Below, piece by piece: positions 1-64,000 of a DNA stretch of 64,000 nt (position 1 is the first letter of the stretch; each line of letters starts with the position of its first letter). The notes beneath the pieces were generated by a model. That model was not told where the DNA came from. It did not search any database and saw only the letters and a program-made list of their open reading frames with translations. Where the stretch lies: NCBI GenBank assembly GCA_030653365.1, contig JAURZL010000019.1, positions 1 through 64,000 on the forward strand. The letters are read 5' to 3'. Origin of the DNA: Anaerolineaceae bacterium. GTDB taxonomy: Bacteria > Chloroflexota > Anaerolineae > Anaerolineales > Anaerolineaceae. A program made the translations under genes and the position numbers.

Positions 1-142
1 GGAAATGGTAATGCCTGGTGACAATGTCAACATGATGGTCGAACTGATCGTCCCGGTTGCGTTGGAACAGGGTTCAAAATTTGCTATACGCGAAGGCGGC
101 CTGACTGTGGGCGCTGGCGTGATCACAAAGATTCTTAAGTAA
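1..142 (+). CDS. tuf: Elongation factor Tu, C-terminal end (partial)
   Basis: The window opens inside this gene; about 46 codons remain, reading from base 2 to a TAA at 140-142. The translation contains [20 protein letters not shown] and ends in [17 protein letters not shown], which is the conserved third (beta-barrel) domain end of EF-Tu, the GTPase that brings aminoacyl-tRNA to the ribosome. The GTPase domain lies outside the window. It is followed by rpmG, tRNA-Trp, secE and nusG, a common bacterial order (tuf-rpmG-secE-nusG-rplKAJL), which supports the call. Confidence 0.95.
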
Positions 143-202
143 TTTATTGTAAAGGAGATGGGTGCAAACAGATCATGGATCATGTTGCGCCCGTGAAAGA
201 CT

Positions 203-370
203 ATGGCTTCAAAGAAAGATGTTCGCCCAGTAATCACATTTGCGTGTGGTGAATGTAAAGAGAGAAATTACACCTCTCAGAAGAACCGCCGTAATGACCC
301 GGGTCGTATGGAAATAAGTAAATACTGTCCGCGTTGTCGGAAGCATACTATGCATCGCGAGACGAAGTAA
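203..370 (+). CDS. rpmG: 50S ribosomal protein L33
   Basis: This 55-residue protein begins [18 protein letters not shown] and contains two CxxC pairs (CGEC near residues 15-18 and CPRC near 43-46), so it is the zinc-binding form of L33. Length and sequence match the family. An AAGGAGATG stretch lies about 45 bases upstream; nearer the start only a weak GTGAAAGA is seen. It sits 60 bases after tuf and about 60 bases before tRNA-Trp in the usual translation/secretion cluster. It is a structural component of the large ribosomal subunit near the E site. Confidence 0.96.
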
Positions 371-428
371 CCTCATTGACAGTCATTTGTGGAATTCGTG
401 AATGAAAAATACAAATGACAGTCATCAC

Positions 429-502
429 AGGCGAGTAGCTCAATTTGGCAGAGCACCGGTCTCCAAAACCGGGGGTTGTGGGTTCAATTCCTGCCTCGCC
501 TG
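429..502 (+). tRNA. tRNA-Trp (anticodon CCA)
   Basis: A cloverleaf can be drawn: acceptor arm AGGCGAG (429-435) pairs with CTCGCCT (495-501), the anticodon stem CCGGT (456-460) pairs with ACCGG (468-472), and the seven-base loop CTCCAAA carries anticodon CCA at 463-465. The T-arm contains GGTTCAATTCC. No CCA tail is encoded. A tRNA-Trp just before secE is a common arrangement in bacteria. Confidence 0.96.
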
Positions 503-565
503 CCTGAAAGTTCCGACTACGCCGTCCAAACAGGCGGCGTTTTGGATGTAAAAAAGGAGAGAAAA

Positions 566-844
566 TTGGCAGCTAAGTTTCTAAAACCGAAAGAAAGTGA
601 AACAACTAAGCGTTCAGATAAGCGTTCAGATAAACCTTCGCATACCTCAAAGAAGAAACAAAACCGGGTAGCGCGTTGGTGGCGATCAACGATTGGAGAA
701 TTGCGCAAGGTTAGCTGGCCAACTCCACAAGAAGCCTGGCGATTAACGAAAGTCGTGTTAATCGTGGTTTTTGTTATGGCAGCAATTTTGGGATTATTAG
801 ATTTTGTGTTTTCTCGTTTAATTGCTGCTCTGGTAACTCTCTAA
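566..844 (+). CDS. secE: Preprotein translocase subunit SecE
   Basis: SecE is the essential clamp subunit of the SecYEG channel in the cytoplasmic membrane. The 92-residue product has a basic, Lys/Ser-rich N-terminal region (residues about 1-45), the SecE signature ELRKVSWPTPQEAW, and one C-terminal membrane span (LTKVVLIVVFVMAAILGLLDFVF). I choose the TTG at 566 because AAGGAG lies just upstream at 554-559; a longer in-frame reading from 476 would run through the tRNA-Trp gene and is not credible. nusG follows after 27 bases. Confidence 0.93.
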   Translation: MAAKFLKPKESETTKRSDKRSDKPSHTSKKKQNRVARWWRSTIGELRKVSWPTPQEAWRLTKVVLIVVFVMAAILGLLDFVFSRLIAALVTL

Positions 845-871
845 GAGTGAAAGTAAGTTGAAGGATAACTG

Positions 872-1510
872 ATGGAAGAAAATTTAAATAATCAGACAAA
901 TCCAGACGAAGAACCTGAAATTTTGGATATGGATGAAACTGAAGAAAAATCAGGTGCGGAAGAACTGGACACTGATTCACGTAATGGCGAAACACATTGG
1001 TATGTGATCCATTGTTATTCTGGTTATGAGAATAAAGTTCGCCATAATTTGGAACAACGAATTGATTCCATGGGCATGAAGGACAGGATATTTGACGTTG
1101 TTATCCCCACGCAGGAAGAAATAGAAGTCAAAGATGGTAAACGCCGAACTGTCGAACGCCATGTTTTTCCTGGATATGTTCTGGTTAATATGGTCATGAG
1201 TGAAGAGTCCTGGTATGTGGTACGGAATACGCCTGGCGTAACCGGGTTTGTGGGAATGGGAAACGAACCAACCCCATTGCGTAGTGATGAAGTATCACAA
1301 ATTCTTCGAAGAATGGAAGCAGAAGCTCCGCATGTGAAAGTATCATTCAAAGTTGGTGAAAGGGTGCGGATTGTCGACGGTCCTTTCAATGATTTCCGTG
1401 GTACCGTGGCAGAGATTGATCTGGATCGTACCAAAGTGCGCGTGATGGTCAATTTCTTTGGTCGAGAAACACCTGTCGAACTTGACTTTTTGCAGGTAGA
1501 AAAATCGTAA
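872..1510 (+). CDS. nusG: Transcription termination/antitermination protein NusG
   Basis: NusG binds RNA polymerase and couples it to Rho or to the ribosome. The 212-residue protein has an acidic N-terminal extension (about residues 1-40, rich in Glu/Asp), an NGN domain (THWYVIHCYSGYENKVRHNL onward, with FPGYVLVNM), and a C-terminal KOW domain (VGERVRIVDGPFNDFRGTV). The KOW domain is complete. Typical NusG is about 180 residues, and the acidic extension accounts for the extra length. It is 27 bases downstream of secE and is followed by rplK, the standard order. Confidence 0.97.
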   Translation: MEENLNNQTNPDEEPEILDMDETEEKSGAEELDTDSRNGETHWYVIHCYSGYENKVRHNLEQRIDSMGMKDRIFDVVIPTQEEIEVKDGKRRTVERHVFPGYVLVNMVMSEESWYVVRNTPGVTGFVGMGNEPTPLRSDEVSQILRRMEAEAPHVKVSFKVGERVRIVDGPFNDFRGTVAEIDLDRTKVRVMVNFFGRETPVELDFLQVEKS

Positions 1511-1540
1511 ATCTGGCACTTGTTTGAGTGCCTTAATATT

Positions 1541-1570
1541 GTGGGAGGATGAATAATCCGATAAAACCAC
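1541..1570 (+). promoter_or_regulatory. GTGGGAGG...ACCAC leader motif before rplK
   Basis: GTGGGAGGAT at 1541-1550 is followed by AACCAC ending at 1570, so a GTGG/CCAC helix can enclose an internal loop just before the rplK ribosome-binding site. The same arrangement recurs before rplA at 2015-2049. The repetition suggests an r-protein feedback site, possibly for L1; this is inference. A separate small hairpin, GGCACT-TGTTTG-AGTGCC, lies at 1515-1532. Confidence 0.4.
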
Positions 1571-1582
1571 GAAGGAGTTATA

Positions 1583-2008
1583 GTGGCAAAGAAATTTAAA
1601 GCATTTGTAAAGTTGGTGTTGACTGCTGGTAAAGCAAACCCAGCACCACCGGTCGGACCTGCGCTTGCGGCGCATGGTGTTAACATTATGGCCTTCTGCA
1701 AAGATTATAATGCCCGTACGCAAAACAAAGCGGGTGAAATTATTCCAGCAGAAATTTCCGTTTATACGGATGGTTCGTTCACATTTGTCCTTAAATCACC
1801 ACCGACAGCATTTTTGTTGAAAAAAGCTGCTGGCATTGAAAAAGGTTCTGCAATTCCGAACCGCGAAAAGGTCGGTAAGGTTACTCGTGATCAGGTGCGC
1901 GAAATTGCTGATATCAAGTTCAAAGATATGAACGCAGTTGATATGGAAGACGCTATGCGACAGGTTGAAGGTACTGCCCGCAACATGGGTATTACGGTGG
2001 CTGATTAG
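1583..2008 (+). CDS. rplK: 50S ribosomal protein L11
   Basis: The 141-residue product is full length for L11. It has the N-terminal proline-rich segment [21 protein letters not shown], which is contacted by translation factors, and a C-terminal rRNA-binding domain ([35 protein letters not shown]). The start is GTG at 1583, preceded by GAAGGAG. L11 forms part of the GTPase-associated centre of the 50S subunit. It is co-oriented with nusG upstream and rplA downstream. Confidence 0.97.
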
Positions 2009-2014
2009 TTAATT

Positions 2015-2049
2015 GTGGGAGGGTAATTGAAATTACCCGCTGGAACCAC
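2015..2049 (+). promoter_or_regulatory. GTGGGAGG...ACCAC leader motif before rplA
   Basis: GTGGGAGGGTAATT (2015-2028) pairs internally with AATTACCC (2031-2038), and the outer GTGG can pair with CCAC at 2046-2049, immediately before the GAGGAG that serves rplA. It mirrors the motif before rplK. A role as an autoregulatory site for an L11-operon protein such as L1 is likely from context but not shown. Confidence 0.4.
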
Positions 2050-2060
2050 GAGGAGAAAAA

Positions 2061-2780
2061 ATGGCAAAAATAGGAAAGAAATTTAAAGCAGCGCTGGAAA
2101 AAGTTGATCGACAGAAGTATTACGATCCACGCGAAGCCCTGGAAATGGTTAAAGAGTTATCGTTTACAAAATTTGATGGGACAGTTGAAGTTCATTTACG
2201 AACCGGTTTGGATCCCCGACAGGCAGATCAGCAGGTTCGTGATGTTGTCGTTTTGCCCCATGGTTTGGGTAAAAGTGTGCGGGTTTTGGTTTTCGCACAG
2301 GGCGAAGGCGCTACATTGGCACGCGAAGCTGGTGCAGACTATGTCGCGGATGATGATGAATGGATCAAGAAAATTCAGGATGGTTTCACTGATTTTGATG
2401 TGGCTATCTCCACCCCGGATATGATGGGAAAAGCAGGCCGTTTGGGTCGAGTGCTTGGTCCACGTGGTTTAATGCCGAATCCAAAAGCTGGAACTGTTGT
2501 GCAGGCACAGGATTTGCCACGCACCATTGAAGAAGCAAAAGCTGGTCGTGTGGAATTCCGTCTGGACAAAACTGCCAATATCCATGCCCCGATTGGAAAA
2601 GTTTCATTTGATCTGGAGAAACTGTTTGAAAATTTATCAGCGTTGATGGAAGCAATTCGAAAAGCCAAGCCATCCGGCGCTAAAGGCAGCTATATCCGAC
2701 GTATTACAATTGCCTCTACCATGGGTCCCGGGATCAAGTTGGATACAACAGTAACACAGGCGATGAAAAATAAAGAGTAA
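2061..2780 (+). CDS. rplA: 50S ribosomal protein L1
   Basis: The 239-residue protein is full length for L1. It contains [26 protein letters not shown] and the family signature [21 protein letters not shown]1 forms the mobile L1 stalk at the ribosomal E site and in many bacteria represses its own operon by binding the mRNA. The start ATG follows GAGGAGAAAAA. It lies 52 bases after rplK, with the leader motif in between, and is followed by the L10 leader. Confidence 0.97.
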
Positions 2781-2803
2781 TTAGATCTTAACATTGTGAA
2801 TAA

Positions 2804-2965
2804 ACCCGGTTGTGGTACAATTGGGTTTCACCGAAGAAAGCTGGAGCCTCAGGGCTTAAAAATTCCTGCCGAGGTGGAGACTGAAAGACGAAAAGCCTTT
2901 TCAAAAAGGTGGTACTGTCAAAATTGAAGTCTTTACTTTGGCAAAAAGTAAAGACTTTTTATTTT
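2804..2965 (+). ncRNA. L10 leader with intrinsic attenuator upstream of rplJ-rplL
   Basis: The region carries the hallmarks of the ribosomal protein L10 leader: a basal helix (AAACCCGGTTG pairing with CAATTGGGTTT at 2804-2830), the conserved CCTGCCGAGGTGG block near 2866-2878, and a hairpin CCTTTTCAAAAAGG. It ends in a perfect 13-bp stem, AAGTCTTTACTTT (2927-2939) with AAAGTAAAGACTT (2945-2957), followed by TTTATTTT (2958-2965). That is an intrinsic terminator placed just before the rplJ ribosome-binding site. L10 leaders are known to bind L10-L12. Control by premature termination here is inferred from the structure. Confidence 0.85.
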
Positions 2966-2990
2966 AGAAGAAGGAAGGAGGTGATTGTCG

Positions 2991-3506
2991 TTGGCTTTCA
3001 CCAAAAAACATAAAGGGAAAATGATGGCTCAGTATGAGCAATGGCTGCAAGGAAGTGAAGCAGTTTTCTTTCTTGAATTCAATAAAATGTCCATGAAAGA
3101 AATTGATGACTTGCGCAAAAAGGTTCGTGAAACGGGCAGTGAGATTCACGTTGTGAAAAACACACTATTGTCAAAAGCTTTCCAAAGCTCCGGAATCGAT
3201 CAGGAGTTTGAAATGGAAGGTACTACAATGGCCAGTTTTGCATTCAGTGATCCGCCTGCTTTGGCCAAAGTGTTCAAAGAAGCTACCAAGAAATCAGAAG
3301 TTTTCGTGGTTAAAGGTGGTTATCTGGGATCTCGTAAGATCAGTCAGAAAGATGTCGAATCTCTGGCAGAATTACCTGGTTTACCAGTGTTACGCGCTAC
3401 CCTGTTAGGTTTGATCAATTCACCAGCCAGTAAACTGGTTCGTACGATTGCAGAACCTGCACGTGGATTGGCTGCTGTTGTTAAAGCTTATTCTGAACAA
3501 GGATAA
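2991..3506 (+). CDS. rplJ: 50S ribosomal protein L10
   Basis: L10 anchors the L7/L12 stalk to the 50S subunit. The product has the expected length (171 residues) and features: KMSMKEIDDLRKKVRETGSEI with VVKNTLLSKAF in the rRNA-binding domain, and a C-terminal helix for L12 dimers. The TTG at 2991 is preferred because AAGGAGGTG (2974-2982) is about nine bases upstream. Another TTG at 2985 would be too close to that site. Expression is expected to be set by the preceding L10 leader. Confidence 0.95.
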   Translation: MAFTKKHKGKMMAQYEQWLQGSEAVFFLEFNKMSMKEIDDLRKKVRETGSEIHVVKNTLLSKAFQSSGIDQEFEMEGTTMASFAFSDPPALAKVFKEATKKSEVFVVKGGYLGSRKISQKDVESLAELPGLPVLRATLLGLINSPASKLVRTIAEPARGLAAVVKAYSEQG

Positions 3507-3575
3507 GAAGAAAATTTATTAAAAAACCTGGAAACAGGGAAAAAATTATCAAAAACACTTAAGGAGTGATTAGAA

Positions 3576-3953
3576 ATGGCTAATTTAGATAAAATTGTTG
3601 ATATGTTGAGCGAGCTTACCGTTTTGGAAGCTGCTGACCTGGTCAAGTTGTTGGAAGAAAAATGGGGCGTTTCCGCCGCCGCACCTGTTGCCGCTATGGC
3701 AGCTGCTGGTCCTGTTGCTGTTGTTGAAGAAGTTGAAGAACAGACTGAATTTGATGTTGTTCTGAAGAGCGCTGGTCCCAAGAAAATTGAAACCATTAAA
3801 GTTATCCGCCAACTCACCAACCTGGGTCTCGTTGAAGCCAAAAATATGGCCGAAGCTGCAGACTCAAAGGTACTCACCGGCGTTTCCAAAGAAGCTGCTG
3901 AAGATGCCAAGAAGAAATTGGTTGAAGCAGGCGCTGAAGTAGTGGTTGCCTAA
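3576..3953 (+). CDS. rplL: 50S ribosomal protein L7/L12
   Basis: The 125-residue protein has the N-terminal dimerisation helices ([27 protein letters not shown]), an Ala/Val-rich hinge (about residues 34-50), and the conserved factor-binding domain ([22 protein letters not shown] and [12 protein letters not shown]). It forms the multicopy stalk that recruits translational GTPases. AAGGAGTG precedes the ATG. A terminator follows directly, so rpoB-rpoC, often found next, are not linked here; the next gene is lexA on the other strand. Confidence 0.97.
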
Positions 3954-3973
3954 TCCTTTTCGGAAAAAAATAG

Positions 3974-4005
3974 AAAAACGGCTGTGTTTGTCAGCCGTTT
4001 TTTGA
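3974..4005 (+). terminator. Intrinsic terminator after rplL
   Basis: AAAAACGGCTG (3974-3984), a short loop and CAGCCGTTTTTT (3992-4003) form an 11-bp stem ending in a T tract. It closes the ribosomal protein operon. Confidence 0.92.
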
Positions 4006-4025
4006 TTCCGTTTATCTCGCGGTCT

Positions 4026-4083
4026 GGGTGTTTTTTTCGCCGTAATGGCTGTTGTAAACAACCGCCAACCCTGGTTTATTAAT
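4026..4083 (+). repeat. Dispersed intergenic repeat, copy A (degenerate arms)
   Basis: GGGTGTTTTTTTCGCCG is followed by AACCGCCAACCCTGG and TTTATTAA. The tail matches the copies at 13011-13071 and 45366-45428, while the right arm of the palindrome is altered. It lies between the convergent rplL and lexA genes. Confidence 0.65.
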
Positions 4084-4146
4084 ACCGTTATCGTGTTCCT
4101 TTTAACCAGGCAAGAAAAAAAATGTCAGTTGGAAGATTTTGGTTAT

Positions 4147-4878
4147 TTAAAGTATTTCGCTCTTGTATTGGCGGATAACCATCACGACTTTACCCATGAT
4201 CCGTAACGCTTCCGGATTGTCGATATAAATAGGATCCATGGTGGGATTGGCGGGTTGGAGGCGGATGCGGCTCTTTTCTTTGTAGAAGTATTTCAGGGTC
4301 GTTTCGTCTTTATCATCCAGCCAGACAGCAACCATTTCACCATTATTCGCCTGACTTGAGGGACGAATGATGATCAAATCGCCATCGTTTACCATGGCAT
4401 CGATCATTGAATCGCCCTGAACTTCGAGGGCAAAGAGATCGCTGACGCGTTCACGGGCAGGTAAAAGGCTACGGGCAATCTCCACACCGCTTTCCGGATC
4501 AAAGTAATTGAAGTCTGAACTTGGCATGGGGATGGGAGAACTGGCGACAATACGGCCACGCAGAGGAATGGAGACAAGTGAATCGACCAATGTATTGACA
4601 GCACGTGCGGTATCTCTGACCTTTGTTGAAATGGCTTTTCCAGCAGAGCGCATGGGTTTCAATACACGAATACTACGGGAGATGCGTCCCTCGCGGGAAA
4701 TGTATTCTTTCTCTTCAAGCTGGTTAAGATAATAATCCACCAGTGAAGTGGATTTCACGTCAATTGCATCTCCAATTTCACGGATGGAAGGGGAGTATCC
4801 AAATTCATCAATGAATTCGGTCAGATATTCCATGATTCTGCGGTGGCGGTCACTGAGACCTTCTCTTTTTCTCGCCAT
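4147..4878 (-). CDS. lexA: LexA-type SOS repressor
   Basis: LexA represses DNA-damage genes until RecA filaments stimulate its self-cleavage. The 243-residue protein has a winged helix-turn-helix (residues about 1-70; RHRRIMEYLTEFIDEFGYSPSIREI) and a C-terminal S24 peptidase domain with the catalytic Ser in VQGDSMIDAM and Lys in TTLKYFYKE. The cleavage region reads GRIVASSP, where the usual Ala-Gly pair is Ala-Ser. The linker, about 40 residues between the domains, is longer than in Escherichia coli LexA (about 200 residues). CACTCCTT just upstream (AAGGAGTG on the coding strand) is the ribosome-binding site. The promoter contains an SOS-type box, so autoregulation is likely. Confidence 0.92.
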   Translation of the reverse strand: MARKREGLSDRHRRIMEYLTEFIDEFGYSPSIREIGDAIDVKSTSLVDYYLNQLEEKEYISREGRISRSIRVLKPMRSAGKAISTKVRDTARAVNTLVDSLVSIPLRGRIVASSPIPMPSSDFNYFDPESGVEIARSLLPARERVSDLFALEVQGDSMIDAMVNDGDLIIIRPSSQANNGEMVAVWLDDKDETTLKYFYKEKSRIRLQPANPTMDPIYIDNPEALRIMGKVVMVIRQYKSEIL

Positions 4879-4912
4879 GTTACACTCCTTAATAATCGAA
4901 TATTTGTACTAT

Positions 4913-4942
4913 ATAATAACACGAACAAGTGTCCTATGTCAA
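4913..4942 (-). promoter_or_regulatory. lexA promoter with embedded SOS-type operator
   Basis: On the minus strand a TTGACA -35 (4937-4942) and a TATTAT -10 (4913-4918) are separated by 18 bases. The spacer contains AGGACACTTGTTCG (4922-4935), which matches the Gram-positive type SOS box CGAAC-N4-GTTCG except at two positions of one half-site. A repressor bound here would block RNA polymerase directly. Confidence 0.8.
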
Positions 4943-5176
4943 GTACTTATTTAGTCGAAAGGGAAAAGTCTGAAGCTGTAAGGAGAGGAGAATAGCGGTT
5001 TTATTTTTGATTGTACAGGATTTAGAATTCAAATTTCTGACTAGGTCAGGTAAAGTTATGGATAGTTTTAATCAACCCCTACCATCATCTGGTTTGGTTT
5101 CTTAATGGCTTAAGAACTCAATAACTTATATTTCAACCATATAATTATTATTAAAGGAGTAAGGCACATCTATTCT

Positions 5177-5698
5177 ATGGATCAAAAGGAAAGAATTATG
5201 GACTCATTTAATGATGCGATGAAGGAATATAAAAATCAAATGCAGCTAGGGGTGATTTCCAAGGCTTATCGGGGAATCATGGATTATCTGTTGGGCTTGA
5301 AAGCTTACCTTAAAGCAGAATACCCTGAATATAATGTTTCGGGCAGCATGTATTTCGGTTATATGGATATGACCTATTTTTCCTTCTTTCCAGATTCGCT
5401 TAAACAACGAAACCTTAAAGCTGGGATTGTCTTTATCCATGAGACCTGTCAATTTGAGGTCTGGCTGTTCGGGGTGAACAAGCAGGTTCAAAATCAATAT
5501 TGGAAAATAATTAAGGACAGTGGTTGGAGCCAATATAAACTAGTTGAAACGACAAAGGGCGAGGATGCGATCCTCACTCATGTTCTGACGGAGAATCCGA
5601 ATTTTGATGATCTGGAATCTGTGACAGATCAAATTGAAAGCGGAACTTTGAAATTTATATCGGATGTTGAGAATTTCTTTTCAAAACTACAATTGTGA
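5177..5698 (+). CDS. Uncharacterised cytoplasmic protein (DUF7000-like)
   Basis: I do not recognise a function. The 173-residue product is soluble, with no signal peptide or membrane span. It begins with a helical stretch (MDSFNDAMKEYKNQMQLG, then YRGIMDYLLGLKAYLKAEYP) and has a central aromatic segment (GYMDMTYFSFFP) and FEVWLFGVNKQVQ. This layout resembles the domain of unknown function DUF7000, but I cannot confirm that. The ATG at 5198 has a closer AAGGAAAG ribosome-binding site and may be the true start (166 residues). The gene stands alone between lexA and a region without genes. Confidence 0.7.
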   Translation: MDQKERIMDSFNDAMKEYKNQMQLGVISKAYRGIMDYLLGLKAYLKAEYPEYNVSGSMYFGYMDMTYFSFFPDSLKQRNLKAGIVFIHETCQFEVWLFGVNKQVQNQYWKIIKDSGWSQYKLVETTKGEDAILTHVLTENPNFDDLESVTDQIESGTLKFISDVENFFSKLQL

Positions 5699-6006
5699 AG
5701 TGAATTTAGGCTTATATTCATAGAATTTCTATTATGGGTTTTGTCCTGGGGGATTTTACCGATTTCCCAGACTCATTGTTCACACGCCCACATTTCTGGT
5801 TTTTTTGTTTTTATTCTGGTTGAACAATCTAATAATTTTTTACAGGCCGACACGTTCATATCCCAAGAGGAGTGAAAAGATGTCAATTCATTCCTCTATT
5901 TTATTAGTGGTCTTTTATCGTATGTCTCTGCTGGATAACAAAACTGATAAGTTTACAACAAAGATAACTACCTATAATAAAATTATGATCTTCATAGGAA
6001 AAATGA
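5699..6006. other. Intergenic stretch with no recognised feature
   Basis: About 300 bases of AT-rich sequence. I see no RNA gene, strong hairpin or convincing promoter. A 69-codon reading at 5805-6014 has no ribosome-binding site and overlaps the next gene, so it is not called. Confidence 0.5.
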
Positions 6007-6690
6007 ATGAATAAAAATATTGTCATTATTGGGGCTGTAATAAATTCAATCATTTGTTTTTCCATTGGAATTTCAACCATTCCCTTTGATCGTTTGAATA
6101 CCCCAACCCCTACTATTCAAAATACCAGGATTATTTTGCCTACGATCATCCCTACGCAAACTCCAACTCCGAGACCGACAGAAAACCCATTCCAGGGAGA
6201 GTTTTATCAGGAAGATCTTTTTGATTTTATTTTTGATTTCTCTGATGTGTATGAGTTAATACTCGATCAGGAAAATACTGATTTAATAACCGATCAAGGT
6301 ATCAGAATGTTTTATGTCCGTTTCATTAATCCTGATATGAATGATGGTGAAATTGGTTCTTTAAGGTACAGTATTGTTATTTATCCAGAAATTTCGGATG
6401 CAATCACAAAGTACGATGAATCATACAATATTTTAACAACTGGAGGGGGATATACTTTACTAAGCGAGACCACCATTCTGGATGACTATCCCGTTTCTTT
6501 ATTTCTAAAAACAGAAGAGGATGATGGTTATGAAATGAGGTTTCTAACCAGAACAAAGACCGTTTACTTTGATACAGCCGGTTTCATAATCATCCCTTCT
6601 TCATTGGATCGTGAAACAAATTTAAACCTTTTTATGGAATTAATGAATACACTTCATTTCCATGTGATAAATGAATTATCTGCGTTTTAG
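6007..6690 (+). CDS. Membrane-anchored extracytoplasmic protein of unknown function
   Basis: The 227-residue product starts with one hydrophobic segment (IVIIGAVINSIICFSIGIS) that acts as a signal anchor, followed by a Thr/Pro linker (TPTPTIQ..., PTQTPTPRPT, to about residue 60). A folded acidic domain then follows (FQGEFYQEDLFDFIFDFSDVYELI...). No lipobox Cys is positioned well. Similar Thr/Pro linkers occur in other exported proteins of this window (10178, 31611, 42096, 47724). The function is not recognisable. The next gene, gatB, is convergent. Confidence 0.7.
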   Translation: MNKNIVIIGAVINSIICFSIGISTIPFDRLNTPTPTIQNTRIILPTIIPTQTPTPRPTENPFQGEFYQEDLFDFIFDFSDVYELILDQENTDLITDQGIRMFYVRFINPDMNDGEIGSLRYSIVIYPEISDAITKYDESYNILTTGGGYTLLSETTILDDYPVSLFLKTEEDDGYEMRFLTRTKTVYFDTAGFIIIPSSLDRETNLNLFMELMNTLHFHVINELSAF

Positions 6691-6739
6691 ATTCTTTAAA
6701 TTTTCTTGAACAATCCCTCGGAAACAATCCCAATCAAAT

Positions 6740-8176
6740 TTACTTCTTCAACAACTCCAGCAAAATCTGCGTTGCCAGCTTGGGATCGGCTTTACCGCGC
6801 ATTTCGCGCATGACCTGGCCAGTGAACCAGCTGATCAGGGTTTCTTTTCCAGCACGGAATGCTTCGACTTCCTTTGGATTAGATGCTACAATTTTCTCAG
6901 CCACGACGCGGATGGTGGAGTCGTCACTGACCAGTCCCAATCCTTCGGTCTCGACAATGCTTTTTGGGGATTTTCCACTGGTTTCCACCTTATCCAGCAA
7001 ACTCTTGCCTGTGGAGGTGTTAATCTGCCCGGCATCCACCATTTTCAGGATTTCCGCCAGGTATTGAGGGGTTAGTTGTAGCTGGTTGGCAGTCTTACCA
7101 CTATCATTCAACATACGCATAATGTCGTTCATCAGATAGTTGGAGACCTTCTTAGGGTCGCCTGCGTACAAACGAACAGCACTTTCAAAGTAGTCCGAGA
7201 GATTACGTTCACCAGTCAGGATGTCGGCATCGTATTCGGGGAGTTTGTATTCAGCGACGAAACGGGCTTTGCGTTCCATTGGGAGTTCAGGAAAATCTGC
7301 AAGAATTTGATCCAGCCATGCCTGGGTGAGATCGATGGGCAGCAGGTCCGGTTCACGGAAGTAGCGATAATCAGCCTCGGTCTCTTTTGATCGCATCTTG
7401 CGCAGTTCATTCTTCTCTTCATCCCAATCGAGAGTCCAGGCCTGCACGCGGTTACCCGCTTCCACCTCGCGGATCTGGCGCTCAACCTCGTGCTCGATGG
7501 CGTTGCGTACGTTATCAATGGAATTGACGTTCTTAATTTCCGTCTTTGTGAAGAGCTGGTCGGAGCCTTTGGGTCGTATGGAGACATTGGCATCGCAGCG
7601 TAAATGTCCTTTTTCCATATCCGCCTCTGAGACACCTAACCAGCGTAGCAGTTGTCGAAGGCGGATCAGGTATTGGGAGGCTTCGTTGGCGGAGCGCAGA
7701 TCCGGTCCGGTGACCATTTCGATCAAAGGGACCCCACAGCGGTTGAAATCAATCAGTCGCTGCTTGCCAGCATTTTTTGTCTTGCCGGCATCCTCTTCCA
7801 GATGTAACTTATGGATACTCACCCGGCGGGTATATCCTTCCGGCATTGGGAGATCCAGGTAACCACCACTGGCAAGCGACATGTCATATTGGGAGATCTG
7901 ATAACCCTTGGGCAGATCGGGGTAGAAATAGTTTTTGCGATCAAAGAAGGAACGCATCCGGATTTCGGATTGCATTGCTCTGGCAAGTAAAACACCTTTT
8001 TCCACCACGGCTACGTTGAGAACAGGCAGTACGCCAGGTAAACCTGTGCAAACCGGGCAGATATTGGTGTTGGGTTCATCATCCCATGAATCTGCCTTAC
8101 AGGCACAAAAGATTTTTGTTTTTGTATTTAACTGGATATGCGTTTCCAGGCCAATGACGACTTCATATTCGGTCAT
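6740..8176 (-). CDS. gatB: Aspartyl/glutamyl-tRNA amidotransferase subunit B
   Basis: GatB recognises misacylated Glu-tRNA(Gln) or Asp-tRNA(Asn) and supplies the kinase step of the GatCAB transamidation. The 478 residues match the family length. Visible features are EVVIGLETHIQLNTKTKIFC at the N-terminus, two Cys pairs (CAC and CPVC, probable zinc site), and KNYFYPDLPKGYQISQYD with FNRCGVPLIEMVTGPD. The C-terminal YqeY/tail domain ends in LKK. It is the third gene of gatC-gatA-gatB, about 60 bases after gatA. Confidence 0.97.
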   Translation of the reverse strand: MTEYEVVIGLETHIQLNTKTKIFCACKADSWDDEPNTNICPVCTGLPGVLPVLNVAVVEKGVLLARAMQSEIRMRSFFDRKNYFYPDLPKGYQISQYDMSLASGGYLDLPMPEGYTRRVSIHKLHLEEDAGKTKNAGKQRLIDFNRCGVPLIEMVTGPDLRSANEASQYLIRLRQLLRWLGVSEADMEKGHLRCDANVSIRPKGSDQLFTKTEIKNVNSIDNVRNAIEHEVERQIREVEAGNRVQAWTLDWDEEKNELRKMRSKETEADYRYFREPDLLPIDLTQAWLDQILADFPELPMERKARFVAEYKLPEYDADILTGERNLSDYFESAVRLYAGDPKKVSNYLMNDIMRMLNDSGKTANQLQLTPQYLAEILKMVDAGQINTSTGKSLLDKVETSGKSPKSIVETEGLGLVSDDSTIRVVAEKIVASNPKEVEAFRAGKETLISWFTGQVMREMRGKADPKLATQILLELLKK

Positions 8177-8239
8177 GCAATCCTCCAGGTATTATTATGT
8201 AAGGGGTATTTGCGGGAAATTTCAACCATGAATTCACCT

Positions 8240-9826
8240 TTAATGGAGCACTACAGGTTTTTGTGTTCGCCAGGGTTCATCCTGTGTGCCAATTTCAAAA
8301 GCTCGGCCGATGCTCAGTAGTACATCTTCTGTAAAATCAGCACCCAATAATTGCACGCCAATGGGGAGACCATCGGTTGCAATACCAGCAGGCAATGAGA
8401 TGCCTGGAATGCCGGCATGATTGGCGGTCACGGTGAACTGATCAGCATATTGCATCAGCACGGAATCGCCGTATACATCACCGATGGGAAAAGCGGTGGT
8501 GGGTGTCGTGGGGGTCAGAAGAGCATCCAGCTGGTATTTTCCCTGGTGATCGAAGATCTGGTCAAAATCACGGCGTAACATGGCGCGTACTTTAAGGGCG
8601 CGGTTGTAATATTGCTCCGAATATTGGGCAGCACTTACGTACATGCCCATCAGGATGCGCAATTTGGGTTGCAGACCAAAGGCTTCGTTGCGGGACTTGC
8701 GGTACATAACACGCAGATCATCTTCTGCGCTGGGGGTGCGGTAGCCATATTTGACCCCATCATAGCGATGTAGGTTGGAAGCAGCTTCCACGCGGCTGAT
8801 GACGAAAAATGCAGGGATGCCATAACGGGTGTTGGGCATAGGAACATCTTCGATGATTTCTGCACCCAGGCTGCGTAAGACTTCTGCAGCATGATAGACA
8901 GCAGCTCGGATTTCGTCCTGAACAGGTTTCTGATGGATTTCACCACTCTCGGCATCCATATAACTTATCTGGAAGTAATCGGGGGATAAACCGATGCGCT
9001 TACCTTTTACACCTTGCTCGAGGACTGCCAGGTAATCCGGTATTGGTATGTTGGCGGCGGTACTATCCCGAGAATCAGGTCCAGCGATGGCTTGCAGCAT
9101 TAACGCAGCATCGGTGACATTGCGGGCGATTGGTCCCGGGCAATCAAGTGAGGAAGCAAAGGCGATGATGCCATAGCGGGAGACACGTCCATAAGTAGGT
9201 TTTACCCCGACCACGCCACAGAATGCAGCAGGTTGGCGAATGGAACCAGCGGTGTCTGTCCCAAGGGATAAGGGCACTTCCCCAGCAGCAACCGATACGC
9301 TGCTCCCACCGGAAGAACCGCCTGGCACCCTGCTGGTATCCCAGGGATTACGCGGGCAGGGCTGGAAAGCGGTTGATTCGTTCGAGGAACCATAGGTAAA
9401 CTCGTCCAGATTGACTTTGCCCAGCATGATAGCTCCCTGATCCTGCATGTGCTGTACAGTTGTTGAGGTATAGGGCGCTTTGAAATTGGCTAAAATTTTG
9501 GAGGCAGCTGTCGTATAGGTATCTTTGACACAGAAAACATCCTTCACAGAGAATGGAATTCCAGCCAGTAAACCGACCGACTCACCTTTCATGCGTTGTT
9601 GGTCAATGGTCTTTGCCTGAGCCAGCGCCTGTTCAGCCGAAACAGAGATAAAGGCATGCACGCGCTGTCTGTCCTGATCGTTCTCATCGCCGGATTCCAG
9701 GCTGCCAGGACGTCCGTCCACGGCAGCTATGCGCTGCAGGCTGCTTTCAACGATTTCATATGCAGAAGTTTGATTGGTACGCAATAAATCCAATAATTGG
9801 TGGGCTGAATGATCACATAGTTCCAT
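8240..9826 (-). CDS. gatA: Aspartyl/glutamyl-tRNA amidotransferase subunit A
   Basis: GatA is the amidase-signature glutaminase that releases ammonia for GatB. The catalytic triad is visible: Lys95 in PFSVKDVF, the cis-Ser at about 171 in PGGSSGGSS, and Ser195 in GTDTAGSIRQPA. At 528 residues it is longer than many GatA (about 485), partly from a polar insertion near residues 38-55 (DGRPGSLESGDENDQDRQ). It lies three bases after gatC and upstream of gatB. Presence of GatCAB implies that Gln-tRNA and/or Asn-tRNA is made by the indirect route. Confidence 0.97.
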   Translation of the reverse strand: MELCDHSAHQLLDLLRTNQTSAYEIVESSLQRIAAVDGRPGSLESGDENDQDRQRVHAFISVSAEQALAQAKTIDQQRMKGESVGLLAGIPFSVKDVFCVKDTYTTAASKILANFKAPYTSTTVQHMQDQGAIMLGKVNLDEFTYGSSNESTAFQPCPRNPWDTSRVPGGSSGGSSVSVAAGEVPLSLGTDTAGSIRQPAAFCGVVGVKPTYGRVSRYGIIAFASSLDCPGPIARNVTDAALMLQAIAGPDSRDSTAANIPIPDYLAVLEQGVKGKRIGLSPDYFQISYMDAESGEIHQKPVQDEIRAAVYHAAEVLRSLGAEIIEDVPMPNTRYGIPAFFVISRVEAASNLHRYDGVKYGYRTPSAEDDLRVMYRKSRNEAFGLQPKLRILMGMYVSAAQYSEQYYNRALKVRAMLRRDFDQIFDHQGKYQLDALLTPTTPTTAFPIGDVYGDSVLMQYADQFTVTANHAGIPGISLPAGIATDGLPIGVQLLGADFTEDVLLSIGRAFEIGTQDEPWRTQKPVVLH

Positions 9827-9829
9827 AGC

Positions 9830-10150
9830 TTAATCCAGTTTCTCGTGGGGAATATCCGGTACGATGATGTAATGGTCATCCACCTGTGGTGCCTGCGCTA
9901 GGATATCATCCGGGTTGGGATGCGGCAGCCAGGTATCCTTGCGTAAAACGGGGCTAGTTTCAATGGTGTATGGGACGCCGTGGGGAGTGATTTTTAGATC
10001 GGCATCCAGTGGGATGGCTTCCAACTCATGGATCGCCTTCAATTGTTGATTCAATTCGCGACGTAAATAGACTGCCTGTTTTTCATCCAGTTCCAGGGCA
10101 GCCAGGGTTACAAGGTGATTGAAAATATCGATTGTAATTTCTTCTCTCAT
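9830..10150 (-). CDS. gatC: Aspartyl/glutamyl-tRNA amidotransferase subunit C
   Basis: The 106-residue protein matches GatC, the small subunit that wraps the GatA-GatB interface. It has a helical N-terminus (NHLVTLAALELDEKQAVYLRRELNQQLKAIHELEAIPL) and the extended C-terminal segment containing LRKDTWLPHPNPDDILAQAP. It is three bases upstream of gatA and 27 bases downstream of the anchored Thr/Pro-rich protein, so all four genes may share a transcript. Confidence 0.94.
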   Translation of the reverse strand: MREEITIDIFNHLVTLAALELDEKQAVYLRRELNQQLKAIHELEAIPLDADLKITPHGVPYTIETSPVLRKDTWLPHPNPDDILAQAPQVDDHYIIVPDIPHEKLD

Positions 10151-10177
10151 AGTACCTGCTTTAGATTGAAATTTTTA

Positions 10178-10660
10178 TCAACCAGTACCTTCTGCGGTTG
10201 CTTCTGTCGGGGCAGGTTCCGTCGGAGGTACAGCTGTTGTCGGTGCAATTGTAACAGTATTTGTAGGCGTAATTGTAGGGGTTGCAGAATTTGTAGGTGT
10301 GTTTGTGAAGGTGGAAGTGTTCGTTGGGGTAAGCGTATTGGTTGGCGTAGGTGTGCGGGTGGGTAAACGGAATGATGTGTTGGTAGGATAAAGCGTGGAA
10401 GATGGTCGCAAGGTGGGAGTTGACTTAAAATCCAGTGGTTGGATGGATGGCAACTGATTGGGTATATCCGTCCACGTGGGAGGTAACTGCCGGACGGTAG
10501 CGGTTTGGGTTGGCAGAACCAATCTCTCCGGCATGGGGGGTGGCGGATATGGATTAATTTCGGAATGGGGATTTATGAAAACAATCAGAAAGAACAATCC
10601 AAAAAGAATGGTGAGAAATATGAATAACCCCGTAAAAATGTTTAAGGAAATTACTTTCAT
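10178..10660 (-). CDS. Single-span anchored protein with mucin-like Thr/Pro tail
   Basis: The 160-residue product has one N-terminal membrane span (ISLNIFTGLFIFLTILFGLF) followed by about 125 residues almost entirely of Thr, Pro, Ser and Asn (runs such as TRTPTPTNTLTPTNTST). There is no folded domain and no lipobox. Such tails resemble surface linkers or O-glycosylation substrates; a membrane glycosyltransferase of the GT-C type is encoded divergently at 10762, which is suggestive but not proof. It reads into gatC with a short gap. Confidence 0.7.
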   Translation of the reverse strand: MKVISLNIFTGLFIFLTILFGLFFLIVFINPHSEINPYPPPPMPERLVLPTQTATVRQLPPTWTDIPNQLPSIQPLDFKSTPTLRPSSTLYPTNTSFRLPTRTPTPTNTLTPTNTSTFTNTPTNSATPTITPTNTVTIAPTTAVPPTEPAPTEATAEGTG

Positions 10661-10747
10661 CGTCGTTTTATTTTACGGCATTTTTCCAGAATATCCCATT
10701 TGGAATGTGTAAGGATCCTGTCAGATGGGAATGCTTGAAATGTGGAA

Positions 10748-10756
10748 TGCTATAAT
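10748..10756 (+). promoter_or_regulatory. Extended -10 promoter at the start of the glycosyltransferase gene
   Basis: TGC-TATAAT (10748-10756) ends six bases before the ATG at 10762, so transcription would begin at or next to the start codon and the mRNA would be leaderless. No good -35 is seen at the expected place. Confidence 0.55.
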
Positions 10757-10761
10757 CAAAA

Positions 10762-12984
10762 ATGATGCAAGAATCTCAGGGTCCAATAATAGTAAAACAA
10801 GAGCAAACTCCCGAAAAATTATATTTGGAAGTCGAATTACAGCCTGATAGTGATCTGGAAATTCAATGTAATTTTCTTGACCAGGATGGAAAAATCCAAT
10901 CCAAAAAAATATTGAAAGCGCGGGGAGTACATAAACCTTTACTTCGTCTGGGGAGCGCTCCCGTCAAAGTTGCATTTCTTCTGGCATTGATTCTGTATTT
11001 GGTAGTGCGGTTGGTGGGGATTGAAGATTTTCCAATCTATTTTTTTAGTGATGAGGCGATTCAGAGTGTGCATGCAGCTGATCTCATCCGTGATCAAATG
11101 GTCAGCCCGTATGGTGATTTCTTACCGACCTTTTTTATGAATGGTGAACAATACAATCTGAGCACATCAGTGTATTTCCAGGTTTTACCCGTTTTATTGT
11201 TTGGCAAACAGGTATGGGTTACACGTGGTGCTGCTGCTCTTTTGTCGCTTTTGGCAGCAGTAGGTGTGGGATTGATGATCGAAAAAGCTTTCAACCGGCG
11301 GTGGGGATGGATGGCGGTCCTTGTGCTTTCCTTAATGCCCGCCTGGTTTTTACATTCACGTACTGCATTTGAGACAGCGATGGCGGTCAGTTTTTATGCT
11401 GTTTTCGTGTGTTGTTATGCGTTATACCGCATTAAAGATCCCCGTTACCTGTATGGAGCTGCCACGTTTGCTGCCCTGGCTTTTTACAGTTATAACCCGA
11501 TGCGATTGGTAGTGTGTTTGACACTTACTGGATTCTTTCTCAGTGATCTGCGCTTTCACTGGCAACACAAGCTGACCTTCCTTAAAGCGATTGGGTTGGG
11601 GTTGATCTTTCTGTTACCGTTTTTTCGATTCTGGTTGGATCATCCCGGAGAATCGATCCGGCATCTGGAGATTTTAGGTTCGTATTGGGTGCAAAATATT
11701 CCGATAGGTGAGAAAATTGGGAATTTCGCCAGGGAATATCTCCATGGGCTGAACCCTTTATATTGGTATTTACCAAACCAACTTGATTTTGAGCGTCATC
11801 TGATGAAAGATAATGGACATTTATGGCAGCCTGGTTTCCCGTTTTTATTGATCGGGATTGCGTGGTGTATCCTGAATGTGCGGCAGTCACAGGCACGTAT
11901 GCTGTTGATACTATTACTGGCAGCCCCAAGCGGTGCTGCTCTGGTTGCATTGGGAATTACACGGTCTTTGGTGATGGTGATCCCGATTACTTTGTTAACT
12001 ATTATTGGGATAATGGTGGTCTGGGATTGGCTGGTAGAGCGAATCAGCAGTCGAAGAGCACTCCCAAGGCATTTTTCAATTTGGGTTGGGATTGGTGTCT
12101 TCGTTGTGATGGTTGTTTTTAATATTAATATGCTGGTAGATGCATTAAGAAATGGATCTACCTGGTTTTCCAATTATGGATTGTATGGGATGCAGTATGG
12201 GGCGCAACAAGTGTTTGGCAGCATTGAGGAGGAATTAAGCATCGACCCGGAAAAGAAATTTTACCTGACGTCCACCTGGGCGAATGGTGCGGATGTGCTG
12301 GCTCGCTTTTTCTTTGACGATCCCTTGCCTTTTGAAATGGGCAGCATTGATGGATTTATCAATGAATATAAGCCACTCGACCCGGAAATGGTATTTGTGA
12401 TGCTTCCGAATGAAATGGAAAATATGCTGGCGAGTCAAAAATTCACGGATATCCGCATGCAGAAAGTATTGAATTATCCGAATGGAGAACCTGGTTTTTA
12501 TTTCGTCAAAGTTGCTTATGTTGAGAATATTGAAGATTTGTTTGCGGCTGAACAAGCTGCTAGACGTTTTTTGAACAATGGAGAGGTAATGCTGATAGAT
12601 GGTGAAGTCGTTGCCGTTGAGTATTCCACCCTGGATATGGGTGAAATTCAACATATTTTTGATGGGGACAAAACAACCCTGGCACGCACCTGGGAAGCCA
12701 ACCCATTGCGGATGATTGTCCGCTTTTCAAATCCTCGTCTGGTTGAAAAGATCCTTCTGCGGGTGGGAGGAGAAGCCACATTGGTGGAAGTGGAAGGTTG
12801 GGGATCAGAACAGGAAGAACCTTTTTCATTGTCTATGCAAGTGGAGGAGGCTTCTGATCCGCGCTTTATTGAGCTGGTATTATCGCAGTCGATGAAAATT
12901 GAATGGGTTGATGTCCGCGTTAAGAATCTTAATAATGAAGAACCAGCTCATGTTCATCTCTGGGAGTTACAGTTCTATCCTTAA
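10762..12984 (+). CDS. GT-C family membrane glycosyltransferase with C-terminal carbohydrate-binding-like domain
   Basis: The 740-residue protein has a cytoplasmic N-terminal part (about 70 residues), then about ten membrane spans. The first extracytoplasmic loop carries FFSDEAIQSVHAADLI, the Asp-Glu acidic motif of the ArnT/PMT-like GT-C fold, which uses polyprenyl-phosphate sugars. After residue about 480 it is soluble, and the last 120 residues (HIFDGDKTTLARTWEANP, IVRFSNPRLVEKILLRVGG) look like an F5/8-type carbohydrate-binding sandwich. The substrate is unknown; glycosylation of surface proteins is plausible. No ribosome-binding site is visible; the promoter suggests a leaderless transcript starting at 10762 or 10765. 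Confidence 0.75.
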   Translation: MMQESQGPIIVKQEQTPEKLYLEVELQPDSDLEIQCNFLDQDGKIQSKKILKARGVHKPLLRLGSAPVKVAFLLALILYLVVRLVGIEDFPIYFFSDEAIQSVHAADLIRDQMVSPYGDFLPTFFMNGEQYNLSTSVYFQVLPVLLFGKQVWVTRGAAALLSLLAAVGVGLMIEKAFNRRWGWMAVLVLSLMPAWFLHSRTAFETAMAVSFYAVFVCCYALYRIKDPRYLYGAATFAALAFYSYNPMRLVVCLTLTGFFLSDLRFHWQHKLTFLKAIGLGLIFLLPFFRFWLDHPGESIRHLEILGSYWVQNIPIGEKIGNFAREYLHGLNPLYWYLPNQLDFERHLMKDNGHLWQPGFPFLLIGIAWCILNVRQSQARMLLILLLAAPSGAALVALGITRSLVMVIPITLLTIIGIMVVWDWLVERISSRRALPRHFSIWVGIGVFVVMVVFNINMLVDALRNGSTWFSNYGLYGMQYGAQQVFGSIEEELSIDPEKKFYLTSTWANGADVLARFFFDDPLPFEMGSIDGFINEYKPLDPEMVFVMLPNEMENMLASQKFTDIRMQKVLNYPNGEPGFYFVKVAYVENIEDLFAAEQAARRFLNNGEVMLIDGEVVAVEYSTLDMGEIQHIFDGDKTTLARTWEANPLRMIVRFSNPRLVEKILLRVGGEATLVEVEGWGSEQEEPFSLSMQVEEASDPRFIELVLSQSMKIEWVDVRVKNLNNEEPAHVHLWELQFYP

Positions 12985-13010
12985 ATTGTCATTTCATTCA
13001 TTTCAGATTT

Positions 13011-13071
13011 GGGTGTTTATGTTGGATATCACCACCAAAAACACCCACCAACCCTGGTTCATTGAGATGAA
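13011..13071 (+). repeat. Dispersed intergenic repeat, copy B
   Basis: GGGTGTTT (13011-13018) and AAACACCC form the outer arms, with TTGG/CCAA inside, followed by the shared tail ACCAACCCTGG and TTCATTGAGATGA. The arms are less perfect than in copy C at 45366-45428. Confidence 0.75.
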
Positions 13072-13159
13072 GTTTTAAATTGCCTGAATGGAAAAATTAT
13101 TGGAAAAGATGATACGGTTAGGCTTTCCGAGATAAGTTCGGGTACAATTTCAGCATAAA

Positions 13160-13591
13160 ATGAAAGACGGAAAAAAGAAACGACCATTTTTTTTGAAACT
13201 GATCGTATTTTCACAGGTCATCATCGCGGTGATGGGTTGGTTACGTGTTTACCAGAGTCTTTATCAATGGGACACACTGCTTCAGTTTGAGGTTCGACCA
13301 GGACCGTGGTATAGTCTATTGAGTGGCGGATTAATTGGAGTTTTGCTAATGATAGGTGCTGTGAGCCTGTGGCTGCGGTTAAAATGGAGCCAGAAATATG
13401 TTCAGGTCAGCCTTTTAATATTGTCATTGGGTTGGTGGCTGGATTATCTGATTTTTTCGCAAAGCAGTATTGCATTCTACAATCTTCCATTTCGGATTTT
13501 TGCAAATGGAATTTATTTGGTTTTTGTATTTGGCTATTTTCACCTGATAAAAAATAAGTTGCCAACAGGACATAAAGATGAAGAACAATAG
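13160..13591 (+). CDS. Small four-span membrane protein of unknown function
   Basis: The 143-residue product is mostly hydrophobic with four predicted spans (LIVFSQVIIAVMGWLRVYQ; LLSGGLIGVLLMIGAVSLWL; VSLLILSLGWWLDYLIF; FANGIYLVFVFGYFHLI) and short charged termini. I do not recognise a family. A TACAAT at 13143-13148 lies just upstream and leaves only a few bases of leader. The 3' end overlaps the CYTH gene by 14 bases, suggesting co-translation. Confidence 0.75.
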   Translation: MKDGKKKRPFFLKLIVFSQVIIAVMGWLRVYQSLYQWDTLLQFEVRPGPWYSLLSGGLIGVLLMIGAVSLWLRLKWSQKYVQVSLLILSLGWWLDYLIFSQSSIAFYNLPFRIFANGIYLVFVFGYFHLIKNKLPTGHKDEEQ

Positions 13592-14201
13592 TGATGTTGA
13601 AATTGAAGTGAAATTTTATGTGATCTCTTTGCAGGATATTGAGAAAAAGATTAAGGATTTAGGTGGAATTCTCGTTCAGGAACGCTGCTTCGAATCCAAT
13701 TTGCGTTTTGATACCGGTGACCAACGTCTGCGAAATTTACGACAGGTGTTACGCCTGCGTAAAGATACTCAGAATATTCTGACATTCAAAGGTGCTGCAG
13801 AGTCCGGAAAACTCGTCAGTATTCGTCAGGAGATAGAAGTGGTGGTGGATGATTTTGAGACCACGCGGATTTTGCTGGAAGGTCTGGGGTATGAAGTCAT
13901 TATGGAGTATGAAAAATTCCGTACTACCTATTCACTACTGGATACCCTGGTGGTCCTGGATGAACTGCCTTATGGTGATTTCATCGAAATCGAAGGCCCG
14001 GATGGGAAAAGCATCCAGAAAGTTGCACGCAATTTGAATCTGAACTGGAAAGCGCGGGTAATGACCAGTTACACCTATCTATTTGAAGCATTACGAAAGG
14101 TGAGACCGGAGTTGGAATGCAAGCAGCTTACTTTCAGCGCCTTAAAGGGTTTGCGCTTTACCCCGGATGAATTTGATATCAGTCCGGCAGATTTGTCTTA
14201 A
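13578..14201 (+). CDS. CYTH domain protein (CyaB/thiamine triphosphatase-like)
   Basis: The 207-residue product begins with EIEVKFYV, the ExExK signature of CYTH domains, and continues with conserved positions such as LRLRKDTQNILTFKGA, RQEIEVVVDDF, EKFRTTY and FIEIEGPD. The acidic and basic residues line a tunnel that binds triphosphates with divalent metals. CYTH enzymes include class IV adenylate cyclases and inorganic or thiamine triphosphatases; the sequence alone does not decide between them. The start overlaps the preceding membrane protein gene. Confidence 0.85.
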   Translation: MKNNSDVEIEVKFYVISLQDIEKKIKDLGGILVQERCFESNLRFDTGDQRLRNLRQVLRLRKDTQNILTFKGAAESGKLVSIRQEIEVVVDDFETTRILLEGLGYEVIMEYEKFRTTYSLLDTLVVLDELPYGDFIEIEGPDGKSIQKVARNLNLNWKARVMTSYTYLFEALRKVRPELECKQLTFSALKGLRFTPDEFDISPADLS

Positions 14202-14320
14202 TTTCATAGGAAAAACCAATAGAAATCGGTTGGAGTTGTCACCAATCCGCGTATTCATACGCACCCACGACCTGATTTGCCAGGATTAATGAGCTCCCCC
14301 TTTGATTTAAGAAAATTTAA

Positions 14321-14968
14321 TCAACCTGTTTTATGACCACATTCTGCACAGAATTTCGCACCTGGCTGTAATTTTGCACCACATTCAGTGCAATGAGCCG
14401 AGACCTTGAGCTTTGCTCCACATTCAGGGCAGAATTTCGCATTGGTTGCCATAGGCGCATTACACTCCGGGCAGGAAGCAAGTATCGTTTCCCGCCAATT
14501 TTCAGTGGCCAGTTTTTTGTCCTCCTCAGCCATGGCGGCATGTGCCCATACCTCTTCCACGGATCGTGAACTTTGAGCAGCACTCATTTCCACTCCCAGA
14601 TCCGGTGCACAATTTTTACACAAACCTTTTTTGTTATTCCAACAGCTTTTTTTGCAGACCCATTGACTGCAACGCGGGCATTGGATAAATTCAGGTCGTA
14701 GCTCATTGGCAGCTTCTAAGAATGCCTGATCATGTGCACGCTCATGACTTGCAGAGCTGATCCGTTCACTCACATCTGCTGCTCGTCCTAGAATACCTCC
14801 AAAGAGGCTATTCGCAACATCAACAACTCCTGTAACGGCACCAAGGCTGAAAGGTTTAAAATTGGTGCGAAAACCATTACCGCACCGGTCACAAAAAAAC
14901 TCAAATTGAAAACCCCGATTGGTGCTTAGATCATTGTAATTTTTGCTAAATTCAAGTGATTCTGCCAA
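14321..14968 (-). CDS. Zinc-ribbon protein
   Basis: The product (215 residues) has four or more zinc-ribbon modules: CDRCGNGF near the N-terminus, CPRCSQWVC with CKNC in the middle, and three C-terminal ribbons (CPECNAP...CPECGAK, CTECGAK...CAECGHK) of the double-zinc-ribbon type. Between them is a helical stretch (SERISSASHERAHDQAFLEAANEL). The partner and function are unknown. I prefer the TTG at 14968 because AGGAG lies eight bases upstream; an ATG at 14998 is in frame but has no site. It stands alone. Confidence 0.8.
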   Translation of the reverse strand: MAESLEFSKNYNDLSTNRGFQFEFFCDRCGNGFRTNFKPFSLGAVTGVVDVANSLFGGILGRAADVSERISSASHERAHDQAFLEAANELRPEFIQCPRCSQWVCKKSCWNNKKGLCKNCAPDLGVEMSAAQSSRSVEEVWAHAAMAEEDKKLATENWRETILASCPECNAPMATNAKFCPECGAKLKVSAHCTECGAKLQPGAKFCAECGHKTG

Positions 14969-15134
14969 TATGTATACTCCTGGGAGGTAATCTTTCATGA
15001 ATATTGTACTGCTAACAGGAAAAAATAAAAATTAAATAACCTGACAAATTTGAAAGAATCATAAAAATAAGCAGATCCAAATGTAAAGAGGGCTGCCATG
15101 TATAGAGCGTTGTATCCGAATCTCTGAAATTAGT

Positions 15135-15539
15135 TTAGAGAATTTCGTAGGATGTGCTGATTTCGGCGGTTGCCCGTACGGTAGCTGAGACCGAACAGTA
15201 TTTTTCTTCCGAGAGGTGAATTGCCTGTTCGACTGCTTTATCGGTCAGTTCAGCTCCCTGAAGTTTATAGTGAATATGAATCTTATGGAAAGTCCAGGGT
15301 GGTTCAGTGTCCTGTTCCCCGGATACCTGAATTTCCAGGCTGTTGAGTTGAAAACGTTTTTTTTCCAGAATATTGACTACATCAACAGCGGTGCATGATC
15401 CTACTGCAACCAGTAACAATTCCGAGGGTTTCATACCTACACCCTCATCAGTGGTGGATAATACAACCGAGTGTTTGGTTGAATCGATGCCAATAAAGGT
15501 CCTGCTACCAGGTTGCCATTTTATAATTACATTTGCCAT
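15135..15539 (-). CDS. OsmC family peroxiredoxin-like protein
   Basis: The 134-residue protein has the OsmC/Ohr fold pattern, with Cys in VAVGSCTAVDVV and a second Cys in EEKYCSVSATVRATAE. These two cysteines are the redox pair of the family, whose members reduce hydroperoxides or handle persulfides. Length and spacing fit the YhfA-like group. It lies ten bases after the CsoR/CstR-type regulator and is probably expressed from the same promoter at 16141-16169. The physiological substrate is not evident. Confidence 0.88.
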   Translation of the reverse strand: MANVIIKWQPGSRTFIGIDSTKHSVVLSTTDEGVGMKPSELLLVAVGSCTAVDVVNILEKKRFQLNSLEIQVSGEQDTEPPWTFHKIHIHYKLQGAELTDKAVEQAIHLSEEKYCSVSATVRATAEISTSYEIL

Positions 15540-15549
15540 TTAATCTCCG

Positions 15550-15852
15550 TTATGGGTTCTTTCCAATGATTTGAATGAGGTCTTTTAATAGAGCTTCCCG
15601 CTGCTGGTGATCTTTCTCTTCCAGATTAATAAAACAATCCGACATGTAATCCTCTATCAGCAGCAGACTGACGCCCTGAACGGCAGAACGAATTGCGCTC
15701 AACTGTTGCAGAATGTCTCTACAATTTCGTTCTTCTGTGAGCATTGATTGAACGCCACGAACCTGTCCTTCGATTCGACGAAGACGATTGATTAGCTTAT
15801 CTATAGCTTCATGATCTGTGAGTTGCATGGGATTTCGATTTCTGCCTGGCAC
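15550..15852 (-). CDS. CsoR/CstR-family repressor lacking the copper His ligand
   Basis: The 100-residue all-helical protein carries the family core INRLRRIEGQVRGVQSML, the first Cys in EERNCRDIL, and the second in LIEDYMSDC. In copper-sensing CsoR this second motif reads LxEDHxxxC, where the His is a Cu(I) ligand; here it is Tyr. The Cys/Cys pair without His is the pattern of CstR, which senses persulfides. It lies between an FmdB-like gene and osmC, with a GC-centred palindrome near the promoter that suits this family. A persulfide or other thiol signal is therefore the better guess, not copper. Confidence 0.85.
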   Translation of the reverse strand: MPGRNRNPMQLTDHEAIDKLINRLRRIEGQVRGVQSMLTEERNCRDILQQLSAIRSAVQGVSLLLIEDYMSDCFINLEEKDHQQREALLKDLIQIIGKNP

Positions 15853-15870
15853 GCAGGCGATTTAGCCACC

Positions 15871-16077
15871 TCAGCGGAAGCGGTTGGTGGGACTACTGCC
15901 ACAACCAGATGAGGTTGATGGAGAAGATGAACTGGAGCTGGCAAATAGTGAAATTTGTTTACGAGTATTGGTACCAGCGCAGGTTGGGCAATTGGGAGAT
16001 TGATTCAATTCACTAAAACGCATCATTTTCTCAAATGGTTGACCACATTCATTACAAACATACTCATATAATGGCAT
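15871..16077 (-). CDS. FmdB-type single zinc-ribbon protein
   Basis: The 68-residue protein starts MPLYEYVCNECG and has CxxC pairs at YVCNEC and PNCPTC, typical of the FmdB family putative regulatory zinc ribbon. A Ser-rich tail (SSSSSPSTSSGCG) follows. The start is set by AGAGGAG just upstream; a longer in-frame reading would begin inside the operator. It is the first gene of fmdB-csoR-osmC. The molecular role is unknown. Confidence 0.85.
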   Translation of the reverse strand: MPLYEYVCNECGQPFEKMMRFSELNQSPNCPTCAGTNTRKQISLFASSSSSSPSTSSGCGSSPTNRFR

Positions 16078-16110
16078 TCCCGCTCCTCTACAAATAGAAA
16101 CATTTTTAAC

Positions 16111-16133
16111 AATATACTCCATGGGGGTATATT
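16111..16133 (-). promoter_or_regulatory. Operator for the CsoR/CstR-type repressor
   Basis: A 23-bp near-palindrome: AATATAC at one end and GTATATT at the other, with TCC/GGG near the centre; nine of eleven base pairs match. Operators of CsoR-family repressors commonly have the form TATACC-CC...GGGGTATA. It covers the expected transcription start of the fmdB-csoR-osmC promoter, so binding would block initiation. Confidence 0.75.
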
Positions 16134-16140
16134 GGTTTGA

Positions 16141-16169
16141 ATTATACCTGTATGAAAAATTGCTGTCAA
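16141..16169 (-). promoter_or_regulatory. Promoter of fmdB-csoR-osmC
   Basis: On the minus strand TTGACA (16164-16169) and TATAAT (16141-16146) are separated by exactly 17 bases. Both hexamers are consensus. The operator at 16111-16133 follows directly. Confidence 0.88.
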
Positions 16170-16254
16170 GTCAGATTTTGGTCGTCATCTTTTTCCTGGA
16201 AACAAAAACTTTTTCCCAACCAAATGACCAGGGGATATTCATCCTGTGGGAGTA

Positions 16255-16283
16255 TTGACAAATGTCATAGAAAATGATTGAAT
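16255..16283 (+). promoter_or_regulatory. Probable promoter of the first peptide ABC operon
   Basis: TTGACA (16255-16260) and TTGAAT (16278-16283) are separated by 17 bases. The -35 is consensus and the -10 matches four of six positions. It leaves a leader of about 120 bases before the start at 16409. Confidence 0.55.
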
Positions 16284-16408
16284 CTATTAACCAATTTTTC
16301 CTGGTGAAAATATTAATTTAATAGGAGGTGCAGTTTATCCCAACAAATACCTTTGTTAATTTCCAAAATACCAAATTAAAATCAAATTACCAAATTAGGA
16401 GGAAGAAG

Positions 16409-18154
16409 ATGAGATCTAAATCGCTTTTTAGCGTAGTATTTATGTTACTGGTTGTCAGTATGCTGGTGGTTGCCTGTCAACCTGCAGCCCCTGTTGCACC
16501 AGCAGAACCTGCTGCACCAGCTGAACCCGCTGCACCAGCTGAACCCGCTGCACCAGTTGAACCTGCCGCGCCAGCCGAACCAGCTGCACCTGTTGAACCA
16601 GCCATGGATTTCGAACCAATGTCTTTAGCGGCCCCCGATTGTGAATATGGTGGGCTAATCAAAGAAATTGCTGCCCTGGATGAATTCACAGTTCAATTCT
16701 CCATGTGTGCACCAGATCCGGCGTTCCCATCCAAAGCAGCATTCTCAGCATTCTCCATTCAACCAAAAGAGTGGATTGAGACTGCAATGGAATCACGTGA
16801 AATCCTTGAAAAACCAGTTGGTACCGGTCCTTATGTCCTCGATTCCTGGAACCGTGGTGACAGTATGGTCTTCAAGAAATTTGCAGATTACTGGGGAACC
16901 CCGGCGGTTGCTGATACACTCGTATTCCGCTGGACATCCGAAGGTGCCGCCCGATTACTCGAACTTCAATCCGGTACTGTAGATGGTATTGACAATCCAT
17001 CTCCCGATGATTTCGATGTCATCTCTGCAGATTCCAATTTAACCCTGTATGAACGTGAAGCATTGAACATTTTCTATGTTGGTTTCACCAATTTCTTCCC
17101 ACCATTTGATGATGTTCGTGTTCGTCAGGCTGTTGCACTGGGTCTAAATCGAGACCGCCTGGTCGATAACTTCTATCCAGCAGGTTCTGAAGTTGCCAGT
17201 CACTTTACCCCCTGCGCTATCCCCAATGGTTGTGCTGGAGAGGATTGGTATGAATTCAATTTAGAAGCTGCCAAAACCCTTCTGGCTGATGCCGGATATC
17301 CAAATGGCTTCGATACCAAGATTTTCTATCGTGATGTATTCCGCGGATACCTGCCAGAACCTGGTCTGGTTGCCACTGATATTCAGGCGCAATTAAAAGA
17401 CCTGGGCATTAATGCTGAAATCGTTGTGATGGAATCTGGTGCTTTCCTGGAGGAATCTTCTGCTGGTCGTCTGGACGGAATCCACCTGCTTGGTTGGGGT
17501 GCTGACTATCCTCATGTAACCAATTTCCTGGATTACCACTTTGCCAAGAATAATTTACAATTTGGTGAACCATTCCCAGAAATTTTTGAGACACTGGAAG
17601 CAGCTTCTCAGATTGCTGATCCAGGTGAAGCTGAGCCGCTGTATGTGGAAGCTAACAACAAGATTAAAGAACTCGTGCCAATGGTTCCGATTGCTCATGG
17701 TGGTTCTGCTACCGCTTTCAAAGCTGAGGTTGCTGGTGCACACTCCAGCCCCTTGAGCAATGAATTCATGGCAGTTGTTGACCCAGCTGGTCGCGATACC
17801 CTGGTCTGGATGCAGAATGCTGAACCGATTTCCCTGTACTGCAATGATGAAACCGATGGTGAATCACTGCGTGCCTGTGAACAGGTTCTCGAATCTCTGC
17901 TCTCTTACGAAGTTGGCGCTACCGCTGTTCAGCCCGGTTTAGCCACCTCCTGTGATCCGAACGACGATTTGACTGTTTGGACATGCAATCTTCGTCAAGG
18001 CGTGAAATTCCACGATGGTTCCAGCCTGGATGCTAATGATGTTGTGATGTCCTGGATTGTCGCCTGGGATGCTTCCAACCCATTACATATTGGTAACACT
18101 GGTGCTTTCGAATATTTCACCTATCTTTGGTGGAACCTGTTGAATGCTGAATAA
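16409..18154 (+). CDS. Peptide ABC transporter binding lipoprotein, circularly permuted family-5 fold
   Basis: The protein (581 residues) has a lipoprotein signal (LLVVSMLVVAC, Cys23), an Ala/Glu/Pro repeat linker (about residues 24-66), then SBP family 5 elements in rotated order. GTGPYVLDSWNRGDS is at 138-152 and FDDVRVRQAVALGLNRDR at 233-250. The segment normally near the N-terminus, NLRQGVKFHDGS, comes only at about 526-537, close to the end. In ordinary OppA-like proteins that segment precedes GTGPY. A GGAGGAAGAAG ribosome-binding site selects the ATG at 16409. It is followed by both permeases and both ATPases of an importer, so a role in capturing peptides or similar solutes is likely. 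Confidence 0.85.
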   Translation: MRSKSLFSVVFMLLVVSMLVVACQPAAPVAPAEPAAPAEPAAPAEPAAPVEPAAPAEPAAPVEPAMDFEPMSLAAPDCEYGGLIKEIAALDEFTVQFSMCAPDPAFPSKAAFSAFSIQPKEWIETAMESREILEKPVGTGPYVLDSWNRGDSMVFKKFADYWGTPAVADTLVFRWTSEGAARLLELQSGTVDGIDNPSPDDFDVISADSNLTLYEREALNIFYVGFTNFFPPFDDVRVRQAVALGLNRDRLVDNFYPAGSEVASHFTPCAIPNGCAGEDWYEFNLEAAKTLLADAGYPNGFDTKIFYRDVFRGYLPEPGLVATDIQAQLKDLGINAEIVVMESGAFLEESSAGRLDGIHLLGWGADYPHVTNFLDYHFAKNNLQFGEPFPEIFETLEAASQIADPGEAEPLYVEANNKIKELVPMVPIAHGGSATAFKAEVAGAHSSPLSNEFMAVVDPAGRDTLVWMQNAEPISLYCNDETDGESLRACEQVLESLLSYEVGATAVQPGLATSCDPNDDLTVWTCNLRQGVKFHDGSSLDANDVVMSWIVAWDASNPLHIGNTGAFEYFTYLWWNLLNAE

Positions 18155-18178
18155 TTTGGCTAAACAGTAGTTTTGTAT

Positions 18179-18215
18179 CGGGGTGGTCGCGGTATCCCGT
18201 GCCACCCCGTTTATT
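18179..18215 (+). terminator. Hairpin between binding-protein and permease genes
   Basis: CGGGGTGG (18179-18186) pairs with CCACCCCG (18202-18209), followed by TTTATTTTC. It lies in the 86-base gap before the permease. Such hairpins often stop part of the transcription or protect the upstream mRNA so that the binding protein is made in excess; that role is inferred. Confidence 0.7.
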
Positions 18216-18240
18216 TTCTATTTCCATAAAAGAGTAGCTT

Positions 18241-19320
18241 ATGATACAGTACACTATTCGCCGTTTATTAATGGCTATTCCGGTTCTTTTGGGTATTTTA
18301 ATTGTTACGTTTGCCCTGGCTCGTATGATCCCGGGAGAACCCTGTAAAGCCATGCTGGGGGAAAAAGCTACACCAGAAGTTTGTGAACGCTTTACTATCC
18401 GATACGGATTGGATAAACCCATAACGACCCAATTTGGCATTTACATGCTTGATATTCTTAGTGGTGATTTCGGGCAATCGATCCGGTTCAGCCGTCCGGT
18501 GACAATCATCTTGATAGAACGGTTACCACTAACAATGGAATTAGGAACGATTGCATTACTCATTGCGATTTCAATAGGAATCCCGGCTGGAATTTTATCC
18601 GCTGTAAAACGCAATTCCATTTGGGATGTGTTCACAATGATTGGTGCAAATATCGGTGTTTCCATGCCGGTTTATTGGTTGGGGTTAATGTTACAGTTTT
18701 TATTCGCTATTTTATTAAAAGATACATTTTTACAATTAGCACCTTCAGGAAGATTGGCACCTGGATTGGTAGCCATTCCCTTTTATGAGATTTGGGGATG
18801 GGAACTGGCAAAAGAAACGATTGGATATCATTTTCTTGAATTTTTCTCCAATATGTACATATTCAATTCGCTGATTACCGGAGATTGGAAATTACTGGGT
18901 GATGCAGTTAAACATATGATCATGCCTGCAATGGCCCTCAGCACCATTCCTCTGGCGATTATTGCCCGTATGACGCGCTCGAGTATGTTGGAAGTGATGA
19001 AACAGGATTACATACGCACCGCACGCTCTAAAGGGCTTAAACAAAACAAGGTTGTATTAAAACATGCCTTCCGCAATGCTTTATTACCGGTTGTGACGAT
19101 CATCGGTTTGCAGGTTGGAACTATTTTTGCCGGGGCGGTATTAACTGAATCAATTTTCGGTCTGGCAGGGGTGGGAAGAATCTTATTTGAAGCGATTACC
19201 GCACGTGATTATCCAATCATCCAGGCATTTACTGTGGTGATTGCTGCGGGTTATGTTTTTATTAACCTGGTCGTTGATTTATCGTACGTTTTTATTGATC
19301 CCCGGATTCGATTGGACTAG
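18241..19320 (+). CDS. Peptide ABC transporter permease (DppB/OppB type)
   Basis: The 359-residue membrane protein begins MIQYTIRRLLMAIPVLLGIL and has the OppB-type start, TM segments, and the cytoplasmic EAA loop near residue 270 (YIRTARSKGLKQNKVVLKHAFRNALLPV). The region after TM1 reads RMIPGEPCKAMLGEKATPEVCERF, typical of the family, with two extra cysteines. It pairs with the OppC-type permease three bases downstream to form the channel. Confidence 0.93.
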   Translation: MIQYTIRRLLMAIPVLLGILIVTFALARMIPGEPCKAMLGEKATPEVCERFTIRYGLDKPITTQFGIYMLDILSGDFGQSIRFSRPVTIILIERLPLTMELGTIALLIAISIGIPAGILSAVKRNSIWDVFTMIGANIGVSMPVYWLGLMLQFLFAILLKDTFLQLAPSGRLAPGLVAIPFYEIWGWELAKETIGYHFLEFFSNMYIFNSLITGDWKLLGDAVKHMIMPAMALSTIPLAIIARMTRSSMLEVMKQDYIRTARSKGLKQNKVVLKHAFRNALLPVVTIIGLQVGTIFAGAVLTESIFGLAGVGRILFEAITARDYPIIQAFTVVIAAGYVFINLVVDLSYVFIDPRIRLD

Positions 19321-19322
19321 CC

Positions 19323-20264
19323 ATGGCACCTGTAACTTTATCGAATGAACCTCAAAAAGACTACCGTTCGAACAGCTTGTGGCGATTAACTTTACGAAGA
19401 ATATTACGCCAACGAAATGCTGTACTTGGTCTGGTGATATTAACTTTTCTGGTTTTCATGGCTGTTTTTGCTGACGTGATTGCTCCTTATGAACCAACAC
19501 AGGTATTAATTGGTCTGGAAGAAGGAATTAAGAAACGTCAGCCGCCATGTATTCATCTTTTTGGTTGTCCAAAAGATCAACCCCAGCATATTATGGGTGT
19601 TGATGGCAATGTGCGTGACCAATTCAGCCGGGTTGTGCATGGATCACGCATTTCCTTGATGATTGGTTTTACCACTGTTGGATTTGCTATCATCATTGGA
19701 ACAATATTAGGAGCCATATCCGGATTTTTTGGTGGCTGGGTGGATAATGTGATCATGCGTATTCTGGATGTATTGATGGCATTTCCCTCATTACTTCTGG
19801 CAATCACGATTGTTTCGGTGTTAGGGCCGGGGTTGCAAAATGCATTGCTTGCCATTGCGATTGTTACCATACCTGTATATGCAAGAGTGGTACGTGCCAG
19901 CGTACTCTCCATTAAAGAGATGCCTTATGTGGCTGCTTCACGAGCTCTGGGTGGAAATTCAATACATATTCTCTTGAATCGGGTATTGCCGAATGCCATA
20001 CCACCGCTGATTGTGACCGGAACATTGGGAATTGGTACTGCAATTCTGGATGCTGCTGCTTTGTCCTTCCTGGGGTTGGGGGCACAACCTCCTATGCCGG
20101 AATGGGGAACCATGTTAGGCAGTGAAAGAAATCAGGTGTTCACTGCACCCCACCTGGTCTTCTACCCTGGTATTGCGATTATGTTGACCGTGCTGTCATT
20201 CAACCTGTTGGGTGATGGTTTACGTGATGCGATTGACCCTCGCCTGGGACAGACCCAAAACTAG
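19323..20264 (+). CDS. Peptide ABC transporter permease (DppC/OppC type)
   Basis: The 313-residue protein has the OppC N-terminal span (RNAVLGLVILTFLVFMAVFADVIAPYEP), the GVDGNVRDQFSRVVHGSRIS segment that corresponds to the usual GTDxxGRD motif, and the EAA loop (PYVAASRALGGNSIHILLNRVLPNA). It starts two bases after the upstream permease stop. Length is normal for the family. Confidence 0.93.
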   Translation: MAPVTLSNEPQKDYRSNSLWRLTLRRILRQRNAVLGLVILTFLVFMAVFADVIAPYEPTQVLIGLEEGIKKRQPPCIHLFGCPKDQPQHIMGVDGNVRDQFSRVVHGSRISLMIGFTTVGFAIIIGTILGAISGFFGGWVDNVIMRILDVLMAFPSLLLAITIVSVLGPGLQNALLAIAIVTIPVYARVVRASVLSIKEMPYVAASRALGGNSIHILLNRVLPNAIPPLIVTGTLGIGTAILDAAALSFLGLGAQPPMPEWGTMLGSERNQVFTAPHLVFYPGIAIMLTVLSFNLLGDGLRDAIDPRLGQTQN

Positions 20265-20280
20265 AATGGAGATCACAAAA

Positions 20281-21303
20281 ATGTTTACTGATACAAAACC
20301 CATTCTCAAGATCAAAGGTCTTCAGACATATTTTTACACGGATGATGGTGTGGTTAAGGCTGTTGATGGCGTTGATCTGGTTCTTCATGCCGGCGAAGTG
20401 TTGGGGCTGGTAGGCGAATCAGGTTGTGGCAAAAGTGTAACATCATTTTCTATCATGCGATTGGTGGATGCTCCCGGAAAAATAGTTGGCGGAGAAATTC
20501 TCTTCGAAGATCGTGATTTACTCAAACTTGATGATGAAGGTATGCAGGCTGTGCGTGGAAATCATATTTCAATGATATTTCAACAACCACAATCCAGCCT
20601 GAATCCGGTTTTTACGGTGGGGGATCAGATTGTTGAGATCCTACAAATTCATACCAACTATGATAAAAAACAAGCCTGGGAACGGACAGTTGAGTTATTA
20701 TCGTTGGTGGGAATCCCCGATGCAGCCCGAAAAGCCAAAGCCTATCCGCATGAAATGTCGGGTGGACAGGCGCAGCGTGTAATGATCGCGATGGCTTTGG
20801 CTTTAAATCCACAAATCTTGATTGCAGATGAACCTACAACAGCATTAGATGTGACCATTCAGGCGCAAATTCTGGATCTGATGCGTGGTTTGCGTGCCAA
20901 GATCAATACAGCAGTTGTGCTGATTACCCATGATCTGGGTGTGATCGCCGAGATGGCTGATCGGGTAGCAGTAATGTATGCCGGGCAGATCGTGGAAGAG
21001 AGTGATGTTGTCACAATCTTTGATAAACCCATGCATCCTTACACGGTTGGTCTGATTGCCTCAGTTCCGGTTCTGGGGCAGGTAAAAGAAGAACTGGATA
21101 CAATCCCTGGAAATGTGCCCAATCTGGTCAATTTGCCACCAGGATGCCGTTTTGCATCACGCTGTAAATCCAGAGAGGAACATCATCTGGAAGAAATCTG
21201 TGATCAAAAGAATCCTGATTTACTGCAGGTGGAAAAGGGTCATACCGTACGCTGCTGGTTATATCAAAACACTGATGGTCATCAAGCACCAATTCAGATA
21301 TAG
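20281..21303 (+). CDS. Peptide ABC transporter ATPase (DppD/OppD type)
   Basis: The product (340 residues) has Walker A GESGCGKS, signature MSGGQAQR, Walker [14 protein letters not shown], and the switch His in LITHDLGV. The C-terminal oligopeptide domain with CRFASRCKS and further Cys residues, probable iron-sulfur or metal site, is present. TGGAG lies about ten bases upstream of the ATG at 20281; a longer reading would overlap the preceding gene. It forms the heterodimeric motor with the next gene. Confidence 0.93.
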
Positions 21304-21321
21304 AAAACGGAAGAGAAGAAC

Positions 21322-22323
21322 ATGATCGAACTAACAAAAACTGAATCCGAAAATCTGATTGATGTAAAAAATCTGGTCAAATACTATCCAGTTAAAGGCG
21401 GTCTATTTAAACGGGTGGTCGCTCAGGTCAAAGCGGTTGATAATATCAGTTTCTCCATCCGCAAAGGCGAGACTTTGGGACTGGTTGGCGAATCGGGTTG
21501 TGGAAAAACGACCGTTGGACACACCATGCTGGGATTGTTACCGCACACCAGTGGATCTGTTATATACAACAACACCAACGTCTTTGATCTTAATGCAGCC
21601 GAATCCAAACTAATGCGACGTTATATGCAAATTGTGTTTCAGGATCCTTATGCTTCCCTGGATCCCCGTTTACCGATTGGCGATTCGATTGCAGAAGGCC
21701 TCAAAATTCACAAGATCGGGAACAATCAAGAGCGCTATGAGATGGTTTTGGAAGCATTGAGAGATGTTGGTCTGGAAGAATACCATGCCATGCGTTACCC
21801 GCACGAATTCTCTGGTGGGCAACGGCAACGCATCGGTATTGCACGCGCTTTGGTGATGAAGCCTAAATTTATCGTGTTGGATGAACCAGTGTCAGCGTTG
21901 GATGTATCAATCCAGGCGCAGGTTCTAAACATCCTGCGAGATTTACAGCGGAATTTTGGACTGACGTACTTGTTTGTGGCACATAATCTGGCTGTTGTCG
22001 AGCATATTTCCGACCGGGTTGCGGTTATGTATCTGGGCAAAATCGTGGAATTGGCTGATCGTAAAGAATTGTTCAATCGTCCGGTGCATCCATATACAAA
22101 CGCTTTGATGTCAGCTATCCCGATCCCTGATCCGAAGTTGAAACGTGAAAGGACCATTCTGCAGGGTGATGTTCCCAGCCCACTGAATCCTCCTAAAGGC
22201 TGCCGCTTTCACCCGCGCTGTCCCTTTGCCAAACCGGAATGTTCTGCAAGTGAACCTGAACTACGCGAGGTGATCCCAAATCACTTTGTTGCCTGTCACT
22301 ACGCAGAGGATTTTATCAAGTAA
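21322..22323 (+). CDS. Peptide ABC transporter ATPase (DppF/OppF type)
   Basis: The 333-residue ATPase has Walker A GESGCGKT, signature FSGGQRQR, Walker B FIVLDEPVSALDVS and the switch His in VAHNL. The C-terminal Cys cluster reads GCRFHPRCPFAKPECS. It completes a five-gene importer and is followed by a terminator. Its start is 18 bases after the preceding ATPase. Confidence 0.93.
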   Translation: MIELTKTESENLIDVKNLVKYYPVKGGLFKRVVAQVKAVDNISFSIRKGETLGLVGESGCGKTTVGHTMLGLLPHTSGSVIYNNTNVFDLNAAESKLMRRYMQIVFQDPYASLDPRLPIGDSIAEGLKIHKIGNNQERYEMVLEALRDVGLEEYHAMRYPHEFSGGQRQRIGIARALVMKPKFIVLDEPVSALDVSIQAQVLNILRDLQRNFGLTYLFVAHNLAVVEHISDRVAVMYLGKIVELADRKELFNRPVHPYTNALMSAIPIPDPKLKRERTILQGDVPSPLNPPKGCRFHPRCPFAKPECSASEPELREVIPNHFVACHYAEDFIK

Positions 22324-22342
22324 AAAATTTAATCAACCTGAG

Positions 22343-22395
22343 CGAGTCTGAGAAATGATGGAGGAAACTCAATCGATCTTCAGACTCGTTTTTTT
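22343..22395 (+). terminator. Intrinsic terminator after the first peptide ABC operon
   Basis: CGAGTCTGA (22343-22351) pairs with TCAGACTCG (22380-22388), followed by seven T. The loop is long (28 bases) but the T tract is clear. Confidence 0.8.
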
Positions 22396-22489
22396 ATTAA
22401 GCCATAGAGATCCAATCTGTAGAATGTCAACGATGTGTTGGTTGCTCAGATTGTTTATAATTCGTTCATAATAAATATGTTTGGATGAT

Positions 22490-22936
22490 ATGTTCAGTAT
22501 ACGAAAAGCGACAAAAGATGATGCTCCATTCATCCGTACCTTGATCTGGCGGGTAGGGATAAACCCCATCGGTCTGAATTGGCAGAGCTTTGTGGTGGCT
22601 GTGCACAACCATGGGATCAGAATAGGGTGTGCTCAATTGAAAATCCATCGCGATGGCTCATTTGAGTTGGCGTCTGTGGCTGTGGTGCCATTGTACCGTC
22701 ACCAGGGGGTTGCAGATGCGATGGTTCGAGAGATAATCTATGGACAGACTCCTCCTATCTATTTAACCTGTCGTGGCTCGCTGGCATCCTTTTATGATCG
22801 ATTTGGATTCATAGAAATGACTCACTTGGATCTCATGCCAGCCTACTTTCGGCGTGTCAAAAGGGTTTTACTCTGGTTTGAAAAACGGGGTCTGGCGAAA
22901 GAGCGATTGGCTGTGATGGTGTGGAGCGGGGAGTAA
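22490..22936 (+). CDS. GNAT family acetyltransferase
   Basis: The 148-residue protein has the GNAT pattern: SIRKATKDDAPFIRTLIWR at the N-terminus, LASVAVVPLYRHQGVADAMVREI containing the acetyl-CoA loop (RHQGVA, compare Q/RxxGxG/A), and LASFYDRFGF at the C-terminus. The substrate is unknown. No clear ribosome-binding site precedes ATG 22490, and a TTG at 22481 is an alternative start. Its 3' neighbour is convergent. Confidence 0.82.
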   Translation: MFSIRKATKDDAPFIRTLIWRVGINPIGLNWQSFVVAVHNHGIRIGCAQLKIHRDGSFELASVAVVPLYRHQGVADAMVREIIYGQTPPIYLTCRGSLASFYDRFGFIEMTHLDLMPAYFRRVKRVLLWFEKRGLAKERLAVMVWSGE

Positions 22937-22941
22937 GTGAC

Positions 22942-23481
22942 CTACCTGTCCACTGATCCTTCGGAATAGGGTGGGTTTGGATTTTCGCAGAAGATACCGT
23001 AACCTCTTTTATTGGCATGGTAATAATAGGGCTCGTCGTCGAATGTCAGTACCACGCGATACCCTTCAGTGAGTACCATGAGGTAATTCATATCCGGCTG
23101 TGGGCATCCCAGACTGGAATCTGACCAGACAACCGATTGAACACTGATCAATGAAATTTGATCTTTTTGGATGGATAATTCTTCTGCCAGTTCGGTCATT
23201 GCCTGATTGGCAACATCCCGGAAATTAACAGGTAGATCAGCGGGAGAAATGGGTGTCATATCAATTGGCTCTTTTCCTACCGGAACGACGGGGGTGAATT
23301 GATCAAATTTTTCCGGTACTTCTCGGGTAGCAACCTCGCGGGTGGGAGCTGCTGGAATCTCGCTTTCCTGTGGGGGGAGTGTGGGAGCTGGAGAAGGTTC
23401 CTGGTATGTAGCACAGGCAGCCATAATTGTAGCCATCAAAAAAGATATCAATATAATTTTGGGAAACATTTTTGTTTTCAT
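22942..23481 (-). CDS. Lipoprotein of unknown function
   Basis: The product (179 residues) has a lipoprotein signal (IILISFLMATIMAAC), a Pro/Glu linker (YQEPSPAPTLPPQESEIPAAPT), a helical middle (VANQAMTELAEELSIQKDQISLIS), and a C-terminal motif WSDSSLGCPQPDMNYL...GYRVVLTFDDEPYYYHAN...C. That C-terminal pattern is one I recall from other exported proteins of this group, but no function is assigned. The start was chosen at the Met just before the signal peptide; a longer in-frame reading lacks support. Confidence 0.75.
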   Translation of the reverse strand: MKTKMFPKIILISFLMATIMAACATYQEPSPAPTLPPQESEIPAAPTREVATREVPEKFDQFTPVVPVGKEPIDMTPISPADLPVNFRDVANQAMTELAEELSIQKDQISLISVQSVVWSDSSLGCPQPDMNYLMVLTEGYRVVLTFDDEPYYYHANKRGYGIFCENPNPPYSEGSVDR

Positions 23482-23597
23482 AAGTTTATGACGTCCACCC
23501 CCTCCATTTTGTTCCCCTGCATTCGCTTGTAGCTCTATTTTTATCCTAAAACCTATTAAAAACTGTAAAGCTATTACAGGACTCAACACACTAACCC

Positions 23598-24077
23598 CTA
23601 CCCCCAGGCTGCTTTCAAGCGATGGTAACTGACTTGCAAATCTTCGGGTAGAACGCGCGTGTTGGAGGTGACAGACATGAAGTTACTGTCACCCCGCCAA
23701 CGCGGAACAATGTGAAAATGAAAATGGGGTGCAATCCCGGCACCAGCATCTTCGCCGATATTTGCGCCTAAATTAAATCCATGCGGGCTGTACACCTCGC
23801 GCAGGATTTTTGTGGCGGTATTGATCAATTCCATCATTTCTGCACGAATAACAGGATCCAGATCTTCATAAGATGGTTGATGATTGTAAGGCAGAATCAT
23901 AAGGTGTCCGCTGGTGTAAGGATAGCGATTGAGGATAACAAAAGCTTTTATGCCACGATGTAGAATCAAGAATTCTGAATCCTCTGAATGCTGTGCAGCA
24001 TAACAGAAAACACATTGTGGGCCTTCGGATTTACTATTAATATAATTCATTCGCCAGGGTGACCATAAATGATCCAT
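23598..24077 (-). CDS. HIT family nucleotide-binding hydrolase
   Basis: The 159-residue protein shows the histidine triad HFHFHIVPRW near residue 117, with YTSGHLMILPYNHQP upstream and an N-terminal zinc-type Cys pair (CVFCYA) plus His. It resembles the Ap4A phosphorylase/Fhit-like HIT branch that hydrolyses dinucleoside polyphosphates or nucleotide conjugates. The substrate is not certain. It is about 115 bases downstream on the same strand from the lipoprotein-encoding gene's partner region and is not clearly in an operon. Confidence 0.88.
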   Translation of the reverse strand: MDHLWSPWRMNYINSKSEGPQCVFCYAAQHSEDSEFLILHRGIKAFVILNRYPYTSGHLMILPYNHQPSYEDLDPVIRAEMMELINTATKILREVYSPHGFNLGANIGEDAGAGIAPHFHFHIVPRWRGDSNFMSVTSNTRVLPEDLQVSYHRLKAAWG

Positions 24078-24199
24078 TATTCATTAACCTCGTAAGAATA
24101 TGTAGATTGTAGCAGAAAATGAGGATAGTCATTTAAAACCGAAAAAAAGATGAAATTTATTCGTTAAATGAATTTTGTCAGACAAGTAATTAAGATTTG

Positions 24200-24228
24200 T
24201 TGACACAAGCCAGGATGTTCGGTATTCT
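24200..24228 (+). promoter_or_regulatory. xseA promoter giving a leaderless transcript
   Basis: TTGACA (24200-24205) and TATTCT (24223-24228) are separated by 17 bases. The -10 ends seven bases before the ATG at 24236, so initiation would fall on or next to the start codon. Confidence 0.7.
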
Positions 24229-24235
24229 TAAATTT

Positions 24236-25468
24236 ATGGCAGAACAAATGAGTTTTTTTGGACCGAGAGTCTTGAGTGTCAGTGGTATGACGCAGTATTT
24301 ACGTGCCTTATTGGAAAGTGATGAAATTCTTAAAGATGTATGGGTTGAAGGTGAAATCTCAACTCTTTCAAAACCCAGTTCAGGGCATATATATTTCAAT
24401 CTTAAAGATAATGCCGCTACACTAAAATGTGTGATCTGGCGCCAGAATGCCATGAGAATCCAGTCCAGACTTGAAACAGGTATGGCGGTGGAGGTACATG
24501 GTTATATCAGTGTTTATGATGCTGGTGGTCAGTATCAATTGTACATCGATGCAGTTCGAATGGCAGGTGAAGGTTACCTCTTCCAGGAATTTATGCGTTT
24601 AAAAGCAATGCTGGAGGAAGAAGGATTATTTGACCCCGAAAGAAAACGAGCTATTCCATCGTTTCCTAAAAAGATCGGTATTGTTACTTCACCGACCGGG
24701 GCTGCTTTACAGGATATGTTGAATACCCTTAAAGGACGTTTTCCATTGGTTGAAGTGGTTCTGGCTCCTACCGTTGTACAGGGAGAAGAAGCACCACCAA
24801 AAATCGTTCAGGCACTTCGTCAGTTAAATCAGTTGCCGGATGTGGATGTGATCCTGCTTGCACGCGGGGGTGGTTCGATGGAGGATTTGTGGGCGTTCAA
24901 TGATGAACGTGTGGTGCGTGCGATTGCTGAGTCACGTATCCCAGTAGTGACAGGAATTGGCCATGAAACTGATACGACGCTGGCGGATTATGCGGCGGAT
25001 TTACGTGCACCAACACCCACCGGGGCAGCCCTATTGGTCACGCCTGATAAAGCGAATTTGCTGGATGATCTGGCAAGCTTACAAAGCGAACTGGATGATG
25101 CGGTCAACAATCTTCTCAGGCAGAATCGTGTAAATCTTCAAACGATTCAATCCCATTTAAACTTCCTTTCACCGAAAAATCGGATTCTCAATGATCAACA
25201 AAGAGTAGATGAGATTTCCTTGAGAATGGAAAGAATTTTTGCTCATAAAACATCACTTTCTCATTCACAATTGAGCGGGTTGAAGGCGCGCTTGAATGCC
25301 TTAAACCCATTACAAGTTTTGCAACGGGGTTATGCGATTGTGAGCGATAACAAGGGGAAGATATTGAGTTCAGTTGATGATGTGCAGGTCGGTGATCAGG
25401 TGCGTATAAAATTGGCGGACGGTTCACTGGATTCTGAAGTAAAAGAAATTAATCAGCATGAGAAATAA
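24236..25468 (+). CDS. xseA: Exodeoxyribonuclease VII large subunit
   Basis: XseA is the catalytic subunit of exonuclease VII, which degrades single-stranded DNA. The product (410 residues) has an N-terminal OB fold (VWVEGEISTLSKPSSGHIYFNLKD), the nuclease region (PKKIGIVTSPTGAALQDML, VDVILLARGGGSMEDLWAFNDE, VTGIGHETDTTLADYAADLRAPTPT), and a C-terminal coiled-coil. I choose ATG 24236 because the promoter at 24200-24228 overlaps any longer reading; no ribosome-binding site is present, in line with a leaderless mRNA. xseB follows after 56 bases. Confidence 0.95.
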   Translation: MAEQMSFFGPRVLSVSGMTQYLRALLESDEILKDVWVEGEISTLSKPSSGHIYFNLKDNAATLKCVIWRQNAMRIQSRLETGMAVEVHGYISVYDAGGQYQLYIDAVRMAGEGYLFQEFMRLKAMLEEEGLFDPERKRAIPSFPKKIGIVTSPTGAALQDMLNTLKGRFPLVEVVLAPTVVQGEEAPPKIVQALRQLNQLPDVDVILLARGGGSMEDLWAFNDERVVRAIAESRIPVVTGIGHETDTTLADYAADLRAPTPTGAALLVTPDKANLLDDLASLQSELDDAVNNLLRQNRVNLQTIQSHLNFLSPKNRILNDQQRVDEISLRMERIFAHKTSLSHSQLSGLKARLNALNPLQVLQRGYAIVSDNKGKILSSVDDVQVGDQVRIKLADGSLDSEVKEINQHEK

Positions 25469-25524
25469 AGGAATGATAAAATTATCAGGTTGCCATCCAG
25501 GAAATGATATAAATTGGAGATAAA

Positions 25525-25755
25525 ATGAATAAAAATCCAGTTGAAGAATTGAGTTATGAAGTGGCTTTTGCAGAGCTTGAACAGATTGTAAACCGGTTGG
25601 AAGTTGAGACTTTGAGTCTGGAAGATTCTCTGTCATTATATGAACGAGGACAGGCATTGTCTGCTCGTTGTACTAAATTATTAGAATCAGCGGAATTACG
25701 GGTGCAACAATTAAGACTGGAAAATCAAATTCCCAAGGATGAACAAGACGATTAA
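25525..25755 (+). CDS. xseB: Exodeoxyribonuclease VII small subunit
   Basis: The 76-residue protein matches XseB, the small helical subunit that binds the XseA coiled-coil. It has VEELSYEVAFAELEQIVNRLE and LSLEDSLSLYERGQAL, the conserved helix pair. Its stop TAA overlaps the ATG of the next gene (TAATG), so translation is probably coupled. Confidence 0.94.
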   Translation: MNKNPVEELSYEVAFAELEQIVNRLEVETLSLEDSLSLYERGQALSARCTKLLESAELRVQQLRLENQIPKDEQDD

Positions 25756-26201
25756 TGTTTGACGAATTGGTTCGAAATCAGGTTCTCGTTGCAGGACTGA
25801 TCAGCTGGTTTTTTGGCCAGTTCCTCAAAGTCCCAATGGAGTATTTGCTTAACCGTCGTATCAATTGGGGGTTATGGTTCAGCAGCGGGGGAATGCCGAG
25901 TACCCATTCCTCATTAATGGTATCCGTAACATTATCCACTGGGTTGAATTATGGCTTTGATTCCGCAATTTTTGCGGTAGCATTTGCCATCTCCATGATA
26001 GTGGTGTATGATGCCTCAGGTGTGCGACGGCAGGCAGGGATTCATGCACAAAAAATCAATCAATTGTTTGAAGAATTTCTGCATGGTGAACCAATTGAGA
26101 TTGAAAAACTAAAAGAGGTACTGGGACATACACCCGCACAGGTGGTGGGAGGTGTCATTCTTGGCATCGCGGTGGCATTAACAGTCTGGTATATCTGGTA
26201 A
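25755..26201 (+). CDS. Divergent PAP2 family membrane protein
   Basis: The 148-residue membrane protein has SGGMPSTHSSLMVSVT, the acid-phosphatase-like PSxxH motif, and YDASGVRRQAGIHAQKIN with LGHTPAQVVGGVILGIAVA. It belongs to the DivPAP (DUF212) family, found beside xseB or similar genes in many bacteria. A phosphatase role is likely from the family relationship but not established. It overlaps xseB by one base and ends at a bidirectional terminator. Confidence 0.9.
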   Translation: MFDELVRNQVLVAGLISWFFGQFLKVPMEYLLNRRINWGLWFSSGGMPSTHSSLMVSVTLSTGLNYGFDSAIFAVAFAISMIVVYDASGVRRQAGIHAQKINQLFEEFLHGEPIEIEKLKEVLGHTPAQVVGGVILGIAVALTVWYIW

Positions 26202-26207
26202 GTGAAA

Positions 26208-26236
26208 AAAATTCCTGAACCTTCAGGAATTTTCTT
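26208..26236. terminator. Bidirectional intrinsic terminator
   Basis: AAAATTCCTGAA (26208-26219) and TTCAGGAATTTT (26222-26233) form a perfect 12-bp stem with A and T flanks on both sides, between the convergent DivPAP gene and the TolB-like lipoprotein gene. Confidence 0.9.
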
Positions 26237-26244
26237 CGCATTAT

Positions 26245-27651
26245 TTATGGGCTGACAAAATCATAGATTGGACTAATCAGTCCAGAACCTAAATTTGCAA
26301 TTTCCACACTGGGTGTCGAAAGGGTTCCCATTCGAAGCTGGTAGTTCATACCGGATTGAAAAATGAAAAAGAATTGATCAGATGTGATCCATTTGAAATT
26401 CATAACGGGATTGACATCCAATGCAATCACTCCTGGTACTCCCAATTGACCGATAAAATAATCACGTGGATTCCAATTGAAAAAATAGAAATGGCTGGAA
26501 TCTGGTGCCCATTCACCGAAGCCTAATGAACCGGTTGTAAATTCAGTGGATGCTCCACCGGAAAGATCGGCAAACCTGAGGGAAAATAAGTTGTCAGCTG
26601 CATCACCGATTTGTTGTTTGAAAGAATAATGATTAAGATCAGGGGCAAGAATTGCATTATCCAAAGGTGCGACCGGGTGTGAAATTAATAAGCTTGCAGG
26701 GCTTCCATCGATGTATAAATGATAAATATTAATAGGTGCTGAAGCATCGCCAAGCGGATCCTGTGGTGGTATGCTGACCCGCAAAAAGGTTCCATCGGCT
26801 GACCAGAGTGGGATTGCATGATAGGCAAACTCACTGTATGTATATACAAAGGGATGGGTAAGAACATCATATCTGCGGTTGGATCCATCGGTATTCAGCA
26901 AATCGATCTGGGTTGGTGTGACCAATGCCATCTGGGTGCCGTCCGGGCTGAAGTAGAAATGACCTGCCTGCCCAGGGGAAAGGAATGAACGACGCTCTCC
27001 AGACTCAACATTGATGTACCACAGGTCTTTATTGTCCAAAAAACCAGGCGCATTAAATTGAGGATAGGTATTGAAGACAACTGTATGTGTACCTGGGATG
27101 AATTCAATCATATAGGGAGATACTGTAACCACACTATAGACGTCTGTAATTTCGGGATTCATGGGCATTGACATAAAATCCACATGACTGACCAGTGATT
27201 TTTGTTCGCTGCCATCAAAACGGATCGCCCACAGGCTGATATCAATACCATTAGCAGATTTACGGGTAAAAACTACCCATTCTCCATCCGGTGAGAGGAC
27301 AGCATTGGTGACATCACCTTTATTAACAATAAGGTTCACACTACCACCTTCTTGCCAGGTGGATAGGTTGCCATCGGAGTCAACAATTGCCAGTCTTAAC
27401 TCGTCTGGTTTGGATTTTATAATAATTGTTGGCTCTGTATCTGGGATTGGAGTGATGATTGGTATTTCCGATTCGGTTACGGCTGTTGGTGCTTCTACCG
27501 GTGCCAGTGCTGTCAGCGTGGCTGCTACGGCTGTGGCAGCTTGTTTTGATATTTCTTCAGCGGTGTTTTCATTGGTGAGGGGGATTGAGCAAGCAAGGGA
27601 CGTGATAAAAATAACAATAAATAAAACCAGAATTTGATTTTTCAATTTCAT
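26245..27651 (-). CDS. TolB-like beta-propeller lipoprotein
   Basis: The 468-residue protein has a lipoprotein signal (VIFITSLACS, Cys at about residue 21), a short Ala/Thr linker (AATAVAATLTALAPVEAPT), and repeated blades of the WD40-like TolB type, for example VLSPDGEWVVFTRKSANG, YFSPDGTQMALVTPT and GEWAPDSSHFYFFN. It is probably an extracytoplasmic binding or scaffold protein. There is no enzyme motif. It is transcribed alone towards the terminator at 26208-26236. Confidence 0.8.
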   Translation of the reverse strand: MKLKNQILVLFIVIFITSLACSIPLTNENTAEEISKQAATAVAATLTALAPVEAPTAVTESEIPIITPIPDTEPTIIIKSKPDELRLAIVDSDGNLSTWQEGGSVNLIVNKGDVTNAVLSPDGEWVVFTRKSANGIDISLWAIRFDGSEQKSLVSHVDFMSMPMNPEITDVYSVVTVSPYMIEFIPGTHTVVFNTYPQFNAPGFLDNKDLWYINVESGERRSFLSPGQAGHFYFSPDGTQMALVTPTQIDLLNTDGSNRRYDVLTHPFVYTYSEFAYHAIPLWSADGTFLRVSIPPQDPLGDASAPINIYHLYIDGSPASLLISHPVAPLDNAILAPDLNHYSFKQQIGDAADNLFSLRFADLSGGASTEFTTGSLGFGEWAPDSSHFYFFNWNPRDYFIGQLGVPGVIALDVNPVMNFKWITSDQFFFIFQSGMNYQLRMGTLSTPSVEIANLGSGLISPIYDFVSP

Positions 27652-27853
27652 CAGATTCTCCTGTTTGAAGGTATAGATCTATAATGATTGTATTCAGGAA
27701 TTAATAGAATACAAATTTGCTAGATAAGGTAGGAATAAGAGTCGCTGATAGCTCACTGCTGACGGTCAACGATTAAAAGCACCAGGAAGAAATTTTGAGT
27801 ATCCACCCAGGCGCAAACATTCGTCATCGTTGAAAATTCGTTGACGGTGATCT

Positions 27854-29566
27854 TTACGCATCAAATCCCAGGGATTTAATCAGGTCGTCGGTGGATTTGG
27901 CTGAATGACTTTCCTTACCTAGGAGTTCGTCCCAGAATTGTTGATCATAACGCCGGGAGCGCAGCGGGATGGGCATCGGTACCCCCCAACCAAGCATGAG
28001 CACCTCCTCTTTGGGTTGCAGCCGCGAAAGCATCCCACGCAGGGAGTCTCGCCCGGCAAGCCCGGAAAGCACAGCGGAGATATCCGCATCATCACCCAAC
28101 CAGCCGCTGATGCGGGTGCCCAGTTGTGACATGACCTCATCGTAGATTTGAGAAGGCCGTTGATCGATAATCAGTAAAGTGACATAGTACTTACGCATTT
28201 CACGTGCTATCGTACTGAAGGTGGTTTGCACGGACATCTCACGATTAAGCATTTTGTGCGCTTCTTCGACCACAATCACTAGTGGACGGGGGGATTGACT
28301 GGTTGCACCTCCCCGGAAATCATTCGTCTTTTTCTCCCACGCCTGGCGGATCTTTCGGGTGAGCAGGTTGGTAACCAACAAATAATCAAGATCTTCTTCA
28401 TGGTCACCAAAGGAGAGAATGATATGTTTTCCCTGCTCTAAAAAGCGGATGATATCCTGAAGAGGTTGTCCAGGGGGATTTTCGCTGATATAGGATTTAT
28501 TGAAAATCCGACCCAATTTTTGATGTAATGCTTCCGCAGCGGCAGTATTTACGCCATGCTGATCAGCCCAGGCAGCAACACTTCCAGGGGCAGGTATTTT
28601 CTTGCCGTCATCCGTTTCAATCATCGCACCTGTTTTTAGTCGTTTGAATTGATAAAACCATTTATCCGGTCCAAAGGAGTGAACAAGCGCATCAAGCGTG
28701 GCAGGGCTTGTTTCCCGCAGGTTTAGCTCGCGTGTGAGCATCAGGATATCTTCCGGGGCAATGTCGGTACCAGAAAGCTGCAGGTTGAAATCTGCACTTT
28801 TTTTGCGAATGGAAGCCCCTGCTCCCAACCCTACGACTTTTACCTTTAAGGGAAATTTTGTGCGTAATCCGGAAATCTTCTGGTTCGTATCGGAGGCGGT
28901 GTCATCGTACCCATACTCATTATGCATATCAAAGACCAATAAGGATGCCAGGTCGTGGTGGATCAATCCTGCTAGAATAATGCGTGTCAGGAAGGATTTT
29001 CCGGTGCCTGTGGCACCAAATATACCGGAGGAACGCTGAATAAATTTCTCAAGGTTCAAGCATACCGGGTGTTTTTGTTCGCGGGTAGTTCCGACGATAA
29101 AGTTGCCTTTTTTCTCCGGATCACCAAAGATTTCGGCCACATCACCGGCATGCGCAGAACGGGCAATCGCATGGTGTGCCGGGATTGTTTTGACCGGAAT
29201 AGCACGTGTTTTATTCTCAGGGTTTTGCGCGAGCCAGATGGGGTATTCGGGGGAGCCGGGATCTGGACCGCGATCCAACATGAGCATTGGCATAACCTCG
29301 AGATTGGTAAAGAGAGTTTGACCATGCAACAGGCTGGAGAGATGAGCAGGAAGCCGCAACTCGCTCTGTTCATCAGCAAAACGAGGATCTGTGTTGCCGA
29401 GTTGCAGGTCGGTGATTAAGCCGTAAAAGTTGTCATTTCCCGCTTCGATGACAACAAAACTACCTTCCTGTACCTCATTAGATGGGATAGTCAGGCGGAT
29501 GTTGAGGTTATTTTTAAGACTTCCACCAACCACATAACCAATCGTTGTTCCGGGTTGAATTGTCAT
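27854..29566 (-). CDS. herA: HerA-type hexameric DNA translocase ATPase
   Basis: The 570-residue protein has an N-terminal HAS-barrel (residues about 1-100, GYVVGGSLKNNLNIRLTIPS), Walker A GATGTGKS at 184-191 and Walker B LVIVVEEAH at 429-437, with a conserved MHNEYG region after Walker A and IAREMRKYYVTLLIIDQRPSQI downstream. HerA pumps double-stranded DNA and works with the nuclease NurA in end resection in archaea, and homologous pairs occur in bacteria. The gene overlaps the preceding HAS-barrel-like gene by four bases and is the third of nurA-HAS-herA. Confidence 0.88.
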   Translation of the reverse strand: MTIQPGTTIGYVVGGSLKNNLNIRLTIPSNEVQEGSFVVIEAGNDNFYGLITDLQLGNTDPRFADEQSELRLPAHLSSLLHGQTLFTNLEVMPMLMLDRGPDPGSPEYPIWLAQNPENKTRAIPVKTIPAHHAIARSAHAGDVAEIFGDPEKKGNFIVGTTREQKHPVCLNLEKFIQRSSGIFGATGTGKSFLTRIILAGLIHHDLASLLVFDMHNEYGYDDTASDTNQKISGLRTKFPLKVKVVGLGAGASIRKKSADFNLQLSGTDIAPEDILMLTRELNLRETSPATLDALVHSFGPDKWFYQFKRLKTGAMIETDDGKKIPAPGSVAAWADQHGVNTAAAEALHQKLGRIFNKSYISENPPGQPLQDIIRFLEQGKHIILSFGDHEEDLDYLLVTNLLTRKIRQAWEKKTNDFRGGATSQSPRPLVIVVEEAHKMLNREMSVQTTFSTIAREMRKYYVTLLIIDQRPSQIYDEVMSQLGTRISGWLGDDADISAVLSGLAGRDSLRGMLSRLQPKEEVLMLGWGVPMPIPLRSRRYDQQFWDELLGKESHSAKSTDDLIKSLGFDA

Positions 29567-30183
29567 CTTGGATCCTCCTGTGTTAATTTTACGTCTGCCA
29601 ATGCACCCAAAACGTTCATCAATGTCTGGTAATCATCACGTAACAGGACAATCAGTTCTTGAACCGCATTGTTCTTCCAGCCATTGTTTCCAATGGATTG
29701 GTGTGCCTGGGCTGCAAGTTTTAAGTGGCTGGCGAGTAATTCCGCTACCGGATAATCAGTTCCTCGTAGAATATGGCGGAAATATCCAAAGCGGGCAGCG
29801 GCTGTGAAATCACGCAGTTGTTGATCATTACACACATAGACTTCATCCAGAGTCAGTGGAGGACGAGGAGGCAGCAGATGGAAGATTTCTCCATTTTGCT
29901 GGTATCCACAAAAGACAATACTGATTTCCACTGGCACTGTGCGGTTATTGCGATTGTCGGCTATCACTTCTGGTTTAATGTGTTCGGTTGTGACCAATTG
30001 ACGTACCAACCCATCATCATCAATATGCATGTCATAGATCAAGCCAAAAATAATTAAATTTTTTGAAGGTTGGATCGTAACCATACCACCCAGTTGGGGT
30101 AAATCGAGCGATGCCACCCGACAACCAGCGACACAACCACTGGTACTGGCACGTAAAAGAAATCCGATTTGATTTTCATTCAT
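29563..30183 (-). CDS. HAS-barrel-like protein between NurA and HerA
   Basis: The 206-residue product has no ATPase motif. Its first half (IGFLLRASTSGCVAGCRVAS, LGGMVTIQPSKNLIIFGLIYDM) has the same pattern as the N-terminal barrel of the adjacent HerA, with a loop of about 40 residues and then PVEISIVFCGY and LLPPRPPLTLDEVYVC. The C-terminal part is helical. It overlaps nurA and herA by four bases each, so the three are likely translated in step. It may load or cap HerA-NurA on DNA, but this is inference from position and fold. Confidence 0.7.
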   Translation of the reverse strand: MNENQIGFLLRASTSGCVAGCRVASLDLPQLGGMVTIQPSKNLIIFGLIYDMHIDDDGLVRQLVTTEHIKPEVIADNRNNRTVPVEISIVFCGYQQNGEIFHLLPPRPPLTLDEVYVCNDQQLRDFTAAARFGYFRHILRGTDYPVAELLASHLKLAAQAHQSIGNNGWKNNAVQELIVLLRDDYQTLMNVLGALADVKLTQEDPR

Positions 30184-31352
30184 CCGCGATACCTTGTCTT
30201 TCCGCTCAAGTCTTTATGATATTGTTTGGAGGATTTATCCCCGGCTGCAAGACCTTGACCGAGCAATGTTTGTTGTAAGAGAGTTTGTAAATGCTCACGC
30301 TCCTGATAACTGACCAGGGCTACTTCATGGGCACGATGAAGAATATATGGATATGCTCTAATGCCCATGATCTGAGATTGATCGATCAGATGATAATGGA
30401 TTAGATCAATATTGGATGGCTGCCTGAGCACCCAGGCTGGAATCTCCACACGTGCGATTTGCGGTTTCTCTAAGCGGCCAATGTTTATATAGAAAAAATG
30501 AATTGCGAGCAGTCCACTGAAATGCTGAGCGCTGCGGGAATGGAGCTGGAAGATAGCTGATCGCTGGTTGGGCTGCAGGATGCGGGCGAAGAGATCTGCA
30601 TCTGTAATGCCTGCAAGTTTGCGAATATGACCGGCTTCTGGAAGTTGATCTTCAGAAAGTAATGGCAGCTCCAGCAATCGAATGAGGAGATCGCTGCGGG
30701 GTTTGTCCACGTAACCAGCGGTGATAATATTTTCATTTGCCATTTCAGCAAGGATATGGAGATAATCTTCGAGTAAATGTCGATATTCAGCCGACTCTTT
30801 ACCTTCCCGATATAATTCAAGAGGTCCATCTGTAAAGGTCAGTACGGTTTTTTCTTCCTTCGTGGCTTCGTTCAAAAGATGACTACGCTCTTTATAATCC
30901 CTGCGTAGAGCAATTACCTCTTCCCCAATTAAAAAACCCTGCTCGGTGAAAATTTCATCGGCATACAATAAGTGGCTTTCAATCTGCTCCACCGGGGTGA
31001 TACCAGGTTCTAAACGCATCAGACCAACATTTATCACCCCGAACTGCACAGCCAGATGCTGATTTGGAATGATTTGTGAACCATCAGCTGCCAGGAGCAC
31101 TACCGGTTGTTGAGAGTCCATGGGATCCTGGGTGGTATTGATCGGTTCATTGGTAGGCAAAGCACATCGCAGATAAGGATTTACAGTCAATGTGAGTTGT
31201 AGGCGCTCTTGTAATGGATCAAGTTCCTGACTGTAAATTTTGAGCTGGGTTAACGCAATTTCCAGATTTTGTTCCCGTAATTTTGCCTGCGTGGGGGCTT
31301 CCTGACCGAATTTTTGGATGGCTGATCGAATTTGCTGGAAATTGATTGGCAT
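30180..31352 (-). CDS. nurA: NurA family nuclease
   Basis: NurA is a manganese-dependent DNA nuclease that partners HerA. The 390 residues contain the NurA motifs: VVLLAADGSQI (first metal Asp), TVLTFTDGPLELY, a GYVDKPRSDLLIRLL segment and the C-terminal YPYILHRAHEVALVSYQEREHL. It starts ATG 31352 on the minus strand, overlaps the HAS-barrel-like gene, and has an extended -10 upstream. A role in end processing during recombination repair or in phage resistance is consistent; the sequence does not distinguish these. Confidence 0.88.
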   Translation of the reverse strand: MPINFQQIRSAIQKFGQEAPTQAKLREQNLEIALTQLKIYSQELDPLQERLQLTLTVNPYLRCALPTNEPINTTQDPMDSQQPVVLLAADGSQIIPNQHLAVQFGVINVGLMRLEPGITPVEQIESHLLYADEIFTEQGFLIGEEVIALRRDYKERSHLLNEATKEEKTVLTFTDGPLELYREGKESAEYRHLLEDYLHILAEMANENIITAGYVDKPRSDLLIRLLELPLLSEDQLPEAGHIRKLAGITDADLFARILQPNQRSAIFQLHSRSAQHFSGLLAIHFFYINIGRLEKPQIARVEIPAWVLRQPSNIDLIHYHLIDQSQIMGIRAYPYILHRAHEVALVSYQEREHLQTLLQQTLLGQGLAAGDKSSKQYHKDLSGKTRYRG

Positions 31353-31384
31353 GCATTCCCCTTGGTTGGGATTATCGTTGATGT

Positions 31385-31393
31385 ATTATAGCA
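31385..31393 (-). promoter_or_regulatory. Extended -10 promoter for nurA-HAS-herA
   Basis: On the minus strand TGC-TATAAT lies 33 bases upstream of the nurA start. The same TGCTATAAT occurs before 10762 and 57607, which suggests it is a favoured promoter form in this genome. Confidence 0.6.
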
Positions 31394-31610
31394 GAAACAT
31401 CTCAGCTTAATTTGAGGCACTACGAGTTGACCAGGTTTGGAGATTGTAAAGTAGATTCGTTTGAAGATCAGACGTCAGCTTGATTTTTATCAAAATTGGG
31501 TTACAAATTTGTTAAGTAAATTTGACCTTAATTGTCATAAAATAAGATACCAATAGATTTTTGAGCAATAGGATGACATTGCACTTGATTGGTAATTAGG
31601 AGATATGAAA

Positions 31611-32927
31611 ATGAAAAGATTGATAACTGGTTTAATATTGTTGAGTTTTCTGGGCGGATTTACAGCGATTGTGCCTGTATCAGTATCAGGTTCAGCGGTG
31701 ATGGCCGTTGCAGAGAATGTGATCCAAGCACCATTAATGGCTGCAACCAGCACCAAAATCCCAGCACAAACGACAAAAACCACAATTCCAGCTACACCTG
31801 TAGCCACCAATGTACCGACTACTTCTGCCAATTCGGATGGTTTAATTGGTCCGGAAATCTATCCGGTTGGAATCAACCCACTGACCGGGTTACCGGTTGA
31901 AAACCCTGAAAATTTATTGCTGCCACCAGCTTTGGTGTCGATTACCAATTTTCCGGTAAGTTCACGACCACAGGCAGGCTTATCGTTTTCACCATTTGTT
32001 TTTGAGATCTACATAGGTGAAGGGATGACACGCTTTTTAGCGATGTTTTATGGTGACTATCCAGAGGTACCGGCATCTGACGACGGTGAAAGTACTAATG
32101 GGAGCAATGTTGGCTCAGTAACGGATAACACCCTGGTAGGTCCGATTCGATCGGGTCGTTTACCTTATGAAAGCTTACGAAAATTGTTTAATGGTTTCCT
32201 GGTGATGGCGTCGGGAGCCTCGCAAGTTGTTTCCAATTTGAGCCAATTTTCAAATATTTATGGGTCGGATGCGGACAATATCAATTCAGCAATGATAGAT
32301 GTGACAAAATTGGAAGCGATTGCAGCGAATAGTCAAAAACGGTTGGGGGAAGCAGGCTTGCATGGTTTAAGTTTCCAGCAGGAAGCTCCTGCGGGAGGTC
32401 TGGAAGCCAACCGTATCTGGCTTAAATATGCATATCTGAACCAGATCAACTGGCAATATGAGGAAGAACACGGTGCTTACCTGCGATATCAGGATCGTGC
32501 TGATGCAACCACCTTTGAATTAATCACCGATCGGCTGACAGGTGAGCCACTTACGTTTGAAAATGTGGTGATTCTATTTGCCAACCATGAAGTAGTTACT
32601 CCGACGATCATCGATATCAATTTGCTTTATATGAAAAAGATGCCAGCTTTGTTATTCCGAGATGGACAGATGTATGAAATCTTCTGGACAACCATAAGCG
32701 GTAGCTATGAAGTAGAGACGGGAAAATTACGACCGATCCGTTTTGTTGATGCAAATGGCGATGCTTTCCCATTGAAACCAGGACAGACCTGGGTGCAGGT
32801 GGTACAACCATATACCGCGTATTATGAAGTACCTGACAGCCAGGTTTTTTACGATCTGGCGAATAAAAAAGAACCAGAATCTGGCGTGTGGGCAGTTCGT
32901 TGGTACCCGCCCGCTGGGGCAAGATAA
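31611..32927 (+). CDS. DUF3048 family extracytoplasmic protein
   Basis: The product (438 residues) has a signal peptide (LITGLILLSFLGGFTAIVPVSVSG), a Thr/Ala/Pro linker (ATSTKIPAQTTKTTIPATPV), and a DUF3048 domain: NPLTGLPVENPENLLLPPAL, FEIYIGEGMTRFLAMFYGDYP, VGPIRSGRLPYESLRKLFNG and late DANGDAFPLKPGQTWVQVV. The family (compare YerB) is exported and of unknown function. The ATG at 31611 has AGGAG eight bases upstream; ATG 31605 is too close. It is followed by a terminator. Confidence 0.85.
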   Translation: MKRLITGLILLSFLGGFTAIVPVSVSGSAVMAVAENVIQAPLMAATSTKIPAQTTKTTIPATPVATNVPTTSANSDGLIGPEIYPVGINPLTGLPVENPENLLLPPALVSITNFPVSSRPQAGLSFSPFVFEIYIGEGMTRFLAMFYGDYPEVPASDDGESTNGSNVGSVTDNTLVGPIRSGRLPYESLRKLFNGFLVMASGASQVVSNLSQFSNIYGSDADNINSAMIDVTKLEAIAANSQKRLGEAGLHGLSFQQEAPAGGLEANRIWLKYAYLNQINWQYEEEHGAYLRYQDRADATTFELITDRLTGEPLTFENVVILFANHEVVTPTIIDINLLYMKKMPALLFRDGQMYEIFWTTISGSYEVETGKLRPIRFVDANGDAFPLKPGQTWVQVVQPYTAYYEVPDSQVFYDLANKKEPESGVWAVRWYPPAGAR

Positions 32928-32942
32928 GAATTTTGGTTTCCC

Positions 32943-32984
32943 AAAAGGGATAGGAGCATCAACTGCCCACTATCCCTTTTTTTT
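32943..32984 (+). terminator. Intrinsic terminator after the DUF3048 gene
   Basis: AAAAGGGATAG (32943-32953) pairs with CTATCCCTTTT (32970-32980) and is followed by more T. Confidence 0.9.
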
Positions 32985-33052
32985 GTTAAACTACTGATCT
33001 CCATTTGGTAACATTGGTACAATTACCAGAAACTTTCTTGCTGGAGGGATTG

Positions 33053-34447
33053 ATGGATTTTGGTTCAATTAAAGAAATTTACGATCAACAAAGAGAATAT
33101 TTCTTCAGCCAGGCAACAAAACCTTATGAACACCGGGTTTCGCTCCTGAAAGAATTAAAAAACCAAATTGAAGCATATGAAACCCGGATTGTCGCAGCAA
33201 TGCAGGCGGATATGGCAAAACCAACCACGGAGGCAGCCGGAGGAGAAATCTGGTATGTGCTCGAGGAAATAGAATATACCATTCGAAAACTGAAACGCTG
33301 GATGAAACCACGCCGGGTGCGGACACCCCTTTTGCATTTTCGTGCATCCAGTTCCATCTATCCGGAACCCTATGGTCAGGTTTTAATCATGGCTCCCTGG
33401 AATTATCCTTTCCATTTGCTATTCTCCCCATTGGTAGGTGCGCTGGCCGCAGGAAACACAGCGATCCTGAAACCCTCTGAACTGGCACCGGCAACCGCTC
33501 AGGTAATGGAAGAAATGATCAATTTGCATTTTGACCCTCGAATCCTTAGGGTGATTAATGGTGGAGTTGAGACTGCCCAGGAGCTTTTGAAAATCCCGTT
33601 TGACTACATTTTCTTCACCGGAGGGACAAAGGTGGGAAAGTTGGTGATGAAAGCTGCAGCGGAGCACCTGACTCCTGTAACGTTGGAGCTTGGTGGAAAA
33701 AGCCCTGCGATTGTCGACGAAACAGCTGACCTGGATGTTGCAGCCAGCCGGATTGTGTGGGGAAAGTTTTTTAATGCCGGACAAACCTGTATAGCACCAG
33801 ATTATGTTTTAGCACAGGAAAAAATCTATCCTGACCTGATTCACCGAATGAAAGAAAAAATAGTCGATTATTATGGGAAAGAACCACAAAAAAGCGCGGA
33901 TTTTGCCAGAATTATCAATGAACACCATTTTAATCGTCTTCAGAATTTGATAAACCCTGACAAAGTTGTGCATGGCGGTGAGGTGGATCCTGAAACACGT
34001 TTTATTGCTCCAACCATCATGGGTCAGGTCACTTTGGATGATGCTGTCATGGGAGAAGAAATTTTTGGTCCCATTTTACCTGTTTTGTGTTACGAGACGC
34101 TTGAGGAAGCCATTGGGATTATTAAAAATCATCCCAACCCTTTGTCGCTATATCTATTTACACTGGATAAATCAACCGAGAAAAGAGTGATTTCTGAGGT
34201 GTCTTTTGGAGGTGGATGTATTAATGATGTGGTCAGCCATGTATTTAATGAAGAGATGCCATTCGGAGGACGTGGTACGAGTGGGATGGGGGCGTATCAT
34301 GGAAAATATAGTTTTGATACCTTCTCGCATTATAAAGGCATCATTCATCGAAAGAATCGGCCGGATTTTTCCATACGCTATCCACCCTATAATGTTAAAG
34401 GGAAGCTGATGAGAGTGTTCTTTAAGATCGTAAGCTGGTTAGTATAA
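33053..34447 (+). CDS. Aldehyde dehydrogenase, fatty-aldehyde type
   Basis: The product (464 residues) is a NAD(P)-dependent aldehyde dehydrogenase. Catalytic Glu is in VTLELGGKSPAIV at about residue 211 and the nucleophile Cys in FFNAGQTCIAPDYV at about 245; the cofactor motif FFTGGTKVGKLVM is present. The C-terminal tail (MRVFFKIVSWLV) is hydrophobic, as in membrane-associated ALDH3 members. Length and motifs fit the class 3 / YwdH branch. CTGGAGGG precedes ATG 33053. It stands alone between terminator and the ABC exporter genes. Confidence 0.92.
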   Translation: MDFGSIKEIYDQQREYFFSQATKPYEHRVSLLKELKNQIEAYETRIVAAMQADMAKPTTEAAGGEIWYVLEEIEYTIRKLKRWMKPRRVRTPLLHFRASSSIYPEPYGQVLIMAPWNYPFHLLFSPLVGALAAGNTAILKPSELAPATAQVMEEMINLHFDPRILRVINGGVETAQELLKIPFDYIFFTGGTKVGKLVMKAAAEHLTPVTLELGGKSPAIVDETADLDVAASRIVWGKFFNAGQTCIAPDYVLAQEKIYPDLIHRMKEKIVDYYGKEPQKSADFARIINEHHFNRLQNLINPDKVVHGGEVDPETRFIAPTIMGQVTLDDAVMGEEIFGPILPVLCYETLEEAIGIIKNHPNPLSLYLFTLDKSTEKRVISEVSFGGGCINDVVSHVFNEEMPFGGRGTSGMGAYHGKYSFDTFSHYKGIIHRKNRPDFSIRYPPYNVKGKLMRVFFKIVSWLV

Positions 34448-34479
34448 ATAGCGAAAATTGAATAATTTCATCATCCCTG

Positions 34480-34526
34480 TCAGGAAATTTTTAGCGAAAC
34501 ACCTGCCACCTCCTTTTTGAGATGAG
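34480..34526 (+). repeat. Dispersed intergenic repeat, copy E (truncated)
   Basis: TCAGGAAATTTTTAGCG (34480-34496) is followed by AAACACCTGCCACCTCC and TTTTTGAGATGAG. This matches the two ends of copy C (45366-45428) with most of the palindrome missing. It is the weakest copy. Confidence 0.5.
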
Positions 34527-34640
34527 TCAAATCAAGTTTAGAGGCATGGTTCAGAATTTTTGAGGAGAAAATTCTATTGAGATTCACATTTGGGGGTACA
34601 CTTAACTAGCGATGGATGGTACGAACGAAGGGTTGTAATT

Positions 34641-36434
34641 ATGTCTGATCATCAAACTACCATTCCAAACCCTTTCCGCCTTAAATCTTCAACCTCTTTG
34701 TGGCGATTGTTATTGCGGGTATATGCTTATTTACGACCTTATTGGAAACAAACATGCGGAGCCTATCTATCGTTGCTTGGCATTTTGGGATTAAGTGCAT
34801 CCATTCCTCAGTTCATCCGCTGGATTATTGATACAGGGATTGAAAAAAACCAGCCAGAAGTGCTTACCTGGTCAGTATTGGCTCTATTAGGATTAACACT
34901 GGTAAAAGGAGTATTTAATTATTTCCAGGGAATCCTCAGCGAAACAGCCTCTCAAAATGTAGCCTACGATTTACGGAATGAGATTCAGAAGAAATTAACC
35001 CAGCTTTCTTTTTCCTTTCATGACACATCTGAAACCGGGGAGTTGCTTTCCCGGGCAATCCAGGATGTGGAGCGATTACGTTTTCTGACGGGAAGGGCAA
35101 CCATCCGAATTCTGGATGGAGCCTTATTAATCATTGTCACCATCGTGATTTTATTGGTGATGAATTTTAAATTGGGATTACTGGTGTTAATTAGTCTTCC
35201 TGTTCTGGTCCATCGGGCTTTTTATTTCGGGTCTCGTTTTCGCCCACTTTCTCTGATGGTGCAAAAGCAACTAGCCCGATTAACCACAGCCGTTGAACAG
35301 AATTTACGAGGCAGCCGCGTGGTGAAGGCCTATGCCCAGGAGCCGGCAGAGATAGAACGCTTTGAAATTGAAAATCAACATTGGTTTGAATTAACAGCAA
35401 CGTCTGCAAAATTGCAGGCAGTGAATATGCCCTTGTTATTTTTAATCTCCAATATTGGAACAGTGATCATCGTGTTATTTGGTGGTTATCTGGTTATTAA
35501 GGAGCAAATAACCTTTGGTGTATTATTGGCGTTCATAACCTATCTGGGGCAGCTTGTGGAACCGATCAGACGATTGGGGATCATCATCCCTGCTGTGGCG
35601 ATTGCCGGATCATCCGCTGAGCGAATCTTTGATATTTTGGACGTGGTTCCTGATGTCGAAGATGATCCGGATGCGAAACCGTTGTCCATCATGAATGGAC
35701 ACGTTCGATTTGAACAGGTGTCATTCAGCTATGGGAAACAAACAGTTTTGAGTGAAGTTGATTTTGAGGTGCAGCCAGGTCAAATTGTAGCATTATTGGG
35801 GGCAACCGGATCGGGAAAGTCAACCATTATCAGCTTGATTCCACGCTTTTATGATCCGACCTGGGGGAGAATTCTTATTGATGGAATGGATATTCGCAAG
35901 GCTACTTTATTCTCTTTGCGCAGCCAGATCGGGATTGTCTTACAGGAGACCACTTTGTTTGCTGCCAGTATAAGAGAGAATATTGCTTTTGGGCAAAATA
36001 ATGCCAAAGAAGAAGATATCGTTTCGGCTGCGAAAGCCGCACAAGCCTTTGAATTTATTGAACGCAGCCCTGACGGAATGGATACTTATGTAGGAGAAAG
36101 AGGAATTACATTATCCGGTGGACAAAAACAACGCATTGCAATTGCGAGGGTGTTGTTAATGAATCCGCGTATATTAATTCTGGATGATGCAACCTCATCA
36201 GTTGATACAGAGACTGAACATTTGATACAAGTGGCATTTGAGAATCTCGTCAAAGGACGAACTACCTTCGTGATAGCCCACCGGTTAAGTACTGTGCGAA
36301 ATGCAGATTTAATCCTGGTTCTGGATCATGGGAGAATTGTTGCTCGCGGAACCCATGAGAGCCTGTTGACGACATCAAAACAATACATCGAAATATACAA
36401 TCGCCAACTGAAACAACAGGAAGGTGCAATATGA
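34641..36434 (+). CDS. ABC exporter half-transporter, first subunit (degenerate Walker B)
   Basis: The product (597 residues) has six TM segments (roughly residues 35-320) and an ATPase domain: Walker A GATGSGKS at about 387-394, signature TLSGGQKQR at about 490, and Walker B LILDDATSSVD at about 512, where the usual catalytic Glu is Asp. It is tied to the next gene by an ATGA overlap, so the two probably form a heterodimer with one degenerate site. The substrate (lipid, drug or peptide) is unknown. The start ATG follows GAAGGG and a longer reading lacks a site. Confidence 0.92.
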   Translation: MSDHQTTIPNPFRLKSSTSLWRLLLRVYAYLRPYWKQTCGAYLSLLGILGLSASIPQFIRWIIDTGIEKNQPEVLTWSVLALLGLTLVKGVFNYFQGILSETASQNVAYDLRNEIQKKLTQLSFSFHDTSETGELLSRAIQDVERLRFLTGRATIRILDGALLIIVTIVILLVMNFKLGLLVLISLPVLVHRAFYFGSRFRPLSLMVQKQLARLTTAVEQNLRGSRVVKAYAQEPAEIERFEIENQHWFELTATSAKLQAVNMPLLFLISNIGTVIIVLFGGYLVIKEQITFGVLLAFITYLGQLVEPIRRLGIIIPAVAIAGSSAERIFDILDVVPDVEDDPDAKPLSIMNGHVRFEQVSFSYGKQTVLSEVDFEVQPGQIVALLGATGSGKSTIISLIPRFYDPTWGRILIDGMDIRKATLFSLRSQIGIVLQETTLFAASIRENIAFGQNNAKEEDIVSAAKAAQAFEFIERSPDGMDTYVGERGITLSGGQKQRIAIARVLLMNPRILILDDATSSVDTETEHLIQVAFENLVKGRTTFVIAHRLSTVRNADLILVLDHGRIVARGTHESLLTTSKQYIEIYNRQLKQQEGAI

Positions 36435-38254
36435 GTTTTTCGATTGGATCTTCCTCGGCTGGAATGGGACCTCGTTCTGTGTTGGAACATTTCGGTGCAA
36501 ATCAACGCGAAGGTGAGATGTTCAACCGCGAAGTTGTGCGGCGTATGCTCCAATACTTAAGCCCTTATCGATTAAAAATGTCGTTCGCTTTGTTCCTGAC
36601 ACTGATTGAATCAGGATTAACTTTATTGACCCCTTTTCTGTTAAAAGAAGCGATTGACCGTTATATACTCCCTGGAGATTTTCCCGGATTAGTTCGAATT
36701 TCGATCATCATCGCTGTGACTTTTGTGGCTCTCTATTTTGTAAGTTCGGCTCAGCGCTATCTGGTCTCTTGGGTTGGGCAGCGAATGCTGGCAACGTTGC
36801 GCAGCGATCTATTCCGTCACCTGCAAAGACTTCAGCAGGGATATCATGACCGCAATATAGTGGGCGTGACTGTCTCACGCGTAATTAATGATGTGGCTGA
36901 GATCAATGAATTATTTTCTCAGGGGATCATCACACTGATTGGTGATTTATTGGTTTTAATCGGCATCATCGTGGTGATGCTGACGATGAGCCCCCGGTTG
37001 GCATTATTGACCTTTATCGTAATTCCTTTGATGTTGTTCGCCACGTGGTTATTTTCAAAGCAGGCGAAGAAAGCTTTCCGAGAAACACGTTCCAAAGTGG
37101 CAGCAGTGGTCGGAGATCTGGCTGAGGATTTAAGCGGGATGCGGGTGATCCAGGCATTTGCGCAGGAAAAGGCTTCACATGAACGTTTTGATAAAGTCAA
37201 TGTTGAAAATCGAAATGCCTATATTAATGCGATGTCGCTGTCATTTGTTTTTCTGCCATCGATCGAGTTTTTGGGAATGCTGGCAACCGGGATTGTCTTA
37301 TGGTTTGGTGGTCGATTTGTGATTTCCGAAGAAGTTACTCTGGGTGTGATGGTGGCTTTTTTATCGTATGTCACTCGTTTCTTTAATCCAATTCAGGAAT
37401 TGAGTCGAATGTATACGACCTTACAATCAGCCATGGCAGGGGGTGAACAGGTGTTAAAACTGTTGGACACCCCGATTGTTGTGGCGGATGATCCGGACGC
37501 AATCGAATTGGAAGAGGTTATCGGAAAAATTGAATTTGAGCATGTGACATTCCGTTATCGGGAAGATACACCGGTTGTGTTGGATAATATTAGCTTGCGA
37601 ATTCCTGCCAGGAAAATGGTCGCTATCGTTGGACCAACCGGAGCAGGAAAAACAACAATTGCCAATCTGGTTGCTAGATTTTATGATGTCAGTGATGGTG
37701 GTGTTCTGCTGGATGAAATTGATCTGAGAATGATCAAACAGCGTTCTTTACGTCAATTTGTACGGATTGTCTCGCAGGATCCTTTTCTCTTTTCTCGCAC
37801 AATCGAGGAAAATATCCGCTATGGAAAACCAGATGCAAGTGAAGAAGAGGTGATCGAAGCTGCCAGGATGGCAAATGCGCATGGATTTATCAGTGCTTTA
37901 CCGGATGGATATCAGACCAGAATTCAGGAAGGCGGTGTCAATCTTTCGGTCGGCCAACGCCAGTTGCTCACGATCGCCAGGGCAATTTTAACCGATCCAC
38001 GGGTTTTGATTTTGGATGAAGCCACAGCAAATATTGACACAGTGACTGAAGTCTTGATTCAGCAGGCATTAGATCGTTTGTTATATGAGCGCACTTCGAT
38101 CGTGATTGCTCATCGATTGAGTACTGTTCGTAAGGCTGATTGGATTTATGTATTAGATCAGGGAAAGATTCGTGAGCAGGGGACACATGCTGAATTGTTA
38201 GCCCAAAAAGGATTGTATTTTGACCTGCATGAACGACAATTTATCGGAGAGTGA
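36431..38254 (+). CDS. ABC exporter half-transporter, second subunit (degenerate signature)
   Basis: The 607-residue partner has six spans, Walker A GPTGAGKT at about 400, a signature NLSVGQRQL at about 503 instead of LSGGQ, and an intact Walker B LILDEATANID at about 528. With the first subunit's Asp-containing Walker B this gives one non-consensus nucleotide site (Walker A/B of subunit one plus LSVGQ of subunit two), as in the Thermotoga TM287/288 type. It starts inside the stop of the upstream gene (ATGA). Confidence 0.93.
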   Translation: MSFSIGSSSAGMGPRSVLEHFGANQREGEMFNREVVRRMLQYLSPYRLKMSFALFLTLIESGLTLLTPFLLKEAIDRYILPGDFPGLVRISIIIAVTFVALYFVSSAQRYLVSWVGQRMLATLRSDLFRHLQRLQQGYHDRNIVGVTVSRVINDVAEINELFSQGIITLIGDLLVLIGIIVVMLTMSPRLALLTFIVIPLMLFATWLFSKQAKKAFRETRSKVAAVVGDLAEDLSGMRVIQAFAQEKASHERFDKVNVENRNAYINAMSLSFVFLPSIEFLGMLATGIVLWFGGRFVISEEVTLGVMVAFLSYVTRFFNPIQELSRMYTTLQSAMAGGEQVLKLLDTPIVVADDPDAIELEEVIGKIEFEHVTFRYREDTPVVLDNISLRIPARKMVAIVGPTGAGKTTIANLVARFYDVSDGGVLLDEIDLRMIKQRSLRQFVRIVSQDPFLFSRTIEENIRYGKPDASEEEVIEAARMANAHGFISALPDGYQTRIQEGGVNLSVGQRQLLTIARAILTDPRVLILDEATANIDTVTEVLIQQALDRLLYERTSIVIAHRLSTVRKADWIYVLDQGKIREQGTHAELLAQKGLYFDLHERQFIGE

Positions 38255-38841
38255 GACATCAGGATTTGTAATGTAAAATGCAAAGGGGAATGGAAATTCA
38301 TAACAAAAAATCAGTCTACACTTTGATTTGCTATATAAAGATTTTCTTATACAATTATTGTGAATAAAGGAACAAATTATTCTTTTATTCGAATTATTAA
38401 AAACAATATGCATTTGCATGTTGGCTCAAAACCGTTGCCGCATTGGAATTCCAATGCGGCAAGAACTTTAATGAACCGACATTAACTCGTTTAATCACAG
38501 AAGAGATCTTCCATTTATTGATTTCCGAATTGAATAGCAGGATCGCTAAAAATGATACAAATGGAGGTATTATGTTAAAGTTTAGTGAGTTCAACCACAA
38601 TCATCATTCCTTTGGGATGAAAATGTTGGTAAAATTTATTCGACGTGGAATCCGAAAATTGGATTCCTTAAAATTTTGTTTTCGATTTTTTGCCTTTCGC
38701 AGTCGGTTTTAATATAATGAATATGCAGGGAGCTCTGAGAAATTGAAATTCAATACTTACTTTGCTTTAATCCTTATTTTTTTGAATTTTTATACACAAA
38801 TCTTTGCCTATTAACTCATGGTTACCAGGAGATGATCAAGT
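38255..38841. other. Gene-poor, AT-rich stretch
   Basis: Nearly 590 bases without a convincing gene. An 89-codon reading at 38443-38712 starts inside a palindrome and is not called. The stretch holds a 28-bp palindrome (38435-38462) and a second short hairpin, GGAATCC...GGATTCC near 38647-38668. The ribosome-binding site for the next gene, CCAGGAG, is at 38826-38832. Confidence 0.6.
38435..38462. repeat. Perfect 28-bp palindrome
   Basis: TTGCCGCATTGGAA (38435-38448) is followed directly by its exact reverse complement (38449-38462), with no loop. There is no T tract after it, so it is not an ordinary terminator. It could be a protein-binding site or cruciform former. Confidence 0.8.
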
Positions 38842-40869
38842 ATGGTCAATTTTATCAAAAGTATTAAAGGTCAACTTTCAGAAGGTCCTCTGTTAGCAAT
38901 CATCATGATCAGTCTGACTGCAATATTGACCTATGGAATCATGATCCCAAACCTTGGTTATTACTATGATGATTGGTACACAATTTGGTCAGGTGTTTCA
39001 CGTGGTGCGGAAAGCCTGATTTCCCTTTTCAGTCTGGATCGCCCTTTTATGGGAAACATTTATTCGTTTTTCTTTAGAATCATTGGCGAGAATATTGCCG
39101 GGTGGCATATTTTTGCATTAATTTTCCGGATAAGCGGTGCATTTGCATTTTATTGGATTCTGAAACTTGTCTGGCCAAAACAAAAAGAACTTCCCATTCT
39201 AGCTGCCATGTTATTCGTGGTCTTTCCCGGTTTCCTTGCGCAACCCAACGCAGCCACCAAGATCAACCACCTGATCGGCTTTGCCGGCGCACTTTTTTCG
39301 ATTGCGCTAAGCCTTTTGGCATTACGATCTGGAGACCGTTTGCGGCGATTTTTCTTGATCCTCCTTTCTGTGTTTTTGTTGATGTTCTATGTCTGGATTT
39401 ATGAATATATGATCGGGCTAGAAGTAATGCGAATAGTACTACTTTTCTTTGTCCAATGGCAGCTCCATCCTGAAAAGACTCTTCAGATTGTTAAGAAATT
39501 GATCTGGTTATATCTGCCCCTGGCAGCGGGAATTGGAATTTTCTTGATCTGGCGCGTCTATATTTTTGAAAGTTCTCGCAATGCCACCGATCTTAACGGT
39601 CTGGTGGATTCCTACCGCAGCGATTTTGTAACCATGGTCTTAAGGCTGATCTTTCAGACTGTAAAGGATTTTCTCTCAGCATCGGTATTCGCCTGGTTCG
39701 TCCAACCTTATAAACTTCTGTCGATTTCACGATTCAGCCAAATACTGATAGCCTTTTCAGTCGGAGCGTCTGGCGTTGCTCTTGGACTTATTTATCTTTA
39801 CTTTGTTAGACATCCCATCAATGAAGAAGAGGGAAGTGAAAAACCTTGGATTTGGGTTTTGATCGGTAGTATCATCGTACTGGGTGCTGTTTTACCTGTT
39901 GTACTTTCAAATCGCTTCCTAAACCTTAATGATTCCTATAAAGCTTATGCCTTGCATCCTTCCGCTGGCACGATTATCATCCTGCTGGGTATATTGCTGG
40001 TGATGAAACCCAACTATCGGAAAGTAGGAATGCTGACTTTGATAGGCTTTTCGGTCATGGTTCAAATGCTCAATGGCCAGGCCTGGAATGGTTATTGGGA
40101 AAACCAACTAAATTTCTGGTGGCAATTAAGCTGGAGAGCCCCCGCCTTTCAGGAAAATACGCTTGTCATGGGTTATTTGCCGTCTGATTTCCCATTCCAT
40201 GAAGATTATGAAATCTGGGGGCCAATTAACTTGATCTACCATCCTGAACCACAATCATTTCCGTCAATACAGGCGCAGATCCTTAACCTGGAAACCGTTG
40301 GATATGTAGTAGAAAATGATTTACTTGATGGAATAGTCAGAGACATCAACGTACCCCGAAATTACGCCAACTTAATATTAATTGGACAACCTTTTGCTGG
40401 AGCATGTCTGCACACCTTTGACGGAAATATGCCGGTTTACTCTTCCAACGAGAGACAATACGTTAATATAGTTGCAAAATTCTCAGATATCAGCCGGATT
40501 GTTACTGACGGCTCCGCACCTGATCTGCCAAAAAACATTTTTGGGGAAGAACCGTCTCATGGCTGGTGTTATTACTTCCAGAAAGCATCTCTGGCAAGGC
40601 AGCAAGGCAAATGGCAGGAAATTGTCAATATTTACGATACGGTGGTCGCAGCTGGACACAAACCAGTTGATGACTCAGAATATTTTGTTTTTGTTGAAGG
40701 GCTGGTTAACAGCGGTCAAAGTGAAAAAGCCATGCAAATCGTCCAAAATCAGATAGGAAGAAATGATGCTTTAAGATATTCATTATGTCGCACTTTGCAA
40801 TCTGCAACCGACTATCCGTCTGGTTTTGAGTATGAAAAAAAGACGATCACTGACTTAATCTGCCAGTAA
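38842..40869 (+). CDS. Large multispan membrane protein of unknown function
   Basis: The 675-residue protein has about ten membrane spans (to about residue 430) followed by a soluble C-terminal part. The first extracytoplasmic loop, NLGYYYDDWYTIWSG, has paired Asp residues as in GT-C glycosyltransferases, but I do not recognise a family. The C-terminal part is helical and TPR-like (YYFQKASLARQQGKWQEIVNIYDTV; FVEGLVNSGQSEKAMQIVQNQ). A fragment of a related gene lies at 40952-41279. Function is open; a sugar transfer role is a guess. Confidence 0.7.
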   Translation: MVNFIKSIKGQLSEGPLLAIIMISLTAILTYGIMIPNLGYYYDDWYTIWSGVSRGAESLISLFSLDRPFMGNIYSFFFRIIGENIAGWHIFALIFRISGAFAFYWILKLVWPKQKELPILAAMLFVVFPGFLAQPNAATKINHLIGFAGALFSIALSLLALRSGDRLRRFFLILLSVFLLMFYVWIYEYMIGLEVMRIVLLFFVQWQLHPEKTLQIVKKLIWLYLPLAAGIGIFLIWRVYIFESSRNATDLNGLVDSYRSDFVTMVLRLIFQTVKDFLSASVFAWFVQPYKLLSISRFSQILIAFSVGASGVALGLIYLYFVRHPINEEEGSEKPWIWVLIGSIIVLGAVLPVVLSNRFLNLNDSYKAYALHPSAGTIIILLGILLVMKPNYRKVGMLTLIGFSVMVQMLNGQAWNGYWENQLNFWWQLSWRAPAFQENTLVMGYLPSDFPFHEDYEIWGPINLIYHPEPQSFPSIQAQILNLETVGYVVENDLLDGIVRDINVPRNYANLILIGQPFAGACLHTFDGNMPVYSSNERQYVNIVAKFSDISRIVTDGSAPDLPKNIFGEEPSHGWCYYFQKASLARQQGKWQEIVNIYDTVVAAGHKPVDDSEYFVFVEGLVNSGQSEKAMQIVQNQIGRNDALRYSLCRTLQSATDYPSGFEYEKKTITDLICQ

Positions 40870-40951
40870 TAAATCCAAAACCTGATGATGGAAGAATAAT
40901 CACCACCAATTAAATCAGAATCAGGTTTTAGCTGTTTCAAGGGGTAATAGG

Positions 40952-41279
40952 TTAAAACAAATCAAGACAGGCAACATTATCCAAGATTTTTAATTTTCCA
41001 CCACCGGTTGCATCCACAATTCGCCAGATGTCTTTTTCAAATTCCTCTTTTGCCACTTGGTCATAACCAATTCTGGATATATCAGTTGTATACCTTGTGC
41101 TTTTGAAGAAGAAAATTCTCCAAATAATCAAAATTACCAAAGCAAATGAATAAGGGATCGTTTTTATCATCCTTGTAGTAACCAAAACTCTGAATTTTTG
41201 GGGCATATGAAATTAGTGCGAACAATAATAAAAAAAATGCTCCGATCCAAAATGAATGTCTGGTTATTTTTGACATCAA
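40952..41279 (-). pseudogene. Decayed paralogue of the 38842 membrane protein
   Basis: Two overlapping minus-strand frames together resemble the 675-residue protein encoded on the plus strand. The first frame gives an N-terminus ending in IQSFGYYKDD (compare LGYYYDD), and the second, shifted frame gives ILIIWRIFFFKSTRYTTDI (compare IFLIWRVYIFESSRNATDL). The middle, about 170 residues in the intact gene, is missing, and the frame changes between the two parts. It is probably an inactivated copy with an internal deletion. Confidence 0.7.
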
Positions 41280-41377
41280 TGACTCCCAGGGTATTATTGA
41301 TTTCCTTTATTATAATCACCTTGAATAGTATTAATTAATGATTACACGATTTAGAATATCATCCCTGAGAATCAATG

Positions 41378-41386
41378 TGTTAGAAT
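41378..41386 (+). promoter_or_regulatory. Extended -10 promoter of maf
   Basis: TGT-TAGAAT (41378-41386) ends six bases before the ATG at 41393. Like the 10762 and 24236 genes, this would give a leaderless mRNA. Confidence 0.5.
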
Positions 41387-41392
41387 CACTGA

Positions 41393-42061
41393 ATGATGGA
41401 TCACTCCTGGATTTTGGCTTCAAATTCACCTCGGAGAAAGGAACTGCTCGGTCTTTTCAAGCAGCCTTTCATTGTCTCTCCAGCGGATATTGACGAAAGT
41501 GAACTCAGTGGTGAAACACCTGGGGATTATGTGTGCCGTCTGGCGAAGACAAAGGCTGAGGTGGTGGTGAATCGTTTTCCAATGGCTGAAGTAATTATTG
41601 CTGCTGACACGACAGTTGCCGATGGAAATGAGATATTGGGCAAACCGCTGGATTTGGAAGATGGTTTTCGGATGCTGCGGCAGCTTAGAGGACGGGAACA
41701 TCAGGTGTACACTGCAATTACAATAGCGATCCCTCCTGAAGGAGTGTTGCTGCAGGAGTTATGTCTCACTCAAGTACCCATGCGAGCCTATTCAGATAGT
41801 GAAATAGAAGAATATTTGCAAAGTGGCGATCCGATGGACAAAGCCGGTGCCTATGGTATACAACATCGAGGTTTTCATCCTGTGGAATCTTTTCAAGGTT
41901 GTTTTGCCAGTGTGATGGGTTTTCCAGCCTGTCACCTCGCACGTAGTTTGATGAAAACAGGAAAAATGCCACCAATTGAAATTAACATTGCCTGTCAACA
42001 ATATTTACAATATGATTGTCCAATAGCAAGTCGAGTATTGGTTGGAGAGAATATTGGATGA
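41393..42061 (+). CDS. maf: Maf family nucleoside triphosphate pyrophosphatase
   Basis: The 222-residue protein has the Maf signature LASNSPRRKELLGLF at the N-terminus, followed by VSPADIDES, IIAADTTVADGNEILGKP and MDKAGAYGIQHRG. Maf proteins hydrolyse non-canonical or canonical nucleoside triphosphates and limit septation when overproduced. An alternative ATG lies one codon later (41396). The C-terminal tail after residue 190 is longer than typical. No ribosome-binding site is evident. PBP follows after 34 bases. Confidence 0.92.
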   Translation: MMDHSWILASNSPRRKELLGLFKQPFIVSPADIDESELSGETPGDYVCRLAKTKAEVVVNRFPMAEVIIAADTTVADGNEILGKPLDLEDGFRMLRQLRGREHQVYTAITIAIPPEGVLLQELCLTQVPMRAYSDSEIEEYLQSGDPMDKAGAYGIQHRGFHPVESFQGCFASVMGFPACHLARSLMKTGKMPPIEINIACQQYLQYDCPIASRVLVGENIG

Positions 42062-42095
42062 GAACGATTAACTGGGGTAAACTCTGGAGGATTGT

Positions 42096-44336
42096 ATGAA
42101 ACGGTTCATAAGCTTACTCCTGCTACTGGTGGTTTTGGTCAGTGCCTGTACCTCGCCAGCAATTGAAACACCAACGGAAATTGTTCCACTTGTAACAGCA
42201 ACCTTACCTGATCCTCAAATCAGTACTACTCGATCACCAGATGTGAAGCAAGCAGCTCAATCGTATCTTAATTTATGGGCTGAAGAAGATTATGAAGGAA
42301 TGTATGCCATGCTCAGTCCACTGAGTCAGGATGCTTTTCCAAAAGAAGGTTTTATCAAACGTCATCAGGATGCTACCAATGCAATGACTCTTGTGGAATT
42401 AACCAGTGAAGTAACCTCTGCACTCACCAATCCCCGCAATGCACAGGTCGGATATATCGTAAATTTTGAAACAGCTCTGGTCGGCACGATCAGTCGTGAG
42501 ATGGTCATGAATCTTGCATTGGAAGAGAATACCTGGAAGGTGCAATGGGAAGAAGGAATGATCTTGCCTGAATTCAAAGGTGGCAACTATCTCTCCATGG
42601 ATATCAGTGCTCCTGCTCGGGGAAATATTTATGACAGTGATGGAAATGCGCTTGTTGCTCAATCCGAAGTAGTTGCGTTAGGCATCACACCGGGTGGCAT
42701 TCAGGATGGTACGGATGGAACGATCATGGAATATCTTTCACGTCTGACGGGATTAAACCGGGATTATATTTACTCGTTGTATCAATTTGCAGGACCGGAT
42801 TGGTACATCCCGATTGGTGAAACAGCCAGGTCGAATGTGGATCGTTATTACAACACCCTTTCAACATTGGGTGGACTGAATATGAACTACTATACGTCCC
42901 GTTATTACTTCGATGGGGGCACAGCAGCGCATATTACCGGGTACGTTCAACCAATATTTCCGGAAGAACTCGATGAGTACAAACGCATGGGGTATCGAGG
43001 AGATGAAAAAGTGGGTCGTACTGGTTTAGAAGCATGGGGGGAAGATATTCTGATAGGCAAGAAGGGTGCCTCCTTATACGTGATACGGCCAGATGGAACC
43101 GTCGAAACCAGGATCGGATATGCGGATTCCCAATTGTCACAATCCATCTACACAACCATTGAAAAAGATTTTCAAGCCGAAGTCGAATTGGCGATAAATG
43201 GTTTTCGTGGCGCAGTGGTCGTGTTGGAACGCGATACTGGTCGGGTATTGGCGATGGCATCTTCACCGACCTATGACCCTAATTTATTCGATCCGAACAA
43301 TGTTAATAGCAGCTGGATGCTGGGGGATATGCTGAATCCAACTGAAAACCGCCTCTTGAACCGTGCTGCCCAGAGCTCGTATCCGCTGGGATCTGTATTT
43401 AAGATTATTACCATGGCTGCTGCATTGGAAACTGATACGTTTAAAGCAGATGACAGATATTTTTGTGGTCATACCTACACCGATTTAGCTGGTGTGACCC
43501 TTTACGATTGGACATATGAGAAAGAATTGCCTCCCAGTGGTGATCTTAGCCTCTCAGAAGGATTGATGCGATCCTGCAACCCCTGGTTTTATCATATTGG
43601 CTTGACGATGTACAACCGTGGTTTACAAAATGGGATCGCCGATATGGCACGGGCATTTGGACTCGGATCAGCCACCGGAATTGGTCAGGTTCAGGAAGTG
43701 ACCGGAAATATCCCTGATACATTGACCCCTGGTGATTCGGTTCAACTGGCGATTGGGCAAAGCAGCATGCTGGTTACCCCGTTACAGGTGGCTGCGTTTG
43801 TCGCAGCTGTGGGGAATGGTGGTACCTTATACCGCCCTCAATTGGTAGAATCAATTGCCCCCGCAGATGGAGACCCTACTTTTGAGTTTGAACCAATCGT
43901 CAACGGTGAATTACCTGTATCTCAAGAAAACCTGGCGATTATTCAGGAAGCAATGCGCAGTGTTGTGGCTGATGCACGTGGAACAGCACGCAACCCCATG
44001 TTGGGATTACAAATCCCTATATACGGAAAAACAGGAACAGCTCAAAATCCTCCCTTAAGACCCCATGCCTGGTTTGCTGGTTACACTGATTTGGGTAACC
44101 CTGATCGTCCCGATATAGCAGTAGTCGTTTTTGCTGAAAACGCGGGCGAGGGATCAGAAGTTGCAGCACCAATTTTTAGACGGGTGATTGAATTGTATTT
44201 CTTTGGAAGACCATCGCGAATTTATCCCTGGGAATCAACCATGTATGTAACCCGAACACCAACATCCCTGTACACAAATACACCGGAACAACAACCTACT
44301 GAAGAACCGCAACAAGAAGAGACGCCGGAGCCTTAA
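42096..44336 (+). CDS. Penicillin-binding protein with NTF2-like (MecA_N) domain
   Basis: The 746-residue lipoprotein (signal LLLLVVLVSACTS) has an NTF2-like N-terminal domain (residues about 45-150), a dimerisation domain (ARGNIYDSDGNALVAQ onward), and a transpeptidase domain with SVFK at about 432, a RSCN motif and YGKTGTAQ at about 642. The tail is Thr/Pro/Glu-rich. The layout matches MecA-like class B PBPs. It cross-links peptidoglycan at the outside of the membrane. A lipobox on a PBP is unusual and may replace the usual N-terminal anchor. rsgA follows immediately. Confidence 0.92.
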   Translation: MKRFISLLLLLVVLVSACTSPAIETPTEIVPLVTATLPDPQISTTRSPDVKQAAQSYLNLWAEEDYEGMYAMLSPLSQDAFPKEGFIKRHQDATNAMTLVELTSEVTSALTNPRNAQVGYIVNFETALVGTISREMVMNLALEENTWKVQWEEGMILPEFKGGNYLSMDISAPARGNIYDSDGNALVAQSEVVALGITPGGIQDGTDGTIMEYLSRLTGLNRDYIYSLYQFAGPDWYIPIGETARSNVDRYYNTLSTLGGLNMNYYTSRYYFDGGTAAHITGYVQPIFPEELDEYKRMGYRGDEKVGRTGLEAWGEDILIGKKGASLYVIRPDGTVETRIGYADSQLSQSIYTTIEKDFQAEVELAINGFRGAVVVLERDTGRVLAMASSPTYDPNLFDPNNVNSSWMLGDMLNPTENRLLNRAAQSSYPLGSVFKIITMAAALETDTFKADDRYFCGHTYTDLAGVTLYDWTYEKELPPSGDLSLSEGLMRSCNPWFYHIGLTMYNRGLQNGIADMARAFGLGSATGIGQVQEVTGNIPDTLTPGDSVQLAIGQSSMLVTPLQVAAFVAAVGNGGTLYRPQLVESIAPADGDPTFEFEPIVNGELPVSQENLAIIQEAMRSVVADARGTARNPMLGLQIPIYGKTGTAQNPPLRPHAWFAGYTDLGNPDRPDIAVVVFAENAGEGSEVAAPIFRRVIELYFFGRPSRIYPWESTMYVTRTPTSLYTNTPEQQPTEEPQQEETPEP

Positions 44337-44339
44337 TAG

Positions 44340-45290
44340 ATGACGAAGCAAACCATCCGCGGACGTGTGATGAGCCTGCATTCAGGTTTCTACCATGTTT
44401 TCCTGGAAGATGGGCGGGAGATTGTCTGTCATCCTCGTGGACGCTTGAAGCAACGCCGGCGTGATGAAATTCGTGGGGATATCATTGCCATGGGCGATTT
44501 GGTGCAGGTTTCCATACAATCTGATGGAACAGGTGCGATTGAGGAAGTAGAACCCCGTAAGAACGCGTTGATTCGTTCAGCACCCGACGCAAGGGGAGAA
44601 TATAAACAAGTGCTATTAGCCAATCCCGATCAGATTGTTCTCGTTTTTTCCTGTGCGCAACCAGCCCCTCATTTACGGATGTTGGATCGGTTTTTGGTGA
44701 TCTGTGAACAACAGGGGATTGATATCATCATAGCTGCCAATAAAGTGGATCTGGTTGGTGAAGAAGCAGCACAAGACTTATTTGGTATGTATACAAAAAT
44801 TGGTTATGAGGTTGTTTATACATCAACCAAAAGCAGCCTGGGGGTGGAAACATTAAAGAATCACCTGAAAAATAAGTTATCAGGTTTGGTTGGACCATCT
44901 GGTGTTGGAAAATCGAGTCTTCTGAATGAAATTCAACCATCATTGGGATTAGCCATCAGTAATGTCAGTGAATCAACCTCGAAAGGTCGTCATACTACTG
45001 TTGTTCGACGTTTGTTTCCATTGGATATTGGTGGATTTGTCGCAGATTTACCGGGAATCCGTATGCTTTCTTTATGGGATATTGAACCAGTAGAATTGGA
45101 TGGATATTTTCCGGAACTGAGAACGCGTGTGGCAGATTGTCAGTTCAGTGACTGTTCGCATGTCAATGAACCGGGCTGTGCTATAAAAGCTGGTGTGACC
45201 AATGGTGAGATCCATTATGAACGCTATGAATCGTATTTGCGTTTGCGGTTTGGTGAAGTAGATGAATGGATTGACGATATAGAGATGTAG
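44340..45290 (+). CDS. rsgA: Small ribosomal subunit biogenesis GTPase RsgA
   Basis: The 316-residue protein is a circularly permuted GTPase: G4 NKVD (134-137) precedes G1 GPSGVGKSS (185-193) and G3 DLPG (236-239). An N-terminal OB fold (about 1-75) and a C-terminal Cys/His zinc site (DCQFSDCSHVNEPGC) are present. RsgA assists late 30S assembly. It lies three bases after the PBP gene, and the repeat copy C follows it. Confidence 0.95.
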   Translation: MTKQTIRGRVMSLHSGFYHVFLEDGREIVCHPRGRLKQRRRDEIRGDIIAMGDLVQVSIQSDGTGAIEEVEPRKNALIRSAPDARGEYKQVLLANPDQIVLVFSCAQPAPHLRMLDRFLVICEQQGIDIIIAANKVDLVGEEAAQDLFGMYTKIGYEVVYTSTKSSLGVETLKNHLKNKLSGLVGPSGVGKSSLLNEIQPSLGLAISNVSESTSKGRHTTVVRRLFPLDIGGFVADLPGIRMLSLWDIEPVELDGYFPELRTRVADCQFSDCSHVNEPGCAIKAGVTNGEIHYERYESYLRLRFGEVDEWIDDIEM

Positions 45291-45365
45291 CCTGGTTTTT
45301 GCATTAATTCGCTTTTTGTTATACGATTTATAAAGACAAAGGGTTATTTAAATAAAAAGCTGTCA

Positions 45366-45428
45366 GGGTGTTTTTGGCGGTGGTACCACCGCCAAAAACA
45401 CCCGCCAACCTCGTTTATTAAGATGATA
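45366..45428 (+). repeat. Dispersed intergenic repeat, copy C (perfect palindrome)
   Basis: GGGTGTTTTTGGCGGTGGT (45366-45384) is followed directly by its exact reverse complement (45385-45403), a 38-bp palindrome with no loop. The shared tail GCCAACCTCG and TTTATTAAGATGA follows. It is the best preserved copy. Confidence 0.9.
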
Positions 45429-45445
45429 CGACAAAGGGATTGGAT

Positions 45446-46471
45446 ATGAATAAACAGCGATTAACCTGGGAAAAAATCAGTCTGGAACTTATAAGGCCTT
45501 TTCGAATTGCTTATGGTGTGGCTACTGTACGTGATACCCATTGGATTCGACTGGAAGATGACATTGGTTGGGGGGAAGGAGTGATTCCATCTTATTACCA
45601 GATATCAAATGCAGAACTATATGCTTGTTGGAATAGAGCATCAAAATCAGATGTGCCTTTTCCGGTATCCATTCATCAGGTGCAGGGATGGATTGGAGAA
45701 GACGGTCCGGGACCAGCAAGATGTGCACTGGAATTGGCTTTACTGGATCGAATAGGACGGATTGAAAACAAACCGCTGTATCAATTGTTGGATTTACCAA
45801 ACCCAAAGAAACTGGTTACTTCGTATACTATCTCGATCAGTACACCACAGGAAATGGCCGCTGCAGCCAGGTCAATTAAGAAATATCCAATTCTCAAGAT
45901 CAAGCTGGGAAATGAGGAAGATGAAGCCTGTATTGCGGCAATTCGCGAAGTGCGACCAGATGCAAAAATAAGAGTGGATGTCAATGGAGCATGGGATTTA
46001 CCCACCGCAAAAAAAATGGTCAGGCGTCTGGCAATTTATGATTTGGACTTAATTGAACAGCCGCTACCCCGAGGTCAAGTTACAGAACTAGGAATCCTCC
46101 AGTCTACCACCAACATTCCGATTGTGGCAGATGAATCTGCACAGACAATCGATGATATCCATTCATTGGGATTGGCTGGTGTGGCTGGCGTCAACCTGAA
46201 GTTAATGAAAGTGGGTGGTGTCTTAACTGCCCTTGAAATGATGCGTGTGGCGCAGGAATATAACATGCGAATTATGCTTGGCTGCATGATCGAAACATCG
46301 ATTGGTGTGACTGCAATGGCTCATCTCAGCGGTTTGGCCGAATGGATCGATCTGGATGCTCCTTTGTTAATCAAAAATGACCCGTTCGAGGGTCTAACCT
46401 ATGATAAACACTTGAAAATATCCGTTCCAACATCCCCAGGAATTGGCGTCCAGACCAGAAGAACAAAATAA
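45446..46471 (+). CDS. Dipeptide epimerase of the enolase superfamily (L-Ala-D/L-Glu type)
   Basis: The product (341 residues) has the enolase-superfamily barrel: ILKIKLG (KxK base at about 150-152), RVDVNGAW, LIEQPL, VADES, and KLMKVGG with a C-terminal Lys. These residues bind Mg2+ and epimerise the alpha carbon of dipeptides, most often L-Ala-D-Glu from peptidoglycan. Exact substrate cannot be read from sequence. AAAGGG lies seven bases before ATG 45446. The NlpC/P60 gene follows after 28 bases. Confidence 0.88.
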   Translation: MNKQRLTWEKISLELIRPFRIAYGVATVRDTHWIRLEDDIGWGEGVIPSYYQISNAELYACWNRASKSDVPFPVSIHQVQGWIGEDGPGPARCALELALLDRIGRIENKPLYQLLDLPNPKKLVTSYTISISTPQEMAAAARSIKKYPILKIKLGNEEDEACIAAIREVRPDAKIRVDVNGAWDLPTAKKMVRRLAIYDLDLIEQPLPRGQVTELGILQSTTNIPIVADESAQTIDDIHSLGLAGVAGVNLKLMKVGGVLTALEMMRVAQEYNMRIMLGCMIETSIGVTAMAHLSGLAEWIDLDAPLLIKNDPFEGLTYDKHLKISVPTSPGIGVQTRRTK

Positions 46472-46499
46472 TATAATCAGACCATGCAGGGAGTAAATC

Positions 46500-47510
46500 G
46501 TGATTGAGAATATTAACTCTATCCTGGAATCATTCCAGGAACAGTTCAAAGACCACAGAGAAAGCGTTTTTGAGGTTGATGCTGTGATAGCGACCGATAA
46601 TCGAGTGATTTTAAAGGGAAAATTACTGGAAGAACAAATGGTACAGGCGTTACAGGCAGCGATTTATGGAATTCACCCTGCTGCTTCTGTTGACATTTCA
46701 GGATTGACTGTTCTATTGAAAAAAGATAATAAACGCCTGGCTGTCAATACCAACCTAACCGGTTTGTACGCTGGACCATCCTTTCAGCACGAACAATTGA
46801 GCCAACTGCTATTTGGTATGCAGGTGGAAATTTTGGAAACGAAGGATGAATGGGTATTTGTGCGTCAATTGGACGGATATTTAGGCTGGATGTATTTTCC
46901 ATACCTATCTGAAACTACTCTACCTTCCCCTTCTCATATTGTCATTGATCCAGTAGTACTTATCCATGAAACAGCTGATTTTGGTGCACCAATATTGACC
47001 CGTGTATTCGCAGGTACGCCAATGGTGATAGCAAAGAAGAAAACAGATTGGTCATTGGTGCAGACAAATGTTACTGGCTGGGTATCATCCAGGAGTCTCA
47101 GGGCCATCGAAGAAGTTCCACAAACCATTGCTGAACGGCGAAGAATGCTTGAACAGGATGCTAGAGCATTTATAGGATCACCATATTTATGGGGTGGTTG
47201 TTCCACGAATGGGTTTGACTGTTCGGGATTTACACAATTGGTTTACCGGATGTCGGGAATTCCTATACGTAGGGATGCGGATATGCAATTCATGGATGGA
47301 AAGAAAAAAGAGGCGTCGTTTGAGTCTGGGGAGCTGCTCTTCTTTGGTGAGAAGAAAGATGTCCATGAAATTATTACCCATGTGGGTATCAGCCTGGGTG
47401 ACTGGTCAATGATCCACGCTTCACGCGCCAGAAATGGCGTTTGTATTGAAAATATTCTTGCTGTTCCTCACTTAAGAGACAGTTTTCTGTTTGGATGTAC
47501 ATATTATTAG
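46500..47510 (+). CDS. NlpC/P60 cell-wall peptidase (YkfC-like)
   Basis: The 336-residue protein has two N-terminal SH3-like regions (about 65-145 and 150-205) and a C-terminal NlpC/P60 domain. The nucleophile Cys is at about 241 in GFDCSGFTQLV, followed by an active His in ITHVGI and HASRA. There is no signal peptide, so the enzyme is probably cytoplasmic and may cut gamma-D-Glu-diamino acid bonds in imported muropeptides. The dipeptide epimerase is upstream and a peptide importer downstream, the same functional group as ykfBC. The start is GTG 46500 with GGGAG just upstream. Confidence 0.87.
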   Translation: MIENINSILESFQEQFKDHRESVFEVDAVIATDNRVILKGKLLEEQMVQALQAAIYGIHPAASVDISGLTVLLKKDNKRLAVNTNLTGLYAGPSFQHEQLSQLLFGMQVEILETKDEWVFVRQLDGYLGWMYFPYLSETTLPSPSHIVIDPVVLIHETADFGAPILTRVFAGTPMVIAKKKTDWSLVQTNVTGWVSSRSLRAIEEVPQTIAERRRMLEQDARAFIGSPYLWGGCSTNGFDCSGFTQLVYRMSGIPIRRDADMQFMDGKKKEASFESGELLFFGEKKDVHEIITHVGISLGDWSMIHASRARNGVCIENILAVPHLRDSFLFGCTYY

Positions 47511-47723
47511 GTGAATTTGAATGAATTAGCAACCTGATAGCTTGTTTTCCTGTGCAATTAATAATTGTTGTTGGCTAAATAAGCAATTCAAAAACCATGG
47601 TTCTTATAAATAATTAAATTAATGGTCAATGAATTTCCATCCTATATCCGCAGTGGTTTGCCTAAGGGAAGGGCAATGATTATAATGGAAAGGAAGTTAG
47701 CCAATTCCTATGAGGAGGAGACA

Positions 47724-49673
47724 TTGAATTCTACCCGCCTGAAACGGATATCCTTTTTGCTTTTGATTTTCTTGTTCCTATTAAGTGCCTGCCAATCGCA
47801 GACAATACCGACAACAACCATTCAACCTGTGAATCTCACACCTGAAATGGTTGAGCCTACATCTGACCCTACACCTGAACCACCGAAAAGCCTTGTAATA
47901 TGCATCGGTGAAGAACCGTTAACCCTGTATCCCTATGGTGGTAACAGCCGCGGAATGTGGTCAATCCTGGAAGCAATCTATGATGGTCCGGTGGATACGG
48001 TGAATTTTATGCCTGAACCGGTGATTTTGGAAAAGATTCCGGATTATGAAAGCGGTGATGCTCAAATTAATACGGTTGCTGTAAAGGTTGGCGATCGCAT
48101 AGTGGATGCTGGTGGATCTGTTGTGACGTTATTAGCAGGAGTGAATTTTTTACCAGCTGGTTGTAATGATAAAAGTTGCGCTGTGGAATGGGATGGAGAG
48201 TCAACAGTTGAAATGGAACAACAGATTCTGCGTTATCAACTCAAACCCGGTCTGTTGTGGTCAGATGGCGAAGATCTAACCGCCAATGATTCTTTTTATT
48301 CTTTTCAGATCGCTTCTGATCCAGCCTCCCCAGTAAACACCTATTATTTAGAACGAACTGCCAGTTATGAAGCCTTTGATGCGGTACAAACGCAATGGAT
48401 TGGTCTGCCAGGTTTCATCACTCCCCATTTAGGAGATCTATTCTGGTTACCTTTGCCACAACATGCCTGGGGAGAGTTGAGTGCGGAAGAATTATTAACA
48501 GCAGTCGATTCAACACTAAAACCTTTGGGCTGGGGACCTTATCAGATTGATAACTGGGTCGCTGGTAGTCATATTGAGCTGAGCAGAAATACAAATTATT
48601 TTCGAGCTGATGAAGGTTTGCCAAAATTTGAAAAACTGGTTTTCCGCTTTTTAGGACCGAACGCGGATAGTAATCTAAAGGCTTTAGAGATTAATGAATG
48701 TGATTTTGTGGATGCCACAGCAGAACTGGACCAACAATTGGTGGACGTGGTCGAACGCAGTAATTTGGGAGAAATAAACGCATATTTTGGTCAGGGACCA
48801 GAATGGGAGCATCTGGATTTTGGGATTGTTCCATCCAGTTATGATGATGGCTATCAATTTGATGTTGATCGGCCGGATTGGTTTGGAGACGTTCGCATGC
48901 GAACAGCCATTGCCTATTGCAGTGACCGTTTTGGGATTGCCAACCGTTACTTTGTTAATCGATCTGCTGTCCCTGCCAGTTTCTTCCCGCCTTCCCACCC
49001 AGCGTACAATGGCAGCCTGACGACAATCCCATATGATGTTGATATGGGCAATTTGCTCTTGGATCAGATTGGCTGGCGTGATGATGACAATAATCCCTCC
49101 ACACCACGCATATCCCTCGGTGTTCAAAATGTTCCGGATGGAACGCCATTGGTTTTGGATTTGGTCTCAACCCAATCTGAATTGAGACAACTGGTCTCCG
49201 CAGACCTGGCACGCTCGCTGATGGCTTGTGGAATAGAGACTGTTATGCAGCATGTATTGCCCACGGAGCTCTATGCACCTGGACCAGAAGGAGTTATGTT
49301 TGGGAGAAACTTTGATCTGGCGCAATTTACCTGGCAGGCTGGTCGTTCCAACCCATGCTTTTTATATACCAGTGACCAGATCCCCAACGCAGAGAACTTA
49401 TGGGTGGGTGCAAATATTACTGGATTTTCAAGTGAAATATACGATCAAACATGCCAGTTGGCACAAAGAGCTGCTTTGGATGACAGTGAGTCTCATGCTG
49501 AAATTCAACGGATCTTTAATGAAGACTTGCCAGTATTACCGCTATATTACCAGTTAAAAATTGCAGCAAGCCGCCCGGATTTTTGCGGTTTTAATGCGAT
49601 CGATGTTAGTGGACGCAGTGTATTATACGAGCTTGAAGGCTTTGGGTATGGAGAAGTCTGTGTAAATCCATAA
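47724..49673 (+). CDS. Family-5 peptide-binding lipoprotein, ordinary domain order
   Basis: The product (649 residues) has a lipoprotein signal (LLLIFLFLLSACQ) and a short Thr/Pro linker. The family-5 elements come in the usual order: LVICIGEEPLTLYPYGG, YQLKPGLLWSDGEDLTAND, LGWGPYQIDNWV, FGDVRMRTAIAYCSDR. The TTG at 47724 has GAGGAGG a few bases upstream; a longer reading adds an unlikely pre-signal tail. It stands alone; the downstream importer has its own promoter and binding protein. Its order makes it a useful comparison for the rotated proteins at 16409 and 50032. Confidence 0.85.
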   Translation: MNSTRLKRISFLLLIFLFLLSACQSQTIPTTTIQPVNLTPEMVEPTSDPTPEPPKSLVICIGEEPLTLYPYGGNSRGMWSILEAIYDGPVDTVNFMPEPVILEKIPDYESGDAQINTVAVKVGDRIVDAGGSVVTLLAGVNFLPAGCNDKSCAVEWDGESTVEMEQQILRYQLKPGLLWSDGEDLTANDSFYSFQIASDPASPVNTYYLERTASYEAFDAVQTQWIGLPGFITPHLGDLFWLPLPQHAWGELSAEELLTAVDSTLKPLGWGPYQIDNWVAGSHIELSRNTNYFRADEGLPKFEKLVFRFLGPNADSNLKALEINECDFVDATAELDQQLVDVVERSNLGEINAYFGQGPEWEHLDFGIVPSSYDDGYQFDVDRPDWFGDVRMRTAIAYCSDRFGIANRYFVNRSAVPASFFPPSHPAYNGSLTTIPYDVDMGNLLLDQIGWRDDDNNPSTPRISLGVQNVPDGTPLVLDLVSTQSELRQLVSADLARSLMACGIETVMQHVLPTELYAPGPEGVMFGRNFDLAQFTWQAGRSNPCFLYTSDQIPNAENLWVGANITGFSSEIYDQTCQLAQRAALDDSESHAEIQRIFNEDLPVLPLYYQLKIAASRPDFCGFNAIDVSGRSVLYELEGFGYGEVCVNP

Positions 49674-49709
49674 AAAATTATGGTTTCATTTCAATAAATA
49701 GGGTGTGAT

Positions 49710-49765
49710 GAGTGTTTTTTGGCTGGCGAACGTCAGCCAAAAAACACTCTGCCTTTATTTATGGA
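49710..49765 (+). repeat. Dispersed intergenic repeat, copy D
   Basis: GAGTGTTTTTTGGCTG (49710-49725) pairs perfectly with CAGCCAAAAAACACTC (49734-49749) around an eight-base loop, followed by TGCCTTTATTTATGG. The arms match copy C in pattern, while the tail is shortened. Confidence 0.75.
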
Positions 49766-49854
49766 AAAGTAAAGATTATGGTATATCCATATTTTATTAA
49801 CTTACAAATTACCTGTTTTTCCGCTTAAAATATCATAAATAATGGCATGATATG

Positions 49855-49883
49855 TTGACTATACGGGCACTGTATGCTATATT
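49855..49883 (+). promoter_or_regulatory. Promoter of the second peptide ABC operon
   Basis: TTGACT (49855-49860) and TATATT (49878-49883) are separated by exactly 17 bases. The leader before ATG 50032 is about 140 bases. Confidence 0.8.
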
Positions 49884-49885
49884 TA

Positions 49886-49903
49886 CAACACAAAATTGTG
49901 TTG
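49886..49903 (+). promoter_or_regulatory. Palindromic operator candidate downstream of the promoter
   Basis: CAACACAA and TTGTGTTG are perfect inverted repeats around AA, three bases after the -10, so the transcription start lies within it. A repressor site is likely, but the regulator is not identified in this window. Confidence 0.6.
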
Positions 49904-50031
49904 ATGAAATTTAATGTTGAGGGATGACGCCACGTTTAAAGCCAATAAAAAGCGGTTATTGGCAATTTGTGGTATTTAGTCAGCACAAAAAATCATCTCG
50001 TTCGATCCAAATTTTTAAGGAGGAGAATAGA

Positions 50032-52656
50032 ATGAAACGAAATACCCTTATGTTGTTAGTAGGTATGGTCATCATTGCCAGTATGGTATTGGCAGCATGT
50101 CAACCTGCTCCAGCTCCAGTTGTGGAAGAACCCGCTCCTGCAGAGCCAGTCGTAGTGGAACCAACCGCGGTTCCAGAAGAACCAGTTGAAGAACCAATGG
50201 AACCAACTGTAGAACCGACACCAGAACCAGTTCGTACCACCCGTGTGGGTGGCTGGCTGGATGAAATTGTAGTGTCTGTTGTGGATAGTGCATCCGCTGT
50301 AACCCAGATTCAAGCTGGCGCAATCGATATTTATGCCGCTGGTATGTCATCAGATGCATTGCCTGAAATTGAAGCTGCTGGACTGGATTATGCACAAAGT
50401 AATGGCCTATACTACGAATTAACTTTCAATGCCTATGGTCCATTCTTTGATCAATCCACTGGCGCAGTCAACCCCTTCTTCTATGCGAAAGCACGTGAAG
50501 CAATGAACTGGCTGGTTGACCGTGATTATATCAATCGCGAAGTTTACAATGGTGGTGCATTGCCAAAATTCTGGAGCATCATCACCAACATGCCTGACTA
50601 CACCAAAATGGCTGAAACTGTTCGTCGTTTGGAAGCAAAATATGCTTACAATCCTGAAGCAGCAGATGCTCAGATGGAAGAAGTCATGCTCGGTATTGAA
50701 GGTGTAACCAGAGGAACTGATGGTAAATACATGTTCGGTGGTGAGCAAGTCACCCTGATCTTCATCATCAGAACCGACTCTGATAAAACCCGTGTCCCGA
50801 TCGGTGATTACGTAGCCAACCAACTCGAAAGCATTGGTTTTGCAGTCGATCGCCAATACAAAACCTCATCAGAAGCCTCCCCCATCTGGGTGAGTGGCAA
50901 TGTTGCTGATGGTCTCTGGCATCTCTACACTGGTGCCTGGTCTGCCACCATTATTGACCGCGATGAGGGCGATAACTTCGAATTCTTTGATACCCCACAA
51001 TCCGCTTATGGTTTCTCATCCACATGGCAGGCATTTACATCCACCGCTTTAGGAACCCCTTATGGCGATCTGGCTGATAAATTAGCCTACAACAAATTTG
51101 AAACCATTGAAGAACGTGATGCCGCTATGGCTGAAATGCTTGAGTTAGCGCTAACCGAATCCATTCACGTCTGGTTGATTGATGGTAAGAACTTCACACC
51201 TTATCGAGAAGGTTTGGATGTTACTTATGATCTGGCAGCCGGCGTAGATGGTTCCATGATCTGGCCATACACCATCCGATTAACGGGTGAAGAAGGTGGT
51301 CAATTGAAGTGGGGTGCTCCCGACTTGTTTGTTGATCCCTGGAACCCGATTGCAGGCTCCAACTGGGCTTTTGATCAGGCGATTGGTCAAGCCACCTGGG
51401 GCGATGCTTACATGATCGATCCCCACACTGGTCTTTACTGGCCACAGCGCTTTGATCGTGCTGAAGTTACCATTCAAACAGGTTTACCGGTTGGTAAGAC
51501 ACTCGATTGGGTCGACCTGAAATTTGCAGACGAAATTGTTGTCCCTGAAGATGCGATTGTTGACTGGGACGCCGAAAATCAGGCATTCATCACCGCTGCT
51601 GAGAAATTCCCGGAAGGCACAACTGCCAAACGACAGAGCATTGTGTACTATCCAGCCGACCTTTTTGACACTGTCAAATGGCACGACGGTTCACCGCTTG
51701 ACCTGGGTGACTTCATCTATGCATGGATCATTACCCTGGATTTGGGTAAAGAAGCCTCCGCCATTTATGATGAAGCCTATGCCGCGAATGCAGAAGCACT
51801 TCTGGCTAACTACAAAGGTTTCAAAATTCTTTCTGAGAATCCTCTGACCATTGAAGTTTGGGGTGATTCCTATCAGACCGATGCTGAACTGAATATCACT
51901 ACCATGTGGCCTTCCTTCAGTTATGGTGAAGCTCCGTGGCATGTTTTAGCTATGGGTGCCCGTGCTGATGAAGCTGGTGAACTTGCCTTCTCAGGCGATA
52001 AAGCTGATGCTAAATCCACCGACACAGCCACCGTTGAGTGGTTCAGCCAGATTGGTGGTCCAAGTCTTGAGATCGTATCCAAATGGCTTGATACAAGCAT
52101 TGAAGAATCTTACATTCCTTACACGACTGTGCTGTCCGCTTTCATCACACCAGAAGAAGCTTTAGCTCGTTATGAGAATGCAAAAACCTTCTTTGCTGAA
52201 TATGGTCATTACAATATTGCTACAGGACCATACATCCTGAGCGAAGTATTCCTGACCGAAAAAATCGCAACCTTAATCCAGAATCCTGACTTCCCTGATT
52301 TATCTGATAAATGGGCACAATTTGGTGATCCAAAAGTTGCAACCATTGAACTAGAAGGTGAAGGCAGCGTGGTTTTGGGTGGCGAGATTGTCTTTGATGT
52401 CTACGTAACCTTCGATGGTGAACCCTACGAAGCTGACGAGATCAAAGAAGTCAAGGGCTTGCTCTATGATGCTACCGGCCTAATTGTCGCAGTAGTTGAA
52501 GGCGTTCTGGTAGAAGATGGTTACTACACCATCACCGTACCTGCAGATGTTTCTGCAGCTATGGAAGCCGGCGCCAGCAAGCTTGAAGCTGTGGTGGTTC
52601 CTTTCACTGTAGCTATTCCGTCCTTCGTTGCACTAGAATTTGTGACCGTCAAGTAG
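50032..52656 (+). CDS. Large peptide-binding lipoprotein, rotated family-5 fold with C-terminal beta domain
   Basis: The product (874 residues) has a lipoprotein signal (MVIIASMVLAAC) and a Pro/Glu/Val linker. It starts with segments normally found in the middle of the fold (WLDEIVVSVVDSASAVTQIQ at about 72; FFYAKAREAMNWLVDRDYI at about 150-170). The usual N-terminal segment comes later (LKWGAPDLFVDPWNP at about 425; VKWHDGSPLDLGDFIYAW at about 548). YNIATGPYIL follows only at about 726. A beta-sandwich-like domain ends the protein. The break lies after GTGPY, not before it as in the 16409 protein. GGAGGAG precedes ATG 50032. Confidence 0.85.
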   Translation: MKRNTLMLLVGMVIIASMVLAACQPAPAPVVEEPAPAEPVVVEPTAVPEEPVEEPMEPTVEPTPEPVRTTRVGGWLDEIVVSVVDSASAVTQIQAGAIDIYAAGMSSDALPEIEAAGLDYAQSNGLYYELTFNAYGPFFDQSTGAVNPFFYAKAREAMNWLVDRDYINREVYNGGALPKFWSIITNMPDYTKMAETVRRLEAKYAYNPEAADAQMEEVMLGIEGVTRGTDGKYMFGGEQVTLIFIIRTDSDKTRVPIGDYVANQLESIGFAVDRQYKTSSEASPIWVSGNVADGLWHLYTGAWSATIIDRDEGDNFEFFDTPQSAYGFSSTWQAFTSTALGTPYGDLADKLAYNKFETIEERDAAMAEMLELALTESIHVWLIDGKNFTPYREGLDVTYDLAAGVDGSMIWPYTIRLTGEEGGQLKWGAPDLFVDPWNPIAGSNWAFDQAIGQATWGDAYMIDPHTGLYWPQRFDRAEVTIQTGLPVGKTLDWVDLKFADEIVVPEDAIVDWDAENQAFITAAEKFPEGTTAKRQSIVYYPADLFDTVKWHDGSPLDLGDFIYAWIITLDLGKEASAIYDEAYAANAEALLANYKGFKILSENPLTIEVWGDSYQTDAELNITTMWPSFSYGEAPWHVLAMGARADEAGELAFSGDKADAKSTDTATVEWFSQIGGPSLEIVSKWLDTSIEESYIPYTTVLSAFITPEEALARYENAKTFFAEYGHYNIATGPYILSEVFLTEKIATLIQNPDFPDLSDKWAQFGDPKVATIELEGEGSVVLGGEIVFDVYVTFDGEPYEADEIKEVKGLLYDATGLIVAVVEGVLVEDGYYTITVPADVSAAMEAGASKLEAVVVPFTVAIPSFVALEFVTVK

Positions 52657-52703
52657 AAGAAAAGTTCACAAATTTTACATAGCAGTCTAATTGAGTACTA
52701 AAG

Positions 52704-52737
52704 GTAGGGGCAAGGCGATCACTCACCTTGCCCCTAC
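52704..52737 (+). terminator. Strong hairpin between binding-protein and permease genes
   Basis: GTAGGGGCAAGG (52704-52715) pairs perfectly with CCTTGCCCCTAC (52726-52737), with flanking TTGAG/CTCAA. There is no T tract, so it may act as an mRNA stability element. Similar GTAGGGGC palindromes are repeated in other bacterial genomes, so it may also be a repeat. Confidence 0.75.
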
Positions 52738-52764
52738 TCAATCAATTATAGGAGGTAATATCCT

Positions 52765-53901
52765 ATGGGGTCGGATGTTGAAGTTATCACACCCAAAGCA
52801 GAAAAACAAAAATCAGGATTCGTCAGTACTTTATCAAGAGTATTAAAGTATTCTGGTGTCAGGTTAATTTCCCTTTTTATTACAGTGGTTATTGGTATCT
52901 ATCTAACGATTATGATTGCCAACATGGGTGGATATGTAGATCAGATGATGAAAGCAGAAATTCAGGAACGTGTCACCATGCAGATCCAGATGAACGCAGC
53001 GTTCAAAGACTTGGATCCAGCCGCGAAAAATCAATTAACCCAGGAAAGAATTCAATCTGAAATTGACAGATTGAATCTGGATCAGCCAATGGTCATTCGA
53101 AGTTTTAAATTCTTAAAGAATGCATTAACCTTAAATCTTGGCAGAGCACTATTTTTATCGAGTGACAGTGGTTCCCGCAATGTAAAAGCGATCATTTTAG
53201 AAAGAATTCCATATACATTGCTATTAATGGGTACATCAAACTTAATCTTATTCTTCAGCACACTCTTCTTAGCCCTGGCACTATCACGCAAGTATGGCAG
53301 TTTTTGGGATAAGTTGGTAATCACACTCTCGCCTACTTCGTCGGTACCACCCTGGTTTTATGGTATTTTCTTGATTTTAATTTTTGCTGCCATTTTAAGA
53401 ATCTTACCGTTCGGTGGGGTAATGGATGCGCCGGTGCCAAAAGATTTTCTGGGTCGGGCACTAAGTGTTGGAAAGCACTTGATTATGCCAGCGAGTTCAT
53501 TGATATTAGCATCATTCTTTTTAAGTATTTTTAACTGGCGCACATTTTTTCTGATTTATTCCAGTGAAGATTACGTGGAAACTGCCAAGGCAAAAGGTCT
53601 GTCTTCCCGCGATATTGAACGTCGATATATTCTTCGACCCACTTTGCCGACCATCATCACATCTTTTGCATTGTTATTGATCGGTCTTTGGACGGGTGCC
53701 ATCATTACCGAAACAGTTTTCCAATGGCCAGGTTTAGGAAGAATTACATTCCGGGCAATTGGCTTGTATGACACACCTGTTATTGTTGGTACCACCATCA
53801 TTTATGCCTATTTATTGGCGATTACTGTTTTCTTGCTTGATTTTATTTATGCTCTGGTGGATCCCAGGGTGAAAATTGGCAGCGGAGGTGGTTCACAATG
53901 A
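52765..53901 (+). CDS. Peptide ABC transporter permease (DppB type)
   Basis: The 378-residue membrane protein has six probable spans and the EAA loop (DYVETAKAKGLSSRDIERRYILRPTLPTIITS). The segment between TM1 and TM2 is helical and longer than usual (about residues 50-110; QERVTMQIQMNAAFKDLDPA, ending in LNLDQPM). ATAGGAGG lies upstream of the ATG. The stop overlaps the start of the DppC-type gene (ATGA). Confidence 0.92.
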   Translation: MGSDVEVITPKAEKQKSGFVSTLSRVLKYSGVRLISLFITVVIGIYLTIMIANMGGYVDQMMKAEIQERVTMQIQMNAAFKDLDPAAKNQLTQERIQSEIDRLNLDQPMVIRSFKFLKNALTLNLGRALFLSSDSGSRNVKAIILERIPYTLLLMGTSNLILFFSTLFLALALSRKYGSFWDKLVITLSPTSSVPPWFYGIFLILIFAAILRILPFGGVMDAPVPKDFLGRALSVGKHLIMPASSLILASFFLSIFNWRTFFLIYSSEDYVETAKAKGLSSRDIERRYILRPTLPTIITSFALLLIGLWTGAIITETVFQWPGLGRITFRAIGLYDTPVIVGTTIIYAYLLAITVFLLDFIYALVDPRVKIGSGGGSQ

Positions 53902-55247
53902 AGAATTTTAAAAATAACCTCAGAGAAATTCTTAAATACCCTTCCGCCATATTTGGAGCAATTATTGTTTTAACACTGATTGTCTCTGCAATTATCGTGG
54001 TTATTAAGATTCCATATGATGATGCAATCAACACCTGGCGTGGAGGCGAGGCAGTCGTTGGCAAAAATCCCAGAACTGTTCCACCGAAATGGTTTAACTG
54101 GTTTAGAAAAGATCAATTGGTCGAGTCGTTTGACATAACAGAAGGTGATGAAGGAGTATCAGTTACTGAGATAGTAACTGAGGGTGGGACACCCATTAAG
54201 ACGACAACTTTTGCATTTGATTTTGAATACGATAATTTTCCAACCGAATTAGTGCTTTACTTTGTTTCTGAATATGAGGTTAAACAACCTTTTGTCTCCA
54301 TATTATGGATTACGCCGGATGGAACAGAAGTAAAAATTAATAATTTTGCGATCGCAAAAACCCATACATACCCGATCAATCAGGAAGAAAAGCTAAAGAA
54401 AAAACTGGGTAATATTGCACCCAATGTCGGTTTGTTTTTAGATCCTGAATCGGAATCCGAAATACAGAAGCCTGTTCAGGGTACATATCAACTCGTGGTC
54501 GAATCAATCACTTTTGAACCTGGATCAACAGTTCAAACCGAATTTGTAATGTTGGGACAGGTCTTTGGATGGGCAGGTACCGATCACTTGCGTCGAGATT
54601 TATTGTTACCAATCCTTTGGGGTATCCCGATTGCGTTGGCATTTGGTCTGTTGGCAGCAATAGGAACATCCATATTGACCATGATTATTGCAGCAATAGG
54701 AACATGGTATGGGGGAATTGTTGATGGTATTATTCAACGCATCACCGAAATCAACCTGGTTTTACCTTTCTTGTCCATTCTGATCATGGTAGGTACTTTT
54801 TATTCCAGAAGTATCTGGACAATTTTAGGCGCAACGGTGGCGTTGAGCATCTTTACCGGTGGCATTAAGCAATATCGTGCGATTTTCCTGCAAGTCAAAG
54901 AATCAACATACATCGAAGCTGCTCGTGCTTATGGCGCCAGTGATAGACGTATTATCTTTAAATATCTAATTCCCAGAATTATTCCCTTACTTCTACCCGG
55001 TTTGGTTTCAGCTGTTCCAGCATTTGTTTTTCTGGAAGCCTCTCTGGCGTTGTTAGGCTTGGGCGATCCCGTTTTACCGACCTGGGGAAAAACCATAAAT
55101 GAAGCATATGGAAATGCTGCTCTTTACCGTGGCTGGTACTACTGGATTATTCAGCCAGCGGTTCTCTTAATGATCACCGGTCTGGGTTTTGCCTCTCTAG
55201 GTTTTGCACTTGACCGTGTCTTTAATCCACGTTTGCGAGGTATGTAA
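53898..55247 (+). CDS. Peptide ABC transporter permease (DppC type) with large extracytoplasmic insertion
   Basis: The 449-residue protein is longer than ordinary DppC (about 300). After the first span (SAIFGAIIVLTLIVSAIIVVI) comes about 180 residues predicted to be extracytoplasmic and beta-rich (FDFEYDNFPTELVLYFVSEYEV, FVSILWITPDGTEV, GTYQLVVESITFEPGS). Then GTDHLRRDLLLP starts the usual core, with the EAA loop TYIEAARAYGASDRRIIFKYLIPRI. The insertion could contact the large rotated binding protein. It overlaps dppB by four bases. Confidence 0.9.
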   Translation: MKNFKNNLREILKYPSAIFGAIIVLTLIVSAIIVVIKIPYDDAINTWRGGEAVVGKNPRTVPPKWFNWFRKDQLVESFDITEGDEGVSVTEIVTEGGTPIKTTTFAFDFEYDNFPTELVLYFVSEYEVKQPFVSILWITPDGTEVKINNFAIAKTHTYPINQEEKLKKKLGNIAPNVGLFLDPESESEIQKPVQGTYQLVVESITFEPGSTVQTEFVMLGQVFGWAGTDHLRRDLLLPILWGIPIALAFGLLAAIGTSILTMIIAAIGTWYGGIVDGIIQRITEINLVLPFLSILIMVGTFYSRSIWTILGATVALSIFTGGIKQYRAIFLQVKESTYIEAARAYGASDRRIIFKYLIPRIIPLLLPGLVSAVPAFVFLEASLALLGLGDPVLPTWGKTINEAYGNAALYRGWYYWIIQPAVLLMITGLGFASLGFALDRVFNPRLRGM

Positions 55248-55248
55248 A

Positions 55249-56208
55249 ATGACTGATAATAATACATTATTGCATGTGGAAAACCTGAAACTTTACTTCA
55301 AAGCGGCTAAAGGTGTTGTGCAGGCTGTTGACAATGTAGATTTTGATTTAACGAATAACAGAGCTGTGGTGGTGATTGGTGAATCAGGTTGCGGAAAAAG
55401 TTCCATGGCAAAGGCGTTATTGCGGCTTTTGCCTCGTAATGTTGCCGAGTATTCTGGCAAAATACTGATGAATGGTGTTGATACCATGGAAATGAGTGAT
55501 GAAAAATATCGCACCGATGTGCGCTGGGTACGGATGTCAATGGTACCACAGGCCGCTATGAACTCACTCAACCCGGTTTTAAAAGTTGGAGAACAGGTAG
55601 CAGAACCAATTGTGGTTCATCACAGCGTTGATAAAGATGCTGCTTTGGAACAAGCGAAAACAATGTTTCAACGGGTGGGTGTGCCGGTGGATTTTCTGCA
55701 TCGATACGCCTTTGAATTGAGTGGTGGAATGCGGCAACGAGTTGCGATCGCCATGGCATTGGTTACCGTTCCCGATCTTGTGATCCTGGATGAACCAACT
55801 TCCGCTCTTGACGTGTTAACCCAGGCGAATATCATGAACCTGTTGAAACGCATCAAAAAAGAAATTGCCACCAGTTTTATATTGATTACGCACGATATTT
55901 CAACCTCCAGTGAATTAGCAGATGATGTCGTCGTAATGTACGCCGGTCAAATTGTTGAAGTCAGCGATAATCGCCGCTTCTTCACAGCACCATTGCATCC
56001 CTATTCTTCCAAATTAATGGCTTCTGTTCCACGTTTAAGGGGAAAATCTCAGCCAGATTTCATCACAGGGCAACCCCCCAGTCTGATTGATCCACCAAAA
56101 GGCTGTCGTTTTGCTGCTCGCTGCCATAAGGTCTTTAACAAATGTTCTGAAGAACCCCCAACAGTTAATGTGGATGGGATTTTGGTAAAGTGCTGGTTAT
56201 ATACGTGA
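55249..56208 (+). CDS. Peptide ABC transporter ATPase (DppD type)
   Basis: The product (319 residues) has Walker A GESGCGKS, signature ELSGGMRQR, Walker B LVILDEPTSALDVL and the switch His in LITHDI. The C-terminal Cys cluster is GCRFAARCHKVFNKCSEEPP. The start is the ATG one base after the permease stop. It pairs with the next ATPase. Confidence 0.93.
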   Translation: MTDNNTLLHVENLKLYFKAAKGVVQAVDNVDFDLTNNRAVVVIGESGCGKSSMAKALLRLLPRNVAEYSGKILMNGVDTMEMSDEKYRTDVRWVRMSMVPQAAMNSLNPVLKVGEQVAEPIVVHHSVDKDAALEQAKTMFQRVGVPVDFLHRYAFELSGGMRQRVAIAMALVTVPDLVILDEPTSALDVLTQANIMNLLKRIKKEIATSFILITHDISTSSELADDVVVMYAGQIVEVSDNRRFFTAPLHPYSSKLMASVPRLRGKSQPDFITGQPPSLIDPPKGCRFAARCHKVFNKCSEEPPTVNVDGILVKCWLYT

Positions 56209-56221
56209 GACAGGGAGAAAA

Positions 56222-57250
56222 ATGATGGCATCGATAATTGAAAAAAAAGAAAAACAAACATATAGGCCAATCAGTGCAGACACTTTACTTTCCGTTCAGG
56301 ATCTACGCGTTTGGTTTGAATTGAGGAAATTTGGATTTGGTCATGCTGGTTATGTAAGAGCTGTGGATAATGTCAGCTTCGATCTGAAACGCAAAGAAAC
56401 GATCGCTTTGGTAGGTGAAAGTGGCTGCGGAAAATCCAGTTTGATGAAAACCATTCTGGGCATCAATATTCCGACCAAAGGGGACATCCTGTACGAAGGC
56501 AAACCGATGACTGGATTTTCCAGGAAAGAATTAAACTGGTACCGTTCCAAGGTTGGATATGTTCAACAGGATCCTTATGGAGCACTGGCTCCTTTTATGA
56601 ATATAAAGGCGATTATGGAAGAACCTTTGATTATCCATGGCGTCAAGGATAAAAAAGATCGTCTCGATCGTATTCATAAAGCCTTCGAAGAAGTAAAGTT
56701 AACGCCGGTTGATGAATTCTTACCGAAATTTCCTCACATGCTTAGCGGTGGACAACTACAACGTGTTGTGATTGCCCGTTCGATGATCCTCAATCCGACT
56801 TTGCTGGTGGCAGATGAACCTGTTTCGATGTTGGATGCTTCTGTTCGTGTTGAGATTCTGAAATTATTACGCGGATTACAGGAAGCACATGATCTGGCAG
56901 TGATTTACATTACGCATGATCTTTCTACAGTCCGTTATTTCTCGGAAAGAATCTTTGTGATGTATGCTGGAAAAGTTATTGAGAAAGCGAATGTTGAAGA
57001 GATAGTAATGAATGCACAGCATCCATATACGCATGCTCTATTGGCTGCTACCTCTGATCCGGATGCAAAAAATGTAGATGAATTCCAGGATGTGCCCCCT
57101 GGAGAGCCACCCAGTCTTGTAAAACCTCCAGCGGGCTGCCGCTTTCATCCACGTTGTCCCAAGATGATCGCAGGTGTTTGTGATGTCAAAGAACCACCCG
57201 AATTTGAACAGGTGAAAGGGCATCTGGTTTCTTGCTGGCTGTACGAATGA
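56222..57250 (+). CDS. Peptide ABC transporter ATPase (DppF type)
   Basis: The 342-residue ATPase has Walker A GESGCGKS, signature MLSGGQLQR, Walker B LLVADEPVSMLDAS and switch His in YITHDLST, with a C-terminal Cys cluster (GCRFHPRCPKMIAGVC). The next gene begins at its stop (ATGA overlap). Two successive ATG codons are at 56222 and 56225. Confidence 0.93.
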   Translation: MMASIIEKKEKQTYRPISADTLLSVQDLRVWFELRKFGFGHAGYVRAVDNVSFDLKRKETIALVGESGCGKSSLMKTILGINIPTKGDILYEGKPMTGFSRKELNWYRSKVGYVQQDPYGALAPFMNIKAIMEEPLIIHGVKDKKDRLDRIHKAFEEVKLTPVDEFLPKFPHMLSGGQLQRVVIARSMILNPTLLVADEPVSMLDASVRVEILKLLRGLQEAHDLAVIYITHDLSTVRYFSERIFVMYAGKVIEKANVEEIVMNAQHPYTHALLAATSDPDAKNVDEFQDVPPGEPPSLVKPPAGCRFHPRCPKMIAGVCDVKEPPEFEQVKGHLVSCWLYE

Positions 57251-57453
57251 AACATATCACTCCGAAACGATTAATGTTTTTTGGTTTCCTCTGTGTATTG
57301 ATGGGCGTTGTATTGCCTTTTCTGATGGTAATGCAGGTAATGGAGTCAACTTTTTTTCTAAATTTTTTCTCTTTTATCATTTCACTCTTCGGTATCGTCA
57401 TCGGTGTCATCGGGTCAGCCTATTATGTACGCATTAATCGTGGAGATCGGTGA
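57247..57453 (+). CDS. Small two-span membrane protein coupled to dppF
   Basis: The 68-residue protein (MKHITPKRLMFFGFLCVLMG...) has two hydrophobic segments. Its ATG overlaps the stop of the preceding ATPase, so translation is coupled, and a terminator follows. Function is not known; it may be an accessory subunit or a small general membrane protein. Confidence 0.7.
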   Translation: MKHITPKRLMFFGFLCVLMGVVLPFLMVMQVMESTFFLNFFSFIISLFGIVIGVIGSAYYVRINRGDR

Positions 57454-57473
57454 AATCTTAAATATCTCAAAAA

Positions 57474-57512
57474 CAAAAAAACATTCCGGAATGAACTGGA
57501 GTGTTTTTTTAT
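57474..57512 (+). terminator. Intrinsic terminator after the second peptide ABC operon
   Basis: AAAACATTCC and GGAGTGTTTT (the latter at about 57498-57507) pair with one G-T wobble, followed by more T. It ends the importer operon. Confidence 0.75.
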
Positions 57513-57528
57513 TTTCTACCTTCTCTTC

Positions 57529-57537
57529 TGCTATAAT
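57529..57537 (+). promoter_or_regulatory. Extended -10 promoter of the response regulator gene
   Basis: TGC-TATAAT precedes ATG 57607 by about 70 bases. No strong -35 is seen. Confidence 0.55.
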
Positions 57538-57606
57538 ATCTAATAAATTCCAGAAAAATTGTTCTTTTCTTACCAGGAACCTCCCTGAAACTGGAAGGAG
57601 ATGAAA

Positions 57607-58701
57607 ATGTCAGTAAAAAAAGTGTTAATCATTGATGATTCATATGATATTACCCGGGTTCTGCGTTCAGCAGTATATACATTGGATCCACAAATCGAGG
57701 TATTGGTTACACCATCTGCTGAAGAAGCGATGTTGGAAATTTCCAAAGGAGACCTGGACTTAATTGTTTCTGATATTCGTCTACCGGGTATTTCAGGGCT
57801 TGAATTATTACGAAAAATTCGAAACCGTCATCCGCTCGTAAAAATCGTGATGATGTCTGGGATGACCGATCGGGATATTGAAGATAAAGCAAGGGAGGCG
57901 GGAGCAAATATTTTCTTAAGAAAACCGATTGAAATGGGAATATTTCTTGACACAGTCAGTTTGATTTTAGGGTTGAAAACAGTTGCGGTTAAAACCAATG
58001 AAACATTAATCCCAGAGTTTGAAATGTTAGATGAAGAAGATCAGGAAAAAAATCTGGCAGATTCGCTAACGAATTTACGGAAAGAAGTATCAGCGAGTAA
58101 TGTCTGGTTATTAAGTGAATATGGACGATTGGTTGCCCAATCTGGCGAAGGGATTGCCCCTGATTTTGAAGACCGATGGGCGCCTCTGATTATGCCAATC
58201 ATGTCAGCTGCAGATACATTTTCACAACATGTTGAAGGGAAAAGTCCAGAACGAGCTGTCTTTAGTTTTGGGATCAAGGACTACAATTTGTTCATGGCAC
58301 CTATTGTTGATTATGCACTGGTATTACGGGTTCCAGCAGGAAGAGGATCGCAACGAATGCCTTTGGTGATCGATACGATGCTGGAATATCAACAGGAAAT
58401 CATGCGATTGTTAAGCCGCATGGGCGTTTTGCCAATTGATCAGAATTTAATAGTTGTGGATGAAGATGATGGCTTAAATCTTGTGCATGAGTTTCTGAAG
58501 GAAGATGGCGACGACGAAGTATTCAAAGCATTGCTTGAGACCAAAACCGAGTTACCAGCAGTGGATAAATTCTGGGATGAAGCAGATTTATCTACGGCTT
58601 ATGACCTGAATAATCCTGAAATTCTTTCTTTTGATCAGGCAGCAAAACTTGGCTTGGCACCGGAAGAATCGGAAGAGAAAAAACATAAACGGCGATCATA
58701 G
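57607..58701 (+). CDS. Response regulator receiver fused to roadblock-like domain
   Basis: The product (364 residues) begins with a CheY-type receiver (KVLIIDDSYDITRVL; phosphoacceptor Asp in DLIVSDIRLPG; MSG and FLRKP). A second domain (about residues 150-270) has the pattern of a roadblock/LC7 fold (VSASNVWLLSEYGRLVAQSG; FSFGIKDYNLFMAPIVDYALVLRV). A helical and acidic C-terminal tail follows. There is no DNA-binding domain. It may couple phosphorylation to a small GTPase or motility-like partner. No histidine kinase is adjacent. GGAAGGAG is next to ATG 57601, making ATG 57607 better spaced. Confidence 0.8.
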   Translation: MSVKKVLIIDDSYDITRVLRSAVYTLDPQIEVLVTPSAEEAMLEISKGDLDLIVSDIRLPGISGLELLRKIRNRHPLVKIVMMSGMTDRDIEDKAREAGANIFLRKPIEMGIFLDTVSLILGLKTVAVKTNETLIPEFEMLDEEDQEKNLADSLTNLRKEVSASNVWLLSEYGRLVAQSGEGIAPDFEDRWAPLIMPIMSAADTFSQHVEGKSPERAVFSFGIKDYNLFMAPIVDYALVLRVPAGRGSQRMPLVIDTMLEYQQEIMRLLSRMGVLPIDQNLIVVDEDDGLNLVHEFLKEDGDDEVFKALLETKTELPAVDKFWDEADLSTAYDLNNPEILSFDQAAKLGLAPEESEEKKHKRRS

Positions 58702-58860
58702 AACTTCTTTCTTGAATAGATAAGATCGGTAAAATTGTCTGATTTCTGACGTAGGAAATCCAAAAACAAACGCAAAACTTCAATATTTTATCAGTCATAA
58801 AGGTTTTTTGCTGGCATAATCATTAAATTTGTGTTAGAATCCTTCCTTGCTTGAGAGCAC

Positions 58861-58931
58861 TGGGGCGTGGTGCAATGGCAGCACACCAGACTTTGGATCT
58901 GTGGATCCTGGTTCGAGCCCGGGCGCCCCAG
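58861..58931 (+). tRNA. tRNA-Gln (anticodon TTG)
   Basis: Acceptor TGGGGCG (58861-58867) pairs with CGCCCCA (58924-58930). The anticodon loop CTTTGGA carries TTG at 58893-58895, and the T-arm has GGTTCGAGCCC. The outermost anticodon stem pair is a C-T mismatch. No CCA is encoded. It is the substrate class that GatCAB (9-10 kb) would finish if no glutaminyl-tRNA synthetase is present. Confidence 0.95.
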
Positions 58932-58954
58932 CCTATTTTTTTTGAAAGAAAGAA

Positions 58955-59107
58955 ATGCGTCCTAAAAAGAAAAAACCTAAAAGTACGACCTCTGATTCAG
59001 TTGAGCTTTCTATTGCATGCATGCAAGCGATACAAGGCTCTTTTGATTTAAAGATCACAAATCATTGGGGGAAAATCAATAATTATATTGGGAGTCGATT
59101 TTTATGA
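58955..59107 (+). CDS. Possible 50-residue protein overlapping the start of glmU
   Basis: An ATG at 58955 opens 50 codons that end in TGA at 59105-59107, overlapping the glmU ATG by three bases. The N-terminus is Lys-rich (MRPKKKKPKSTTS). There is no good ribosome-binding site and no recognised family; the overlap is the only argument for it. It may be chance. Confidence 0.3.
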   Translation: MRPKKKKPKSTTSDSVELSIACMQAIQGSFDLKITNHWGKINNYIGSRFL

Positions 59108-60450
59108 AATTAGCATCGATTGTTCTGGCAGCAGGTAAAGGTACCCGCATGAAATCTTCTCTCCCAAAAGTTCTGCATCAAATTTGCGGACAACCGATGA
59201 TCCATTTTGCTGTTCAGGCAGCCCAAAACAGTGGAGCAGGGAAGACCACTGTGGTGATCGGACATGGTGGAGAGAAAGTTCAGCAATACCTGGGAGCAGG
59301 CGTCGATTATGCTCTCCAATCCGAACAATTAGGAACTGGACATGCAGTGTTATCGGCGAACCAAGCAGTCTCAAATGAATTTGATTATGTGTTGGTGACG
59401 AATGGAGACATGCCATTATTAACCGAAGAAACCTTGCGGCAATTGGTTGTAACTCAATTAAGTAACACCGGTCCACTAACCCTGATGACGATGGTTTCAG
59501 ATGATCCGATGGGATTTGGGCGCATCCTTCGTGGATGTGATGATTCTGTGATTGCGATTGTAGAAGAAGTCCAGTGCACACCTGAACAGTTGGCGATCCG
59601 TGAACTGAATGTTGGGGCTTACTGCTTTAAAACCAAATGGTTATGGCAGGCACTACAGCGGTTACCCCTTTCCCCGAAAGGTGAATATTACCTGACCGAC
59701 GTGGTGGGGATTGCTGTCGAAGATGGCTTTCGGGTAGCTGCTATAACGATGAAAGATAATCGGGAGGCATTGGGGATCAACACCCGTGTTCAACTTGCTG
59801 AAGCAGAAGCTTTCATGCGTAAAAGAATTTTGGAAAAACTGATGCTGGATGGCGTGACCGTAATTGACCCTGCCAGTACCTATGTGGAAGAGACTGTAAA
59901 AATTGGAATGGATACCATTCTGCAACCAAACACGTTCCTCCGTGGAGATACATTCATAGGCTCTGATTGTGAAATTGGCCCTAATACGATGATCACGGAT
60001 TGTCGCGTGGGTAATCATTGTACGATTCTGTCTGTGGTGATGGAGAAAGCAATTGTTGAAGATGGTGTGGATATGGGACCATTTGCGCGTTTACGCAAGG
60101 GTGCTCATTTAGGGCCAGGCGTCCATTTGGGTAATTTTGGTGAGGTGAAGGATTCTTATCTGGGAGCCGGTACTAAAATGGGTCACTTTTCATACATTGG
60201 TAATGCGACAATTGGTAAAGATGTAAATATTGGTGCAGGAACGATTACCTGCAATTATGATGGAGAGAAGAAGCACCCAACAGTGATTGGTGATAGAGTA
60301 TTTATTGGAAGTGATACGATGCTGGTAGCTCCACTGAATATTGGTGATGATGCCAAAACAGGTGCTGGCGCGGTTGTGACCCATGACGTACCTGCTGGTG
60401 AAGTGGTTGTTGGTGTTCCCGCAAAGCCTATAAGGATGAAAAACAAGTGA
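59104..60450 (+). CDS. glmU: Bifunctional UDP-N-acetylglucosamine pyrophosphorylase / glucosamine-1-phosphate acetyltransferase
   Basis: GlmU makes UDP-GlcNAc for peptidoglycan and other polymers. The 448-residue protein has the uridyltransferase motif VLAAGKGTRMKSSLPK at the N-terminus (acts on GlcNAc-1-P) and a C-terminal left-handed beta-helix acetyltransferase (NHCTILSVVM, GPFARLRKGAHLG, NYDGEKKHPTVIGD, FIGSDTMLVAP). The ribosome-binding site GGGAG lies ten bases upstream. Its stop overlaps the next gene. Confidence 0.96.
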   Translation: MKLASIVLAAGKGTRMKSSLPKVLHQICGQPMIHFAVQAAQNSGAGKTTVVIGHGGEKVQQYLGAGVDYALQSEQLGTGHAVLSANQAVSNEFDYVLVTNGDMPLLTEETLRQLVVTQLSNTGPLTLMTMVSDDPMGFGRILRGCDDSVIAIVEEVQCTPEQLAIRELNVGAYCFKTKWLWQALQRLPLSPKGEYYLTDVVGIAVEDGFRVAAITMKDNREALGINTRVQLAEAEAFMRKRILEKLMLDGVTVIDPASTYVEETVKIGMDTILQPNTFLRGDTFIGSDCEIGPNTMITDCRVGNHCTILSVVMEKAIVEDGVDMGPFARLRKGAHLGPGVHLGNFGEVKDSYLGAGTKMGHFSYIGNATIGKDVNIGAGTITCNYDGEKKHPTVIGDRVFIGSDTMLVAPLNIGDDAKTGAGAVVTHDVPAGEVVVGVPAKPIRMKNK

Positions 60451-61715
60451 ATAGTATTTTATGGATAGTGTTTTTTATTGTTCTGGGTTTGGATTTTTTA
60501 TTTTCGATCGTCCGATCCAGCTTGCTTAACAGTCGCCCGTTGCAACTGATTGGTATGCGAGATGTCGATCCGAAAGGTGTTGAAAAAGCGTTATCTGTAT
60601 TGGAGAAAAAACGGTTACGGGTCTCGCTGCGAATCAGCATGATTCTGATGCACTTCATGATGAGTGCTTTTATCTTTCTGATCCTGATTAGTTTTCAACC
60701 GCAGTTACCAATCTGGTTGATCTTCATTATTGTTCTCGTTGCTTCACTACTATTGCTGTTAATTGAATTTGCGCTTGAGGGATTGGTTCTTCACGCTCCG
60801 GAAAGATGGGCGATCCGGGTTGCCTGGTTGGGGGATGCGATGCGCTTTGTGTTTTCCCCGGTGGCAGCTTTGATGATGATGGTGTTGGGATCCTCTGAAA
60901 ATCTGCAACAACGCCTGGGTCCAGTTACTGAGGAAGAGATTCGCACCTGGGTTAATTCAGATCAGGAAGAAGGTGGCCTCGAGAAGGACGAAAGGGAAAT
61001 GATTTATTCAATTTTCCAGTTTGGAGAGACGCTTTGCCGGGAGATTATGGTGCCTAGGATTGATATTACCGGTTTGGACGTACAATCAACCGTGCAGGAT
61101 GCGATCACGGAATTTTTGAAATCTGGACACTCCCGGGTCCCGGTATATGAAGAAACAATCGATGATATTATCGGTTTGCTCTATGCAAAGGATTTGCTAA
61201 GAACCGACCTGACTGAAAAAGAAAAAACGGGAATTCGACCATTCCTAAGAAAAGCTTACTTTATCCCTGAGTCGAAAAATGTGGATGAATTATTACGTGA
61301 AATGCAGGCACAAGGCGTTCATATGGCGGTTGTCGTTGATGAATATGGTGGTACAGCTGGTTTGGTGACGCTTGAGGATATTGTAGAAGAAATCGTTGGG
61401 GAAATCCGTGATGAATATGATCAGGGAGAAGAACTGGAATTCCAACAAGTATCTTCGGACGAAGTGATCTTCTCCGGACGGATTGACCTGGATGATGTAT
61501 ATGATATTCTTGGGGTAGATTTAACAGAAGATATGGCTGACACCCTGGGTGGGTACATCTATGGACAGATTGGACGTGTCCCCGTCGGGGGGGAACAAAT
61601 CAAAGTAGATGGATGGTTATTAACCGTATCACAGGTCAGTGGCCGGCGCATTCGGCAGGTATTGGCAAAACGAGTTGGTCACCTTAAGGAAGAAGAGCAT
61701 GCCATTGAAGATTAA
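60447..61715 (+). CDS. CorC/HlyC family protein with CBS domains
   Basis: The 422-residue protein has three or four N-terminal membrane spans (CNNM domain), then a paired CBS region (REIMVPRIDITGLDVQS; HSRVPVYEETIDDIIGLLYAKDLL; MAVVVDEYGGTAGLVTLEDIVEEIVGEIRDE) and a C-terminal CorC_HlyC domain. Such proteins are linked to Mg/Co ion homeostasis. The start is GTG overlapping the glmU stop (GTGA). It overlaps the following cdd start by 17 bases. Confidence 0.92.
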   Translation: MNSILWIVFFIVLGLDFLFSIVRSSLLNSRPLQLIGMRDVDPKGVEKALSVLEKKRLRVSLRISMILMHFMMSAFIFLILISFQPQLPIWLIFIIVLVASLLLLLIEFALEGLVLHAPERWAIRVAWLGDAMRFVFSPVAALMMMVLGSSENLQQRLGPVTEEEIRTWVNSDQEEGGLEKDEREMIYSIFQFGETLCREIMVPRIDITGLDVQSTVQDAITEFLKSGHSRVPVYEETIDDIIGLLYAKDLLRTDLTEKEKTGIRPFLRKAYFIPESKNVDELLREMQAQGVHMAVVVDEYGGTAGLVTLEDIVEEIVGEIRDEYDQGEELEFQQVSSDEVIFSGRIDLDDVYDILGVDLTEDMADTLGGYIYGQIGRVPVGGEQIKVDGWLLTVSQVSGRRIRQVLAKRVGHLKEEEHAIED

Positions 61716-62115
61716 TGAAGAACAAAAACTAGCATTGATTCAGGCAGCGATTTCCGTTCGACAGTGGGCTTATGTCCCCTATTCTCATTACCCGGTGGGA
61801 GCAGCTGTCTTGACCAGTTCTGGAAAAATCTATGATGGAATCAATGTTGAAAGTGCTGCATTTCCTACCACGATGTGTGCTGAAAGGGTTGCGATTTTCA
61901 AAGCTGTGTCAGAAGGTGAACGCGAATTTGATGCGATTGCTGTTGTCACAGAAAATGCTGGCAGTTCATGCGGTGCCTGTCGTCAGGTGATGGCTGAATT
62001 TGGATTGGAGACTCTGGTTTTGATCGCAGATACGGAAGGAAATATAAGAGAAGAAACAACTGTATCAGAGTTATTACCTGGGGCATTTACTCCCAAAGAT
62101 CTTCCTTCTTTATAG
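61699..62115 (+). CDS. cdd: Cytidine deaminase
   Basis: Cdd converts cytidine and deoxycytidine to uridine forms in pyrimidine salvage. The 138-residue protein has the zinc ligands C60 (in TMCAERVA), C91 and C94 (SSCGACRQV), and the active Glu62. This is the homotetrameric type. The start is inside the end of the CorC-type gene, with AAGGAAGA upstream, and recO starts nine bases after the stop. Confidence 0.94.
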   Translation: MPLKINEEQKLALIQAAISVRQWAYVPYSHYPVGAAVLTSSGKIYDGINVESAAFPTTMCAERVAIFKAVSEGEREFDAIAVVTENAGSSCGACRQVMAEFGLETLVLIADTEGNIREETTVSELLPGAFTPKDLPSL

Positions 62116-62123
62116 GATTACAG

Positions 62124-62894
62124 ATGTCATCTCGTGAACGCAGTCGCCGGGTGGATGCACTGATTCTGCGTCACCAACGCTGGGGTGAGGCCGACCGCTT
62201 ATTAACCATTTTCACAAAGGAGAATGGTAAACTGCGTGTGATTGCAAAAGGTGCGCGAAAAACGACCTCCAGAAAAGCTGGTCATCTGGAGCCATTTATG
62301 CGTTCGACCTTACAATTAGCCCAGGGACGCGATTTGTGGATCATCACGCAAGCAGATACGATCAATGCCTTTCTGCCCATCCGCGAAAATTTACAAATTA
62401 TGGGGACTGCCTCCTATGTAATTGAATTGCTGGATAAATTCACTTATGAGGATGGATCAAATCCTCAACTGTATAAATTGGCAGTCGAGACATTGGAACG
62501 ACTGAGCGCTGCCGATCCGGTATTTGTTATTCTGCGATTTTATGAGATGCGCTTGTTGGATTTGATGGGGTATCGACCGCAGCTTTTTCAATGTGTCAGC
62601 TGTCAGGAAGATATCCAGGCAGAAGAACAATATATCTCAGCACTGGTGGGCGGGGTGATCTGTCCCCGCTGCGCACACAAATATGAGGATGTGCGAAAAA
62701 TCAGTGTAGCCGCTTTGAAATATCTAAGGCATTTTCAACGCAGCGCTTACAAGGAAGCGCTGGCTGCCACACCAGTGGAGGGGGTAATTCAGGAAGTGGA
62801 AAGGATCATGCAGTGGTACCTGACCTATCTATTAGAACGGGCGATTAATTCACAGATATTTCTGCAACAGATTCGTAAAGACCCACATGAGTAA
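62124..62894 (+). CDS. recO: DNA repair protein RecO
   Basis: RecO loads RecA onto SSB-coated DNA with RecR. The 256-residue protein has an N-terminal OB fold (RRVDALILRHQRWGEADRLLTIFTKENGK, RVIAKGARK), a helical middle, and a C-terminal zinc site (CVSCQEDI and CPRC). Length fits the family. It lies directly after cdd in a short co-oriented group. Confidence 0.93.
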   Translation: MSSRERSRRVDALILRHQRWGEADRLLTIFTKENGKLRVIAKGARKTTSRKAGHLEPFMRSTLQLAQGRDLWIITQADTINAFLPIRENLQIMGTASYVIELLDKFTYEDGSNPQLYKLAVETLERLSAADPVFVILRFYEMRLLDLMGYRPQLFQCVSCQEDIQAEEQYISALVGGVICPRCAHKYEDVRKISVAALKYLRHFQRSAYKEALAATPVEGVIQEVERIMQWYLTYLLERAINSQIFLQQIRKDPHE

Positions 62895-63139
62895 ATATTA
62901 GGATTAAAATAATCCAGGGAATTCTGATGGTATAAGAATTGCTTCATGAAATAAATTTTCTTAATCCGGAAAATCTTTCTGATTGAGTTTGCAATCAATG
63001 AAAAATACCCTTAAATAAGTAGAAGCTTTTGAAACAGCGCTTAGCTAGAAATTGATTGGTATAATTGCTACACGATTTTGCAATAGGTTCTACCTGGTTT
63101 TATTATTTTTTTTACTTGACAGCGGGCTTTGGAGGAAGA

Positions 63140-64000
63140 ATGAGTTTGGATTTTCAATCGATCATCTTAAAATTGCAACAATTCTGGAATGACCAGGGTT
63201 GTTTGATCTGGCAGCCGTATTACACCCAGGTAGGTGCCGGTACCATGAACCCGGCGACATCCTTGCGGGTGTTGGGACCTGAGCCCTGGAAAGTGGCATA
63301 TGTGGAACCATCTGTTCGACCGGATGATGGCCGCTACGGTGAAAATCCCAATCGTTTGCAAATGCATACGCAGTTTCAAGTGATCCTCAAGCCAGATCCG
63401 GGCAATCCCCAGGAAATTTATCTCAAGTCTCTGGAAGCGCTGGGTGTAATCCCCGCAGAACATGATATCCGCTTTGTGGAAGACAACTGGGAATCCCCGG
63501 CGTTAGGTGCCTGGGGTCTGGGATGGGAAGTCTGGCTGGATGGTCAGGAAATCACCCAATACACTTATTTCCAGCAGGCCGGCGGTATGCCGATGGAACC
63601 GGTCTCAGTGGAAATTACCTACGGTCTGGAACGCATCGCCATGGCATTACAAAAGGTGAATAATTTTACCGATATCCAATGGAGCCCGGATCGCACGTAT
63701 GGGGATGTCCATCTAAAAGGGGAACAGGAACACAGTAAATATTATTTCGAAGTTGCCGATGTACAGCGATTACGACAGATGTTTGATCTCTACGAAGCTG
63801 AGGCGAATGAAGCATTAACCGGTGGACTGGTATTACCTGCCCATGATAGTGTACTGAAATGTTCGCATACGTTTAATGTGCTGGATACCCGTGGGGCAGT
63901 CGGTGTTACAGAACGACAGGCTTTATTTTCACGCATGCGTGAAATATCAAGAAAGGTGGCTGAGGCATACTACCAACAACGCGAGGAGATGGGCTTCCCC
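63140..64000 (+). CDS. glyQ: Glycyl-tRNA synthetase alpha subunit (partial at window end)
   Basis: Reading from ATG 63140 gives 287 residues running off the end, close to the full 300-residue alpha chain. The protein begins [20 protein letters not shown] and contains [38 protein letters not shown] and [20 protein letters not shown]. The GlyQ subunit carries the class II catalytic core of the two-subunit synthetase. AGGAGGAAG lies just upstream. A fused or adjacent beta subunit would be outside the window. Confidence 0.95.

Follow-up and report, generated by a model that had tools for sequence, protein, structure and literature searches.

TpMglB-2 (Tp0684), as described in the available part of the report, is a natural circular permutant, tethered to the membrane, which belongs to a probable ABC importer and has kept its ligand binding; its authors propose it as a 'Type Ic / Cluster Bc' binding protein with relatives in other bacteria and raise tethering as a possible reason for the permutation (PMC4990184). 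It was the only natural permutation of a large two-lobed binding protein that our search, restricted to open-access literature, recovered, and the same search, mostly of titles and abstracts, found no permuted binding protein of family 5. Permuted binding proteins are already known, then, through TpMglB-2 and in cluster B; a family-5 case is, by this search, new, and its repeated permutation events are unusual. Here we analyze a stretch of 64,000 nucleotides from an Anaerolineaceae bacterium (the window), in which a 581-aa open reading frame, which we call P0001, encodes a family-5 (DppA/OppA-type) solute-binding lipoprotein whose chain is circularly permuted almost in full.

In the open reading frame list, P0001 runs from an ATG at 16409 to a stop at 18154, and an in-frame GTG upstream, at 16328, is a possible longer start. 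A 503-position profile built from 14 canonical-order relatives (of 17 canonical rows, L134 once and L135 twice were left out) matches the chain in two stretches in reversed order (Table 1), so that the ring is nearly complete: the cut lacks about 6 of the 503 positions and the join next to none. The Pfam family SBP_bac_5 behaves likewise: residues 81-382 match profile positions 62-365, and a second stretch, at 17927-18082 of the window, matches positions 2-53 with an E of 1.9e-14 on its own, the score of P0001 being 261.6 bits against a curated cut-off of 32.4. All 70 aligned members of the P0001 family match SBP_bac_5 at E 0.001. Among solved structures searched with phmmer, the order is reversed in all four chains with printed alignments; in HbpA (3tpa), P0001 residues 83-449 correspond to 130-502 and 481-577 to 26-127, and in Escherichia coli DppA (1dpe), 83-451 correspond to 123-498 and 494-571 to 33-116. 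As sequence matches, both reversed stretches are far beyond chance. Because the profile order is reversed along the chain, P0001 does not meet the canonical order and is a circularly permuted variant rather than a plain family-5 member: both parts are homologous to one canonical chain, nearly complete and swapped. A foreign C-terminal domain was considered and rejected, as profile and phmmer identify the last ~119 residues as an N-terminal part that belongs to the family itself. The four Pfam families that match P0001 at E up to 1 include none of the sugar-binding (cluster B) type; P0001 may work like the permuted binding protein TpMglB-2, yet it lies outside the cluster Bc family of that protein.

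The earlier note had read a rotated order of family-5 elements from the translation alone, and Pfam, phmmer and the 14-relative profile all support it. GTGPYVLDSW and FDDVRVRQAV begin where it placed them, at residues 138 and 233, and NLRQGVKFHDGS begins at residue 527, against its estimate of about 526. Its proposed local search with SBP_bac_5 returned two stretches in reversed order; the single continuous profile match that would have refuted the reading was looked for in P0001 and not found. A lipobox and linker do precede the rotated part in the sequence, as it had said; VVAC fits the lipobox motif, and the signal peptide is inferred from the sequence alone.

Table 1 Coordinates of the permuted genes, their parts and the operon in the window
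Feature	Position	Strand	Basis
P0001, 581-aa family-5 solute-binding lipoprotein, circularly permuted (type-1 rotation)	16409..18154	+	ORF, reversed profile matches, AF2
Putative signal peptide; lipobox Cys is residue 23	16409..16477	+	Sequence VVAC; C23 kept in at least 90% of 70 aligned relatives
Ala/Pro/Glu-rich linker, residues 24-65	16478..16603	+	Sequence; pLDDT 53-74 in blocks 21-70
First part of the chain, formerly middle and C-terminal: residues 66-460 = canonical 120-501	16604..17788	+	Canonical-order profile
Join of old C-terminus to old N-terminus, residues 460-462	17786..17794	+	Model positions 501 and 2 (of 503) two residues apart
Old N-terminal part, now last: residues 462-580 = canonical 2-113	17792..18148	+	Canonical-order profile
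DppB-type permease	18241..19320	+	PF00528, PF19300
DppC-type permease	19323..20264	+	PF00528, PF12911
Presumed DppD-type ATPase, ORF from first start codon, true start probably later	20212..21303	+	ORF sequence
Presumed DppF-type ATPase	21322..22323	+	ORF sequence
Second, independently permuted family-5 lipoprotein, 910 aa when counted from the first ATG; as a lipoprotein it probably starts at 50032	49924..52656	+	Pfam, profile, AF2

The permuted chain is predicted to fold. AlphaFold2, run with the 70-member alignment, gives one confident fold for P0001 (mean pLDDT 92.5, pTM 0.84), in which all ten-residue blocks from 71 to 580 exceed pLDDT 90 and residues 441-480, around the join, reach 95-97. 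The top Foldseek matches of the model are mostly DppA and GbpA chains (dipeptide-/glutathione-binding), aligned over 376-392 of ~507 columns with TMt 0.58-0.69, and OppA is also among the matches. The predicted fold is DppA/OppA-like by these matches, the best of which cover the larger part only, because the aligner is sequential and the chain is permuted; some other matches, with rmsd 6-9.5, extend over 430-490 columns. For the transposed part (462-580), the fold is supported by sequence profiles and the model only. R312 and D366 of P0001, each kept in at least 90% of the 70 relatives, align with R355 and D408 of DppA, which anchor its dipeptide. The title of PDB entry 8z1z names a DppA R383D+D436R mutant; R383 and D436 are the precursor numbers of these two residues, and the title fits an anchor role.

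Purifying selection acts over the whole P0001 chain. By the Nei-Gojobori method, dN/dS for the whole gene is 0.043-0.045 against L010, L011 and L012 (~92-93% identical) and 0.084-0.108 against L013, L014 and L016 (~76-80% identical). Taken by part, it is 0-0.07 in the transposed segment, 0.04-0.09 in the larger one, 0-0.13 in the 31 codons of the join and up to 0.34 in signal peptide and linker. The ratios are rough, because synonymous sites approach saturation and 31 codons are few for the join. A dying gene was rejected, as dN/dS is well below 1.

The complete downstream operon from which the earlier note had inferred a working transporter is present (Table 1). Pfam identifies dppB and dppC; the two open reading frames that follow are presumably DppD- and DppF-type ATPases, an assignment inferred from their sequences alone. 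Elsewhere, dppB and dppC come next on the same strand in 66 of the 74 type-1 loci (of 121 loci) with at least 2.5 kb downstream, a count that replaces the 41 of 43 from a smaller set of loci with long flanks at either end. The permuted gene is present in tandem copies in L122, where dppBC come after the second copy, and in L226. At the remaining eight of the 74 type-1 loci (L062, L086, L096, L126, L127, L128, L129 and L130), no dppBC match was found downstream. L126-L130 are divergent type-1 relatives, 29-36% identical to P0001 and on one tree branch, and may use another permease or have another role, because dppBC matches are missing downstream.

The permuted order recurs across genomes. A search of genome contigs with six exact 8-residue patterns found 174 relatives, and each of the best 80, which were kept, aligns with P0001 without a break at the join. 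Two isolates, Thermanaerothrix daxensis GNS-1 (L050) and Bellilinea caldifistulae GOMI-1 (L053), are among these 80. By the names in their titles, the lineages of the best 80 of 174 all appear to be Chloroflexota; outside that phylum, the distribution was covered only by this pattern search of contigs, with 80 of the 174 relatives shown. Junction-spanning matches at E 1e-55 or better are present in 91 of 199 genomes evenly sampled from the class, one of which, G460, has a third rotation only. Related genomes give a match at E 1e-60 or better in 44 of 61 cases, G014 carrying another rotation and some matches being split over contigs. The G014 protein, in turn, is matched at 1e-60 or better in 38 of 301 genomes of an even phylum sample, 16 of them outside the class. 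By the canonical profile, the order is reversed in 111 of 112 distinct proteins, P0001 included, and the exception, L132, stops at a contig end. Because these 112 were preselected as co-linear with P0001 (a match over at least 440 residues in one stretch), the count shows consistency, not frequency.

The ring has been cut in other places as well. In type 2, found in genus g8, positions 342-499 precede 3-336 in G014, with a similar arrangement in five others profiled; of the 16 genomes of the genus, 10 carry this rotation, one of them in partial form. Its operon order is D-F-A-B in all eight loci looked at, with C next in the seven whose contig continues. G357, of the same genus, has the type-1 order at the same D-F-A-B-C site in a protein 64-72% identical to that of G014, its gene being broken at an ambiguous stretch. 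The shared site can be viewed at L119:2277-4115 for the type-2 order and at L254:2903-4571 for the type-1 order of G357. Because two orders share one operon site in one genus, the step between two permutations could be studied directly. That the D-F-A-B-C order is tied to the second rotation was rejected, since in G357 a type-1 gene stands in an operon of this order.

In type 3 (G460 and G438), positions 269-500 come before 2-270, and B-C-D follow; this third cut of the ring, at canonical position ~269-270, lies in L223:1134-2927 and L224:1572-3602. Two assignments were discarded: G460 and G438:C900 as type 2, since the profile shows the third cut, and G239 as canonical order, since its open reading frame consists of an SBP_bac_3-like domain and a type-1 module. 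A further, independent permutation, with positions 324-502 before 2-343, lies inside an otherwise canonical branch, in G482 (L241), whose nearest tree relative, L120, is canonical (support 100). The same type occurs in G558 at 84% identity, giving 2 of 52 genomes of that family. In L241:3539-5503 and in L245, the first and last stretches overlap by ~20 model positions, perhaps as a duplication scar or through linker misalignment.

The tree holds 74 rotated or canonical sequences (48 type 1, 6 type 2, 2 type 3, L241 and 17 canonical), type-1 rows having been thinned at 72% identity and rows more than 99.5% identical to P0001, as well as L132, left out. It was made by a quick method with SH-aLRT support only and a midpoint root, and the program flagged long branches and rows of odd composition. 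Types 1, 2 and 3 lie together on one side of a branch with support 97; type 2 and type 3 make up two separate groups (100 for each) that lie among type-1 rows, and a single group of all type-1 rows is rejected (p-AU 5.3e-5). With a canonical start, the simplest history suggested by this quick tree, some of whose branches are long, would be one primary permutation, two re-cuts and one independent event.

A second family-5 protein of the window, of 910 aa, is permuted too; neither this gene nor the wider pattern had been mentioned in the earlier note. Pfam places positions 148-354 at 50257-50964 and then 25-152 at 51667-52350; the second stretch alone falls below the cut-off (23.6 bits), and the whole protein scores 94.7 bits. 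The profile of the 910-aa family aligns with Thermococcus OppA (7fi3) in reversed order, 488-742 corresponding to 63-307 and 81-302 to 329-570, and 7fi3 is the top Foldseek match of the AlphaFold2 model (pLDDT 80.2, pTM 0.76). Matches better than 1e-100 occur in 20 of 61 genomes, that of the window included; G016 and G014 carry an insertion, and in G001 and G030 the match is in pieces. When 251 genomes of the phylum were searched with a rotated query, 18 matched at 1e-30, and the later part precedes the earlier in all 18; no one-stretch canonical match to this query was found among these 18 genomes. We count this permutation as a separate event because its cut differs from those of types 1-3 and L241. 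The last ~100 residues of the 910-aa protein are predicted to be mostly strands, perhaps an extra beta domain, and its relatives at L149:184-3099 and L155:1501-4374 have a ~100-residue insertion mid-chain. Directly upstream of its gene, at 47622-49673, lies a canonical-order family-5 protein of 683 aa.

The permuted module is often found behind other domains. Open frames exceed 750 aa in 39 of 94 rows of the class-genome matches across the join, a figure that somewhat overstates fusions because frames run from stop to stop (L181 is such an overlong frame). Among 122 locus entries, the domains ahead of the module are SBP_bac_3-like in 10, Peripla_BP_6-like in 3 and SBP_bac_1-like in 1, and Pfam confirms the front domains in all nine fused proteins submitted. 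In L226 the module is preceded by two Peripla_BP_6 stretches, and in L227 by Peripla_BP_6 and SBP_bac_3. The fused state needs at least eight changes on the tree. Fusion does not need permutation, because canonical-order L228, L229 and L230 carry such fusions. Putative lipoproteins with two to three binding domains of different families, permuted or canonical, include L226:4766-8776, L227:4621-8040, L056, L055, L125, L228 and L230. Another BPD_transp_1 permease gene lies downstream of dppBC in L055 and L102, and L102 also has a branched-chain-type ATPase upstream. That each domain of a fused protein feeds its own permease is a guess; with these multi-domain lipoproteins, one may ask whether several importers can share a single anchor. 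A different arrangement is found in L225 (1908-5165, 1086 aa), where a caspase-like domain, an FHA domain and a hydrophobic segment at ~511-531 are combined with a type-1 module; the same gene is present in L255. No dppB, C, D or F match was found on the whole 14,376-base contig of L225, and the protein resembles a receptor whose outer part would bind peptides.

Taken as a whole, P0001 is in our judgment very probably a permuted DppA-like lipoprotein of ordinary fold that binds peptide for DppBC and arose by duplication, although the binding of peptide, its transfer to DppBC and the origin by duplication are inferred, without data on binding, transport or expression. In P0001, the old C-terminus runs straight into the old N-terminus, and new ends have been opened in the loop at canonical 113-120, with a new signal peptide, lipobox and linker placed before the new N-terminus. 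The chain would take the ordinary family-5 fold, close on a di- or oligopeptide and pass it to the DppBC permease, driven by DppDF, while the tether would now enter the loop at canonical 113-120 rather than the old N-terminus. The most likely origin would be tandem duplication, in-frame fusion and trimming of the outer ends. We count the tandem copies in L122 and L226 as support, and no fused tandem intermediate was found among the loci and genomes examined. A working transporter, like any advantage of the permutation, is inferred, not shown.

Two alternatives concern how the gene came about. Pieces of two normal genes could have been joined in the wrong order during sequencing or assembly, and the source genome, in 20 contigs and with several family-5 genes (8 places), would offer the material. 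Independent genomes have already refuted this idea, including the assembly join that the earlier note had named as a refuter: all 80 kept loci, the two isolates among them, show the order in a single stretch, 91 of 199 class genomes match across the join and dN/dS is far below 1 over the whole gene, which leaves an artefact next to no room. A biological chimera, in which a family-5 gene that had been cut short was joined by its end to the beginning of a neighboring paralogue, giving the two parts different origins, deserves more weight, as there are many family-5 paralogues per genome, tandem neighbors exist and the authors of TpMglB-2, in the available part of their report, raised a like possibility for that protein (PMC4990184). 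Against it, the ring is complete to within ~6 positions and the rotated sequences fall into a single permuted group (support 97); in the absence of part-by-part trees the donors could still have been close paralogues, and we regard a chimera as unlikely.

Others concern what the protein does and whether its order matters. The folded protein could be a sensor or scaffold rather than a transport component, as the caspase-like/FHA/permuted architecture of L225 and the 8 of 74 type-1 loci without dppBC downstream might suggest; we think this quite improbable, because dppBC follows in the window and at 66 of 74 loci and the peptide-anchor positions are kept. The permutation could also be neutral, the cut drifting without benefit among permissive loops once the ends had been joined, and on this question, which is compatible with a permuted DppA-like transport lipoprotein, we find the arguments evenly balanced. 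Close relatives differ in their cut, even within one genus at one operon site, and canonical-order relatives (L228, L230) also carry N-terminal fusions, so that fusion needs no permutation; by contrast, about half of the class genomes sampled have retained a match over the join, the family extends outside the class and separate events struck the same family.

Returning to the permuted DppA-like lipoprotein, its observations could be joined in a broader and more tentative reading, to which we give somewhat less than an even chance. Evolution may have treated the family-5 protein of Chloroflexota as a closed ring that could be re-cut, with one primary permutation, two re-cuts in that clade, one independent event in a canonical branch and one in the 910-aa family. 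The choice of cut would set the tether point, so that the same module could be attached through a lipid, or could follow one or two other binding proteins that serve different transporters, or a membrane caspase-FHA receptor. More generally, a second fold class of binding proteins has been permuted repeatedly, with nearly complete parts, within one phylum. Relatives cut several times in different places provide a natural test of how freely protein ends can move, and a natural set of variants in which to examine the coupling of termini, tethering and lobe closure in ABC importers. They are also a warning for annotation, as domain tools give such genes as two partial matches.

Compared with solved proteins, P0001 shares its sequence family, predicted fold, anchor positions and operon partners with E. 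coli DppA and Haemophilus parasuis GbpA/HbpA (1dpp, 3m8u, 3tpa), from which it differs in chain order and in the place of the lipid tether, at ~27-29% identity. Thermococcus kodakarensis OppA (7fi3), the closest solved relative of the 910-aa protein, likewise differs from it in chain order. GlnPQ resembles the fused proteins in having more than one binding domain per chain; in the part of that work available, its two domains are linked to the permease (PMC8025302), whereas SBP_bac_3, Peripla_BP_6 and SBP_bac_1 domains precede the family-5 domain in the putative lipoproteins described here. The cpRAS / YRG circularly permuted GTPases, as far as the available part of their description goes, are unrelated to family 5 in fold and function but likewise present one fold in more than one natural permuted order (PMC2430557). 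TpMglB-2 and P0001 are both natural, circularly permuted and membrane-tethered, the tether of P0001 being predicted. According to its authors, in the portion of the report at hand, TpMglB-2 has a cluster B sugar-binding fold whose permuted part is poorly conserved (PMC4990184); P0001, in contrast, belongs to family 5 (cluster C), both of its parts are clearly homologous to that family and the cut has been made in several places.
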